Shown piece after piece: positions 1-64,000 of a DNA stretch of 64,000 bases (its first letter is position 1; every line of letters begins with the position of its first letter). The notes under the pieces were generated by a model, which had not been told where the DNA came from, searched no databases, and worked only from the letters and a program-made list of their open reading frames with translations. The translations under genes were made by a program, and so were the position numbers. The DNA is from Mytilus galloprovincialis (taxonomy: Eukaryota > Mollusca > Bivalvia > Mytilida > Mytilidae), in the NCBI RefSeq assembly GCF_965363235.1, contig NC_134839.1, positions 99,963,743 to 100,027,742 of the forward strand, written 5' to 3'.

Positions 1-791
1 AAAAGAAAAAATATAATATTAACAAAATCATATAACCAATTCTAAGTTCTTTGACTACAGTTATTCTGTGTCAGAAACCTATTATGGGTCAAATATTTAA
101 TTACAATCCAAATTTAGACCTGTATCAAGCGTGAATATTGTCCATTTTTGCCCCAACTGTTCATATTTGAACCTCTGCTGTCGTATCCAGCTGTGCTTAG
201 CGAAGCCTTTTATTGGTTTTTATCTTAAATATTATAATAGATAGAAAATGTAAATGGCAAAGATGTACAGCTAAGAAGGATTTACAAATAAGTCAAAAGA
301 TTAAAAGTCAATTGACCACTTAAGAATGTTCGCTTCTCTGTTTCAAAATAACAAGTTTTTTTTTTACAAGACTGTCATTGATAGTACATGTATATAAATA
401 AATAATAATAATAATAATGATTTATTTTATTGTAGTGTCACATCTTTGATCAGACATAAGTATATTTTACAGGCATTTTCTAAATTTAGGCATTTTGTAA
501 AATGACTGAAATTTTTAGGCCTTTTCTGAAATGCCTACATGATTTAGGCAGTTTACAAATTGACTATTTTTTTCAGGCATTTTATAGTAAAAACAGAAAG
601 GCATTTTACAAAATGCCTAAAAGATTAAAACTGAATGGAATGTACTCAAAATTTAACGACTGGAAATATTAATTATATAATTTTATTCTATCATTTAATA
701 AAGCATGCAATTTAAACAGTTACAGTCTTATAATTGTAATTAAATCATTTCGATGAACACTGAGATGACAATTATTTGTTGCTACATGTAA

Positions 792-1073
792 GGCAGCAAC
801 CATTTGATTTTCTGGGGGGGGCTATGGTTTTTTTTTCTGGACAAATTATTTTTTTCGCCTGCGGCGAAAAACAATCTATTTTTTTCACGACAAGTCGAAA
901 ACAATTTTTTTCTTTCAATTTTAGCATTACATATAGTGGCAGCTGAGGGTGAAACAAACAATTTTTTTTTCTCAGAATCAAAAACAAATTATTTTTTCCT
1001 CCAAAAACTGGAAACAAACTTTTTTTTCCAAAAAAAACCATAGCCCCCCCCAGAAAATCAAATGGTTGCTGCC
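792..1073. mobile_element. 282-bp inverted-repeat MITE with TAA target duplication, G-run termini
   Basis: The ends are near-perfect inverted repeats of about 40 bp, starting GGCAGCAACCATTTGATTTT and then a G-run, with the mirror image ending at 1073. Both sides are flanked by TAA (789-791 and 1074-1076), the 3-bp TWA duplication typical of PIF/Harbinger elements. The interior is a degenerate tandem repeat of T-runs spaced by 'gaaacaaa'-like words and codes for nothing. A relative with the same terminal design sits at 24370-24663. It lies close to the tail of the integrase relic. Confidence 0.65.
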
Positions 1074-1084
1074 TAATGTTTGGA

Positions 1085-2340
1085 TGACAGGGACTGTTAC
1101 ACATTTGTCCTGACTATTTGCAAAGACAACGTTTAGTGTTGCATCTAGTCTTACCACTAGCACTACAGCCACATTTTGTGTAACCCTGACCATCACACAA
1201 AGAAACTTTAATGTCAGCTTTTCTAAAGGATATTTCATTATCATAATTTACAGATTGAATAGCAATAAAGTTACTGTCAGATAGTTCAAACTGATTCCTG
1301 GTGGAAAGTCCATAGTATTCCATCTTTAATTCCCAGTTGATAACCATGCTCTTCCTTTCCAGTAACAACAGCCATAAGGCCTAAAATAAAATATTGTTTG
1401 TTTCCCCAACCCGACCGACCCTGCAAAAATGGTGCTACAGTTGTACTCATAAAATTTTATTGTCAAAACTAAGTCAAGTATTATTTTATTCATTTTGGAT
1501 TATTAGGCTTGCCGGATAATCTGGTAATGTTCAAGCTTTTTGGAAAAATAAAATTATTTCCCTACCTAGATGTACCTACCCACACCTGGCTTGGCAGGGT
1601 CGGGATTGGGGAAACACACAATATATTAATTTAGGCCTAAGGTTACGTGGGTCTCCTTTCCCTTGATCCACATGGGGAATTGCAACTAATACATTCGCTC
1701 CAACATCTGTCAAAACTCTTTCTGATAGATTTCTCATCCTAACAGCTTGTTTTGTTATTGAGTCTGATTCATGCCTTCTTTCATTTCTGATAACCTCTTC
1801 ATTTGAACACAGATGACACGTAATAGTATCAGACATGTTTCCTTTTGAACACAGCTCATGTATCATATGTATGTACTGTGCACAAGTCGAACACTGGATA
1901 TTGGAAAAACGTGGATTTTCACACATGAGTTTCGAATAGATTCAATGCTGCATTAAGCTGGCTTACCTAGTCATGCTCATTTTGCTTATCAGGGCTCAAC
2001 TCATTGCTTATCTCATATGGCTTATCAGAGCTTTGAAGATGCTGAATTAGAACTTCCTCAGCCTGTAAAGACCCAAGAATCTCTTGAGGTAGTGATGATG
2101 ACGATAACTCTATCTTAGTATCACAGCCAAACATTGCATTGTATGGTGATTTGGTAATACCAGAATGATGACTGGGGTTTTTTGTCAAACTGAACAAATT
2201 TCAACCCTATATTCCACTTGTTACTGTTGTTCTCTCTCATCCAGATAACCAAAATATCTTTAATATCTGCATTTCCTCTTTCGACACTTCCTTGTATAAT
2301 GTCAATTTCATCATGGAACACTTTCTCCACAATCAGAGGT
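1085..2340 (-). pseudogene. Integrase relic (KRBA2/SCAND3-like integrase, Gypsy/Ginger type)
   Basis: Three pieces in order on the minus strand resemble the end of the integrase found in Ty3/Gypsy and Ginger elements and in host genes such as KRBA2. The first (about 2330-1970) has the stretch around an 'ERGNADIKDIL' motif and then 'HHSGITKSPYNAMFG', the usual end of the catalytic core. The second (about 1926-1620) has a Cys-rich finger followed by 'GANVLVAIPHVDQGKGD'. The third (about 1368-1085) has the Cys-rich tail ending 'CNTKRCLCK'. Family assignment rests on recalled motif patterns only. It is a fossil, broken in several places, and no working protein is expected. Confidence 0.6.
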
Positions 2341-3309
2341 CCATTAAGGAATTAAATTAAGTTTGACATTTGTGTTACGATTAAAAAAGCTATCATTTTA
2401 TTAATTTAAGTTGCAGTATAAAAACAATATTAGGTCAATGTCATAAACATGTAAACTTTTTTGTACTCAGCGCAAAACAAAACTGGGGAAGGGATATTCC
2501 ACACTCCGGCACTGGAGTCTTTCCCGTACCAGCAAGAAGAAGAAGAATCTTAAATTTATTTTACTCAACTCTTTTTTGTAGCTTTACAATATATTTTTAT
2601 CATTTATTTCATGTATTTCATATTTAAACAATTTGCCTGAAACAGACCAGGCAATTTGTGAAATGTTCATGAAAAATTTCAGGCATTTTACAAAATGACT
2701 AGGCTTTTTGACAACTTTAGGCATTTTAGAAAATGCCTGTAACATACATGTATATATATAGGTAACACCCGGCCACCGAAAGCTTCATTTTTGGGGAAAG
2801 ACGGCTTCAAGCCGTCAATTCCCTAATGGGGTTGGCCAGAGTATGATCATTCCCTCACGTCAATCATTTTGTTTTGATAGTTTGGAAACCCCCTCAAAAT
2901 GTCATACTGAAATTGATAACAAGGAGAACAGATTGACTTTAAAAGCATTTTTTAAACATTTCCCTTCTGTTTCTCGTGAAATTATCGTATATTAAGCTTT
3001 CCCTTACACTATATACGTTTCTTTTACAGTCCGGAAAAATCAGTATTACGAAATATTCTAAATATATCTAACCTAGTGACGTCATTGTTGGAATGCCACA
3101 CTATACAGGGATATCCTTTATTCATTATAAAAATCATTCACAGTATTTGTATACAAATTTAAAATCCGTATTTGTTAAATGTAAACCTAATGATGTTTGC
3201 TGTAGTGTAGATGATTCACACACCAACATGCAATGCTTTAATCTGAGGCTATAATCAGATAATTTGTAGGTCAACTTTCGCGGTAAACAATGTCAATGGG
3301 GATACATGA

Positions 3310-3836
3310 GATTGGGGAGAGAAATGGCAGTTTTCATTGTTTCTGTAAAGTTCTTTTTTTAGAATCTTCCTCCAATTCAGGAGCACCTCAATTGATGAGT
3401 AATTATACACTAAAATCAAAGTAAATGTTTCTGAACACTTAAAATGTGACATTTAGTATATGATAAGTAGTCTTCTATATAAAAAAAAATTATGTACCAA
3501 CATAATTATTGAAATGGTTAAAAAAAAATTTAAAAATAAAATGTTGCTTTTTGTAGTTTATACCTATTGAGATTGGGGAGAGCAACTGCAGTTTTCATTC
3601 TTTCTGTAAAGTTATGTTTTTAGAATCTTTCTCCAATTAAGGAGCACCTCAATTGATGAGTAATTATCCACTAAAATGAAAGTTAATGTATCTGAACACT
3701 AAAAATGTCACATTAAGTATATATATGATAAGTAGTCATCAATTAAAAAATAATTTTGCGTACCAACATAATTATTGTAGTGGTCATTTTTTTTCTTCAT
3801 TTTTTTTTTTTTAAATATTGCTTTTTGTAGTTTAAA
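3310..3836. repeat. Two-copy tandem duplication, unit about 261 bp
   Basis: The segment starting GATTGGGGAGAG at 3310 recurs at 3571 and can be followed through its whole length, ending with the shared word TTGCTTTTTGTAGTTT. The copies differ at many positions and by short indels in the poly-T and poly-A stretches, so the duplication is not recent. No coding capacity was seen. Confidence 0.75.
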
Positions 3837-4342
3837 GCTATTTATTTATGAATTTTACAGATATATCAAAATGTGGGATCTGGAACAAACTTCACACAGC
3901 TTATATCAATCATATTTGATTTTATAAGTACATGTATCCCTGTGAAAAGAATTGTAACTGGGAACTTTATCAATGGAAAATTAAAACTGAATAGATTTTT
4001 CAGTCCTCACTTTCTTGAGAATACTGTCACAAAAAATTGAGAATGGTCTTAGCCTGCCGTTCAGTTGGACATAATTAAAATTCTAAAATATATTGTAGTA
4101 GTTGTTAAATTCAATTGAATTTTAGATAATTAACTCCCAACTTTAATTAAATGTTTTGATTTAGAAGGTGCAGATCTCATTGGTCCAAATTGTCTCTATG
4201 ATGAATTCTTGACTAAGGAAATGAAATATCAATAAACAACAATTAGTTTCATTATTGTCAGCCTTTCTATATGTTCTAGCTGTTCTTTTGCTCATTCTTT
4301 GTATGTAGACTATCAAAAGATACCCTCCTAAAAATTGAAACA

Positions 4343-4524
4343 ATGGCCGTCTTTTCCCTCAGAGCTCTTCAGCTCTTTGATTATGTGGTGGTGTGGTCTA
4401 GCGGGACGGCTACAGTGCAGACGATTTGGTGTCACGATATCTCAGTAGCATGGGTTCAAATCCCGGCGAGGGAAGAACAAAAAATTTGCGAAAGCAAATT
4501 TACAGATCTAACATTGTTGGGTTG
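4343..4524 (+). mobile_element. Solo tRNA-headed SINE copy
   Basis: This is a single dispersed copy of the sequence that forms part of the 441-bp array at 25.7-31.8 kb. It has an A-box-like TGGTCTAGCGGG and a B-box-like GGTTCAAATCC about 60 bp further on, both needed for internal Pol III promoters. A hairpin with the arms AAATTTGC and GCAAATTT follows. The B box here differs by one base from the array version (GGTTCGAATCC). The matching part runs from ATGGCC to about GGGTTG, after which similarity to the array unit ends. It cannot fold into a full tRNA acceptor stem, so it is a SINE and not a tRNA gene. Confidence 0.7.
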
Positions 4525-4767
4525 AATTTTTTTCCGTTTACATTGTTCGAATCGTCAAACAACTCTAATGGTACTTAAAAGCAGAAAATAATTAAGGGTC
4601 ATTGTGCCTGTTTTCAAGACGTAAGCCATTGAACATTTGACAAGACATAATTCTTTTAAAAAAACTTTGGCAGTTAGAGCAAAAGAAAAGGGAATTAAAG
4701 TAATAGATGGGTCATGGTCTATCTGTATACAACTCATTGTTGGGTTACTGTTAGACATAATTCATTT

Positions 4768-4851
4768 TTATTTCATATATACCTTCAATAACATATTATG
4801 TTAAATTAAGGTATATATGGGGGGGGGGGGGGGGTGAATTCTGAGACAAGT
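4768..4851. mobile_element. Truncated copy of the palindromic element at 5330-5430
   Basis: The centre (TATATACCTTCAATAACATA and its mirrored TTAAGGTATATATGGGG) and the right arm 'CTGAGACAAGT' match the element at 5330-5430. The left arm and the outer end of the right arm are missing. It carries an expanded G-run of about 17 bases. Confidence 0.55.
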
Positions 4852-5329
4852 AGTAGAATGAGAAAAAAGTATCAATAGCAACAAATATTCAGCTTAGTAA
4901 GATCAATAAACAAGTCAACATGATCAAAATAGTCAATTGACCTTTAAACGAGTTATTGCCCTGAAAACGTTCTTTTTAACACTTTTCACACACAAAAGGC
5001 TAATTACTTTTTTTCAAAAATCTTATTTATTTAACTACTTGATCAAATACCTCAAAACTGTACTTGAATGTTCCTTAGGATATTTTGTTCATAGAATGTA
5101 TTTGAGGATTTGATCAATTCAAAAACATGGCTGCAGTTTCTAAAAATAGAACAAAGGGGGCAAATGAAGTTTTTGACTGGCATCACAAACACTAAAGCAG
5201 TAAGAACCAAACTTGCATAAGTGAAAGTGTTTAACATGTTTAGATCTACCTGCTAAGTAATCTTCTGACCAATAGGACAACTTATTGTTGGGTTACTGTC
5301 CAGATTTTTTTTTTTTTTTAGGAAATATT

Positions 5330-5430
5330 CACAGGCACTTGTCTCAGAATTTTTTTTCATATATACCTTCAGTAACATATTATGTTAGATTAAGGTATAT
5401 ATGGGGGGGATTCTGAGACAAGTGCCTGTG
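5330..5430. mobile_element. 101-bp palindromic mini-element, CACAGGCACTTGTCTC termini
   Basis: The ends CACAGGCACTTGTCTCAGAA and their mirror image TTCTGAGACAAGTGCCTGTG are perfect inverted repeats. The middle is a weaker palindrome. Related termini occur at 10598-10701 and 11647-11728. No exact target duplication is visible here, but the 11647 copy has one of 8 bp. Confidence 0.65.
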
Positions 5431-5718
5431 GATGTACGTGCAAAATTTCTTCAAACGGTTCTTTAAAGATGGAGAAAGGAAACCAAGTTTATGGCTGATG
5501 GACAAGATTAGCACTTAAAATTCCTCATCCACCGCAGCTAACAGTAGGGGCATTAAAAGGCAAGCGATAGTAAATTGGCCTTTAGTTATTTACTTCAAAG
5601 TCATTTGGTCTCTGGTACAAAGTTGTCTTATTGGCAATCATTCCACATCTTATTTTTGTATCGATTTAGTTTGATGACATCCTGTTTGAATTGAACTCTT
5701 TTAGGGTTCTCATACTCT

Positions 5719-7787
5719 TTAATCACAACAGATACCACAACAGAATATATAATAACAGCAATATTTCTTAATTTCATCACACGTCACATCATCCATTGAC
5801 ATCAACTCTTCTGTGCTGGAGGAGGAATCGTTACTAGGTTGGATTGATTCGTATGTTCTACAAAAAGAGTAGTTATGATCAATTATCAGTAGCTAAAATT
5901 ATAATTATCAGGCGTTTATGCAGTAAGTCCAAGTTTTCCCTCAAGATGTACATATCTTTATGACTAATTAAATTGAGTTAAAATTTAGTTAGTGAACTGT
6001 TTTAGAGATAATTGTTCTTGTATAAACTTATTCAAAAAATAATGTCATGACAAAAAATAGGGAAACGATTCTTTTCTCGACTTATAGAATGGTTAAAATG
6101 TCTTTTTTTGGAGAGTAGACTGACACTCTTCATAGCAGTGATTGCCCTTAAACGAAGAATGGTTTACCCTCTTCTGTGTTTCAAGTTGAGCAAAAACTAA
6201 AGAAGATAGGGAGAAACTAAACAGACTAAAAGATCAGCAATATATATAAGATCAATAAAAAAGAGATTTTTTGTCATTAAGTCCATTCTCGTCTACAATG
6301 TTAATAGAAAGTGTGCTTTGTTTGATATGCACATAGACCATGGTGAATGACACAGGCTCTAACTTTAGAGCCTCTAGTTCATTTTTCTGATATCTAATGA
6401 ATTTTTTTTTATAACCACTCGGTCAATGTAACTTTTACGCTTTCTCCAGTAATATGGTATCACCAGCCCAAAAAAAAAAACGTAACAGTCGCTCCTGTTT
6501 CGACAGTAAAAACCACAAATGCGGTTATTTTCTGTTAATTGAAAGTTTCTAAATATACATTATAAGGCTTTTGCTATGACATATGAACACAAGACACTTT
6601 TAAGTTGCAAAACACTCATTTGCAAATCCATCAATTGTATAGTTATGGTTACTCGGTTAAGCTTGTTACTTTTGGAAAACACTAAATATTTTGGCTATAT
6701 AATTTTAATTGTGCTTTTTCCGTAAGAAGAGTATTTTTCAAATGTATTTCTGGTCTGACAACTTGTTGTATACAACATTTATTTGTTTCAGGCTGGGATA
6801 ATTTTTATGGTGTTCATATATATATGATAACCTCTTTGTTTGAGATAGCAATACTAGATTAATCTTTTGTTTCTGGAATAAGCTTCATCAATTTCAAAGT
6901 GTTCCATACTAAAATTTTAGAAGGATAAAAATATTCAGTGGCGGATCTAGAAATTTTCATAATTGGGGGCCCACTGACTGCCTAAGAGAGGGCCCGCTCC
7001 GGTCATGCATTAGTGATTCCCTATATAATCAACCAAATTTTCCCCAGAAAGAGGGGGGCCTCTAAATCCGCCTGTGATATAATACTCACAGAGAGCACAA
7101 ACAATTTAACAGCACAACCTCTATCGGGTCTATTTTTCATATAGGAGATTAGTATTATAGTATAATAAACTTGAAATTCTTTTTTATTATTTTTGTTAAT
7201 TTACTTTTTACATTATTAGTTATAATGTCAATACCGTCATCCTCGGTACATTATGATAAGGTTAGGTGTGCTAGTACTAGAAACGGTACAAAAAAAGGAA
7301 AACATATTTATGTAAAATATACTGTCATTTATACTCACTTAGAATCGTTGTCATGTATGCACATTACTGAGGGCTCAAATGTTACTGGACATGGTTTTAC
7401 ATCTTTTGGATAATATCCTCGGTACATACAAAAACGTTCTAAAAATGGTGCATGATCGTAATAAACAGTTATTTCTTGTTGTCTTATTTTGTGTTCAACA
7501 AGCTGTGATTGTTGTCTTATTTCGTGTCCCACAAGCTGTGATTGTGGTTTAGCTGGTCTTTGGAGACTCTGTGTAGTTTGACAATCGACGTCTCGTATGT
7601 GTGGACAATCTGTAATTTCGTTATGATACACATTTTCATTAACTGCACTCTTTCTTGGTGGAGGTAGAGGTGGTGGTAATGGGATTGGAAGAGGTGGAGG
7701 CGGAGGAATTGTCCTATCCGATTGGTCAAAATGAGTAACTGGTAGCACTGGTTGAGCTATACCTTTTTCGATTAAACTCGCCCGCAT
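5719..7787 (-). CDS. Proline-rich protein with cysteine-rich C-terminus, two exons seen (5' end may be incomplete)
   Basis: Exons are 7787-7339 and 5857-5719. The donor is TAA|GTGAGTAT, the acceptor TTTTTGTAG, and the phase (2) matches, giving 195 residues with stop TAA at 5721-5719. The protein has a polyproline run at residues 28-44, a doubled 11-residue unit 'QSQLVxHxIRQ' at about 84-106, a Ser-rich acidic stretch, and a C-terminus 'YCCYYIFCCGICCD' with six cysteines among hydrophobic residues. That tail resembles, loosely, those of the two CYSTM-type genes at 12-25 kb. The first exon begins directly after a strong acceptor (TTTTTTTCAG|ATG), so the ATG may be internal and an upstream exon may exist; a possible 14-nt microexon with good splice sites lies near 8888-8901. 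Function is unknown. The intron holds an inverted-repeat element. Confidence 0.65.
6936..7076. mobile_element. 141-bp inverted-repeat element, CAGTGGCGGATCTAGA terminus
   Basis: The left end CAGTGGCGGATCTAGA is mirrored by the right end CTCTAAATCCGCCTGTG with two or three mismatches. The 'CAGTGGCGGAT' start is common among short non-autonomous hAT-like elements in animals. An exact 8-bp target duplication was not visible. It sits in the intron of the proline-rich gene. Confidence 0.5.
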
Positions 7788-9256
7788 CTGAAAAAAATTA
7801 TTCTAACAGATAAACTAGTACTAGTATATCAATTATCTAAATTGTAGATGATGACGGTGATGCATTGTTGTTATACGTCGAGAGATGAATATAACATGCA
7901 TTTGATGCACATGTTAATCTGAAATTAATATGAACACTGATTTTTTTTTAACTAAAGACCGCCATGCTGAGCTGGATTTTAAAACTGCCAGTTGATAATA
8001 CTTTACTCTTTCAACTAAGTTGTGATTTTATTTGAAGTCTTCATATTAAACGAACAATTGAGCGATTAGCATATGCAACCGTTTTCATGTAAAAAAAAAA
8101 ACTATCTCTGTTTCACAAATTTTTTTCTCTTATTTTGCTGTAAAAATGTTACTTTTGACATAAAAATCTTAAACAGAAAAAAGGATATTAAAACGTTAGA
8201 CTATCTCTGACAAATTAAATGTAATAATAGTATGAACAGCAAAAGGATAACATTGAATTAATTTGTAACCACCCGTGTATTACAACATAAAACAATGAAA
8301 AAACGCATTTATAGCTTTAGTTTTCAATATCGTAGTCTAACAATTTTTTTGTTTTTAAAATCTGTAGGATTCAACACGCAGAATTCATTCAGATTTCTCC
8401 ATTTGAAAATTTCCCTATATGCATTGCATTTCATATTAAAACACACATATAATAAAAACTCGTCGTGAGTTATTTTATGTCCGAATTGAATGCATAAATG
8501 TTTTAATGATTCTAAAATATCTGTAGTATCTTAGAATACTTATAAAAAAAAAATTATTTACGATTTATACGTTAAAGAAAATTAGTTTTTTTAAAGACAA
8601 ACATGAATTCTGACAGACACATAATTTTTTTTTTTTTTATTCAATATCAATCTAAAAATGATTTCTCTGTGACGACTTGCCATATAATAATTCATATTAA
8701 TCGTAAGATACAGAATCAATAATGAGTTTATAAGTAAAAAAAAAAAGATCAACAAAATCAGACTAAATTAAGTCTTGGGAATGTTTGAAAAAATATGTGT
8801 TTTATGAATATACGAGGAAATTGCAGAGTGGTGAAATGCTTTTAACCTCTGACTGAATTATTCCGAGTGTAATTTAAAAAATCTTACCACTGTCTTCTAG
8901 GCTGGACAAGAAAATATAATTAAAATAATAAACAGACCAGTCGAGTTATTGTGTTTATGAATCAATCACATAAATATTTGTATTGCATAGGATGACATAA
9001 AAGTAATCGATTACATGTAATTAATAAGTTTATGTAATTCACATGATTAAAATCAGATAAAAAAATGTAGTAAACAATATTATGAACTATGTTATTGTGA
9101 CCTGAGGTCATTAAACGTATCTGGTCAGCATGCACAGATAATATTTGTTTGGCACTGGTTTCCGAAATTGTCCGAGTCATTGTTGATATAACCATGATGT
9201 AAATTTCATACAATTTGGGCAAGAATTGTACACATGAGACCGCACAAGATCAATTA

Positions 9257-9291
9257 GACGGACGGACGGACGGACGGACGGACGGACGGAC
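9257..9291. repeat. GACG/GGAC tetranucleotide microsatellite
   Basis: There are about eight uninterrupted repeats of GGAC. Confidence 0.95.
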
Positions 9292-10597
9292 ACTCTGTAT
9301 TTCTATATTCGTCTCAGCGCGAGGACAATTAACGATTAATTTGATCTGAAATCCATTGAAAGGTGTAAGCATCGAAATAAGTCACTGGACAGTGGTCAAC
9401 GCTTTATGTATCTAACTGATACACTCACCGCTTTGTATACAACATACACAGATAGTTCGTATACAAGATAAGGAAATGTCAAACATATTATTTTCTATTG
9501 ACAAGTCTTAAGTTAACAATAAGTGCCCCTCGCCATCCTCGGCCTTACAGCAATTACATATCTACGTTTTATGTTGCACATGATGTTTACTGACAACATC
9601 ATTAATAGCTGAATCATTTCTTATATACGTAGATAAATAAACAGGTAAGACATTGAAATAATTCGCTATTATATTTTCTGTTTTTAACTGACTTTTAATC
9701 AACGCTTTCATTATTTCTGTGTACAGTTTTTAATTTTTGTTCTCAGTTTAATATTAACGAAATTATGTGCGGTAAAGTACCAATCCACACCCTATTACTT
9801 ACGATCGTTACGCCGGTTATGTTTTATAATAGCATTTCGAGAACGTATATTCATTTTAATCTGCCTAACCAAAAGCCGGTAATAAGGAGTGTAAAGTCTT
9901 CACAATGCATTCTAAATGAATTCTGATTTTGCCATCTAGAATCATGGGCACAAAAAATTTAAGACAAAAACAATGTCTAGCAAATTCTTGCAAATTCTTG
10001 CAGATTATGCACAGTAAAGCTGGCTAAAGTATTTATATTAATTTATTCTGTGGTAAATACAGAAAAGGGGAACTACATTCTTAGTTTTTGTTGTTGTATA
10101 TAATATCGAAATGAAAGAAAATATTATGACTACTTCATTTGTAGAGCATTGGGTATGCTATCGACTTTTAAAAGTATTTTCTCTGATTTGTTAAAATGTG
10201 TCTAAACATTCAAGTTTTCGCCAAAAATGTCTAAGGGATGGTTGATATGTAGACATCTGTACAGTTAGATGGATCGTTGATTGTTCATAGAAAAAATGTT
10301 ATAATTCGGTACGTAACAGTATTGCAGAATTATGACTAGATTATTTTTATTCGGATGATGAAGGTACATTATTATGATACTTTTTTTAAACCTTAAACAA
10401 ACCAGTGAACTTTTCTTTAGGGGACAATATTTATTTATGATAAATAACCTATGGCATGAACATTAATATCTGTCACAAAATAAACGCCCACTTATATAAA
10501 CTACTGTACATCAATAATCGGTACAGGTATATGAAGCTGACGATCCATTGATAGAAGTGTCGAGTGTCATTGGTCGTATTATCATCCAACACGCCAA

Positions 10598-10701
10598 CAG
10601 GCACTTGTCTCAGACATTTGTGTTCCTATATACCTTAATATATTATAACATGTGTTATATTAGGTATAATTTGGGGCGGGGGTCCGAGACAAGTGCCTGT
10701 G
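10598..10701. mobile_element. Palindromic mini-element, CAGGCACTTGTCTC termini
   Basis: The ends CAGGCACTTGTC and GACAAGTGCCTG are inverted repeats, with a second internal palindrome around TATATACCTTAATAT and ATATTAGGTATAA. It belongs with the element at 5330-5430. Flanks show no exact duplication. Confidence 0.6.
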
Positions 10702-11646
10702 AATACATACTAATCAATTGTAAGTTCTATTTTGTCCAGTTTTTTATATCGTGTTTTTAAACAAATTCTATCCAACAATTATACAATAGAAATACACAGA
10801 TCCTTCGGGAAAAAAGTACTCATATAATTCCGTCTCTCTTTTGTATTGTTAAATATCCATCAAATCAGGGTCATAGGTAAAAGATGAAAGGTCAAACATT
10901 TTGAAAGATGCCAGCATCAATTATTTGTTTTCTAACTTTTGAATATATTGGTAGAAAAGAAACATGCTTTCATATTCAACAGGATGCAGCAATAAATAAT
11001 CGAATGCCTTTTATATTTTTCTGAAAAAAAGTTTCAATAACCAAGTTCTGAGTAATCGTAGCTAATCATATATAATTATCTCTATTGTCTATCTCACTAA
11101 TGCAATAAGTATCAGATTTAAATATATATTTTTGATATCAAGAAGAGTAAATCATGTGTACATAAGTCTTTATAATAAGTCTGATAACATGGAAATGCTT
11201 TCATTAAAAACAAAATAGGTTAGAATAGAGAAAGCTTCCTGTGTTTTGCTTGTTTCTTTAATACTAGCAAACATTTTTATCAAGTGTTTCACATTGTTTT
11301 CGGTAACTTTTAGTCTTGAAACGGACATTGAACAAAAGGCGCTCAATTGGAACAAGTGTTTTCTACTTTTTTTTTCAACAGGAAGTTTCTCACACTTTGT
11401 TTAAAGAAGCATTAGCTACGAGATATTTTTATTTGTTCAAACATATCCCTAATTTATATATCTGAAGCAGAATGTGTAGTAATCTACAGAGAAACATTGA
11501 TAAGGTCCATTTAGAACTACTAGTATTCAAATCTTTACTTTAGCTTAACATTCCCAATTAAAATCATTTCATGTACCTCTTCATAAATATAAAAATCTGA
11601 AAATATGCATGGTTTGATTGTCAATTGTACAACTCTCAACCGGAGA

Positions 11647-11728
11647 CACAGGCACTTGTTTCTATCAATAGGAAGGTCGACTATCCATATAAATAGAAGC
11701 TTCCTATGGATAGAAACAAGTGCCTGTG
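11647..11728. mobile_element. 82-bp palindromic mini-element with 8-bp target duplication
   Basis: The ends CACAGGCACTTGTTTCTATC and GATAGAAACAAGTGCCTGTG are perfect inverted repeats. The element is flanked on both sides by ACCGGAGA (11639-11646 and 11729-11736), an 8-bp duplication as made by hAT transposases. The interior differs from the 5330 and 10598 copies beyond the first 13 bases, so either the family has variable middles or only the termini are conserved. Confidence 0.75.
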
Positions 11729-12243
11729 ACCGGAGATCAAAAGACACAGTCTTAGCTAACAACTGATAGAATAAACAACTACTAGAATATGTCATCGTAA
11801 TATTCCTAGAAATCCAGCGGCCTGATTTATAAAATTTAAAACAAAACAATAATATTAAAAAAAATATGATGTACACCAACAAACGACAACAACTGAATTA
11901 CAGGCACCGGACTTGGAACAGTCACATAAGTTCGATAGAATAGATGAAGCGTTGCATGAATTGCAGAACTTATGAGCGGAAGTACAGAAAATGTAACGGA
12001 CAGAAAGCTGGATTGATGATCTTAAATAGTCTAGTTTTATGCATATAGTAAACTTGAATACAGCAGGTAGCTTTTAATCCGAATTAAATAAGTATATTAT
12101 CCATTCCTTATATTCATGCAAAGACTCTTTTAACAGAAATGTTACCGCATCTCTGGAAAACTCAATATTAAGAAATTACGTCCGCAAACATACTAGTAAT
12201 AACTCTATGACATATTTTGAATTGAATATATACTTATAGAGTA

Positions 12244-15200
12244 ATGTCATACGGTCAACCTCCTTATAATCCAAACTACGGATGTCCCGGATATGGTCCT
12301 CCACAGCCATCCTATCCGTATGGACAAGGCGGACACGGCGGCGGATATCCACAGCAACCGTATCCTCAGCCATATTATGCACAACAACCACAAACGTAAG
12401 TTACGTTATTAGCACATATAATCTTTATTTTGGAATTCCACCTAACTCAGGCAAAGATGATTTTCTATCGCAGTCATAACTTATTTAAAACCAAATTCAT
12501 ACACACACCGATATTTTCAAATTTATTTGATCAAACAAACATTTTTTAAAGCTGGCAAATTTTAGTAACCTTAGTGGGTCTCCGACAGTCCTCATCTATA
12601 TACTCTTGCTTATAATATCTTATTAAAAATCGTTTGTCTGATTCCATCAAAGGACGTCTTATGGAGAGACATAGAACTTAGTTATACTGTGTACGTATGC
12701 TGTTACTGCTTTTTCCACATTGACATCACTTTAATATAATTATAGTCAATTTAACTATCGTAAGTTTATTGTCTCAATACTACGGAAGCGTATTAGGGAC
12801 ATAGTAAAAATTAAATTGGCAATGTACTTTTTTTTCAAAGTCCAAAGTTTGACATTTCAAATCTCGAAATTTTGACTTAAACTTGAAATTTTGACTTTTT
12901 TAAAACTGGAAATTTCGACTTTCTTTAAACTCAAGATTCGACTTATTGTTAACTCAAAATTTCGACTTTTTATAAACTCGAAATTTCGACTTTGAACTCG
13001 AAATTTCATTTTTTTAAATCTCGAAATTTTTAATATAAAGATAAAATTTTGACTTTTGAAATCTCGAAATTGTAACTTTTTCTAAGTATTTTTAAAACTT
13101 TGTTGTTAGTATTCAAACAGTTATTACAATTTTAGAAGGAGTAGACATGGACGCAAATTACTAAAGCGTCATTCATACATTTTGGCAATTTAAGAAATTG
13201 GTTTTATTCTTAAATTAATATTGAAGAGTTTCATTCGGAAAGAACATGCATGTGATAGAAAAAAAAATTTCCCCCATATTTCATGTTTTAGTTTCCACGA
13301 CATTGTCATAGGATCGTCAGCCCATGTTTTATAGTTGGTTTTAAAGGCCTGTTTTTCCCAAATAGCAAGTCACTGACTATGCCTTGTTTAAACAATGGTA
13401 AATTAAGTGGCAAATATGCCATGCATATTCAGGACAACTCATGAGCTGCTCAGTAATCTAGTTTATGAATTTTGAAATGTTGGTTCTTTTTTCTGGAACA
13501 TTTATTAAACTCTACAAGTTGGCATTCTTATGACACAACTATTAACCCTTGTCTTTTTATATTAGACTGTTGAATACAAGTTTGGCTACACGTTTGGCGT
13601 AATATAGGTGTGTCGGAATAACGCCCGGGGTTGTCTTGATACTCATATCTAAAGTCCAGACTTGAAATATATATTTGTACGTGAAACATATCATTCCATT
13701 TATTCTTCCGCGAAAACAAGATTTTCTTTTTTTTTTTTTTTTTTTTTTTAAATGTTCAAATATTTTATTTGAATTTTACATTTGTTAGAGATACATGAAG
13801 TACCGGTACCTTATCCCGGCCTCGTTAACGTTAGTATATAGCATTTTATTGATAAGTAAGTACTTGTTAGTGCACAATATGTATATATAGTAATAATGAC
13901 ATGTATGTAACTGAATAGAAATATGATAACAAGATGTATAATAAATTCTAATTTATGAAATTAATTTAATTTTTTCTGCAACCAGATTATGGAATTTTTC
14001 ATATTTGCCTTCTTTATTTATCAATATTTCGTGATATTGAAGAAATTCTTTTTTGAAAATTTCAAACATATTAATTTGTTTTGTTTTTTGTTCGGATGTA
14101 TAGTATCCTTTGTATACAGTAAAAATAATAATTGTAATTAAATCATTTATACTGTAGTAACTTGTATCGTTTATTTTGTATCCGTACAAAAGTGATTTAA
14201 TTGATATGATGTGATGTCCTATTTTAAGTTTATCAAGTAAAAGTTTTATTTTATCCCAAAATGATTTCAGAAATTTGCATGTTAAAAAGTAGTGCTCATA
14301 ATCTTCGATGACATCACAAATATTACATAGCGGAGTTTTAGTTATTTTCCAAGAGAAAAGTAATTGTTTGGTTGGTAAAATGTAGTGCAGAAATTTCCAT
14401 CTTAACATTTTGAATTTATTATCTTGTATATAATAAAAGATATAATTTAGCATTTGTTGTCTTTTGTTTGTGTTGTTTTCCAAGATAAATATGTTGTCCC
14501 ATTTTTGAAATCCTATTGGTTTTTCATAATATCTATTTAAGAGGGAGATGTAAATGTCTTTGGAGGAAATGTTTTTAAGTGATACCATTTTTCCTTTTTT
14601 ATCTTTAAATTTATATTCGGAGTCAGTGGCAACTTTTGTTTTTAATGATTCTTCTTTAGTTAGCTCTTGTAACCACTGTTTTGGTATTGCTTTCATTAAT
14701 ATAGAATATTCTGAAAACCAGTTAGCATGACAGGAAAGTTTATCTAAGATCATGTTTTGATTAAATTTTCCTTTATTATCAATAATGTCATTTAAAAAAA
14801 GAATTTTGCTGTTTATCCAGTTTTTGAAGATGAGACATTTACCGTTTAATTTGATATTTTTATTGCCCCATATAAGCTGCTGTCTTATTTGTTTATATGA
14901 TAGATGATTCAATTCCTTTTCAGATTTTGTATTTATCCATGATTTGATTATTCTTAAGTAAAATTGTGGAATTAGTTCTTTCAGTTTATAGACCAAATTA
15001 ATATTGTTGAAATTCATTTTAAATATAAGGAATTCTTGTCCAAATTTATCAAAATAAAATCTTGGCAATACTTTCCAATTGGGTGATAGATCTTCGTTTT
15101 CGATGAGTTTTTTTACCCAACTAATATTTATCGCTTCTAGATATTTATCTATGTTTATCATTTTAAGCCCGCCAGCATGGTAATTTTTACTTATTATATC

Positions 15201-18200
15201 CCTTTTAACCTTTTCAGATTTATTATTCCATATAAAACTGTATATTATTTTTTTAAATTTTGCTAGGTATTCGTTATCAATTTCGGTTACAGATGCAACA
15301 TAAGTAATATTCGGTAAGATTAATGATTTAACAAGAGTTATCTTACCTAACATAGTTAAATTTCTTTTATTCCAATCTTTAATTATTTTTTCAGATTTTT
15401 CGTATTGTCGTTGCAAGTTTAATTTTTTACACTCATTTTTATTAAGTCCAAAGTATATTCCTAAAACTTTTATAGGTTTTTGTGTAAAATTAATGTTTTC
15501 AACTTTATCTTTGCAGGCTTTTAAATTGCCGAGCCATATTCCTTCTGTTTTATTTCGGTTAAGCTTTAGGCCTGAAAGTGATCCAAAAATTTCTATAATA
15601 TTCAGAGTTAATGACACTTCTTGTTTTGAATTTAAAAATAAAGTGGTGTCGTCTGCAAGCTGGCTTAATTTTAATGTATGGGTTTTATTATCTAGTTTAA
15701 TTTGAAAGCCTTTAAAATTTTTATTTTGTCTTAATCTACTAGCTAAAATTTCAACAGCAATTACGAAAATTATAGAACTCGCGGGACACCCTTGACGGAT
15801 ACCGCGCTCAATGTTGAAGGGTCTTGAAATCCAGCCATTATTTAATATGCAACCCTTTATATCTGTGTATAAAGTATTTATCCACCTCAAAAGAGATTCC
15901 TGGAAGCCAAATTTCTTTAAAGAACAATACATAAATTCCCATTCTAGCGAGTCAAATGCCTTTGTGAAGTCTAAAAATAAGATAGCTCCATCTACATTGA
16001 ATTTTTCCGAATAATCTATAATATCCTGGATTTGTCTAATATTAAATCCTATATATCTGTTTTTTACATAACCGTTTTGATCACTATGAATGATTTTATG
16101 CAATATTGGTTTCAGTCTTTGTGCAAGAGAGTATGCTATAATTTTGGTATCTACATTTAGTAAGGTAATTGGTCTATAATTATCTAAATTTAATGGGTCA
16201 TTTTTCTTGTATATAAGGGTAATCAATCCAAGTTTCTGAGAATTTGTTAATTCTTTTTTTTCATAGCAATTATTAAAAACATCTACAGCAAAGGTTTGTA
16301 AATTTGACCAGAAAGCTCTATAAAATTCAATTGAGAGACCATCGATACCTGGTGTTTTATTAAGTTTCATTTTAAAAACAGATTGTGTACATTCCTCTAT
16401 TGTCAGGTTGCCGTCAATTTCATTACCTTCTTTTGTACTTAATTTGTAATTTATTTTAGTTTTTTCAATATAATTTTCAATTTCTGTTAGATCAGGATTA
16501 GTTGACTTATATAAATTGACATAATAATTTCTCCCCGTTTCTAATATTTTGCCTTGATCTTCTGTTAATTCTCCTTTACTGTCTCTTATAGCAGTAATGT
16601 TTTTCCTTGTTTGTCTTGATTTTTCTAATCCCAAAAAATATTTTGTATTTTTTTCGCCCTCTTCTATCCATTTAACTCGTGATCTTATTTGTGCCCCTTT
16701 TATTTTATCTGAATATAAAGTTTGTAGTGTTTCTTCTGTTTTATTTATTGAATCTATTATATTTGGCAAATTATTATTTTTTTCATCTATGTAGTTATCG
16801 TGAATTTCATTCAAAAGTTTAAGTTCTTGTTCTAGTTTTGTAATTTCATCTCTTTTATGTTTAGCTTTTATTTTACAATGTTCTATAGTTTTCTCTCTAA
16901 CTTCTATTTTAAAAAGATCCCACACGATTGCTAGACTTTTTTTATTTCTTAATTTTTCATATTTATCTATCAAAGTATTTATTTTTAGTTTGTATGATTC
17001 GTCGTTAAGGATATTATTGTTTAATTTGAAGTATCCCTTTCCTTTGTTCCCTTGACAATGATTAATTTTAAGTGAAATCGCTAAGTGATCTGTATATTGA
17101 ATTGTTGCAGGTCGTATATCAGTGCTGAGTACTCTTGGTCTCACATCTTCACTTACTAGAAAATAATCAATTCTACTAGCTACTTCATTATTTTTTCTTT
17201 TCCAGGTATATTGCGTTTTATTTGGATTTATAGCTCTCCATATATCTATAACTTTTAGTTTTTTTATCAGAGTTTTTAGCCCATTTGTCTTATTTTTTAT
17301 TTTTTGTTGATCTTTTCTATTACTTTTTCTATCTTTTATATTAAGCGTTTCATTCATATCACCGCCTATGATAATTATACCAAGACTATATTTTTCAATG
17401 ACACTTAAAGCTTTTTTAAAGAATATATTTCTATCTTTACTTGTGTTTGGGGCATAAAGGTTTACAAAAGTAAATATATTTTTGTCGATTTCTATGTTGA
17501 TTAAAACAATTCTTCCGTGTTGATCTACATATTTATCTATGATTTCATACTTAATTTTTTGGTTGATATAAATCGAAACACCTCTTGATTGTGTGCTTCC
17601 AAAACTATGATATAAATCGCCCGTAAATTCTTTATCTATTAAATTGTTCGAAAAATGTGTTTCTTGTAAAAATATTATGTTGCATTTTTGTTGTTTTATC
17701 CATTCTTTTAGTCTAATTCTTTTTTCATATTTTCCTAACCCCTGACAATTTAAAGAACATATATGCAATGGATTAAGTGACATCTTGATTTTGTTTTTAA
17801 AAAAGTATTTGATACATGTATTTCAAATATAAAAAGCATAATATACATACAAATATATACAGAATTTAGAGATAAAAATACAATCATATGTGCATCTCTA
17901 GTGACAGTTTTAGCTTTGACTGTACATGTGTGAGTTGCTAGACGAAATATAATTACATGTACACACATACATTTAATTTCATATTGACCGACTTTAATAG
18001 GTTTCCACCTATTTCTATATTTAGAATTGTTAGCTGGTAAAATATATTGACCTTCACATGTAAAACGATTAATTCGCACGAGGATTAACTTTAATAGACT
18101 AATATACCGTACATAGAAATATATAAATGTGATGGATGTAATATATATCTTTCTGAATTGGTGAGTATTGAATTTATTTTTCGTTAATTGTATATTTTTA

Positions 18201-21200
18201 AAACACTTTTCAGAAATAAAGACATTAATAACCAAGTAGCAAAAATAACGGGAGAATATTATCAAATACTTTCGTATGCTTGTGATAACAGTACAGATAA
18301 TATTACAACTATTTTGTTTAAGGGGCTTGACTTTAATTATACAGATATTTAGCAGAACACGGAGATTCTGATGCAAATAATTAAAAGAATGAAGACATAA
18401 TACATGAATGAAAACTTTTGAGGCTACAACTAAAAAAGGATAATTATCTGCATATAAAAACAGGTATAAATAGGTCAAACTGATTTGTTTACATTTTGTA
18501 TACAGGTGTGTGGAAATGGCGATGGAATTAATTTGCATATCTATATAAATATAGTAGAGTGCTATTGCTTTTCTGTTTACATGATTATATGACATAGCGC
18601 ACATATTGATATTGTGGTACAATGAAGCACAAATTATTACATATATATATATAACTATACTAGTTGTTTCATATGAAAAAAAAAAGAATTAGTTTCATTG
18701 ATCTATACATATTATATTGACAACAATCTATATATAGAGTTTATTGTTTTATTTTGTTTTGTGCAGAGTATATACAATCTAATGTTATTGTATCATACAC
18801 TGCCACATATTTTTTTAATTGTTTTTTATGAATATATATAAAATAGGAGTATATACAGATATTTGTACAAGTACAAATTATTATGTCCATTGACTTAGGC
18901 ATTGTTGTATGGATAATATATTTTGAAAGGAAATGGTATATGGTAACTGTTCTTGTACCTATGTCTTTGATGATTTACTGGAATCAGTTTGTCTTTTGTG
19001 ATATTCATCTGTAGGGGTTGTTGCTGGTCTTTTCCCCTGTTTTTGTACTGGTGTTGTTGATTCAGGGTTTACAATGAATTTGTCTATTGGTCCTTTTGAT
19101 TCAACTTTTGGCTTGTTTTTTGTTTTGTCTTTGTTTTTCTTTTTTCTTGTTTTTTTCTCCTGTGAATCAGGATCAATTTCTGTAACGACTTTACTGATAG
19201 CTGTTGTTGTTGCTGTTATTGCTTCTGTAGGTAGCAATATGGACTGTGAAGGTGGGGTTTCACTGTGATCAACATGATCACCAATGTCAGTCTCTTCCCC
19301 ACTTTCACTTTCACTAGAATCAGACTGGTCATCTGTTTTATTAGCTTCATTGTCTGATGCTGTTTTACTAGGAGTGTCATTATGTGGTGCTGGTTTACTA
19401 GGAGTTTGGCATTCTTTTGCTTTATGCCCTTCTTTTCCACATTCATTACAAACCCAATCGTTTTGGCATTTGTCCTGTTTGTGTCCCTTTTTCAGGCATT
19501 TTTGACAAGTAATATGTGCATTTATGTAGATTTGGCCTTTGTAATATATTTTGGCATTGTACTTGCTTATCCTTGTGAATCTGGGTAGTGTGCCTTCCAA
19601 TGGTTCGACAAAAAAGATTCTGTCTCCAGATTGGCAGTCGGTCATTTCGCCATTTATTCTCACTCTCTCTCTGAAATAGCTTGTAACGACTACGCCATTA
19701 GATTGAAAGAACGAGAAGATCATACCGTCCTCAGCTGATAATGGAATGTTGGACACACGTATTCGGAGGTATTCTGGGCGTTGTTCAGCTACAGGGATTC
19801 TTGGGTTTTTATCGTATACTGTTAAAAGTTTGTTACGTATAGATACACCTCTTGTAAGGAGGTGATCTCTTGCTAGTTCTTGTGCAAGATAAATACGCCA
19901 CATTCCCTTGACTCTTTGTAACCCTTTCATTTGGAATCTGGGTACCTCTGAACCGATACTTTTGTAAACTTCTTCATGTTGTAAGAAGTCTTTTTGTTGG
20001 AGTTCTGTATTGCCAAATAAATCTGTTTCTAAAATGAATACCGGTTTTACTGACCTCAGTTCCTCAAGACCTTCATGTATCGGGTAAAAGTTGGTATGTT
20101 TATGATATGCTGGTTGTGAAACCGCATCGGAATATGAGTTGATTTCAGCCATGTTGTTTGTTTTGGTTTTCTTGACTGGTTGGATATATTAAATTTACGG
20201 TGTTAAGCGTTTGTTAAAATGTTTAATATACTTTTCAAACTTTCCTGATTGTTATTTTCTGTAACACTATACAAATTGGTAATCTTAGACGAATATTTCT
20301 TTGGTTATTTAACAATATTTAAGGAGCACGACGAGTTCCGTGGATATCGTTCGATGCCCCTTACATCCTTTTCTATCTAAAATGGTTTAGTTTATTAAAA
20401 TATGCTTATCAAGATTATGATGTATATGGCTCTCCGCTTGATGATAAAAATGACTGTGAATGTGATAGTTGCAAGCGTATAAATATTGAGGAAAAGTCGA
20501 AATTTTGAGTTTTAAAAAGTTATAATTTGGAGTTAAAAAAAAAGTTGAAATTTCGAGTTTAGAAAAAGCAGAAATTTCGAGTTTTAGAAAAGGCAAAATT
20601 TCGATCGAGTTTTAAAAAGGGCAAAATTTCGACTTCTTAAAAAGTCAAAATTTCAAGATTTTAGAAAGTCAAAATTTCTTGTTAAAGTAAAAATTTAGTT
20701 AGAAAAGTGTCAATTTCGAGTTAAAGTCGAAATTTTAAGATTTGAAATGTCAAAATTTCGACTTTGAAAAAAAAGTTCACTGCCATTTTTGTTTTACTAT
20801 GTCCCTTATACGCTTCCGTACAATACTGTATACCATAACCATTTAATATAAATGTGTTTGTGCTAATAAATATTGTCTTTTGTCTGTCACTTGTTAGTTT
20901 ACAGTAACAGGTGTACTTATAGATCTCTGAACAATGGATAAATATTTATGAGACAAGTGTCTGTTGTTAGTTAGTACCAACATTATTTTTTACATACAGA
21001 GTAAGTTTGGTTGACAATACACGCATTGCTGTATCATATATGTCCCTGAACCAATAAAGAACGATTTGAACTCCCATACACATCTTACATAGCAAAAATC
21101 ACAACACAGTGTTCAGGCAGCAGAAACATTCTGTATGTACTAAGCTATTACGTATCACCATCAATGCCTGTCTCTCTTTACAGGGAAATTTATAAAAAAG

Positions 21201-21418
21201 AGAACCAAGTACTTGTCTATAAATTTGAGTTGGTAAATGACAATATCTGCATATCGTTTGTATGAGACATAGTGGACATGCTTTTAATCATGTTAACTTC
21301 TTTGTTTTACAGAGTAGTGGTACATGACAGGGATAAGAAGAAAGATGGCTGTCAATCGTGTCTGTATGCTTTACTGGCCGTTCTTTGTTGTTGTTGTGTC
21401 TGTGATATGTTAGACTGA
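12244..21418 (+). CDS. Small CYSTM-type protein, two coding exons, large intron
   Basis: Exon 1 is 12244-12395 and ends AC|GTAAG; exon 2 is 21313-21418 after TTTTACAG. The phase (2) matches, giving 85 residues. Residues 1-51 are a Gly-Tyr-Pro-Gln-rich segment with repeats such as 'YPQQPYPQP'. The C-terminus runs 'VVVHDRDKKKDGCQSC' and then a hydrophobic stretch ending 'CCCCVCDMLD', which is the layout of cysteine-rich tail (CYSTM) proteins: a charged linker followed by a short Cys-packed membrane-associating segment. Such proteins are small, membrane-bound and often linked to stress in plants and yeast; their role in animals is little known. The 8.9-kb intron contains a nested transposon pair. 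A paralogue with the same intron phase and tail lies at 23973-25304 in convergent orientation. Confidence 0.8.
13086..13726. other. Left interior of the long-TIR element
   Basis: This AT-rich stretch lies between the tandem subterminal repeats and the LINE poly(A) tail. No recognisable protein was found; short open frames on the minus strand near 13528-13719 could not be assigned. Confidence 0.4.
13953..17783 (-). CDS. LINE ORF2: endonuclease and reverse transcriptase
   Basis: The 1276-residue protein nicks target DNA and reverse-transcribes the element RNA from the nick. An apurinic-type endonuclease occupies about residues 1-240: 'NCQG' at 12-15, 'LQETH' at 39-43, 'GGDMNE' at 140-145, 'SRIDYF' at 203-208 and the catalytic 'TDH' at 231-233 (SDH in most relatives). 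The reverse transcriptase spans about 470-780, with 'FLDFTKAFD' at 603-611, 'GIRQGCP' at 661-667 and the active-site 'LADDTT' at 709-714 (the family often has FADD or YADD). A Cys-His cluster 'CNIC..HYFLTC' lies near the C-terminus. This order and the ADDTT form fit the L1/Tx1 group. All key catalytic residues are present. The start overlaps the end of the open frame 17750-18622 by 34 bases. Confidence 0.93.
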   Translation of the reverse strand: MSLNPLHICSLNCQGLGKYEKRIRLKEWIKQQKCNIIFLQETHFSNNLIDKEFTGDLYHSFGSTQSRGVSIYINQKIKYEIIDKYVDQHGRIVLINIEIDKNIFTFVNLYAPNTSKDRNIFFKKALSVIEKYSLGIIIIGGDMNETLNIKDRKSNRKDQQKIKNKTNGLKTLIKKLKVIDIWRAINPNKTQYTWKRKNNEVASRIDYFLVSEDVRPRVLSTDIRPATIQYTDHLAISLKINHCQGNKGKGYFKLNNNILNDESYKLKINTLIDKYEKLRNKKSLAIVWDLFKIEVREKTIEHCKIKAKHKRDEITKLEQELKLLNEIHDNYIDEKNNNLPNIIDSINKTEETLQTLYSDKIKGAQIRSRVKWIEEGEKNTKYFLGLEKSRQTRKNITAIRDSKGELTEDQGKILETGRNYYVNLYKSTNPDLTEIENYIEKTKINYKLSTKEGNEIDGNLTIEECTQSVFKMKLNKTPGIDGLSIEFYRAFWSNLQTFAVDVFNNCYEKKELTNSQKLGLITLIYKKNDPLNLDNYRPITLLNVDTKIIAYSLAQRLKPILHKIIHSDQNGYVKNRYIGFNIRQIQDIIDYSEKFNVDGAILFLDFTKAFDSLEWEFMYCSLKKFGFQESLLRWINTLYTDIKGCILNNGWISRPFNIERGIRQGCPASSIIFVIAVEILASRLRQNKNFKGFQIKLDNKTHTLKLSQLADDTTLFLNSKQEVSLTLNIIEIFGSLSGLKLNRNKTEGIWLGNLKACKDKVENINFTQKPIKVLGIYFGLNKNECKKLNLQRQYEKSEKIIKDWNKRNLTMLGKITLVKSLILPNITYVASVTEIDNEYLAKFKKIIYSFIWNNKSEKVKRDIISKNYHAGGLKMINIDKYLEAINISWVKKLIENEDLSPNWKVLPRFYFDKFGQEFLIFKMNFNNINLVYKLKELIPQFYLRIIKSWINTKSEKELNHLSYKQIRQQLIWGNKNIKLNGKCLIFKNWINSKILFLNDIIDNKGKFNQNMILDKLSCHANWFSEYSILMKAIPKQWLQELTKEESLKTKVATDSEYKFKDKKGKMVSLKNISSKDIYISLLNRYYEKPIGFQKWDNIFILENNTNKRQQMLNYIFYYIQDNKFKMLRWKFLHYILPTKQLLFSWKITKTPLCNICDVIEDYEHYFLTCKFLKSFWDKIKLLLDKLKIGHHIISIKSLLYGYKINDTSYYSINDLITIIIFTVYKGYYTSEQKTKQINMFEIFKKEFLQYHEILINKEGKYEKFHNLVAEKIKLIS
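17750..18622 (-). CDS. Unexplained 290-codon open frame between LINE ORF1 and ORF2
   Basis: This frame fills most of the ORF1-ORF2 spacer and runs 34 bases into ORF2 in another frame. The predicted protein is rich in Ile, Tyr, Cys, Leu and His, with several hydrophobic stretches, and I recognise no domain. The composition looks like translated AT-rich DNA, which argues against a gene. However, at this base composition an open run of 290 codons is very unlikely by chance, since about one codon in twelve would be a stop. It may be an extra LINE protein, or a by-product of base bias on one strand. Coding status is undecided. Confidence 0.3.
   Translation of the reverse strand: MYHNINMCAMSYNHVNRKAIALYYIYIDMQINSIAISTHLYTKCKQISLTYLYLFLYADNYPFLVVASKVFIHVLCLHSFNYLHQNLRVLLNICIIKVKPLKQNSCNIICTVITSIRKYLIIFSRYFCYLVINVFISEKCFKNIQLTKNKFNTHQFRKIYITSITFIYFYVRYISLLKLILVRINRFTCEGQYILPANNSKYRNRWKPIKVGQYEIKCMCVHVIIFRLATHTCTVKAKTVTRDAHMIVFLSLNSVYICMYIMLFIFEIHVSNTFLKTKSRCHLIHCIYVL
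18959..20152 (-). CDS. LINE ORF1: RNA-binding protein with two zinc knuckles
   Basis: The 397-residue protein is expected to coat the LINE RNA. Residues of about 35-210 look like a globular nucleic-acid-binding region, followed by two CCHC knuckles with spacing C-x2-C-x4-H-x4-C: C216, C219, H224, C229 and C235, C238, H243, C248. The rest is low complexity: a Ser-Glu-Asp-rich acidic part, then a Lys-rich part near 335-350 and a Ser-Lys C-terminus. This knuckle pair is typical of ORF1 in Tx1-type and related LINEs. The ATG at 20152 starts 'MAEINSYSDA' and is the only plausible start. Confidence 0.9.
   Translation of the reverse strand: MAEINSYSDAVSQPAYHKHTNFYPIHEGLEELRSVKPVFILETDLFGNTELQQKDFLQHEEVYKSIGSEVPRFQMKGLQRVKGMWRIYLAQELARDHLLTRGVSIRNKLLTVYDKNPRIPVAEQRPEYLRIRVSNIPLSAEDGMIFSFFQSNGVVVTSYFRERVRINGEMTDCQSGDRIFFVEPLEGTLPRFTRISKYNAKIYYKGQIYINAHITCQKCLKKGHKQDKCQNDWVCNECGKEGHKAKECQTPSKPAPHNDTPSKTASDNEANKTDDQSDSSESESGEETDIGDHVDHSETPPSQSILLPTEAITATTTAISKVVTEIDPDSQEKKTRKKKNKDKTKNKPKVESKGPIDKFIVNPESTTPVQKQGKRPATTPTDEYHKRQTDSSKSSKT
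20330..20508 (+). other. Coding-like stretch of unknown origin next to the right TIR
   Basis: One plus-strand frame is open from about 20330 to a TGA at 20508. It reads through 'KWFSLLKYAYQDYDVYG' and then 'DDKNDCECDSCKRINIEE' before entering the simple repeat. The Cys spacing looks protein-like, but no start, splice site or family is recognisable. It could be the remains of the long-TIR element's own gene, LINE leader, or chance. Confidence 0.2.
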
Positions 21419-21734
21419 TGTAGAAACATTTGTAATCAGATACTTTAAGTTATTTAAGAATATTGTTATAATTTTACACGGATAATACTTGAACTTTTTA
21501 TTCAGAGTATTTCACTATGGATGAGTCTTTCTTGAAAATATGATTACAAGCAAGAAATATAAAATATATGTATTTTGTCAGTAGTTATATTGATATGAAT
21601 TTAAATTAAATTCTGAATTTAGACTACCATTTAATATAGGGTCTTTCTTCGTGTACCACACAGTGCAGATAAATGACACACACTATGTCTGCTTATACTG
21701 TTATTTTGGTATGATGGATATTTGTTTCATTATG

Positions 21735-21740
21735 AATAAA
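21735..21740 (+). promoter_or_regulatory. Polyadenylation signal of the 12244-21418 gene
   Basis: AATAAA lies 317 bp after the stop codon and is followed by a GT-rich stretch (TGTATTGTATTG), the usual setting of a cleavage site. Confidence 0.55.
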
Positions 21741-21755
21741 GCTGTATTGTATTGT

Positions 21756-22812
21756 ATTGCTTTGTTTTGAAAACTATGATATATGATTTATTAATTCCAA
21801 TGAAAATCATAGAGCTGAGTCCAAATTCGGGTATTGGTTCCATTATTATGTTCTCCACTTGCATGTTGTCACAACCCCGTCCTCTTTCAACAAGCATCAA
21901 AGAAAATAACCGTATCGACTCTCTTGTTTTCAGCTGTCATATAAAATTGACCATGATAATCAAAATAATTATCAAGAAAATTCTTCTGATTCTTTCCTAG
22001 AACATGCTATTTTGAATTGCCTTCAAAATTTACTTAATTTAACATTTTTAAAGTGTTAAGAATAAGATGAAGTTCCGTGTGCAGTAAAAGAACTTCAAGG
22101 TTGTTAAGTCAAAAGGTCAAGATTAACATCAACAAGAAACTTTGCTTTATAAAAACTTTTGAATCATACTTCCCATCTTTATCTAAATGTCTATTTTCCA
22201 TAGTGACTAATGCACATCTAGTGCATGCTAACATAAGTGTTGGCATTTGGTTTACCACTTGGTATACTTTCAATTGCATTTGTTCATTTAATAAAGCCCA
22301 GGGTGACCTGATGACATAAACATATTCACGTCTACACACTTTGTTCGACATTTTATTTTAAGAAAGACTTCCTTTTCGAACACCCTTCTGCTGAATAAAT
22401 AAGCATTAACGCACACAAGAAGACATCAAAAATGTAAAAACAAAATGGAATTTTATTTCACGATCTCTAACAAAATGAATTAATCAATATAAATCCACAA
22501 AAAGTGTAAAAAATAAAAATATCAACAGATCTTAAACATAAACATTAACATTAACTCTTAATAAATGATAAATTGGATTTTACTTTATTTTGATCTGCTA
22601 TCATTTGGAATCAGAATAAAAAAAGAGGAGGACACTGTTTTATACCACGAAATCTTAAACGTAATGTTCAGTAAATCATTATAAATCTATCGAAAACATC
22701 TTTCATACGGTTGCTAAAAAAGACACAAAAAGGCTTCATTTTGAGATCTTGTAATAGTATTTATGAAAAGGTTTTCTTTTATTTTTTCTAATACAAATAT
22801 GTTGATGTTGTT
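21756..22812. other. Space between the convergent CYSTM-type genes, left part
   Basis: AT-rich sequence without a recognised gene. The 3' UTR of the minus-strand gene may reach into this area; its poly(A) signal was not identified. Confidence 0.35.
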
Positions 22813-22893
22813 CATCTTCGCTAGCCAAGGGTTACGATCCACTCCCTCTTCAAGAGAGCGGGAGTGGATCGTAACCCTTGGCTAGCGAAGATG
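22813..22893. mobile_element. 81-bp near-perfect palindrome with 9-bp target duplication
   Basis: Two 34-bp arms (22813-22846 and 22860-22893) are exact reverse complements, beginning CATCTTCGCTAGCCAAGGGT. The 13-base centre is itself mostly palindromic. The element is flanked by GATGTTGTT on both sides (22804-22812 and 22894-22902). A 9-bp duplication fits Mutator-like elements best. It is a foldback mini-element and has no coding capacity. Confidence 0.8.
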
Positions 22894-22902
22894 GATGTTG
22901 TT

Positions 22903-23972
22903 ATACTTGGTATAAAAAACTATGTCTACAAAGGTCAAATAAGTTAATTTTGCAAAAACGATAAACTGTTTATAGTGTCCAGAATATATCATTCTATACA
23001 TTTATTAATGAAATTATCATTATATGTATTTGGAAATACTGATTAAATTTAGATAAAATATTACACAACTTAAGTTTTAGAACAGAATGAGAAAACATCT
23101 ATGAATATTCATGAAATATATTAATGTAAAACAGCTATTTTGATTAAGTATTCCAGTAAACTTTTTACACATTTGATTCGAATAACACCAAAAATAAACC
23201 ATTAAATCAAGGAATACATCATCTATAGAAAAATAAAATAAAGGATATTTAGGGTTAATTTGTCCGCATATATTTACATTATTTGTAATTTGTACACGTT
23301 TACATAAGTTTTGAGTTATCACATCTACGTCTTGTATAAAAAAAATAATTCCCTAAACAGAAAATGGTTCTATGATCAAGAAAGAACTTTAAAGTAAAAA
23401 CAAGCATGCTTTGATGAAATGCAACACATCATAATGGATTTCGTATAGATATAGAACCGTGTATATATATATATGTTCTTTACTACGCTGGTATTAGATT
23501 GTCATTAAAAGTCAAAACTATTCAAAACTATTTGGTAGGAATTACGCATTGAATAATAGTCATGTATATTCAATCAAAGTATCTATTTGTATGTATTTCG
23601 AAATATACATATAATTTTAAATCTAACACATTAAAAACATACAGTTTTGAATCATTTTCACAAGAAACTGAACATCTCTATACAAACTTTTCTGTCCAAA
23701 TCAAATTACACATCAACCTTGTGAGCTCTATTGTATGACAAATAAATCAAAATACATATATATATATTATATATGTCTCTCATTTTCATTATAACAACAA
23801 CAGAGAAATTGTACGAGCTTGAGCAAGCACTGTATTAAAAACTTTGATCAGATCATTCGATATGTATAAACGACATATAATACTATTCTTCTTTCATAAA
23901 CACAAACAGATCTTTGCCATTTATAATTATAACAATATGTGATGATTGATGGACGAAGTTAGTGAAATCTTC
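22903..23972. other. Probable 3' UTR and downstream region of the 23973-25304 gene
   Basis: No open frame of note. The sequence is about 75 percent A+T with short TATA runs near 23466 and 23757. Confidence 0.35.
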
Positions 23973-25304
23973 TCAGAAATCCGAACACAGACAGCAACAA
24001 CACAACGCAGCTAGTAACACATACAGACATGTATCGTCACTCTTGTCTCGTCTTTCATGTACCACAACCCTACAACAATGTCAAAACAGAAAACATGTCA
24101 AACAGAAGTAGGAATGAAGCCTGGTTAATTAATAAAAGATTTGTTATTCACAATTCATAATGTAGATTAAACCATTTAAAAATCAATTCAAAAATTTACT
24201 GGCTTATAAGTTTACTACATTGTATGTAAACTTGTTACAACTTTTACTAAAAAGTTGAAACAGTGAACTGATTGCTTAATATAATTTCACGAATGGGTTG
24301 TGTATTTTTAAGTAACCACAGTAGTGTACCGACGTTCTAACTCCGAAAGAAGCGAGACCGGATATATAAGGGAGCTACCATTTGATTTTTATGGGGGGGG
24401 GGGGGGGGGCTAGGATGAAATTTGAAAAAAATAAGCAGGACAGGAGTTTTGAGTAAAAAAAAAGGCAGGATGAGACACTTACAAAAAAAAAAAAAAAAGT
24501 CAGGACGACAATTTAGGTAAAAAAAAGTCAGGATAAACTAAAAAAAAAAGGCAGGACCGAACAGAGTGAAAAATAAAAAGGCAGGACAGAGATTACAGCT
24601 ATAAAAAAGTGCAGGACAAAATTTTTCATCCTAGCCCCCTATAAAAATCAAATGGTAGCTCCCTAACTGATCTTGAATGAAAAATAGCCATTTCATATAT
24701 AGACATTGATGCTCTTCGTCAATTTTTTTGGTGCTCTCTCTGCATATGTTCACCTATTGTGAAGTAATATGTAGAAAAATAAAACTAATCAATGCATTAT
24801 TTTTCGATTTTCAGTTATATTAACGAGTAAAAGTTGTATGCAAAATTTTAACAAAATCTGTGAAATAGCCCATCTAACTTGACCTTAAAATAAACTTAGT
24901 GAATACTTGCAGTTTTTGGTGGGTTTTGTGTTGCTTAGTTTTCTATGTTGTGTCTTGTGTACTATTTGTCTGTTTGTGTTTCTTTTCTAGTCATAGTGTT
25001 GTCAGTTTGTTTTTGATCTATCATTTTAGATACCCCTCTTATAACACTGTTTGGTTCGAAGTATTTAATATACTTACGGTTGTTGGTTATATACAACTGT
25101 TGTATTTTGTTGTCCATGTTGTTGTTGAGGATATCCTCCTCCCTGTCCATATGGAAACTGTTGTGGTTGTTGTTGATGATGCTGTTGTGGATACTGCTGT
25201 GGATGTTGTTGTGGATAAGCTTGTTGGTTTGGTGGATACTGTGGATATCCAGGTTGTTGTGTTGTTGGGGAATAAGGAGGCGGTGGTGCTGATGGGTAAG
25301 ACAT
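23973..25304 (-). CDS. Small CYSTM-type protein with Pro-Gln-Tyr-rich N-terminus, two coding exons
   Basis: Exon 1 is 25304-25078 with donor CC|GTAAGTA; exon 2 is 24069-23973 after GTTGTAG, ending in TGA. The phase (2) agrees, giving 107 residues. The first 75 are Pro-Gln-Tyr-rich ('PPPPYSPTTQQPGYPQY', then QQH and QQP repeats). The tail 'PVVVHERRDKSDDTCLYV' leads into a hydrophobic segment with four cysteines in a row and ends 'CLCSDF'. The intron phase, the VVVH junction and the CCCC tail match the gene at 12244-21418, so the two are paralogues in tail-to-tail orientation. I chose the ATG starting 'MSYPS' because it matches the paralogue's 'MSYGQ'. An acceptor-like TTTTACAG lies just upstream, implying a 5' UTR exon. 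The intron contains a MITE and a dispersed repeat. Confidence 0.8.
24370..24663. mobile_element. 294-bp MITE with TAA duplication, G-run termini and internal tandem repeats
   Basis: The ends GGGAGCTACCATTTGATTTT plus a G-run and CTAGGATGAAA are mirrored at 24620-24663. TAA flanks both sides (24367-24369 and 24664-24666). The interior consists of six or seven degenerate units of the form A-run plus 'GGCAGGACAGA'. It shares the terminal design ACCATTTGATTTT..TGGGGGGGCTA with the element at 792-1073, so the two are one family or sister families. It is in the intron of the minus-strand CYSTM-type gene. Confidence 0.7.
24902..25030 (+). repeat. Dispersed repeat fragment shared with 59791-59999
   Basis: The words 'TTTTCTATGTTGTGTC' and 'AGTGTTGTCAGTTTGTTTTTGAT' (in pieces) recur at about 59870-59955 with moderate divergence. 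The function is unknown. It lies within 50 bp of the splice donor of exon 1 of the CYSTM-type gene. Confidence 0.5.
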
Positions 25305-25724
25305 ATTACTGTAAAATAAAAAAATAAAAAAATGATAATACATTGTATATGTTAATTGACATTTAGTCTTGGTTGATAAAAACTCCGATGATTAGTTTAC
25401 CCTACAGACAAGTTAAATATAAGATATGTAAGCATTAAGGAGCCAACCATGCAGTCCTTGCTCTTATTTTTAAAATGTTGAGTACGTAGCGGAGAAATAA
25501 CTTATACCCATTCTTTAGACTTTCTATTGAACCTACATAATGTAATTGTTGAACCAATGAGGTGAGAACGTTACAACATTTATCAGCAAATAAAGACCTT
25601 ACTTTATACGTATACTTTGAGAGAGTGTTATGATTTCTTCTTTTCGCTGAAAAAGGGTTGTCTATGAAAAAGGGCACAGACATGATAGTTTTAGCCCTTT
25701 TAGATCTATCTATATATATATATA
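25305..25724. other. Putative promoter side of the minus-strand CYSTM-type gene
   Basis: This 420-bp stretch separates the gene start from the tandem array. No exon is evident. It ends in a TA microsatellite (25709-25730) that abuts the first array unit. Confidence 0.35.
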
Positions 25725-28700
25725 TATATACAACTCGTCTAAACATCAACCCAACAATGTTAGATCTGTAAATTTGCTTTCGCAAATTTTTGGTTCTTCC
25801 CTCGCCGGGATTCGAACCCATGCTACTGTGATATCGTGACACCAAATCGCCTGCACTGCAGCCGTCCCGCTAGTCCACACGACCACCTGGGCTCTCAAAA
25901 AAAGAGCTTTCGCTGGCCATGTGTTACCTTTCCACGTCAGTTTTAATCTAGCGGCGTACTACAGTACATGATATATAAGGCATGAAGATGTTATTGTTAC
26001 AGATCAGCTAAATTATCTATAGTAAAGGATCCTACAAATTAATGTAAGATACAGTCACAGAAAATAATTATATTCATAAGTACGTCTGAGTCAGTGACAA
26101 CCCTACAACAGATGTATCCATCGGATCGCCATCAATGATGGTGATACATGGCTGTGTACATAATGTATATACAACTCGTCTAAACATCAACCCAACAATG
26201 TTAGATCTGTAAATTTGCTTTCGCAAATTTTTGGTTCTTCCCTCGCCGGGATTCGAACCCATGCTACTGTGATATCGTGACACCAAATCGCCTGCACTGC
26301 AGCCGTCCCGCTAGACCACACGACCACCTGGGCTCTCAAAAAAAGAGCTTTCGCTGGCCATGTGTTGCCTTTCCACGTCAGTTTTAATCTAGCGGCGTAC
26401 TACAGTACATGATATATAAGGCATGAAGATGTTATTGTTACAGATCAGCTAAATTATCTATAGTAAAGGATCCTACAAATTAATGTAAGATACAGTCACA
26501 GAAAATAATTATATTCATAAGTACGTCTGAGTCAGTGACAACCCTACAACAGATGTATCCATCGGATCGCCATCAATGATGGTGATACATGGCTGTGTAC
26601 ATAATGTATATACAACTCGTCTAAACATCAACCCAACAATGTTAGATCTGTAAATTTGCTTTCGCAAATTTTTGGTTCTTCCCTCGCCGGGATTCGAACC
26701 CATGCTACTGTGATATCGTGACACCAAATCGCCTGCACTGCAGCCGTCCCGCTAGACCACACGACCACCTGGGCTCTCAAAAAAAGAGCTTTCGCTGGCC
26801 ATGTGTTACCTTTCCACGTCAGTTTTAATCTAGCGGCGTACTACAGTACATGATATATAAGGCATGAAGATGTTATTGTTACAGATCAGCTAAATTATCT
26901 ATAGTAAAGGATCCTACAAATTAATGTAAGATACAGTCACAGAAAATAATTATATTCATAAGTACGTCTGAGTCAGTGACAACCCTACAACAGATGTATC
27001 CATCGGATCGCCATCAATGATGGTGATACATGGCTGTGTACATAATGTATATACAACTCGTCTAAACATCAACCCAACAATGTTAGATCTGTAAATTTGC
27101 TTTCGCAAATTTTTGGTTCTTCCCTCGCCGGGATTCGAACCCATGCTACTGTGATATCGTGACACCAAATCGCCTGCACTGCAGCCGTCCCGCTAGACCA
27201 CACGACCACCTGGGCTCTCAAAAAAAGAGCTTTCGCTGGCCATGTGTTACCTTTCCACGTCAGTTTTAATCTAGCGGCGTACTACAGTACATGATATATA
27301 AGGCATGAAGATGTTATTGTTACAGATCAGCTAAATTATCTATAGTAAAGGATCCTACAAATTAATGTAAGATACAGTCACAGAAAATAATTATATTCAT
27401 AAGTACGTCTGAGTCAGTGACAACCCTACAACAGATGTATCCATCGGATCGCCATCAATGGTGGTGATACATGGCTGTGTACATAATGTATATACAACTC
27501 GTCTAAACATCAACCCAACAATGTTAGATCTGTAAATTTGCTTTCGCAAATTTTTGGTTCTTCCCTCGCCGGGATTCGAACCCATGCTACTGTGATATCG
27601 TGACACCAAATCGCCTGCACTGCAGCCGTCCCGCTAGACCACACGACCACCTGGGCTCTCAAAAAAAGAGCTTTCGCTGGCCATGTGTTACCTTTCCACG
27701 TCAGTTTTAATCTAGCGGCGTACTACAGTACATGATATATAAGGCATGAAGATGTTATTGTTACAGATCAGCTAAATTATCTATAGTAAAGGATCCTACA
27801 AATTAATGTAAGATACAGTCACAGAAAATAATTATATTCATAAGTACGTCTGAGTCAGTGACAACCCTACAACAGATGTATCCATCGGATCGCCATCAAT
27901 GATGGTGATACATGGCTGTGTACATAATGTATATACAACTCGTCTAAACATCAACCCAACAATGTTAGATCTGTAAATTTGCTTTCGCAAATTTTTGGTT
28001 CTTCCCTCGCCGGGATTCGAACCCATGCTACTGTGATATCGTGACACCAAATCGCCTGCACTGCAGCCGTCCCGCTAGACCACACGACCACCTGGGCTCT
28101 CAAAAAAAGAGCTTTCGCTGGCCATGTGTTACCTTTCCACGTCAGTTTTAATCTAGCGGCGTACTACAGTACATGATATATAAGGCATGAAGATGTTATT
28201 GTTACAGATCAGCTAAATTATCTATAGTAAAGGATCCTACAAATTAATGTAAGATACAGTCACAGAAAATAATTATATTCATAAGTACGTCTGAGTCAGT
28301 GACAACCCTACAACAGATGTATCCATCGGATCGCCATCAATGATGGTGATACATGGCTGTGTACATAATGTATATACAACTCGTCTAAACATCAACCCAA
28401 CAATGTTAGATCTGTAAATTTGCTTTCGCAAATTTTTGGTTCTTCCCTCGCCGGGATTCGAACCCATGCTACTGTGATATCGTGACACCAAATCGCCTGC
28501 ACTGCAGCCGTCCCGCTAGACCACACGACCACCTGGGCTCTCAAAAAAAGAGCTTTCGCTGGCCATGTGTTACCTTTCCACGTCAGTTTTAATCTAGCGG
28601 CGTACTACAGTACATGATATATAAGGCATGAAGATGTTATTGTTACAGATCAGCTAAATTATCTATAGTAAAGGATCCTACAAATTAATGTAAGATACAG

Positions 28701-31700
28701 TCACAGAAAATAATTATATTCATAAGTACGTCTGAGTCAGTGACAACCCTACAACAGATGTATCCATCGGATCGCCATCAATGATGGTGATACATGGCTG
28801 TGTACATAATGTATATACAACTCGTCTAAACATCAACCCAACAATGTTAGATCTGTAAATTTGCTTTCGCAAATTTTTGGTTCTTCCCTCGCCGGGATTC
28901 GAACCCATGCTACTGTGATATCGTGACACCAAATCGCCTGCACTGCAGCCGTCCCGCTAGACCACACGACCACCTGGGCTCTCAAAAAAAGAGCTTTCGC
29001 TGGCCATGTGTTACCTTTCCACGTCAGTTTTAATCTAGCGGCGTACTACAGTACATGATATATAAGGCATGAAGATGTTATTGTTACAGATCAGCTAAAT
29101 TATCTATAGTAAAGGATCCTACAAATTAATGTAAGATACAGTCACAGAAAATAATTATATTCATAAGTACGTCTGAGTCAGTGACAACCCTACAACAGAT
29201 GTATCCATCGGATCGCCATCAATGATGGTGATACATGGCTGTGTACATAATGTATATACAACTCGTCTAAACATCAACACAACAATGTTAGATCTGTAAA
29301 TTTGCTTTCGCAAATTTTTGGTTCTTCCCTCGCCGGGATTCGAACCCATGCTACTGTGATATCGTGACACCAAATCGCCTGCACTGCAGCCGTCCCGCTA
29401 GACCACACGACCACCTGGGCTCTCAAAAAAAGAGCTTTCGCTGGCCATGTGTTACCTTTCCACGTCAGTTTTAATCTAGCGGCGTACTACAGTACATGAT
29501 ATATAAGGCATGAAAATGTTATTGTTACAGATCAGCTAAATTATCTATAGTAAAGGATCCTACAAATTAATGTAAGATACAGTCACAGAAAATAATTATA
29601 TTCATAAGTACGTCTGAGTCAGTGACAACCCTACAACAGATGTATCCATCGGATCGCCATCAATGATGGTGATACATGGCTGTGTACATAATGTATATAC
29701 AACTCGTCTAAACATCAACCCAACAATGTTAGATCTGTAAATTTGCTTTCGCAAATTTTTGGTTCTTCCCTCGCCGGGATTCGAACCCATGCTACTGTGA
29801 TATCGTGACACCAAATCGCCTGCACTGCAGCCGTCCCGCTAGACCACACGACCACCTGGGCTCTCAAAAAAAGAGCTTTCGCTGGCCATGTGTTACCTTT
29901 CCACGTCAGTTTTAATCTAGCGGCGTACTACAGTACATGATATATAAGGCATGAAGATGTTATTGTTACAGATCAGCTAAATTATCTATAGTAAAGGATC
30001 CTACAAATTAATGTAAGATACAGTCACAGAAAATAATTATATTCATAAGTACGTCTGAGTCAGTGACAACCCTACAACAGATGTATCCATCGGATCGCCA
30101 TCAATGATGGTGATACATGGCTGTGTACATAATGTATATACAACTCGTCTAAACATCAACCCAACAATGTTAGATCTGTAAATTTGCTTTCGCAAATTTT
30201 TGGTTCTTCCCTCGCCGGGATTCGAACCCATGCTACTGTGATATCGTGACACCAAATCGCCTGCACTGCAGCCGTCCCGCTAGACCACACGACCACCTGG
30301 GCTCTCAAAAAAAGAGCTTTCGCTGGCCATGTGTTACCTTTCCACGTCAGTTTTAATCTAGCGGCGTACTACAGTACATGATATATAAGGCATGAAGATG
30401 TTATTGTTACAGATCAGCTAAATTATCTATAGTAAAGGATCCTACAAATTAATGTAAGATACAGTCACAGAAAATAATTATATTCATAAGTACGTCTGAG
30501 TCAGTGACAACCCTACAACAGATGTATCCATCGGATCGCCATCAATGATGGTGATACATGGCTGTGTACATAATGTATATACAACTCGTCTAAACATCAA
30601 CCCAACAATGTTAGATCTGTAAATTTGCTTTCGCAAATTTTTGGTTCTTCCCTCGCCGGGATTCGAACCCATGCTACTGTGATATCGTGACACCAAATCG
30701 CCTGCACTGCAGCCGTCCCGCTAGACCACACGACCACCTGGGCTCTCAAAAAAAGAGCTTTCGCTGGCCATGTGTTACCTTTCCACGTCAGTTTTAATCT
30801 AGCGGCGTACTACAGTACATGATATATAAGGCATGAAGATGTTATTGTTACAGATCAGCTAAATTATCTATAGTAAAGGATCCTACAAATTAATGTAAGA
30901 TACAGTCACAGAAAATAATTATATTCATAAGTACGTCTGAGTCAGTGACAACCCTACAACAGATGTATCCATCGGATCGCCATCAATGATGGTGATACAT
31001 GGCTGTGTACATAATGTATATACAACTCGTCTAAACATCAACCCAACAATGTTAGATCTGTAAATTTGCTTTCGCAAATTTTTGGTTCTTCCCTCGCCGG
31101 GATTCGAACCCATGCTACTGTGATATCGTGACACCAAATCGCCTGCACTGCAGCCGTCCCGCTAGACCACACGACCACCTGGGCTCTCAAAAAAAGAGCT
31201 TTCGCTGGCCATGTGTTAGCTTTCCACGTCAGTTTTAATCTAGCGGCGTACTACAGTACATGATATATAAGGCATGAAGATGTTATTGTTACAGATCAGC
31301 TAAATTATCTATAGTAAAGGATCCTACAAATTAATGTAAGATACAGTCACAGAAAATAATTATATTCATAAGTACGTCTGAGTCAGTGACAACCCTACAA
31401 CAGATGTATCCATCGGATCGCCATCAATGATGGTGATACATGGCTGTGTACATAATGTATATACAACTCGTCTAAACATCAACCCAACAATGTTAGATCT
31501 GTAAATTTGCTTTCGCAAATTTTTGGTTCTTCCCTCGCCGGGATTCGAACCCATGCTACTGTGATATCGTGACACCAAATCGCCTGCACTGCAGCCGTCC
31601 CGCTAGACCACACGACCACCTGGGCTCTCAAAAAAAGAGCTTTCGCTGGCCATGTGTTACCTTTCCACGTCAGTTTTAATCTAGCGGCGTACTACAGTAC

Positions 31701-31848
31701 ATGATATATAAGGCATGAAGATGTTATTGTTACAGATCAGCTAAATTATCTATAGTAAAGGATCCTACAAATTAATGTAAGATACAGTCACAGAAAATAA
31801 TTATATTCATAAGTACGTCTGAGTCAGTGACAACCCTACAACAGATGT
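25725..31848 (-). repeat. Tandem array of 13.9 units of 441 bp with an embedded tRNA-headed SINE
   Basis: The unit start CAACTCGTCTAAAC recurs every 441 bp from 25731 to 31464, giving 13 full units and a last one of about 385 bp. Each unit, read on the minus strand, has an A-box-like TGGTCTAGCGGG and a B-box GGTTCGAATCC, flanked by hairpins (GGCTCTC..AGAGC, and AAATTTGC..GCAAATTT), followed by a non-tRNA part of about 240 bp. Only about six single-base differences were seen in the whole array, each private to one unit (for example 25874, 26367, 27461, 29279, 29515, 31219). The SINE part matches the solo copy at 4343-4524, which lacks the rest of the unit. The open frame of 70 codons in each unit is a by-product. 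Confidence 0.95.
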
Positions 31849-34800
31849 TGTAACAGATATACATAAAATATACAATTTCTTATATAAAATACTCATACGT
31901 ACTCTATTGACTTTCTTGTTAATAGCACGTTCAAAGTAAACACAAAATATATTAAGAACTATAAATGCTGAAAATGTTGCTTATATGTAGCGTACATTTA
32001 TTAAAGAGATATAAATTTATAGCTATTTTTATATCATATTCACCATTCTCTGATACAAGCATGAAACTTCAATGTACATCACTTCGAAACAGTGTATACC
32101 TTAAAACAAACGTTCAGAGTACGACCAAACTGTAAAATTTAACAAGACGAACGAGTTCGATGTGGCAATTTCAGGTTGTCTAAACTTTTGTTTATTTTCA
32201 TTTTCACCGTCAATTCATGCTTAAAAAATGGTCGAATTTGTAATACTCATTCTTTGTGCTTGTTTCGATAGTTTTTGGTTATATGAAAGAACAATTTCTG
32301 TCTACTAATGACATTAAGGCCTAGTACACTAAACTCAAAATATCCCAAAACAATACGGCAAGGGCTCCACAAGGTCATTTAAAAAAAAAGTTGGATTTAT
32401 ATATTATATATCTTATTTTCATATCTATTAGTAAGTTATATTTTTTTTAGGAAATTGTCTACTCTTACCTCATTTGTTTAAAAAAAAGAAAAGAAGACAC
32501 TTTTGAATTATCCTTTTTATAACGAATACATAAATTAAACATGAAACCATATGAATGTCACTGCTAAAAATGAATTTCTGGTTATTGGTTTGAGTGTTGA
32601 CCTGCAACCAAAGAAAAGTTTTAAAATAATAATTAGAGTCTTACACCAACTCTTGCAACAAATGACAACTCTGGTTTCCTCGATATATAATTCAATAATT
32701 TCAGCATGTAATACAATTTAGTTAGTTGGTACTGTCCTTTGTAATACTAAATCCAAACTGCTCTATCAAAACAAAAACTATACTAGAACAGACTTGACAT
32801 ACATTTCTCTAAATGAGTGACAAATACAATTAACAATAGAACAGACTGAAGTATGTATCTTATTAGTTAGAAACAAGTCGAGACTTGTCTTGCCTTAAAC
32901 CTTTAACAATAAAAAAAATATAACAAAATCTGTAAGTGAAACAATGCAAATACAAAAAAAAAAAAGGTAAAGATTTTACACAAAATTATCAATGAAAATA
33001 TCCAAGATGTCTCAAAAATAAATTGTGTCTATTTTTCACTGCGACACGAGAGACATTAATTGATGGGTCACAAATGGCCACTGCCTTTTTAAAAATCTTA
33101 CAAATATTCCTTCTCATTTAATTATATCAATCGGGTGTCAAATTCCAATCAAATATGGATACTTGAATGTTTTTTTTTTTAAAAACTTATAAAAAAGAGA
33201 TGTCGCTATGCGTCATTAACAGCAACGCACCATAAATGGATCATAAGAATCTTGAGATCATTATATTTATTCAAATTTTTCATATAATATGGCAAGTTCG
33301 AAATCGCACCAAATCTAAAAAAAGAGTAGATATATAAACATGTGGCTGGCGGATTCATCTTTTCAATCACACAGGAGACCCTACATGCACATTGATTAGA
33401 CTTATAAATTTACACACGTTGTTAAGATCAGAAAGTTTTTTTACATTACATGTATGTTTCATTGGGAGTCTATTACATTCCAAATTTAAATTTCATTTTC
33501 CCCATCAAATTAAACTTTCATAATTGTTCGTGCTTACGTCACAAGGAATGCATAGGAAAATAAACACAAACATCGATGTCAATCGTAAATTAATATATAG
33601 TTGTAGCATAAAAATGAACTTATCAGAATCGAATGCATGTTTTTATAATTCGATATGTTTCTTCAATTAAAATTTGCTTCAGTCAACGCTTTCATATACT
33701 CCCCAATAACATAAGAAAAGAAGACTTCGAGTCTTAAAATACTTCCACCAAAGACGGCCGTATGAAAAACAGATTCTACAAAATTAAGGTACCAAATTTT
33801 TCAAGAATTTAATGAAGACCTTTTTATACACATTTATATTTCTAGAACTCATAAAGATGGGGAATCATAACATTCGAAATTGCATTTCCTTGTTCAGTTT
33901 CGCTTTAATCTAATGCGTATATTTTCTATGTGTGTTTGCATATACATATATATATAGTCATACTTATATACATGTATGTTAAACTTACCAATTTCAAGTT
34001 AAATAACAAATTGTTGATAAATCCTTGTTTATATAAACGTAAGTGTGGAAATCTGTATCAATTCCGCTTTTCTTGTTACCAAAAATTGAGATAAAGAATG
34101 ACCACTGTCTTATTTGTGTATTTACGTTCTATATTTCATAATACATACGTGTATTAAATCTTATGTGTCATAAACATGGGGTCATGCGTTAGTTCCTGTT
34201 TCGGCTTTAACAACCATATCAACAACTTTATTTGGCGGTTTCTTTTGAATTGGACGGATTAAAAGTTGACCTGTGTTTTTCGTTGACTCTTATGTAATCT
34301 ATTATCACTCGATTCTTTTGCTCATATACGTTGGTAAACTTTATTCTCTGTAATCCTAATATGGTGTGTGAAGAAACAGTTAATAGATTTGTTCAGTCCA
34401 ACAAACACTGATGAACAGCAAAGAATTTGATCAGAACAACGTGTGAATTTATAAAGATTAAGCCATACACTTTATCTTTTCAGTATTATCCAATATATAT
34501 ATGTCTCTGTTCAACTTTTGTATGTCTCTGAATATTATATATTCTAAATATCTATATTCCAATGTATTATGGTTTGCTGAGAAATAAAGATATCTAAAGT
34601 AAACGTTTTCATTTATTTGTGTAGCTTAAATGCAACCGATATTTCCCCTTCCTCCTTATCATTTTATTTGGAAATGTTACAAAACAAGTTATATGTAATT
34701 CTCAATACAAAGGCTGTACATTCTGAGTCATTCTGTAGATTTTATCAGTTGAACATTCACAGATTCTGTTCAAGATGTACGGCTTATTCAACTTGCAGTC

Positions 34801-37800
34801 ATTTTAGATAGTTGATAAACACCTATTGTGGAATTGAGTGTTGAATTTATCAGTGCTTAAAAACAAGTATTACCTGACAGCAGATATTGCTATTGACGGA
34901 AACTTAAATAATATATACATTGCAAATTTTAAGCTTTGTGTAAAATTTTGTATTGAAGGGCATACAGAGACAAAACAATGAATTATTTTTATAAATTTTC
35001 AAAAACTGGAGGAATAAATACAAGCACAATTCAAACCATAAGTTGAGAAGGAAATCGTTGAAATAATGGACACGGAAAGGACAACCGACGAAAATACAAA
35101 CAACAATTAACTGGAATAGTGTTTTAGATATATATAATAAATCCTTATCCTTCAAAGTTTTAGACAATCGTACACCACACCTATCTCAGTAAACTTTTTA
35201 TAGAACACTAAATTATAAATAGGAGTACTCACTAGTCGTTTAGCAACTATGGCTTTCATTTCCTCAGCAGAGCTGCAGGATTGTGAAAATAAACACAGAT
35301 TGGATGGTCATTATAGTTTACAATGGACATTCATAGATATTGATTTAGCTTTTAGACGAAATTTTCAATAACAATTTCATTAGTGTTTGTATTACGCTGT
35401 GTTTAGAGGCATTGCTGGTCATTTTTATTTATTTTCTAGTTGTTTGAAATGAAACAGTATCAAAGCATGCTTTTTTCGAAAATAAGAACTGCACTAGCCA
35501 GAGGTCTCAGCCTGGTCGTACTCGGTAAAACTGACACAGTCAAACTCCATTCTACCTACTCAATTGAAGGAATTGTCTATTCAGCGTCGGGTTTTTAGTA
35601 AGTGTATGAAAATAGTGTATCGATGCAGTCCAAAATCGCTGCTGACCGTGCAAGAGCTGTACATGTATAACCAGTCAAGGTCGTTAAAAACTTCCATTTG
35701 TTGTCCAAAATCGTCTGTATTTATTTTAAAAACGTATGACAGAATGGACGCTGTACTTTGATACATCATAATGATCTTCCAAAATACCTATCCAAACAAA
35801 AAGGTAACTCTAAATCAGTAATGATACGTTGCAACCCTAAAGGCTTCATTACAAAGAGGTACTGCTAGAAGTATTCTACCTTCATATATTCATAGCATAA
35901 TAATAAGATCAATAGATAATTAATGAATTGCTTAATTGCTTAAATTAAAAAGTAAATAGAATGACATAACCTGTTAAAAGGATAGATATGAATATACCTA
36001 ATCAATAATTATATCTGGGTTTAAAGGGAACATGTTTATGTGTTATTTAAAAGCCGATAATTGTTGGATAAATTTAAATCGTTCATTCAATTCATTTGTA
36101 CAGTTTCAATTGAAATAATTTAAACTGAAAAACGTTACGGAGGATTAACTCTATGGACTGCGCATGGTTTTTAGTTACATTAAAGGCGTCCTTTCCTTAG
36201 CAACATGTCCGATTTCCGGTAGTTCTTTGAAATGTGAAAATGTGAAATTAGCAGTATAAACATATAATGTTTACAAATTTACTTAATATATAAAGGATAT
36301 AGTAATAGTGATTTAATTAACCGGTAAGACATTTGTTTACTTTATACTTTCCACCTTGAGGAAAGGTGATCTCTCTTTAACATCTGACTTGCAGTCTCTT
36401 TATATACATTCCATATATGTTTAATACTATATATTTTTTTCTTCAATATGTTTTAGAATAAGTTATTTCGATGGTATTTGTGGTCTTCTACTGTTACTGT
36501 TTTGGTATCTCCTGTATTAATTTTATATGTTACTAGTTTTAATTCTTCTGGCAAGTTAACATACAAGTACTAGTAATTTAATGTAAACAAAATATTTACA
36601 ATACACGTTTTATATACATTTTAATTGACACTTGTCGTTTAAATACCTTCTTTGGAAATTAGAAATATAAATATCTCTCTGATACAATCTGTTTAACACC
36701 TCCTCTTCAATGCGAACAGTTATTTACAGTGTGATTTACGCGAATAATATCAAACTTATATATAAAGTCAGAATTTAAAAATCGAAAAACTTTTTCACAA
36801 AAGTCCAATAAGAAATTTACAAAAATACAATTCTTCATAACTCCTTCAATGTAATGAATTTAACCAATGGAAATATATTTTATGAGTAGCAAGACACTGA
36901 CGATACAGATATAGACAAAATTAATATGAATTTTTATAGGGTGTAAATGATAGCAACAAGATATTACTCTGCAGTGTAAATTTGGTTCAGATTGACATTT
37001 TATGCTCTAGCATTCGATTTTCTACGTTCCACATATCAATTGGATATTCAAGTGAGATATTTTATATAAGCCTTAACAAATAGAGATATTTCTATTTGCG
37101 GCAGGTTGGAGACGATGTTTGGTGATTACGAAAAAAAGTAACCACATAGTTTGAGCTCCAAAAGGCCCTATTAAAGATACTTTACCTGAAACCCCGAGCT
37201 AAACTGCTGCCTATATTTGATATACAAGTTTGTAAACACCTTAGACCGAATTTTTGTATCCCTATATTCGGAAGAAATTTCCTAATCTTCATTTTTATTT
37301 TTATTCTTTAAAAATATTACACACATAAATATGAGAAACAGGTAAATAAAAAAAGGTAGATGAATAAAAGCCGTTCCATTTTTGTCTACCCTTTCACTAT
37401 GTCTTTTTCAGAAACATTTTTATATGTCGTTGAACATAATCACTTTTATGCAATGTTTGTATGAAATAAATGCCATATATGTATACGTCATTTGCATTAA
37501 AAAGTCGGGAGGTATGGCAGTATTGAGAAATGACATTATCTACTAAAATTTAACAGCTAAATCTTATTAAAACATTTATGCATTAGGTAAATACTTAAGA
37601 ATACCATAAAAGTCAAGGTATTTAAAATCAAACAAAAACTTAGGTATATAAACCTCTATCTTGATACCAATTACTGTATATGGTTACTTAGTACGCTATG
37701 AACGTGACCGATCTTATATCAATAACACATTGATTTTTGTCTAAGGGAGGCTTTAAAAGCTAAAACCATTTTAAAACATAAATTTGTCGCCAAGTTTATG

Positions 37801-38270
37801 GACAATATTTCATTAAGCTTTTTTATACCTAAAAATCGAAAATGCATTTATCATTTATCAATTTAAACCAACCACTCTAAAGAAATGAAAAGCTTCGTGA
37901 TAATTAATTGAATTTAAAAACCATACATAAATATCACTATTACTTAAAGGTTGAAATGATTAATCATTTATAGTTTTAATTACCAACCAAATGTATATGA
38001 AAATACCAAACAATCCAATAATTACCAATGGGGTTGCAGTTTATTTTAAGCACAAGGGTGGCTGTCGTTGTTATGTAATAATTTCTTGTCAACTATGCCC
38101 TATCTTGAATATGGTCCATCCATACTACGTTTAGAATAAACTGTTACACTAGTACTTCTCTTTCAGTGCAGTGTTAATAATTTTAGTATTTGGTCATGCA
38201 CACAAGATCATATCTGTTTTTGAGCTTAAATCATATATTAAATTATTGAATTATGTGTTTTCATTTTCAG
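31849..38270. other. 6.4-kb stretch without a recognisable gene
   Basis: Both strands were read. The sequence is AT-rich, with poly-A and poly-T runs and scattered TA repeats. No exon with plausible splice sites and family resemblance was found, and open frames here are below 90 codons with composition unlike protein. An acceptor-like TTCATTTTCAG ends at 38270, so a 5' UTR exon of the next gene probably lies somewhere in this stretch. Confidence 0.5.
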
Positions 38271-38289
38271 AATATTATAAGGGTTCACT

Positions 38290-41200
38290 ATGAGTCAGTC
38301 AGATTGCCAGTCTAGAACTAGTCCAGAGAGACTCGGAAGTGCAGCGAGTTCGCTTGGAATTGTTCCATTTGGATTCCATTCTAAAACGCAATATGACGCA
38401 AACGAAACACTAATTCAAATACGAAGTGAAAACTATGAACCAAAAGAACCTATTAAAGACAATAATATATGGAAACGGCCACCCCCGGATTTTAGACCCC
38501 AAATATTTGCCCCTAAACCCCCAAAACGTAATTCTCGTGAATCTATGCAACCTTGGAACTATGGAACAATACCAGGACAAAGAGAGATTATAAAACGTGA
38601 ACGACAAAAAGTAATCCCCCACATTCTACTTCCAATAAAGGATGACATAACACGATTTGTGACAACGGGGAGGATAATGAGACCATTTACAGCAAAGAAA
38701 AAGTTTGTGACAGAGGGAATGTACAACCCGGGACCGTTTGCAGATATAAGAGAACACGACTTCAGAGGGGTAGGTTTGATCAAATTCAGTATTTTTTGGC
38801 AATATATTTTGCCATTTTCTCACAAACTTTCTCAATGTGTTAATGTATATGCCTAGAATAGGGATTTTTTTGTTTCTTAGTGGTCTGGAAAACCATTTTT
38901 AACACCTGACGGGAGCATATTTTGGCAGCTTTATTTTAACCATTTAAACTATTTTGCAAAGTTTGTTTAGACTGGTTTTATATTTTGACTTGTTTTTGTG
39001 TGAATTGCAACATCTATAATCGTATGTATATTAGTCTTAGTAGAACAGTTTTCTTTGTTTCCTCACAATCTTATAATTGTGAGTTTTATCCTTGCTTTTG
39101 CGGAGGTGTAAGTATTTTCACTGAACTAGTACACATGTTTATTTAGGAGCCAGTTGTGGTCCACCTCTGGGTGCGGAATTTCTCGCTACGTTGAAGACTT
39201 TCGGCTATTTTCTGCTCTTTGGTTAGGTTGTTGTCTCTTTGACATATTCCCCATTGTCATTCCCAAATTTTGTTACCAATGAGACGAAAACAAAACGACA
39301 CAAACTAAACCAACCAAAGACATTCATAATCTGGAAAAGTAAGTATGCTTTCACTTTCACATCCACTAATGACAGAAACATTAACATACAAGTACTGAGA
39401 ATGCTATATATAGTAGTATTATAACAAAACAATGTTGGTTCGATACATTTCTAATTTCAGCATCATGTTTTATTTCTTAAATTTTAACGATATAACATTT
39501 CTTTTTTTTTTACTTCATCAATAATTTATGTATTATTTCATTTTTTGCAGTATCCACCTCTGAAGAAACTTGGCCTGTCAGAATTTTTATCGAAATATGA
39601 CAGAGATCCATACAACTTGAAATTCCATTCAGAAAGACTGGATATAAGTAAGCACTCGAGTTTCTCTATGTAATGTACCGATCAAACGCAGTTTACTATA
39701 ACTGTTTCTGTCTAAACACACAAACGAACATATAAATCTGAAACATGACAATTTTGACTTAGTTTAGACTACTTTTATTTTGAAGCATTTTCTTGTCTTT
39801 TATATATAGATTTTAAATATCATATTTCAATTTATAAAAAAAATATGATTCAAAGAGAAAATTAAAGTTGATAAAGAAAACATGCTTTTTATTCCGTCTG
39901 AGTTGTGAATATGATTGCTAAGTAAATTTCATTGTACCCCCCCCCCCTTTTTTATATATCGTATCTAATATTGTTATCTTAATACAAGTATGTAATACAA
40001 TGTACATGTTTTATGAAAATCTATATTTCAAATTATAAAAAAAAAATAATTCTCGTAGTCTCCATGCGATTTTTCCATTTTTCTGTTTTGCACTTTACTG
40101 AGATGACTTTATTTTACAGTTCACGGGGCACGCTTTGACAAAGCAACGGACAGAAATATTAAAGGTCAACAGATGGCACCGCCTAAAACACCACAGCCTC
40201 CATTTGATTCTCAACTTATCCTGGATAGAGAAAAGTGGCCAATGAAACCTGGTGAATTTACAGTAAGTATTTGCAAAATGTGTTGTATTTATATGTATTT
40301 GCGTACGCGTCGAAAAATATTGGAACAAGAAAGTGTTTCACTTTTTTCACGTTTATATACCAAAGATAGTATCTGTCACGTTATTGGTTATATATGAACC
40401 GCCTAAATCAAATATAACATGAAAACACTGAAATACCGTGATTTAAAAGAAAAGTGCATTTAACATTTAAAATAAAACATTAAACAGGTTGATATACTTT
40501 AGCAATAGAAATCAAGAAGTTTTATGTCAAACGGGACCTTCGGACATTGTTCGTACGTTATACTGCTTATATATTTACTGTAAATTTACTGAGGTAATTT
40601 TAAAACGACAATGACTCGTATCACACATTTCAAATTGTATGGAATAAAAACTGAAATACCACGAACTTGTTTATAGCAATACAGCTCTGAAAAGTTTTTA
40701 GTATGTGTTTTGAGGTGAGTTAAATAGTTAATTTGATATGGTGTATAGTTGGCTTATTGTTTTTATTCATTTTGTTAAATAATTTTATGATATTCATCAA
40801 TTTCAACATAGCTCTGCATAATTTGTCCTTATTGACCATTATATATAGATCCAGTCCTGGTTTAATATCAAAATTTGAAATATATTTGTTTTCATATTCA
40901 TTAATTCCTGCGATGAATTCAACTGAGAAATGATATATAAATGTTAATGTGCGGACAATAAAACAATAAGATAAGTGTACTGCTTGAACTTATAATACTT
41001 TGGACACCAGTTTAATAAGTGGAAGAAATCCTACTGCACCACAACACAGTACGCCAATGCTTCTTTCTGACCATTAGTTTTCAAAATGCCTACTGTCTTT
41101 TGAAACTTAAAAAAACTCCCGACAATAGCATTAACAAATGTTGTAAATATGGCTATTCAACTTTATTTTTTCAAGTTCTAGTGGTCAACGGGTAAAAGTA

Positions 41201-42293
41201 TAAAGATTGATGGTAGTTAAATTTGATTAACATATTTATTTACATTCAATGGGTATTATACAATCTATAGATTTTTATTTAATACTTGGATAAAAGGTAC
41301 ATTAATAAAATATACTCGTTAATATATATTCTGAATAACTTATGCTTTGATCAGTTGGTATTGGTTTATTTTTATTTTTTATTTCTACATGTCATTTGGT
41401 TAGTTATAAGTATATGAAAGAAAGTCAGTATTTCTTGCCAATGTTATTTAAGGAATGACTGTAATATTTTTTCTGTCTATGAAGAAATAAAATAACACAA
41501 TTTGGTGCACACTGGATAACGCGCGTAGCGGGTTATTTAACAGTGTCCACCATTTTTTTTAATGTTATTTCGAATAGACAGAAAAAATATTACAGTCATT
41601 TCTTATAATTTAATTCTAAATTCCATTTTAAACCGTAGAAAACCATAAAAAAAACGTTGATGACGTCACGGTCACATGACTAAATTATGTCTATGGGCTG
41701 ATAACAAAATAACGTCAGCCAATCAGAAGACATGTAACATCCAAAATTAAATTATTTTAATGTAAATCTAAGCAATCATTTGTGCATTTAAAAATAAGAT
41801 GTGGTAGCCTTTTGATTGCCAATGAGACAACTTTCCACCAGTGACCAAAGAACATAATTTTTTTCAACTACTATAGGTCAACGTACGGCCTTCAGAAATG
41901 AGAAAAACCATGCCGCATAGTCAGCTATAAAAGGACCGATATAACATATTTTGTGTGCATGTTATATGGCATAAATTACAATTTATTAAATTTCAATCTG
42001 TTAACAACTGTTTTCAAGATCTGAAACGGTACGGTGCTCCACAAAACTGCTGTTGTATGGACTAATATCCTGAACCAAATTTTACTTGCCATGTTACATA
42101 TAATGATTAATTGAATACTCTGTTTGACAATAGCAGTTTCGATATCATGATGAATGTCTATTCAATTTTCCAGCGTTTTCGATTACGTCATAGACCCGCC
42201 AAAAGTGCTTTCATGGAAAGAGTATCTAACACACTTGAATCAAGATGGGCTAAAGAGAAAATGGAAGAAACTCTGGCTACTGTATCAAGCTGA
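38290..42293 (+). CDS. Four-exon gene for a basic 279-residue protein of unknown function
   Basis: Exons are 38290-38769, 39551-39647, 40120-40262 and 42174-42293. All junctions have GT/AG sites (GGG|GTAGGT, TTTTTTGCAG, TAA|GTAAGC, ATTTTACAG, ACA|GTAAGT, TTTTCCAG) and matching phases (0, 1, 0). The protein starts 'MSQSDCQSRTSPERLGSA', is rich in Pro, Lys and Arg, and has no signal peptide or membrane segment. The central part is the most protein-like: 'MYNPGPFADIREHDFRG' joined to 'YPPLKKLGLSEFLSKYD', then 'RDPYNLKFHSERLDIIHG', and a Pro-rich 'MAPPKTPQPPFDSQ'. The end contains a charged, probably helical 'SRWAKEKMEETLATVSS'. Short Pro-Gly-Tyr motifs of this kind recall small proteins of cilia and sperm flagella, but that is only a guess. 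The first in-frame ATG after the upstream acceptor was used. Confidence 0.8.
39100..39275 (+). repeat. Detached 3' tail of the reverse-transcriptase element at 50.2-52.1 kb
   Basis: The sequence parallels 51950-52135: 'TTTATTTAGGAGCCAG', 'CTCTGGGTGCGGAATTTCTC' and 'GGTTGTTGTCTCTTTGACA' correspond in order with moderate divergence. It lies in intron 1 of the 38290-42293 gene. Confidence 0.6.
41450..41604. mobile_element. 155-bp palindromic element with a CGCGTAGCGG centre
   Basis: The left arm AAGGAATGACTGTAATATTT and on to CTGTCTAT is mirrored by ATAGACAG and on to AAATATTACAGTCATTTCTT. The centre GGATAACGCGCGTAGCGGGT joins two shorter inverted blocks. A similar architecture with centre CCGCGAAGCGG is at 45449-45602. 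It is in intron 3 of the 38290-42293 gene. Confidence 0.65.
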
Positions 42294-42870
42294 TGAAGGA
42301 TATTCCTAGTGGCCATTGATTTGTATGGTTGGGAATCATGATGCATCGAAAGACATTTCTCCCATATATTGTACCCTGCAAACAACGCATACAATATTTC
42401 GATCAATTTCGGGGTTAGCTTTTTTATTACTGAATCTCACTCGGCTTTGTTCCCACAACTCGAAGTTGTTCGCCATAATTAGCCTCTTGCAAAAGCATGA
42501 CATGGTATATGATTTTTGAAATATCAATACCATATGAAAATTGAGACTACCATTGTGTCCTTTTATCTAGTTTACTGTGCACTTGCCTTTTTTTTATTCC
42601 TTTCATGCATTTTTAAGATTTAATGTAACATTTGCACGTAGTTTATCTCCGTACATCTGCTACTTCCATTTTTTATACTTTTGTTTAAATACATAGATCC
42701 AAAATGTTAAATACATAATTTTTGTGAATGGTTAAATAACGAGTAAAGTCAAGTAACATTATGTTAAACTTTTTTATGAAATTTCTTTTATAATTAGCAC
42801 TTTGTTGAGTTATATTTCGACGTTTTTGTTTATTTTTATAGTATCAAATGAAACGCTTGCTCATAAATAT

Positions 42871-42876
42871 AATAAA
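42871..42876 (+). promoter_or_regulatory. Candidate polyadenylation signal of the 38290-42293 gene
   Basis: This is the first AATAAA after the stop codon, 578 bp downstream. The downstream sequence is T- and GT-rich. Confidence 0.4.
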
Positions 42877-43435
42877 TATACTCAGTGCCAATATTTGTAT
42901 TCCAGTAACGTTGTGATGTGGTTGTCTTTAGGGTAAACATTTTATATCATCTTTGTGATATTTTTCTTGTTTGTTTTGTATATCTATTGATTGTTTGTAT
43001 ATGTTAAATCTGTTTATTTCAATATTAAAATCTCTGTTTATGTTTTACATGTTTGTTTGGTATATGTTTAGACTCTTTCTCTAGCAGAAGAAATTTAGAA
43101 AAAGAATGCGGACGAAAATCTTACATTCTAGTTAGTTCAGAGGGTAAACAAGTGTCAAAAAATATCTTGTATTGAGACCAAATGTCCATAATAACACCAG
43201 ATCAACAGTAAAAAATATCTCTTTACGTCTATTCATACTGGAATTATACTGAACAAAAACAATGTTCAGCAGATTGTATTTACACAACTCACCTCTAATG
43301 TGCAACGGATGATATATAACAAACAACGAACGGAGGGATTAAAATTTAAATTTGACTTGGGTTTTCCCCATCTTAATACGTCTGACATTGAGTCGGATAC
43401 AGCATAAAATAAAATAAATTGAATATGTGATATTG

Positions 43436-43815
43436 ATAAAAAGTAAAATCACAAAAATACTGAACTCAGAGGAAAATCAATTCGGAAAGTCCATAATCAC
43501 ATGGCAAAATCAAATAACAAAACGCATCAAAAATGAATGGACAAGAACTGTCATATTCCTGACTTGGTACAGGCATTTTCAAATGTAGAAAATGGTGGAT
43601 TGAACCTGGTTTTATAGCTAGCTAAACCTCTCACTTGTATGACAGTCGCATCAAATTCCATTATATTGTAACCGATGCGTGAACAAAACAAACAGACACA
43701 ATAGGTAAAAATGTCAAAAATAGGGGTACAGCAGTCAACATTGTGTTATCATCTTAATCACTATAAAAACAACAAATGTAACGAAGAAGCACAAAAAGGC
43801 ATACATCAAATTAAC
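43436..43815 (+). repeat. Dispersed repeat, copy 1 (also 46303-46545, 46760-47105; shorter pieces elsewhere)
   Basis: The block starts 'AATCACAAAAATACTGAACT' and continues through 'CATATTCCTGACTTGGTACA' and 'AAACCTCTCACTTGTATGAC'. The same order is found at 46303-46545 and 46760-47105, partly at 44930-45070 and 61150-61270, and in reverse at about 49060-49150 and 55490-55560. Divergence is moderate and no protein was recognised. It is a common element of this genome. Confidence 0.7.
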
Positions 43816-43930
43816 ATCCTCATTTTGATTATATTATACGATTTTATTTGTCTATGTAAAATGCACCCATCAAGGAAGGAGGGTTTTGAGTACTGGTGAA
43901 AATTGCGCGTTTGAAATTCGCACAGGTAGA

Positions 43931-44310
43931 CATGAAATAATTTTGTCGTTCAAAGTATGACGGGATGCATAAATACAGTCACGCAAAATAGATATAACAA
44001 AAACTGGCTTAACAGTTAAAGTAATAATAATTAATAAAATAATAGTGCGGTTCAAAGTATGACGGGATACATAAGTACAGAGGCACGTCAAATGTATATC
44101 ACAAAAACAGTGGGTTAATAGTAAAAGTAATATTAATAAATAAAATAATTTTGTCATTCAAGGTATGACAAGATACATAGGTACAGAGTCACATCATGAA
44201 ATAATTTTGTCGTTCAAAGTATGATGGGATACATCAGCACAGAGTTACGTCAAAAGGATATCTAAAAAAACAGACTTAACAGTAAAAGTTATATTAATAA
44301 AGACAAATAA
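43931..44310. repeat. Degenerate minisatellite, unit about 105 bp, three and a half copies
   Basis: The word TTCAAAGTATGACGGGAT and its variants starts at about 43949, 44051, 44157 and 44212. Each is followed by 'ACATAAGTACAGAGTCACGT' variants and an A-rich 'AACAGTAAAAGTAATATTAA' part. The third unit is cut to about 55 bp. Confidence 0.7.
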
Positions 44311-44362
44311 AAGAATAATATAACACGTTATTAAGATGATAAACAACGTCAGTACGCAAAAT

Positions 44363-44711
44363 CTATACTTTAAGACCATCGTGTATTATTTGTGAAGTTG
44401 ATACGGAATATTTATCAACAAGTTCTGGGTACCTTCCGATGAACTTTTTTAGAAAAAGGACGAGACGTTCTTTGACATACCCCTGGTTCATCAACTTTCT
44501 GCTCAGACACTGGTGACGTTTTACAAAGTCTGAGTAGGAGTTGATGAGTTTCTGACACAATATTGAAAATTTTCGATTTTCGATTTTTAATATGCTTCAA
44601 CTTCGTATTCCAACTAGCGACACTGATTGGTAGACGAAACGCGTTTCTATAAGCCTTAGATCTTTGAAGAGTTTTTACAATTATAGATTTATTTATTTGT
44701 TCCTGGTTCAT
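44363..44711 (-). pseudogene. C-terminal relic of a reverse-transcriptase element
   Basis: The minus strand encodes 'SYSDFVKRHQCLSRKLMNQG' and then 'FIGRYPELVDKYSVSTSQ', which I recognise as the C-terminal end of the same type of reverse transcriptase seen at 50.2-51.5 kb. Only this end is present, and the upstream part on this strand is in a different frame. It is an old fragment between two host genes. Confidence 0.55.
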
Positions 44712-45448
44712 ATCTCGTTTAAAACATCACATTTAAAATATTTAGTCAAGAAATAAAAAGACCAATCTAGCAGCGAAAACTATATTAATCATAGGACACA
44801 AATATAATATAGGCCAGGACCATAGCGTATGTTGACCTTCTGTATTTTCATCTCGCCCTGAAAAAGGCAATAGTAGTATACCCTGTTAAATAGTCATGGA
44901 TCGACTTAATTGATACAAATAAGGGTAAAAAAACAGAGGGAAACACATTAACAACGGAACAACAGAAACACTGAACTGTTACAAAAACAAACACCAACAT
45001 AGATAGAAACGAACTATTTGATTACAACTGCCATATTCCTGACCTTGGTACAGAATATTTCAAGAACAAATAGTAATTTAAACATGGCTATCCAAACCTC
45101 CCGCTTATATGGCAATTTAAAAAATACCGCTAAAATGACAACATTACGTGACAGGAATACAGAACACATAAATGCAAGAACATTTAGGATAGAGAAATAT
45201 ACTAATACACAACATAATGATACATTTCAACATGTAAACCACAGAATAACAAACGAACACCTAAAATTAATTTACAACAGTACACAAGTACGGCACAATA
45301 GAATTATAAACTTGAGAAACACAAATGTATCAACGCCACAAAAAGTGACGTCACAAGTAAATTTTCTAAAAAGGAATACTAGTATAAAATTGGGATTACG
45401 TTTGTTATGGTGTTATTTGATTATTTTCTAACCATGCTTTATATTTAA

Positions 45449-45602
45449 TGAATGGCTGTTATTTATTTTGAATTTATTGAACCATAAAATTAATTTTTGA
45501 CTCTTCACATTGAATAATCCGCGAAGCGGATTATGTTAAATGTGAAGAGTCAAAAATTAATTTTATGGTTCAATAAATTCAAAATAAATTATTGCCATTC
45601 AT
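45449..45602. mobile_element. 154-bp palindromic element with a CCGCGAAGCGG centre
   Basis: Arms of about 70 bp, from ATGAATGGC and through TTTTGACTCTTCACATT, are nearly exact reverse complements. The centre AATCCGCGAAGCGGATT is a perfect inverted repeat with a short loop. It is a sister of the element at 41450-41604. Confidence 0.7.
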
Positions 45603-47112
45603 TATAAATAAATTTCTATCAAAAATAAGGCTCAAAGATGTATATTAATACGAATAACAACGTACACAGGTGTTTGCGTATGAATACACAATGTTAGAGT
45701 GGGCGTGTCGCCATAAAATTGATAACATTGAAAATAAAGCTAATTCTTTTAACCAATCAGAAGACAGAAAATACACCAAATTTATTTATAGAAATGTGTT
45801 ATTAATGGTGTAATTATTTGTATTTCTAACCATATCCGTTTTTCGTCTAAATCAAACTGTGTTAAAACAAACAAGTCCTGTGCATATAGATGCTACAAAC
45901 TAAAAATCCTATAAATGAATTAGCTGATTAGTTCTCTTTACTTTTACATAAATGTAGAAAATAAAAATAGAATTAAAACCACAAACGATAAAATATATCA
46001 CAATATCCAACACAATTTACGAATGAAACATCATAACTAAATCCAGCTAAATACACGAACGTTTGCATGTATAAATTCCTAGACATATCTAATAGCTATG
46101 CGATTTCACACTCGGCAATGCAAACTTCATATTTAGATCACGTTCTGTACTTCACAAAATGCATGGTTTTCATTGTATATCGTATACTGTTTTTGGTGTT
46201 CAATTGAACAGTTTTGTCAGGACTGTAACATTATAGTCTGACCCTGTCTAACTTTACCATTGTTATGGACCCTAATATACATATGGCACGTTCATATAAA
46301 AAGTAAAATCACAAAAATACTGAACTCCGAGGAAAATTCAAAACAGAAAGTCCCTAATCAAATGACAAAATCCAAAGCTCAAACACATTAAACGAATAGA
46401 TAACAACTGTCATAATCTTGACATGGTACAGGCATTTTCTTATGTAGAAAATGGGGGATTAGACCTGGTTTCAAAGCTAGCTAAACCTCTCACTTGTACG
46501 AAAGAAGCATTAAAATCCACATCGGATCAGTCAAATGTGCACGATCCAAATACCTCATCATTCTTAACATTTGTGCAATTTTACTATCATGAAAACTAAG
46601 AAAAATTAAAAAAAAAATGATCCCTTTGAGATAACAGTGTTCTTACATTTTTTTGTAAATTTAAGTTAATTTAGTTTGTAAACACTTTGTAACAAGCGTG
46701 ACAATTAAATATCGACAAAGTTTTCTGACAATTTTACAATGTAATACAATTTTATGAAAATGAAAAACCACAAATATACTGAATTTCGAGGGAAATTCAA
46801 AACGGAAAGTCCCTATTCAAATCGCAAAATCAAATGATAAAAAACATCAAACGAATGGACAACTGTCATATTCCTGACTTGGTACAGGTATTTTCAAATG
46901 TAGAAAATGGTGGATTGAACCTGGTTTTACAGCGCTAAACCTCTCACTTGTATGACAGTCGCATCAAATTCCATTATCTTTACAACGATGCGTGAAGAAA
47001 TTGTCAAAATAGAGGTACAGCAGTCATCACCATGTCACAATCTCAATAAGAACCAAAAAAAAATATTTAACAAAGAAGCATACAAAAGCATAAATCAAAT
47101 TTAACAACCACG

Positions 47113-47118
47113 TTTATT
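47113..47118 (-). promoter_or_regulatory. Candidate polyadenylation signal of the aldo-keto reductase gene
   Basis: AATAAA on the minus strand, 54 bp past the stop codon. It would give a very short 3' UTR. Confidence 0.45.
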
Positions 47119-47171
47119 GCTTACTTATTTTTGTATGTTAAAATCGAGTTGTGAATGTAATTACTTGTGAA

Positions 47172-50100
47172 TTAATTGCTTTTGTTAAGTTTTGCTATGG
47201 ACTCCCGGTACTGTGCTACTTCTGCACCTTCCCAGTGTTTAACTGACAGTGGATCTAGATATCTGAAAAATATTTAATAAATGTAAAAAAATGGCAATTT
47301 TTATGAGAAGACATGCATTTTCATATTCTTAAGTACTTTAAAGCCTCGGGACGTGAAATTAGAAAATACACATTGCTTTCTTAAATTAAGAACAAACAAT
47401 AGAAACAGTGAATACAAAAAAGTTCTTTACTCTATAATACCATTGAAACACGTAAAACCATTTTAAACATTTCAATTTTTCATACCAAAGAACAAAAGCA
47501 ATCAATGACAACTAGTTGAAAGTAAAACTACTTAACATGTTGACATCATACAGTCCTACACTCACATGCTGAGAAATAATCAGCAAAACTACATTGACCC
47601 CACAGCTATATATATATATAAATGTATTTTGTATTTTTTGACTTGCTGACACAGTGTTATTTTGCAAAAGATGTTCATTGAAGTCATTTTTACTTTTCGT
47701 ATGTATTGATAACGTATCTTGATCTTAAACTGTTATCTTGCACAGTTTTGTATAATGTAAAATTATTTTGGTTTTTTATTTCTTTCTTATTTTTTTGCTT
47801 AACTTACGTTTTGATTACATAACTTGACACCTGTTTCTCCTTTTCCGTTAGTGGATTGTATACTGAGTCAAGGTTCTTTTTCATATTCTCTAAACTAAAT
47901 GAAAAGTAATGGACATATTGTAAGAAAAATCACTTGATATTGAACAATAGATACAAAATAAATTATTGAATATTCTTCAACTACATCTATGAATTGTAGA
48001 AATATATAGACTCTTGAACTCCAGAAAAGAGAGTAGCATCAATGAGTTTGATGAATAATAATTTTTCTATATTTAGTTAATTTTTGTCAAATGACAATGA
48101 TTCTGTAAAACATCAAATCTTTTAAATCCATCTTTCCTACCTTGCAGAACTGACCAATGTTGTAGCTACTTCTTGTTGTAAAGTAAAAGCTGTTGCTATT
48201 CGGGAAATATCTACATTTTGTTCCTTCGAAATACAAAACAAAATACAAATCAGTTATACATAATAAGAATACGATTGATTTATTGTTGGTTGCTTTACGC
48301 CGCAATAAGAATAAGAAGGCATGTCATGGTTCTTAATGGACAAATATCAACCAGAAACCAAAATGACGTGGATACAATCAATTGTTGTTCACCGTGTGAC
48401 CCTTAAAAGCGAGAAAATCCCAGGCATACCGTATCGTTATATCACAACACATTTAAAGAACAAACTATTGGAAATTGACTATTTGACGAAACACAGATAT
48501 CAACTAATAAAAATGAAACAGACACAAGTACAGGTCTGAGAGTACTGGTATCATTAGTTTATACCATAACAAAACATTGATTTTAAAACGGTGCAATTTT
48601 TAAAACGGAAAGAATTTATCTGTAAATCATATTGCAACTTAAGAAATAAAATGCGTCCTGTAAAAGTTCGTAGCAACTAGTTGTTTTCGATATTATGTAA
48701 ATTCACAATGTATTTACCTTACAGTACTCTGCACATTTCTTGCAAGCATCTTTTATTTCAGGTAATGCAGGATGCCATTCTGGAGGTCCTCTATTAGAAA
48801 GTAGCCCCATACCAATAGGCGAAGCATTGACAATACCAATACCCTTTTCCTATTAAAATACAATGCCAATAATATTGATGGTTCTTGTATGATATGAATT
48901 AATACTTTGAAATATTTAGTATAATGCATCCAGACTACCTCTTTGTTATTGTTGGTATTTACTTATATGTAGCATAGTAAATATTGATATTGAGACTTTC
49001 TGAGTTTTTTTAATACTTTTTTTTTTGCATATATCCATATTTTCATACGACAGTTGTTATACATTCGTTTTATGTGTTTTAGCTTTTGATTTTACCATTT
49101 GATTACGGACTTTTTGTTTTGAAATTTCCTCGAAATTCGGTATTTTTTTATTTTTGTTTCATGTTTTCAGTCTAAAACAAATAATTTAAGATTTTCTTAT
49201 ACAATATTTTCCAGATAAAGCATAATATAAATGTTGTTCAATAACATAAAGTTATAAATAAGTTTAAAGAAAGATAATCTACTCTTTAACAAGGATAACA
49301 TACAATAAAAGAAACTCCTTTACAAAACAAAACAAAAACCCCAATCAGACTCAAGTTTGTGTTTATTAGTGAATGTGAAAAGAAACGCCTTTGCAGTTTA
49401 ATTAAGATACTTGGAATTGGAATTGGTGACCCATATCTTGGATGAGTAAAAACAGTTTTTATACCTGAAAATATGGAATATAATCCACCAGTGAGTTATC
49501 GTACATACATGCTCTACAGTATGTTAATACGGTATCAATCTTAATAGTACTTTTATCTATCACTGTTCTGAAAAGCGAAAAAATTATAATGAGACCATTT
49601 AACATTCCAAACAAATTTTTAAAGTTCAAAATTAATATTGCAAAATGGTGTTAATAAAAAAAAAAAAGTTTGCAGTACAAATGAATGATACATTTCAAAC
49701 TCTACCATTCTCTTCCATAACAGAGGTTTTAAGTATCATAAAGGCTTATAGGTTTTAGTTATTTCTATTTTTTTTCTTTCCCTTTTGGGTATTTGTTACA
49801 AAAGAGCACAACAACACTAGAAGTGAACACATACAGTAGCTTCTATTTTAGGATTGAGTTATGCGCTTTGTTTAAGGTAATTAGAATTACACTCAGTCTA
49901 AATGTGACAATACTGAGATGAATGAAATGTCAGGTTCGCTGCTGTAGACGACTTGGTTCTGTCAATTTGTTGTTACTTTCATATATGTAAGGGTTCGCTG
50001 GGTATATTGTACTGAATTTTGTATTTTCAGTACACTTCACATCACCTATCGTCAAACAATGGTCGTGCTAAAGTAGTTATTTTCTTAATTGACTGCTCAG

Positions 50101-53100
50101 CAGAAACAGTGATAAAAGGCAACAATCGGACTGTGTCGATACAACTGCTGTTAGTGGTTTCCTCTACTAGAGTATCTACAGCCCAGCAGTCAACACAAAA
50201 CTACACAAAACACCTTACAAATATAGATTTATTTCGTCTTCTAGCCATTGCTCCACTACTAAATTATCTATTCTTCTTACCAGTACACTTGGTACAATCA
50301 AAAACCTGATAATAAATAGTTCAAATAAGGCCTTCGAAAATAGTGGAATTAATTACTTTTGGAGTGTCAAAAACTCGTTGGAAGTACTTGATAAATTGCA
50401 TGCTTATCTTGGTGATTTTGAATCTGTTCAAAGTTTTGATTTTTCTACCCTATATACCACATTGCCTCACATTCTCATTAAGAAAAAAATCACACACCTA
50501 ATTAAATGGGCATTTAAAAAGTCAAAATGTGAATATATATGTTTAAATTCTTTTAGGTTATTTTTTAGTAGCAATAAACAAAAAAAAAACTATGTCAATA
50601 TGTCAATTGGACATGCTTTGATACTATATCTGCCCTTGAATTTTTACTAGATAACATTTTCGTTCGCTTTGGAGATTCCGTATATCGTCAGGTTATCGGA
50701 ATTCCAATGGGGACTAACTGTGCACCACTTATTGCGGACCTTTTTTTGTATTGCTATGAGTTACAATTTATGACAAAAATCAGCAAAGACCCATCGAAAC
50801 AACATCTGATACACAAATTTAATAATACTTTTAGATATTTGGATGATAGTTTGGCTCTCAATAATGACGACTTCAGTATTTATACTAAAGAAATTTATCC
50901 TGTTGAACTTACTTTAAATAAAGCTAATACTAACAATGACCACTGCTCTTTCCTCGATCTTGATATATATATCATTAACGGAAAGCTTAATACTAAAATT
51001 TATGATAAAAGAGATGATTTCTCATTTCCTATCGTTAATCATCCATTTTTAGACGGTGACGTTCCATTGTCACCATCTTACGGGGTTTATATATCTCAAC
51101 TTGTACGATTCGCTCGTGTATGTAACAATGTTTTAGATTTTAACGAGATAAATTTATGTATTACTGAAAAATATTACACCAGGGTTTTAGATATCACAAA
51201 CTAGTCAAAACATTTACTAAATTTTATCATCGGTATAAGGACATCATTCGTAAATATAGCTCAACATGCAGACTTCTTATACGTTCAGGTATTTCACATC
51301 CAATATTTTATGGAAATATTCCTTATAAAGCAAAAAAATGTCAGTATTCACCTCAGAAACTGACAAAACCTTTAAATAGACTTATTAAGAAGGGATATAG
51401 TTACGATACCGTTGTCAAGTCACTAAAGATTGCATATTTTGGCGTTAATATTGATTCACTTATAGGGTCTTTACATCGGAACTAAACACACTTATTATAA
51501 ATAAACCAGTTGTTGGCATGACACGGGTTATGTTCTTCTCATATATGTTATGATGGTATGATACTAAACCCCTCACGGGGAGGATTGTGCCTGATATTCA
51601 TATGATGGCGACATAATTTTTCAATCAGTTTAATTGAAGTCTGGAGCTGGCATGTCAGTTAGCTGCTAGTATTCTGATGTTATTTATGTATTATTGTCAT
51701 TTTGTTTATTTTCTTTGGTTACATCTTCTGACATCAGACTCGGACTTTTTTAATTTTGATTAATTTTAATGTGCGTATTGTTATGCGTTTACTTTTCTGC
51801 ACTGGCTAGAGGTATAGGGGGAGGGTTGAGATCTCACAAACATGTTTAACCCCGATACATTTATTGCGCCTGTCCCAAGACAGGAACCTCTGGCCTTTGT
51901 TAGTCTTGTATTATTTTAACTTTAAGTTTCTTGTGTACAATTTGGAGTTTAGTATGGTGTTCATTGTCACTGAACCAGTATATATTTGTTTAGAGGCCAG
52001 CTGAAGTACGCCTCCGGGTGCGAGAATTTCTCGTTGCATTGAAGACCTGTTGGTGACCTTCTGCTGTTGTCTGCTCTATGGTCGGGTTGTTGTATCTTTG
52101 ACACATTCTCCATTTCCATTCTCAATTTTAACACTTCGGTGATGACATGAATTATCATTAATATTGGGATATTTATAAATTGATTGTGTAATATTAACGG
52201 TACCAATTTTCCTGCACAAGATGCTCATTTCGACAATTCATGTCTCTTCAGTGATGCTCGTGTCCAAAATAATTGAAATCCAAAGCTTATATAAAAGATG
52301 AAGAGCTATAATCCAAAAGTTCCAAAAAGTATAGCCAAATCCGTGAAAGGAATCAGAGCTTTGCATGAGGGATATACATTCCTTAATTTAGAATAATGTC
52401 TAACATTTTGTTTTTTGAGTTGTTTTAAAACTAATGATTTGCTACCCCAGGAATAGATTACTTAAGCTGTATTTGGCCTTACCTTTCAGAATTTCGACCC
52501 TCGATCAATGGTTTTAATGTCCGTGCGCCTCAAGTACAAACTAAAAGCCTGATATCTTGAGGGTTTTTTTTTTTAATTGTCAGTGCATTTATACGTTTGT
52601 TCCATACGAACATTACATTATATGTTATGTTGCTTTTCAAAGTTTTCTTTCTATTAACAATTGTTTTTAAATCTGATTTAAAATTCTTGACTGAGAGCAT
52701 TATATTAGAACATGTAGTTTTAATGACGGGATATCTCGGGTAAATAAATGTTAAACCAACTTAACATACGCCTGAAAGAAAGAAAAAGATAAGCTAGAAT
52801 AAAATATCTTCGGATTATCAGTACACAATTTCATATGGTAACGATATTGACTAACGCCTTTGTTATGAAATACGCACGGATACATTTAAAAAAAAAATTA
52901 AAAAAAGTACTGTAAAAAAACTCACCTAAAATTTTCTAAAGGATAACCTGTTATGCCAATAAACTTTGCCTTTCCACTGTCTTTGATTTTCTGGAGAGCT
53001 GGTAGTGTTTCATTGATAATTATGTCTAAATTAGGCGCAAATTCCATGTCGTGCACCTAGAATACATGTACATAACTTTTCAAGACCATACCCCTAGATT

Positions 53101-56100
53101 TTAATACCAAAATATAAGTTCTATTTCCTCATCCTTATCAATAAGTATACATATCATTTAGTGATTGCATAAGGTCTATCTGTTAAGTATGTACATGTGT
53201 TAAAACGTAAACTGACCGTAGAGTAACAATACTAGTATAGAACATGTATTGCGGGTATCTCGGAATCATTTTGAAATACTGTAACTCGAATAGTTCATGG
53301 TTGTCACTGTTGTGGTATAAAATTCAAGAGCATTGAGGACCCAAAATTCCAAAAAGTTTTGCTAAAACTCGAAATAAGGACAACTGAATAGTTTAAATTC
53401 TATTTTTGTTTTTCTCCTTTCACCAAAATCATATCCATAAATAAAGGCAACAGAGTATACCGGTGTTCAAACAAAAACGTTTTTGTGTTCTAATTAAGAT
53501 TTGTATTTCAATGGTCAGTATTATACTGTATTATGAAGTCATATATATGACAGAATTATGCAAAACAAAAATACTATTCGATTGTGTGAATCAGTTCATA
53601 AATACTGTACAAAAAATCTATACACATTATAATTTGCACAACATTACAATTTGTACACAACATACAAATTGTTTATTTTTTGGCATTTGACATTCATGCT
53701 TACTTCTTTTGTGAAGACCGATTGATATTGTCGGTTCCAAATGAAAGCTTTGTCTATGGCAGTGTTGAATAATCTTTTTAGTCTTTTGATAGTGTTATCC
53801 CAGCGCTGGTTTTTTTTTCAGAGATTTCGTTTTCTTCATTATAAATCTAATTAAGATATAGAACTGTGATTTTTTTATACTTCACTATATGGAGTATGAC
53901 GAAGTCAGAGTTCAAAATTTAATTAGATTGATTTAGTGTGTGGAAGATGCGTTCATCAATCTACCATTCTTTTATGTTTAAACATATTTTATTGTTCAAA
54001 ATGACAAAAGGATTAGACACAAGTTCTACGACTTAGTAACGTCTTCTACCATTCTTTTGTTCTCTCTTGACAAGTTATTTAGTCTGCCAGATGCTTGTAA
54101 ATATTCACATTTTAGTGAGTGCTTGCATATAATATATCCCAGTGAACTTGATATAAAGGATACTACCGCAAGTATAAGATATAATTCATATCTTGATCTC
54201 GTCTTCGATATTGTCACAGATCTAGAATCTAAGACAAACGTAATGGCTTTAGCTTTCCAATTGTCAACTCACCCCGATTCATTGTCCACTATCCCGGGTA
54301 TAACTTTTATTTTGTTTCCTAATGAACTGTTGCTAATAAGGAACAAATCCTGTGTTTTCTTGCCGGTTTGTTTACTTCCTTTTGGTTCATGACATTTTGG
54401 TTTAGGAAGCGATCTTAGCTGATGTCTTGCATTCAACGGGACCCTGTTTTACTAAGTATTATTTTACAGTTTCATATTCCCAATGATATTGACCAGTTTT
54501 AAGTCTGCCCAAGCTATACACATGATCCCACTGCTATCCTGGACATGCTCGTGTGGATGTGAGAATGCTATTGAATGTCTTCTTAATCTCAATATCGGCG
54601 GGATAATTCTAAACGCAGGTTGCTTGAGCCTGTTATTTTGGCTTATAGTATATGAGTTCAAAGTTTCCATTTATTTTTATTCATTCTGGTCCAAAATATA
54701 TATCATAAAAAATATTTCCTAATCTGTTTAAATTTTCTGTTTATATAATATTGAATCATTCGAAACACTAGTGTTTTTCTACCACTAGTATAGATTACCA
54801 AATTTTTATTTCAGGATCAAAATTTTCTATTAACGCCAGACGCGCGTTTCGTCTTAAAAAGGCTCATCAGTGACGCTCGAATCAAAAATGATTGAAAGGC
54901 CAAATAGAGTACAAAGTTGAAGAGCATTGAGGACCAAAAATTCCTAAAAGTTTTGCCAATTACAGCTAAGGAAATCAATTCATGAGGTAGAAAAGCCTTA
55001 GTATTTCATAAATTCATAGTTTTGTTAACAGTTAATTTATAATTATGAACATATCAATGATAACTCAAGTCAACAAATAAGTGCTGACTACTGGGCTGGT
55101 GATACCCTCGGGGAAATAAATCTCCACCAGTGGTTGCAAATAAACTCATCATAAATACCAGGATCAAAATTTCATATTTATGCCAGACGCGCGTTTCGTC
55201 TTAAAAAGACTCATCAGTGACACTCGAATCAAAAAATGTTTAAAAGGCCAAGTAGAGTACAAAGTTGAAGAGCATTGAGGACCAAAAATTCCTAAAAGTT
55301 TTGTCAAATACAGCTAATGTAATCTATTCCTGAGGTACAAATGAGTGAATTTAAAGGACAAAAGGTCATTTCAAGAATTGAATAAAATAAATTTGGTCTT
55401 ACAATTAAACTCTTTTTTTTTTTTTGGCTTCGTATAGTTTTGTTTATATTGAATTAACCTTTTCACTACCATATATCGTAAAACATTTTATATGACAGTT
55501 GTTTTTCACTCGTTTTGTTGTTATGTTTGATAATTTTTGATTTTGTCAGTTTTTATGGATTCTCTTTTATGAATTTGTCTTGCAGAAGACAGATTCAACA
55601 GGGGTTACGAAAAATGTAATATTAATTCTATACATTATGCGTTCCATCGTTCGTTTCTATGGACGTTGCATTGTTGTTTGTTCTTTGTTGCACTTCTGTG
55701 TTCTGTTATTTCGTTGTTTTTCCTCTTTCAGTTAACGTGTTTCCCTCGGTTTCTTTTTGTAACCAGGATTTTTTTTCTCTCAATCGATTTATGACTTTTG
55801 ATCGGCGATATGCTACTGTTGCCTTTGTTTATACCCTTTATCTTACCTGTATGATATCAATGTATTCCAACCCACGTCTACGCTTAAGAATAACAGTACT
55901 ATAGTCGTAGCGGAGACAGTAAAACGGAAATATGCGACCGTCAAATCAAAATTGACGGTTTCAACTCTTCAACTACAGTACTGTTATTCCGATTATAAAT
56001 TATAATGCATTACAAAAAAAAATAATACGTTAGAGCTTGAAAACATGTATAAATTTGACAAACAAAAATAATCCACGAAACTTTTAAATAACTTAATGAA

Positions 56101-59100
56101 CAATTTTGGCGCAAAGACGTCATGACTGAACGTGACGTCATACAAATGAAAACTTACTAACTGGAGGTTATAACGTTACCTCTACGATTCAAATTCGGAT
56201 AAAATCACATTAAAACGGAGAATTAGAGTTAAGTGTTGTATTATTTTCAATAATACTAGAACACACCCGTGATATCGCGGGTCCGTGACTGAATTAAAGT
56301 ATATAACTATGCGCAAGCCTTATCTTAGTATTAGTACTGTCATCTGATAAAGTCATGCCGATTATAAGATACACAATTTTCTCTGCTTTCAAATCTTTCT
56401 GTTTGAACCCGTCGAACTGGAACTTATCAATTATTGTTAATATTAATTATTTGGAAAACAAAAGGTCCTGAAATGGAGTATTTTTTTAATCAACAGCATT
56501 GTCCTATATTAGTTATAAATAAAGTTGAATTCTTTGATTCGCTGTTTTACGTCATGCCCGCTAACAAATTGAAACTTATTTTTAGTCCAGATTTTTAGTA
56601 TTCGTATTGTTATCTTAGAAAGTCTTACGGATTAAAATACTACAATAGGTAACAATTTGACAATTTAGTAGTGTCAACCCTGTGATTATGACAGGTGTAT
56701 ATAGCATATTAATCCTGAATACACCGTTTGGTGGTGCGCCTGTCAGATGCGGAACGTACAGATAAGGTAATAGGTAACAGGTGATTATACTATTGGTATC
56801 GGTATCGGACTCGACCCGGAACTTCCTAATTATTGGCAATATTAATTACGTGGAAAACAAAAGGGCCTGGAGTGGTGTAATTTTTAATCTACACCTTTGT
56901 ACTATATTAGTTGTATATAAAGTTGAATTCTTTGATTCGTCGTTTTTACGTGATGACGGCTGACAAATTGGACCTCGTAATTTTAGTATTATAGATTATA
57001 GTAATCGAATATTTGTTGATCCATTCAATTCAAAACGGCGGGCCCCTTCTTAGTTACGCCTGGTCAACTGTGGATTTGACGGTAAGTTCTAGCCAATGAA
57101 AAAGATTGTTACATAAAAATTGCATTAGAATATGTATTACCCTTTATCTTACCTGTATGATATCAATGTATTCCAACCCAAGCCTCTGTAAACTCTCGTC
57201 TACACTCTGTATTACCCTTTCTGCTCTGAAATCAAACATGTTCTCTACCTCTGGCTGATAACGTCCCACTTTTGTTGCCAAATAATAAGATTGTCTTGGA
57301 ACTGATGGCAATGCCTAAAATGATACATTTTTTTAAATGCTCCTTTTTGTACTGAACATGCCATTCTATCATACTCCCGATTTTTATTCAATAATATTCA
57401 AAGTGTGGTAAAACAAAAATATTATAACTCTGCATGCATTAGGAAATTGATTGTAAATGAAGAATTTTGGTATTGATATACTATCTTTGACAGTCTATGT
57501 GGGTGTTAAACTTTTCGTTGACTTTTTTTTTTTGCACTGGGTGTGGATTCTTTGGTTTTGCGCCGAAGGTTGCTGTCTCATCGACATATCACACCTAAAA
57601 CTTTGTCACTTTTTTGTAGTTTTATATAGACAAAACGCGCGTCACTGCTGATGGACGTTTATCGTCCCCGAGGTTATCACCAGCACAGTAGTCAGCACTT
57701 CGGGGTTCACATGAATATCAATTATTTGATAATTTTTATAAATTTCCTGTTTTCAAAACTTTGAATTTTTCGAAAAACTAAGGATTTTCTTATCCCAGGC
57801 ATGGATTATCATAGCCGTATTTGGAACAACTTTTTGGAATTTTGGATCCTTACTGCAGCTTTGTACTTGATTTTGCTTTATAACTATTTTGATTTGAGCG
57901 TCACTGGTGAGTCATATGTAGACGAAACGCACGTCTGGCGTAGTAAAATATAATCCTGGTACCGAACTATTTTGTCAATTTGTTTTGGTTTAAAATCAAT
58001 CCTTTGTCCTTTGTCCATACTGTATAGCATTAGTTGTTGAATGTAAAAAAAAAACGTTGATTACATTTGAAACACAAATGCCTGCTCCTGCCTGTATCAT
58101 ATCCTTTGATTTGTTCTTATTATATGGTTTCATATTCCATTTGAGGAACAACAATTCAAATAATATGTATGAATGGATGCAGTTTAAAACAAGAATTCAA
58201 ATAATTGAACAGCTCCTTCTTAACAATAATTTGGAAAAGATATCATTATACACGCAATGTATTGTTAGTGTCTTTGTCTACTATCTACAATTATACTTAA
58301 CCTTGTAGTTTATAAAAAATAATTTCATATGTATATCTATTTCGAGTTTTTTTTATTATAAACGTTTACGCTGTTGTAGTTACATAGCTGCTAAAAATTC
58401 TATAAATGTTCTCTTCCTTGTAAAAAATTTGCCTACCTTGCCTAGAACTGTTTCTGATTTACCATGACCATACCAAGGAGCGGTGTCTATATAGTTGATT
58501 CCACTTTTAAGGACGAACTCAACAACTTTCTGTGACTCTGCATCATTAGTTTCATGAAAAACGCTGCCTAGTGAAGAAGCGCCTGTTTTGAATTACAGAA
58601 ATTATTTGATTAGTATTTACCAAATACAAAAATGTACGAGTAATCCAACCGGAAACGTATTGTGGTATGCATGATAGGTTAGATAAAAAAAAAAAAGATA
58701 AATCTACCACTGAATATGCGATATCAAACTTAGATATGAATGAACTCATCATAAATACAAGGCTGAAATATTAAATATTTCAGAAGTGCGTTTCGTCTAC
58801 AAAAATAAATCACTATCAATATAATAGGTACGTGCAAGGTAGGTCGAGCAGAATAAAGTTTGGCAAATTTGCACTGTCACTGACTAGAAATAGTTATCAA
58901 AGGTACCAGGCTTATATTTTGATTCGTCAGACGCGCGTTTCGTCTACATAAAACTCATCAGTGTCGCTCAAATCCAAAAAATAAAAAAGGTCAAATAAAG
59001 TATGAAGTTGAAAAGCATCGAAAACGAAAGATTTTACCAAATTTAGCTAAGTTAATTTATTTCTGGTTGAAAAATCTTTAGTATCTTACAAAGTTTTGTA

Positions 59101-62100
59101 AAACAAATTATTTTTAATTATGACTATATCAATGTCAAATCATGTCTACACAGAAGTACTGAATACTGACTATCAATGCCACAAACAATAATTACGAGAT
59201 ATCTACCAATGAATGTACGGCATCAAATTTGGAAATGAATGAACTCATCATAAATACCAGGCTAAAAATTTTGTATGAAAGACGCGTGTTTCATCTACAA
59301 AAGAATCATGAGTGACGCTGAAACCCAAAAATTTAAAAAGGTCAAAGAAAGTATGAAGTTGAAGAGCATCGAGGACGAACGCTTTTGCCAAATACAGCTT
59401 AGCTAATTTGTTCATGGGTGGAGCATATATAGTATTTTATAAAGTTTTGTAAACATTTTATTAATAATTATGACCATATCAATGTCAATTCTTGTCTAGC
59501 TTATCATGGACGAAGCGGTTGTAACCCAACTCATCATAGATGCCATGCTTGCAATTGTGTACGTCGGACGCGCGTGTACAACTCACAATTATAAGACATG
59601 GATTCTACGCCATAACCAGGATAACTTTTTAAGTTACAAGATAATGAATAATACCAAGAGCGCATTTAGCTTTACAATTTAAAAGGTCCGTAGCCTATGT
59701 GTTGCTTTTAATCATTTGAAGCGTTAGTGAACTGCTAAAATGTTGGAGAGTTGCTAATAAATTACGATATACTCTAACACAAATAGGTTGTGGAGCAGAT
59801 CTGCTTACCCTTCCGGAGCACCTGAGATCACCCCTAGTTTTTTTGGTGGGGTTCGTAATGTTTATTCTTTAGTTTTCTATGTTATGTCATGTGTGCTGTT
59901 GTTTGTTTGTCTTTTTCATTTTTAGCCATGGCGTTGTCAGTTTGTTTTAGATTTATGAGTTTGGCTGTCCCTTTGGTATTTTTCGTCCCTCTTTTAAATA
60001 GGTTATGCTTTTGATTTTAAAATTTTTCAATTGTGATGTGATTTCCTTGGCATTTTTTCCAGATAAGGAACCGGACCAAATTCGAGGACAATAAAATCTC
60101 TTAAGCAAACATAGGTTTAGCACTTCTAGCAAACCACTTCTACAAACACGTGTTTTCCTCACAAAACGAATAATCACCTGTTTAAATGATATATCGATAT
60201 TTGAGGTATGATACAGACTTACTTCATCTTGAAAGTAAGTATAGTTAGGTGTCATGACAATACATACCGTAACTGAGAACTGATACTTTCATGCCAGTGT
60301 TGCCCAAGTCGTTATACCTCATCTTTGATACTGAATCCCCATCATGGAATTCCTCGACAAAAGTTTCTGGAAACCTGAAATGTTCAATTTATTTATTTAG
60401 AATCTCTATTTCCTAAAACTGCTTCATTATTCAATAGAAGTTTTTAATTGAAGAATGTACAAACCGAGAAACGTTTTAAACGAATGCTTTATAGCTGAAT
60501 GTCCATCAATGTGCACCATCAATGGCTATTATTACAATTTCGGTTTGGGTCAATACTGAAGAGACATGAGATGAACTTTTTACTGTAAGAGGTATTAGCT
60601 ATCAATTTGTAACAACGATCAATCATTTTCGAATCTCGCATAAATAGATTTATATCCACAGAATGACTGGATGTCCCTTAATTTACAGTTAGCTTGACAG
60701 TAAATACGATCAAAGATATTCTCTACATAAACAAAGGTCTTTAGATTGATTTTATGAAAGAAAATGGTTTAGATTGACAGGCAGTAAATTATTTGAAGTT
60801 CTAGGATTAGACAATCTCAAGATACTGTATAAGATTGGGAGTCTCCCTTTTTATCAGTTCTAATAAGATACTAGTAACGTATGCAATGGCTCTTTTTAAC
60901 TGCTTTTCGAATCCTTTATTATATGAGATAACATTTCAATATTAGAAAATAGCTTCATTTAAGGAACAATTTATCTTCTATTAAACAGCTACTTGATTAA
61001 TTGCCTTTATACGTCAAGTGTTATGAATCGAATAAAACTGAACCGTTACATGATCAGGATTTGGTCAATATTTACATCTGTATACATACTGTACTTATAG
61101 GTCGTTATACGGTGATTTAAAAAGATTATTTTTTGAAAGATGAATATAAAAAAAAAGTTTAATAGCAAACAAAACGAACTTCAAGGAAATTTCGAAACGG
61201 AAAGTTCTATATCAAAAAGCAACCAAAAGCTCAAACACATCAAAACGAATAGAAACAACTGTCATGTTCCTAAAGACTTTTATTTCATTACACTTATATT
61301 GCTATTCATATATCCATAATAGTTGAAATGTAAATTAAGTTGTTACTAACATACGTATTAAAATGAATAAGAAATACATATATATAGGACATAAAAATGA
61401 AGAAAAAAACCATCAACTATAGGAAATTCAATATTATGAAATGATTCTAATTTGCTTTAGTTAATAATAATGATGTAAAAATACTTGATTAACAATGCAA
61501 AGTAAAGGAAACACTCACATGTATGTTATATATATATTCTAATACTATTGTAAATAATAATATCCGTGTATGTCAAATTTATACATGTGTTATATGAAGC
61601 AGATGTACCGCTGATTTTCATCAGTAATATATATTGATTTTCTGTATTTATTCTTGATGTGCTAAATTACGTTCCTTATTTTGAGTCTTACTATGTTTTA
61701 ATATATTGATTTGTATTGTTTATTTCCAGAATAAACCTTCGACAATGTTATATATCAACAGGTGACAGACATGCACTTCCTCAAATCTTCTCGACTAAAC
61801 GGCTTATATGACTCTCAAAATGCTGTAAAAACTGAATTTGGCGAATACAAATACATAACAAAACTCAGTTACAAACAGCTTTATAAATTGGGCTTTTTTT
61901 CAAATTTTATCGTGTTTTGTAATCACTGCAACATTAAATGAACAACCCCCGTAAATTGTTCGGACAAATTGTTTTTGTCTATTTATATATCAGGATTCTT
62001 TCGTTTTACTGTTAACCTCCATATGCACGTTGTCTGGCATAGTACTTTTTGTTTTTGTTTTGTATATCAGTGTTGTTTTTCTTCAATTCTGACAAACCTG

Positions 62101-62262
62101 CTGCTACGTGCAGTGTTTTCGTTAACAGAAATCTGTTTTCTGACACTCATGTTTCAATCATTTTCATGAAAAATGACACGTAATCAATAGTGCTGTAGTA
62201 TTTTCTAGACAGTAGAATATTAAACCAAACACAAGTTATTTTGCTTACCGTTTCGTCGTCAT
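47172..62262 (-). CDS. Aldo-keto reductase, L-galactose dehydrogenase type, ten exons
   Basis: Exons are 62262-62249, 60374-60268, 58582-58437, 57314-57153, 53056-52926, 49567-49465, 48849-48718, 48223-48141, 47894-47808 and 47262-47172. Every junction has GT/AG and a matching phase, giving 351 residues. The enzyme would be a cytosolic NAD(P)-dependent oxidoreductase with a TIM barrel. The catalytic tetrad is complete: Asp73 and Tyr78 in 'YIDTAPWYG', Lys104 in 'ATKVG' and His145 in 'VHDMEF'. The start 'MRYNDLGNTGMKVSVLSYG' after a 22-residue leader, plus 'SLQRLGLEYIDIIQ' and 'KFIGITGYPLENF', fits the L-galactose dehydrogenase branch. In plants that enzyme oxidises L-galactose for ascorbate synthesis; the animal substrate is uncertain. 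The first coding exon is only 14 nt (ATGACGACGAAACG). Introns carry many repeats and reverse-transcriptase relics. Confidence 0.9.
50240..52135 (+). mobile_element. Reverse-transcriptase element, 3' part (possibly Penelope-like), decayed
   Basis: Protein pieces in order are 'SSNKAFENSGINYFWSVKNS', 'SFDFSTLYTTLPHILIK', 'GIPMGTNCAPLIADLFLY', 'FRYLDDSLALNND', 'CSFLDLDIYIINGKLNTKIY', 'YGVYISQLVRFARVC' and, after a frame change, 'RKYSSTCRLLIRSGISHP'. DFSTLYT and the YLDD box are reverse-transcriptase motifs. The FLDL..GKLNTKIYDKRDD arrangement after the YLDD box resembles the Penelope-like group, but I am not sure of the class. About 640 bp of non-coding tail follows, ending near 'CTCAATTTT'. The tail recurs alone at 39.1 and 63.8 kb. 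It sits in intron 5 of the aldo-keto reductase gene. Confidence 0.7.
54100..54270 (+). pseudogene. Small relic of the same reverse-transcriptase family
   Basis: 'FSECLHIIYPSELDIKDTTA' and 'SYLDLVFDI' correspond to the stretch after the catalytic box in the 50-kb element ('YTKEIYPVELTLNK' and 'SFLDLDIYI'). The flanks do not continue the match. It is in intron 4 of the aldo-keto reductase gene. Confidence 0.55.
54805..55330 (+). repeat. Dispersed repeat with ACGCGCGTTTCGTCT motif, two copies
   Basis: Copies at about 54815-54970 and 55160-55320 share 'GCCAGACGCGCGTTTCGTCT', 'ACTCATCAGTGAC' and 'AGAGCATTGAGGACCAAAAA'. More divergent members are at 52215-52355, 53325-53375, 58740-59060 and 59225-59415, and in inverted orientation at 57635-57960. 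No protein is encoded. All lie in introns of the aldo-keto reductase gene. Confidence 0.7.
55833..55874. repeat. 42-bp exact copy of the end of aldo-keto reductase exon 4 and its donor
   Basis: Bases 55833-55874 equal 57139-57180. The latter covers the last 28 bases of exon 4 (minus strand) and the first 14 of the intron, including the GT. After the match, the copy continues with CGTCTAC, which also occurs in exon 4 but 16 bases further in, so the copy looks like exon 4 with an internal deletion. Confidence 0.8.
55889..55988. mobile_element. 100-bp palindromic element
   Basis: AATAACAGTACTATAG at the left is mirrored by CTACAGTACTGTTATT at the right, with an inner inverted pair ACCGTCAA and TTGACGGT. 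It contains CGTAGCGG, a word also at the centre of the 41.5-kb palindrome. Confidence 0.5.
56390..56995. repeat. Diverged direct duplication, two copies about 400 bp apart
   Basis: The segment from about 56410 to 56600 ('GGAAAACAAAAGG', 'AGTTGAATTCTTTGATTCG', 'GACAAATTG'-like words) recurs in the same order at about 56815-56995. The copies differ at many positions. No gene is visible. Confidence 0.6.
58740..59600 (+). repeat. Cluster of ACGCGCGTTTCGTCT repeat copies
   Basis: At least three partial copies are seen, with 'GTGCGTTTCGTCTAC', 'CAGACGCGCGTTTCGTCTAC' and 'GACGCGTGTTTCATCTAC' at about 58785, 58930 and 59280, each followed by 'CATCAGTG' or a similar word and 'GAAGTTGAAGAGCAT'. They precede exon 3 of the aldo-keto reductase gene in its transcript order. 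Confidence 0.6.
59791..59999 (+). repeat. Dispersed repeat (fuller copy of 24902-25030)
   Basis: It contains 'GGAGCAGATCTGCTTACCCT', 'CCATGGCGTTGTCAGTTTG' and 'TGGCTGTCCCTTTGGTATTT', a block I recall as frequent in mussel sequence. It is non-coding and lies in an aldo-keto reductase intron. Confidence 0.5.
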
Positions 62263-63764
62263 TTTTGAACATGTATGTTTATAGAGACTTTATCGTGTTG
62301 ACTATTTGATAATCATTTTAGATATCCGGTACATTTATCTGTCTGATAACAATTTCATATTTACAGTGTAGTTCGCCGAATGAAGTGTACTTAATAAATT
62401 CTTTAATGTGACAAAAACTAGTGTACATCTGGTTTCAATCATTATTTATTTAACATGTTGTATAAAGCCAATCTTATTTGCTCTAATGTGTTTTTCCAAC
62501 TTAAATTTTATTTTGATTTGTAAATTTAAAATATTAAAATTGATCTGACATTATCCAGTTATCTAAATCTTTTCTGTTTGCATGACCTATGCATCCACAT
62601 TTATTGTATCTTATAGTATAGTCTTATACTCGGATGATCAGTCTGATTCGGCTTGATGAAAAGGTAAACAACATCCAGCCTTTAAGTATAACATAAGACA
62701 ACAAAGAAAAAAGTTAGTGGATAGTTTCACATACCTGTGAGTTGTTATAGATACCAGCGAAAAACAAATGACTTAAAAAATATAATAGAAAAAGGTAGAG
62801 CAACATTTTACAAAACAAGAAAAAAATACGGGCATCAAAATAATACAGTAAGAATACTAAAATGAAAATGAAAATTTATATAAACAATGTACTGTTGTTA
62901 TGTGTGGCTGAATTTCGGAAGACTAGAAGAGATATGGCGGCAAACTATACACCTTTAACACTAAAAACTAGCGTAGAACTTTTATGATATTGTGACCAGA
63001 TACGATTTCCAACTTAGAACTGCTACGAGAGACTACATGTACAGGCTCACCAACACCATTTAAAGCAGGAGATGGAGTGGGTTATGTCAAATTTTGAAGA
63101 GGGACATATGGCACGATTGTTGAATCACCTAAACGTGGACACCATCAGGAAAGAGAAATGTAGATTGTCCAAAGGAAACTTAGGATACGAATGATAGGCA
63201 TAGAAAGAACAGTCATTGGATGGAGAACACGAAGAGAAGAACACAAGCAGAAGACACTCAAATGGAAGGTGTCTGTTCGCGTCATGTGTCCAGCGCTAAC
63301 AGGAGTTGTAATTTTTCTGTGATTAAAGCATACCAAAATGTAAAAAAAACTGCTTGCTTTTATCATAGCACTTTAATTGTTGAGCATTTTTAAAAGATAT
63401 AAGTCAAACAGTTACGATTCAGTCGACCTTTTCTGTTATTTAGAATCTAATTCAAGACAAGGACAAGAGGCAAATATATCTACAAAAATCCTTTAATTTA
63501 TCTTTCAGATATATGAAAATGCCCTTTCCTTAGCATATTTTTTTTATTTCCCTGTTTTCTATGTTTTCGGTTTCTTTGTTTGGGTCTATGTTCCAATAAT
63601 TTGTCAAAGGGGGCATCATTGAACTATGTTGCATTGGGTTTCAGCACAGCACTAGATCAGTACATCGGTTTTGGAATGAAATTATAGATATTGTATGAAA
63701 TTTGTAATGACAAAACTTGAGGAATGCATCTCCTTTGTTAATACCTCCGATTCATTGTCCATGT
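62263..63764. other. Region upstream of the aldo-keto reductase gene
   Basis: No exon was recognised. The promoter and any 5' UTR exon of the minus-strand gene should lie here; no clear core promoter motif was picked out. Confidence 0.35.
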
Positions 63765-63935
63765 TGTAATAACTAGTATATATTTGTTTAGGGGCCAGCT
63801 GAAGGACGCCTCCGGGTGCGGGAATTTCTCGCTACATTGAAGACCTGTTGGTGACCTTCTGCTGTTGTTTTTTTCTATGGTCGGGTTGTTGTCTCTTAGG
63901 CACATTCCCCATTTTCATTCTCAATTTTACTTTTA
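63765..63935 (+). repeat. Detached 3' tail of the 50-kb reverse-transcriptase element
   Basis: 'TTTAGGGGCCAGCTGAAGGA', 'CGCCTCCGGGTGCGGGAATT' and 'CTATGGTCGGGTTGTTGTCT' match 51990-52135 closely and end at the same 'CATTCTCAATTTTA'. This copy is closer to the 50-kb tail than the one at 39.1 kb. Confidence 0.7.
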
Positions 63936-64000
63936 TTCTTTTTCGGTTATATCAGATAGATCTTCTTGGGGTTGGGAATACAAACTTCTGAGGGGTTTGT

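What the first reader, a model, noticed from the sequence alone, without database searches (positions are those of the whole stretch)
25725..31848. Near-identical 441-bp tandem array built on a tRNA-headed SINE
A SINE present as a divergent solo copy at 4.3 kb is here part of 13.9 units that differ at only about six positions, each private to one unit. Private changes with no shared variants point to very recent amplification or strong homogenisation. A dispersed SINE becoming the core of a satellite-like array, with about 14 potential Pol III promoters in a row, is unusual and may be transcribed as a unit.
Basis: partly seen in the sequence, partly recalled or inferred. Interest (0 to 1): 0.75.

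Follow-up and report, generated by a model that had tools for sequence, protein, structure and literature searches.

The report
tRNA-headed Penelope-type tandem retroelement array
A near-perfect 14-copy DNA repeat turns out to be one of many scattered arrays of a small jumping element that carries a tRNA-like start and seems to be copied by Penelope-type retroelements rather than by the usual LINE partners.

Summary
In detail: 13.9 head-to-tail 441-bp units at 25725-31848 with six substitutions, each private to one unit. It is not a one-off SINE-turned-satellite. In the same 1.385-Gb genome the exact unit junction occurs 2,271 times and an exact TA-tailed terminus 1,399 times. Read on the minus strand (RNA sense), most copies end at one of two points, each "AGAC, a few bases, (TA)n", 94 nt apart, while 5' ends are scattered, sometimes with an inverted 5' arm. 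Autonomous Penelope-like elements (PLEs; RT plus GIY-YIG) in this genome end at two such points 93 nt apart, with GATCC similarly placed. A published PLE starts reverse transcription at two adjacent internal RNA sites (PMC11167929). Best reading: a non-autonomous, probably PLE-mobilised element with a tRNA-type Pol III head, inserted at (TA)n as a multimer copied from multi-unit or circular RNA. Against it: plain sequence similarity to PLE ends is weak, no target duplications were found, and DNA-level expansion after insertion is not excluded. Five literature searches showed no SINE with a PLE-type tail.

The parts
25725..31848 (-). Tandem array, 13.9 units of 441 bp; RNA sense is the minus strand, so the fixed 3' end is at 25725 and the truncated 5' end (sense position 51) at 31848
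25711..25724 (-). (TA)n tract at the 3' (sense) end of the array
25725..25743 (-). 3' terminus 1 (site 1), TTTAGACGAGTTGTATATA, exact in all 14 units; the array ends at this copy
   Evidence: TA-tailed form 1,399 times exactly genome-wide
26069..26090 (-). 3' terminus 2 (site 2), CTCAGACGTACTTATGAATATA, shown for unit 1, present in 14 of 14; not the end of this array but the end at other loci
   Evidence: TA-tailed form 521 times exactly genome-wide
26123..26127 (-). GATCC in unit 1, 40 nt before site 2 and 54 nt after site 1 of the preceding (sense) unit; similar placing in PLE 3' ends
25867..25877 (-). Pol III A box position (TGGTCTAGCGG) in unit 1; changed in this unit at 25874, exact in the 13 others
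   Evidence: consensus recalled
25808..25818 (-). Pol III B box (GGTTCGAATCC) in unit 1; exact in 14 of 14 units
   Evidence: consensus recalled
25897..25903 (-). T7 run just upstream of the tRNA-type head in unit 1: candidate Pol III terminator for transcripts begun in the upstream unit
   Evidence: role inferred
25908..25940 (-). CTGACGTGG...GCGAAA in unit 1; some older copies read CTGA(C/T)GAGG...CCACCGAAA, resembling a decayed hammerhead core (unproven)
   Evidence: no Rfam match, but PLE cores in the same search were missed too
4385..4525 (+). Divergent solo copy of the SINE part (sense 280-420), lacking both termini

Best explanation
The unit is a non-autonomous retroelement with a tRNA-type Pol III head and a Penelope-type (PLE) 3' end. 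A multi-unit RNA, linear or circular, is used by a PLE reverse transcriptase. The enzyme starts at either of two AGAC..TATA sites on an opened (TA)n target, runs back through one or many units and stops anywhere, leaving a fixed 3' end with (TA)n and a scattered 5' end, sometimes with an inverted 5' arm. The window array is a recent insertion of this kind, about 13.9 units made from one unit sequence. Shown: dispersal, two preferred termini, scattered 5' ends, inverted joints, (TA)n context, PLEs with open frames and the same two-terminus layout. Inferred: that PLE enzymes do the copying, that the array arose in one step, and the form of the RNA.
For: Dispersal. Of 62 stretches of the element at 37 array loci plus the window, the 3' end lies at site 1 in 44, site 2 in 7, elsewhere in 9, at a stretch edge in 2. 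5' starts spread over the unit. In 57 loci there are 12 head-to-head inverted joints, 7 with 1-7 bp overlap by BLAST ends; among the 150 PLE matches listed, 16 of 17 opposite-strand pairs within 5 kb face the same way (my reading of the list). PLE-1 encodes RVT_1 and GIY-YIG (2 frames scanned); of 12 loci it ends at site 1+TA in 4, at site 2+TA in 7, and beyond the stretch in 1. Composite motif (AGRC..TATA, GATCC, AGAC..TATA at set spacings): 158 hits among 762 GATCC in the fetched loci and window, 140 in this element, 15 in PLE families, 3 in a family with PLE-like ends; 1 of 3,000 shuffled units has it (motif defined after seeing both, and a few loci overlap). PMC11167929 (abstract and main text read): a PLE starts internally at two adjacent RNA sites, prefers AT-rich DNA, its ribozyme is not needed for insertion in vitro, and multi-copy transcripts are proposed. 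The window holds 8 full units identical to its consensus; no other examined locus holds more than 1.
Against: Plain alignment of the inter-site region with PLE-type ends is weak: 2 of 6 ends at about p 0.03, and other parts of the unit reach similar scores. The hairpin beside GATCC does not discriminate: 16 of 53 control GATCC score as high. No target-site duplication passed my test in 48 elements. 4 of 9 loci of other PLE families did not show the end motif in the stretch read. No PLE sharing this element's own tail sequence was found. In PMC11167929 the start sites are not homologous to the cut DNA and lie 30-40 bp apart; here they contain TATA, abut (TA)n and lie 94 nt apart. L022 and L034 have variants shared by some units, as satellites do. 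No ribozyme is confirmed in the unit.
Confidence: 0.62

Rival explanations
1. Retroposed short copies (by PLE or other), then grown into arrays by unequal exchange or replication slippage at the DNA level, as in ordinary satellites.
For: Most copies are short: 17 of 21 in the C1 sample are under one unit. Some arrays show shared partial variants or block patterns: L039 looks like two 12-unit blocks, L022 like a 5-unit pattern. A fast recent expansion would also give only private changes.
Against: In L022 both arms of an inverted pair joined with 5 bp overlap are multi-unit and share variant types, which would need two expansions or a later inverted duplication. The all-singleton pattern in the window is unlikely under gradual growth (0.039 and 0.007). 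The order tests for blocks are not significant (P 0.07 and 0.13), so the satellite-like pattern is itself unproven.
Confidence: 0.3
2. A conventional LINE-mobilised tRNA SINE with a (TA)n tail; likeness to PLE ends is coincidental.
For: Pol III-type boxes; sequence similarity to PLE ends is weak; a LINE frame with endonuclease, RT and zf-RVT lies in this window.
Against: Two alternative termini 94 nt apart, the GATCC placing and head-to-head arms match PLEs; LINE partners usually give one 3' end (recalled). LINE 3' ends were not surveyed here.
Confidence: 0.15
3. Central repeats of a non-autonomous Helentron (HINE), as reported for dispersed satellite-like arrays in Crassostrea gigas (PMC7492417, abstract and outline seen).
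For: Dispersed short arrays, as in that bivalve.
Against: No constant flanking modules: of 96 flanks of 300 bp, 50 resemble no other, 37 fall in one cluster that appears to reflect further copies of this same element, and 9 fall in four small clusters. Scattered 5' ends and (TA)n 3' ends do not fit.
Confidence: 0.02
4. Assembly artefact: one or two real units expanded in assembly.
For: Reads were not available.
Against: Private changes distinguish five units; multi-unit arrays occur at many other loci.
Confidence: 0.04

Closest known systems
Penelope-like elements (PLEs) with GIY-YIG endonuclease
   Same: Two adjacent 3' termini, AT-rich targets, partial tandem copies, inverted 5' arms (PMC11167929 abstract and main text; PMC3846280 passages); the same layout in PLEs of this genome
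   Different: No ORF, 441-bp unit, tRNA-type head, arrays up to 24 full units (L039), no proven hammerhead, 94 nt between sites
Metazoan non-LTR retrozymes, including Mytilus galloprovincialis repeats of 350-390 bp (PMC7229834: abstract, cnidarian, mussel and discussion sections read)
   Same: Short non-coding tandem units dispersed as retroelements; PLEs suggested as mobilising machinery
   Different: Retrozymes are defined by a type I hammerhead; none is confirmed here, and Pol III-type boxes are present
tRNA-derived SINEs
   Same: A and B boxes; some solo copies beginning at the head
   Different: End layout resembles PLEs; two termini; multimeric insertions; no tRNA found by model
SINE-derived satellites of squamates (PMC10702118: abstract and discussion read)
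   Same: SINE sequence in tandem arrays
   Different: Those derive from portions of SINEs and are likely subtelomeric; here the whole unit, SINE plus about 270 bp, appears to be the mobile element

Membership tests
Penelope-like element (non-autonomous derivative) | Two adjacent 3' termini | tested here: met
   sites 1 and 2, 94 nt apart, against 93 nt in PLE-1 of this genome; published tail is 30-40 bp (PMC11167929)
Penelope-like element (non-autonomous derivative) | Sequence homology to a PLE 3' end | tested here: inconclusive
   weak pairwise scores; composite motif present, but defined after the fact
Penelope-like element (non-autonomous derivative) | Tandem or partial tandem copies with inverted 5' arms | tested here: met
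Penelope-like element (non-autonomous derivative) | Mobilised by PLE protein | not testable with these tools
   needs a biochemical or cell assay
tRNA SINE | Pol III A and B boxes | tested here: met
   exact words in 13 and 14 of 14 window units; consensus recalled
tRNA SINE | Recognisable tRNA by model | tested here: not met
   ARAGORN and Rfam gave none
tRNA SINE | Solo copies with 5' end at the head | tested here: met
   5 of 12 loci chosen by SINE match, by eye; 3 of 21 starts at 266-276 in the C1 sample, P 0.015, interval chosen after seeing the data
tRNA SINE | LINE-derived tail | not tested
   no LINE survey made
Non-LTR retrozyme | Type I hammerhead ribozyme in the unit | tested here: inconclusive
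   no Rfam match; core-like remnant in older copies without an evident stem I; Rfam also missed the PLE cores that served as positive controls
Non-LTR retrozyme | Abundant circular RNA | not testable with these tools
   no RNA data
Classical satellite DNA | Few large heterochromatic blocks | tested here: inconclusive
   many short dispersed arrays and single copies were seen, but lists were capped and large blocks were not looked for
Helentron/HINE | Constant terminal modules around the repeats | tested here: not met

The most novel reading that the evidence does not exclude
A SINE that changed masters: a Pol III element that took a Penelope-type 3' end, lost an ancestral hammerhead, and spreads as a circular (or end-to-end multimeric) RNA copied round and round by PLE reverse transcriptase, so that single insertion events lay down ready-made satellite arrays. 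The tRNA-like head would take over RNA processing or circularisation from the ribozyme.
Probability: 0.22. Interest if true: 0.85.

Novelty: new variant of a known kind. Interest (0 to 1): 0.6.

Why it matters
SINEs are generally seen as parasites of LINEs. A Pol III element served by Penelope reverse transcriptase would add a partner class, give a short non-coding substrate for studying how PLEs start cDNA, and offer a direct route from mobile element to satellite array in one insertion. It also bears on the open question of which enzyme copies animal retrozymes, since the same genome holds PLEs with hammerhead-like cores and other repeats with similar-looking ends.

Tried and rejected
Ribozyme in the unit: cmscan of 25700-27100 at E up to 10 gave only chance matches to a bacterial sRNA family; 20 loci at gathering scores gave nothing; 8 loci at E up to 5, including three PLE loci (L070, L080, L085) with hammerhead-like cores by pattern, gave no hammerhead, so Rfam is uninformative for this type. 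A regular expression for the core also hits many unrelated places.

Sequence homology to PLE ends: tested with 500 dinucleotide shuffles per pair, weak. MAFFT of seven PLE-type ends did not line up GATCC, so no covariance model was built. Hairpin conservation at GATCC: dropped as an argument after the control (16 of 53).

Target-site duplications: 0 of 48, shuffled pairing mean 0.89. The filter leaves out two-letter words, so an AT-only repeat at L038, seen by eye, is not counted.

Circle against linear multimer: some arrays have array-wide variants, others have variants in part of the units; unit-order periodicity is not significant. Not settled. The circular fold of the unit is more stable than 30 mononucleotide shuffles (-135.0 against -106.0, sd 6.5), which does not show that a circle exists.

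PLE and element co-location on C1: 2 of 8 PLE clusters within 5 kb of a listed terminus, random mean 0.087, P 0.004; small numbers, and the terminus list was cut at 100 places.
Full report
What is there. The array at 25725-31848 is real: period 441, 13.9 copies, no indels, six differences from consensus in five units, none shared. On the minus strand, called sense here, the unit runs 1-441. It has a T7 run at 263-269, a Pol III A box at 289-299 and a B box at 348-358 (consensus recalled; exact words in 13 and 14 of 14 units), and ends in TTTAGACGAGTTGTATATA. Neither ARAGORN nor Rfam calls a tRNA. The array's sense 3' end runs straight into a (TA)n tract and its 5' end stops at unit position 51. 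The solo copy at 4385-4525 matches sense 280-420 at 95.7%.

It is a dispersed family. The window lies in a 1.385-Gb genome of 331 contigs; contigs C1-C14 seen here are 73-133 Mb. The search with one unit reported 187 matches, 39 of 299 first-look candidates being scored. The exact 30-bp unit junction occurs 2,271 times and the exact 27-bp TA-tailed site-1 terminus 1,399 times; the reversed control patterns gave 0. I fetched 38 regions covering 37 array clusters and 20 of 62 planned regions round the first listed C1 termini; one of these, L055, is the same locus as L009.

Two preferred 3' ends, free 5' ends. In the array loci plus the window, 62 stretches of the element end at site 1 in 44, at site 2 (sense about 97) in 7, elsewhere in 9 and at the stretch edge in 2; 23 of 61 5' flanks also end in TA repeat. 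The exact TA-tailed site-2 terminus occurs 521 times. In the C1 sample, selected for site-1 ends, 21 starts run from 5 to 399, 4 of 21 copies exceed one unit, and 3 of 21 starts fall at 266-276, just before the tRNA-type head (P 0.015 if uniform; the interval was chosen after seeing the data). Of 12 loci selected by SINE match, 5 (L089, L091, L092, L095, L096) begin at the head by eye. Across 57 loci, 12 joints are head-to-head, 7 of them overlapping by 1-7 bp, and 12 joints are tail-to-tail through a TA tract.

The Penelope link. Neighbouring repeats ending in 'TAGAC, few bases, (TA)n' led to it: 100 of 274 TA tracts (both strands counted) were preceded by AGAC within 8 bases against 18 for the reversed word; at least 76 of the 100 are this element. 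One array (L035) lies tail-to-tail with a reverse-transcriptase fragment. A search with that fragment scored 150 of 3,927 first-look candidates, all 150 listed. [quoted passage not shown] In the 12 fetched PLE-1 loci, 4 end at site 1+TA, 7 at site 2+TA 93 nt further on, 1 beyond the stretch. In 9 loci of other PLE families, 5 show the AGAC..TA end and 4 do not in the stretch read. Spacing: site 1 to GATCC is 54 nt here and 46-53 in the PLE-type ends; GATCC to site 2 is 40 here and 40-43 there; in the PLE4 family site 1 reads AGGC. A composite of the three parts hit 158 of 762 GATCC places in all fetched loci and the window: 138 assigned to this element by a sequence rule, 2 more on inspection, 15 in PLE families and 3 in family C, which has the same kind of end but no coding frame in the DNA fetched; 1 of 3,000 shuffled units had it. 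Some loci overlap (L009/L055, L035/L067), and the motif was defined after seeing both groups, so this is not an independent test.

Against the link. Pairwise alignment of the inter-site regions is weak (best z 2.5; 2 of 6 ends near p 0.03; two other parts of the unit reach z 2.4-2.7 with PLE1). The hairpin next to GATCC is common by chance (16 of 53). Target-site duplications were 0 of 48; PMC3846280 (passages read) reports PLE insertions with 8-10 bp duplications and one without, so this does not decide. No PLE with this element's own tail was found.

Published mechanism. PMC11167929 (abstract and main text read) shows purified Anolis PLE protein starting reverse transcription at two adjacent sites inside the RNA, preferring AT-rich DNA, explains the optional 'tail' of genomic copies by the two sites, finds the hammerhead unnecessary for insertion in vitro, and proposes transcripts of several tandem copies. 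The layout here fits in outline. It differs in spacing (94 nt against 30-40 bp) and in that the sites here contain TATA and abut (TA)n, whereas the Anolis sites are not homologous to the cut DNA.

How the array formed. The six changes are all singletons, improbable under gradual duplication (0.039 random duplication, 0.007 steady exchange). The window holds 8 full units identical to its own consensus; of the other examined loci five hold 1 and the rest none (129 full units), so no array seen could have served as a linear template of this exact sequence; only fetched, best-scoring loci were examined. One-step copying from a single-unit circle, or a very recent local burst, both fit. Other arrays vary: L031 and L014 have array-wide variants, L018 has one in 6 of 7 units, L034 and L022 have variants in part of their units, and L039 (24 full units) looks like two 12-unit blocks; order tests were not significant.

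Hammerhead question. PLEs here carry hammerhead-like cores by pattern. Some older copies of the element read CTGA(C/T)GAGG...CCACCGAAA just upstream of the head; the amplified unit reads CTGACGTGG...CAGCGAAA. No stem I is evident and Rfam could not judge. I treat this as a lead only.

Literature. Five searches bear on whether this is in print (one search listed 20 of 37 papers, the others all or nearly all). Their listings, and passages of PMC5753468, PMC10886601 and PMC10294476, showed no SINE served by a PLE and no 441-bp mussel repeat. The library lacks most subscription journals and all preprints. PMC7229834 (abstract and three sections read) reports mussel retrozymes of 350-390 bp with a hammerhead and suggests PLEs as mobilisers; a repeat of that kind seems to be in this window too.

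Noticed in passing
window about 54830-55223 (-): Two copies about 347 bp apart (read off) of a repeat with a type I hammerhead; Rfam reports the one at 55180-55223 (37.3 bits). Size and ribozyme resemble the published mussel retrozymes.
   Followed up: partly
window 13956-17822 (-): 1,289-aa stop-free frame with endonuclease, reverse transcriptase and zf-RVT domains: a LINE with a long open frame.
   Followed up: partly
window 50578-51201 (+): Frame distantly related to the PLE-1 reverse transcriptase (26% over 182 aa, E 1e-10 for the single comparison); no Pfam hit.
   Followed up: partly
L055 minus-strand reading about 1750-2930; also L018 (+) about 4020-4604, L061 (+) about 4740-4860: Repeat with hammerhead-like cores 546 bp apart in L055, ending '..CAATTTAGACTCG' plus TA beside the array: another short element with a similar end.
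   Followed up: partly
window 25074-25343 (-): P/Q-rich open frame starting about 370 bp from the array's TA end; possible coding exon of a host gene near the insertion.
   Followed up: no
flanks of L017, L019, L028, L047, L065: A recurring 'GTARGACTC.GAT..'-type repeat sits directly beside the TA tract in several loci (by eye).
   Followed up: no
G000 C8:33061978-33069021 and C11:15644704-15651363: PLE matches about 3.27 kb apart in the same orientation, and head-to-head pairs, suggest that PLEs here also form tandems (one search list).
   Followed up: partly
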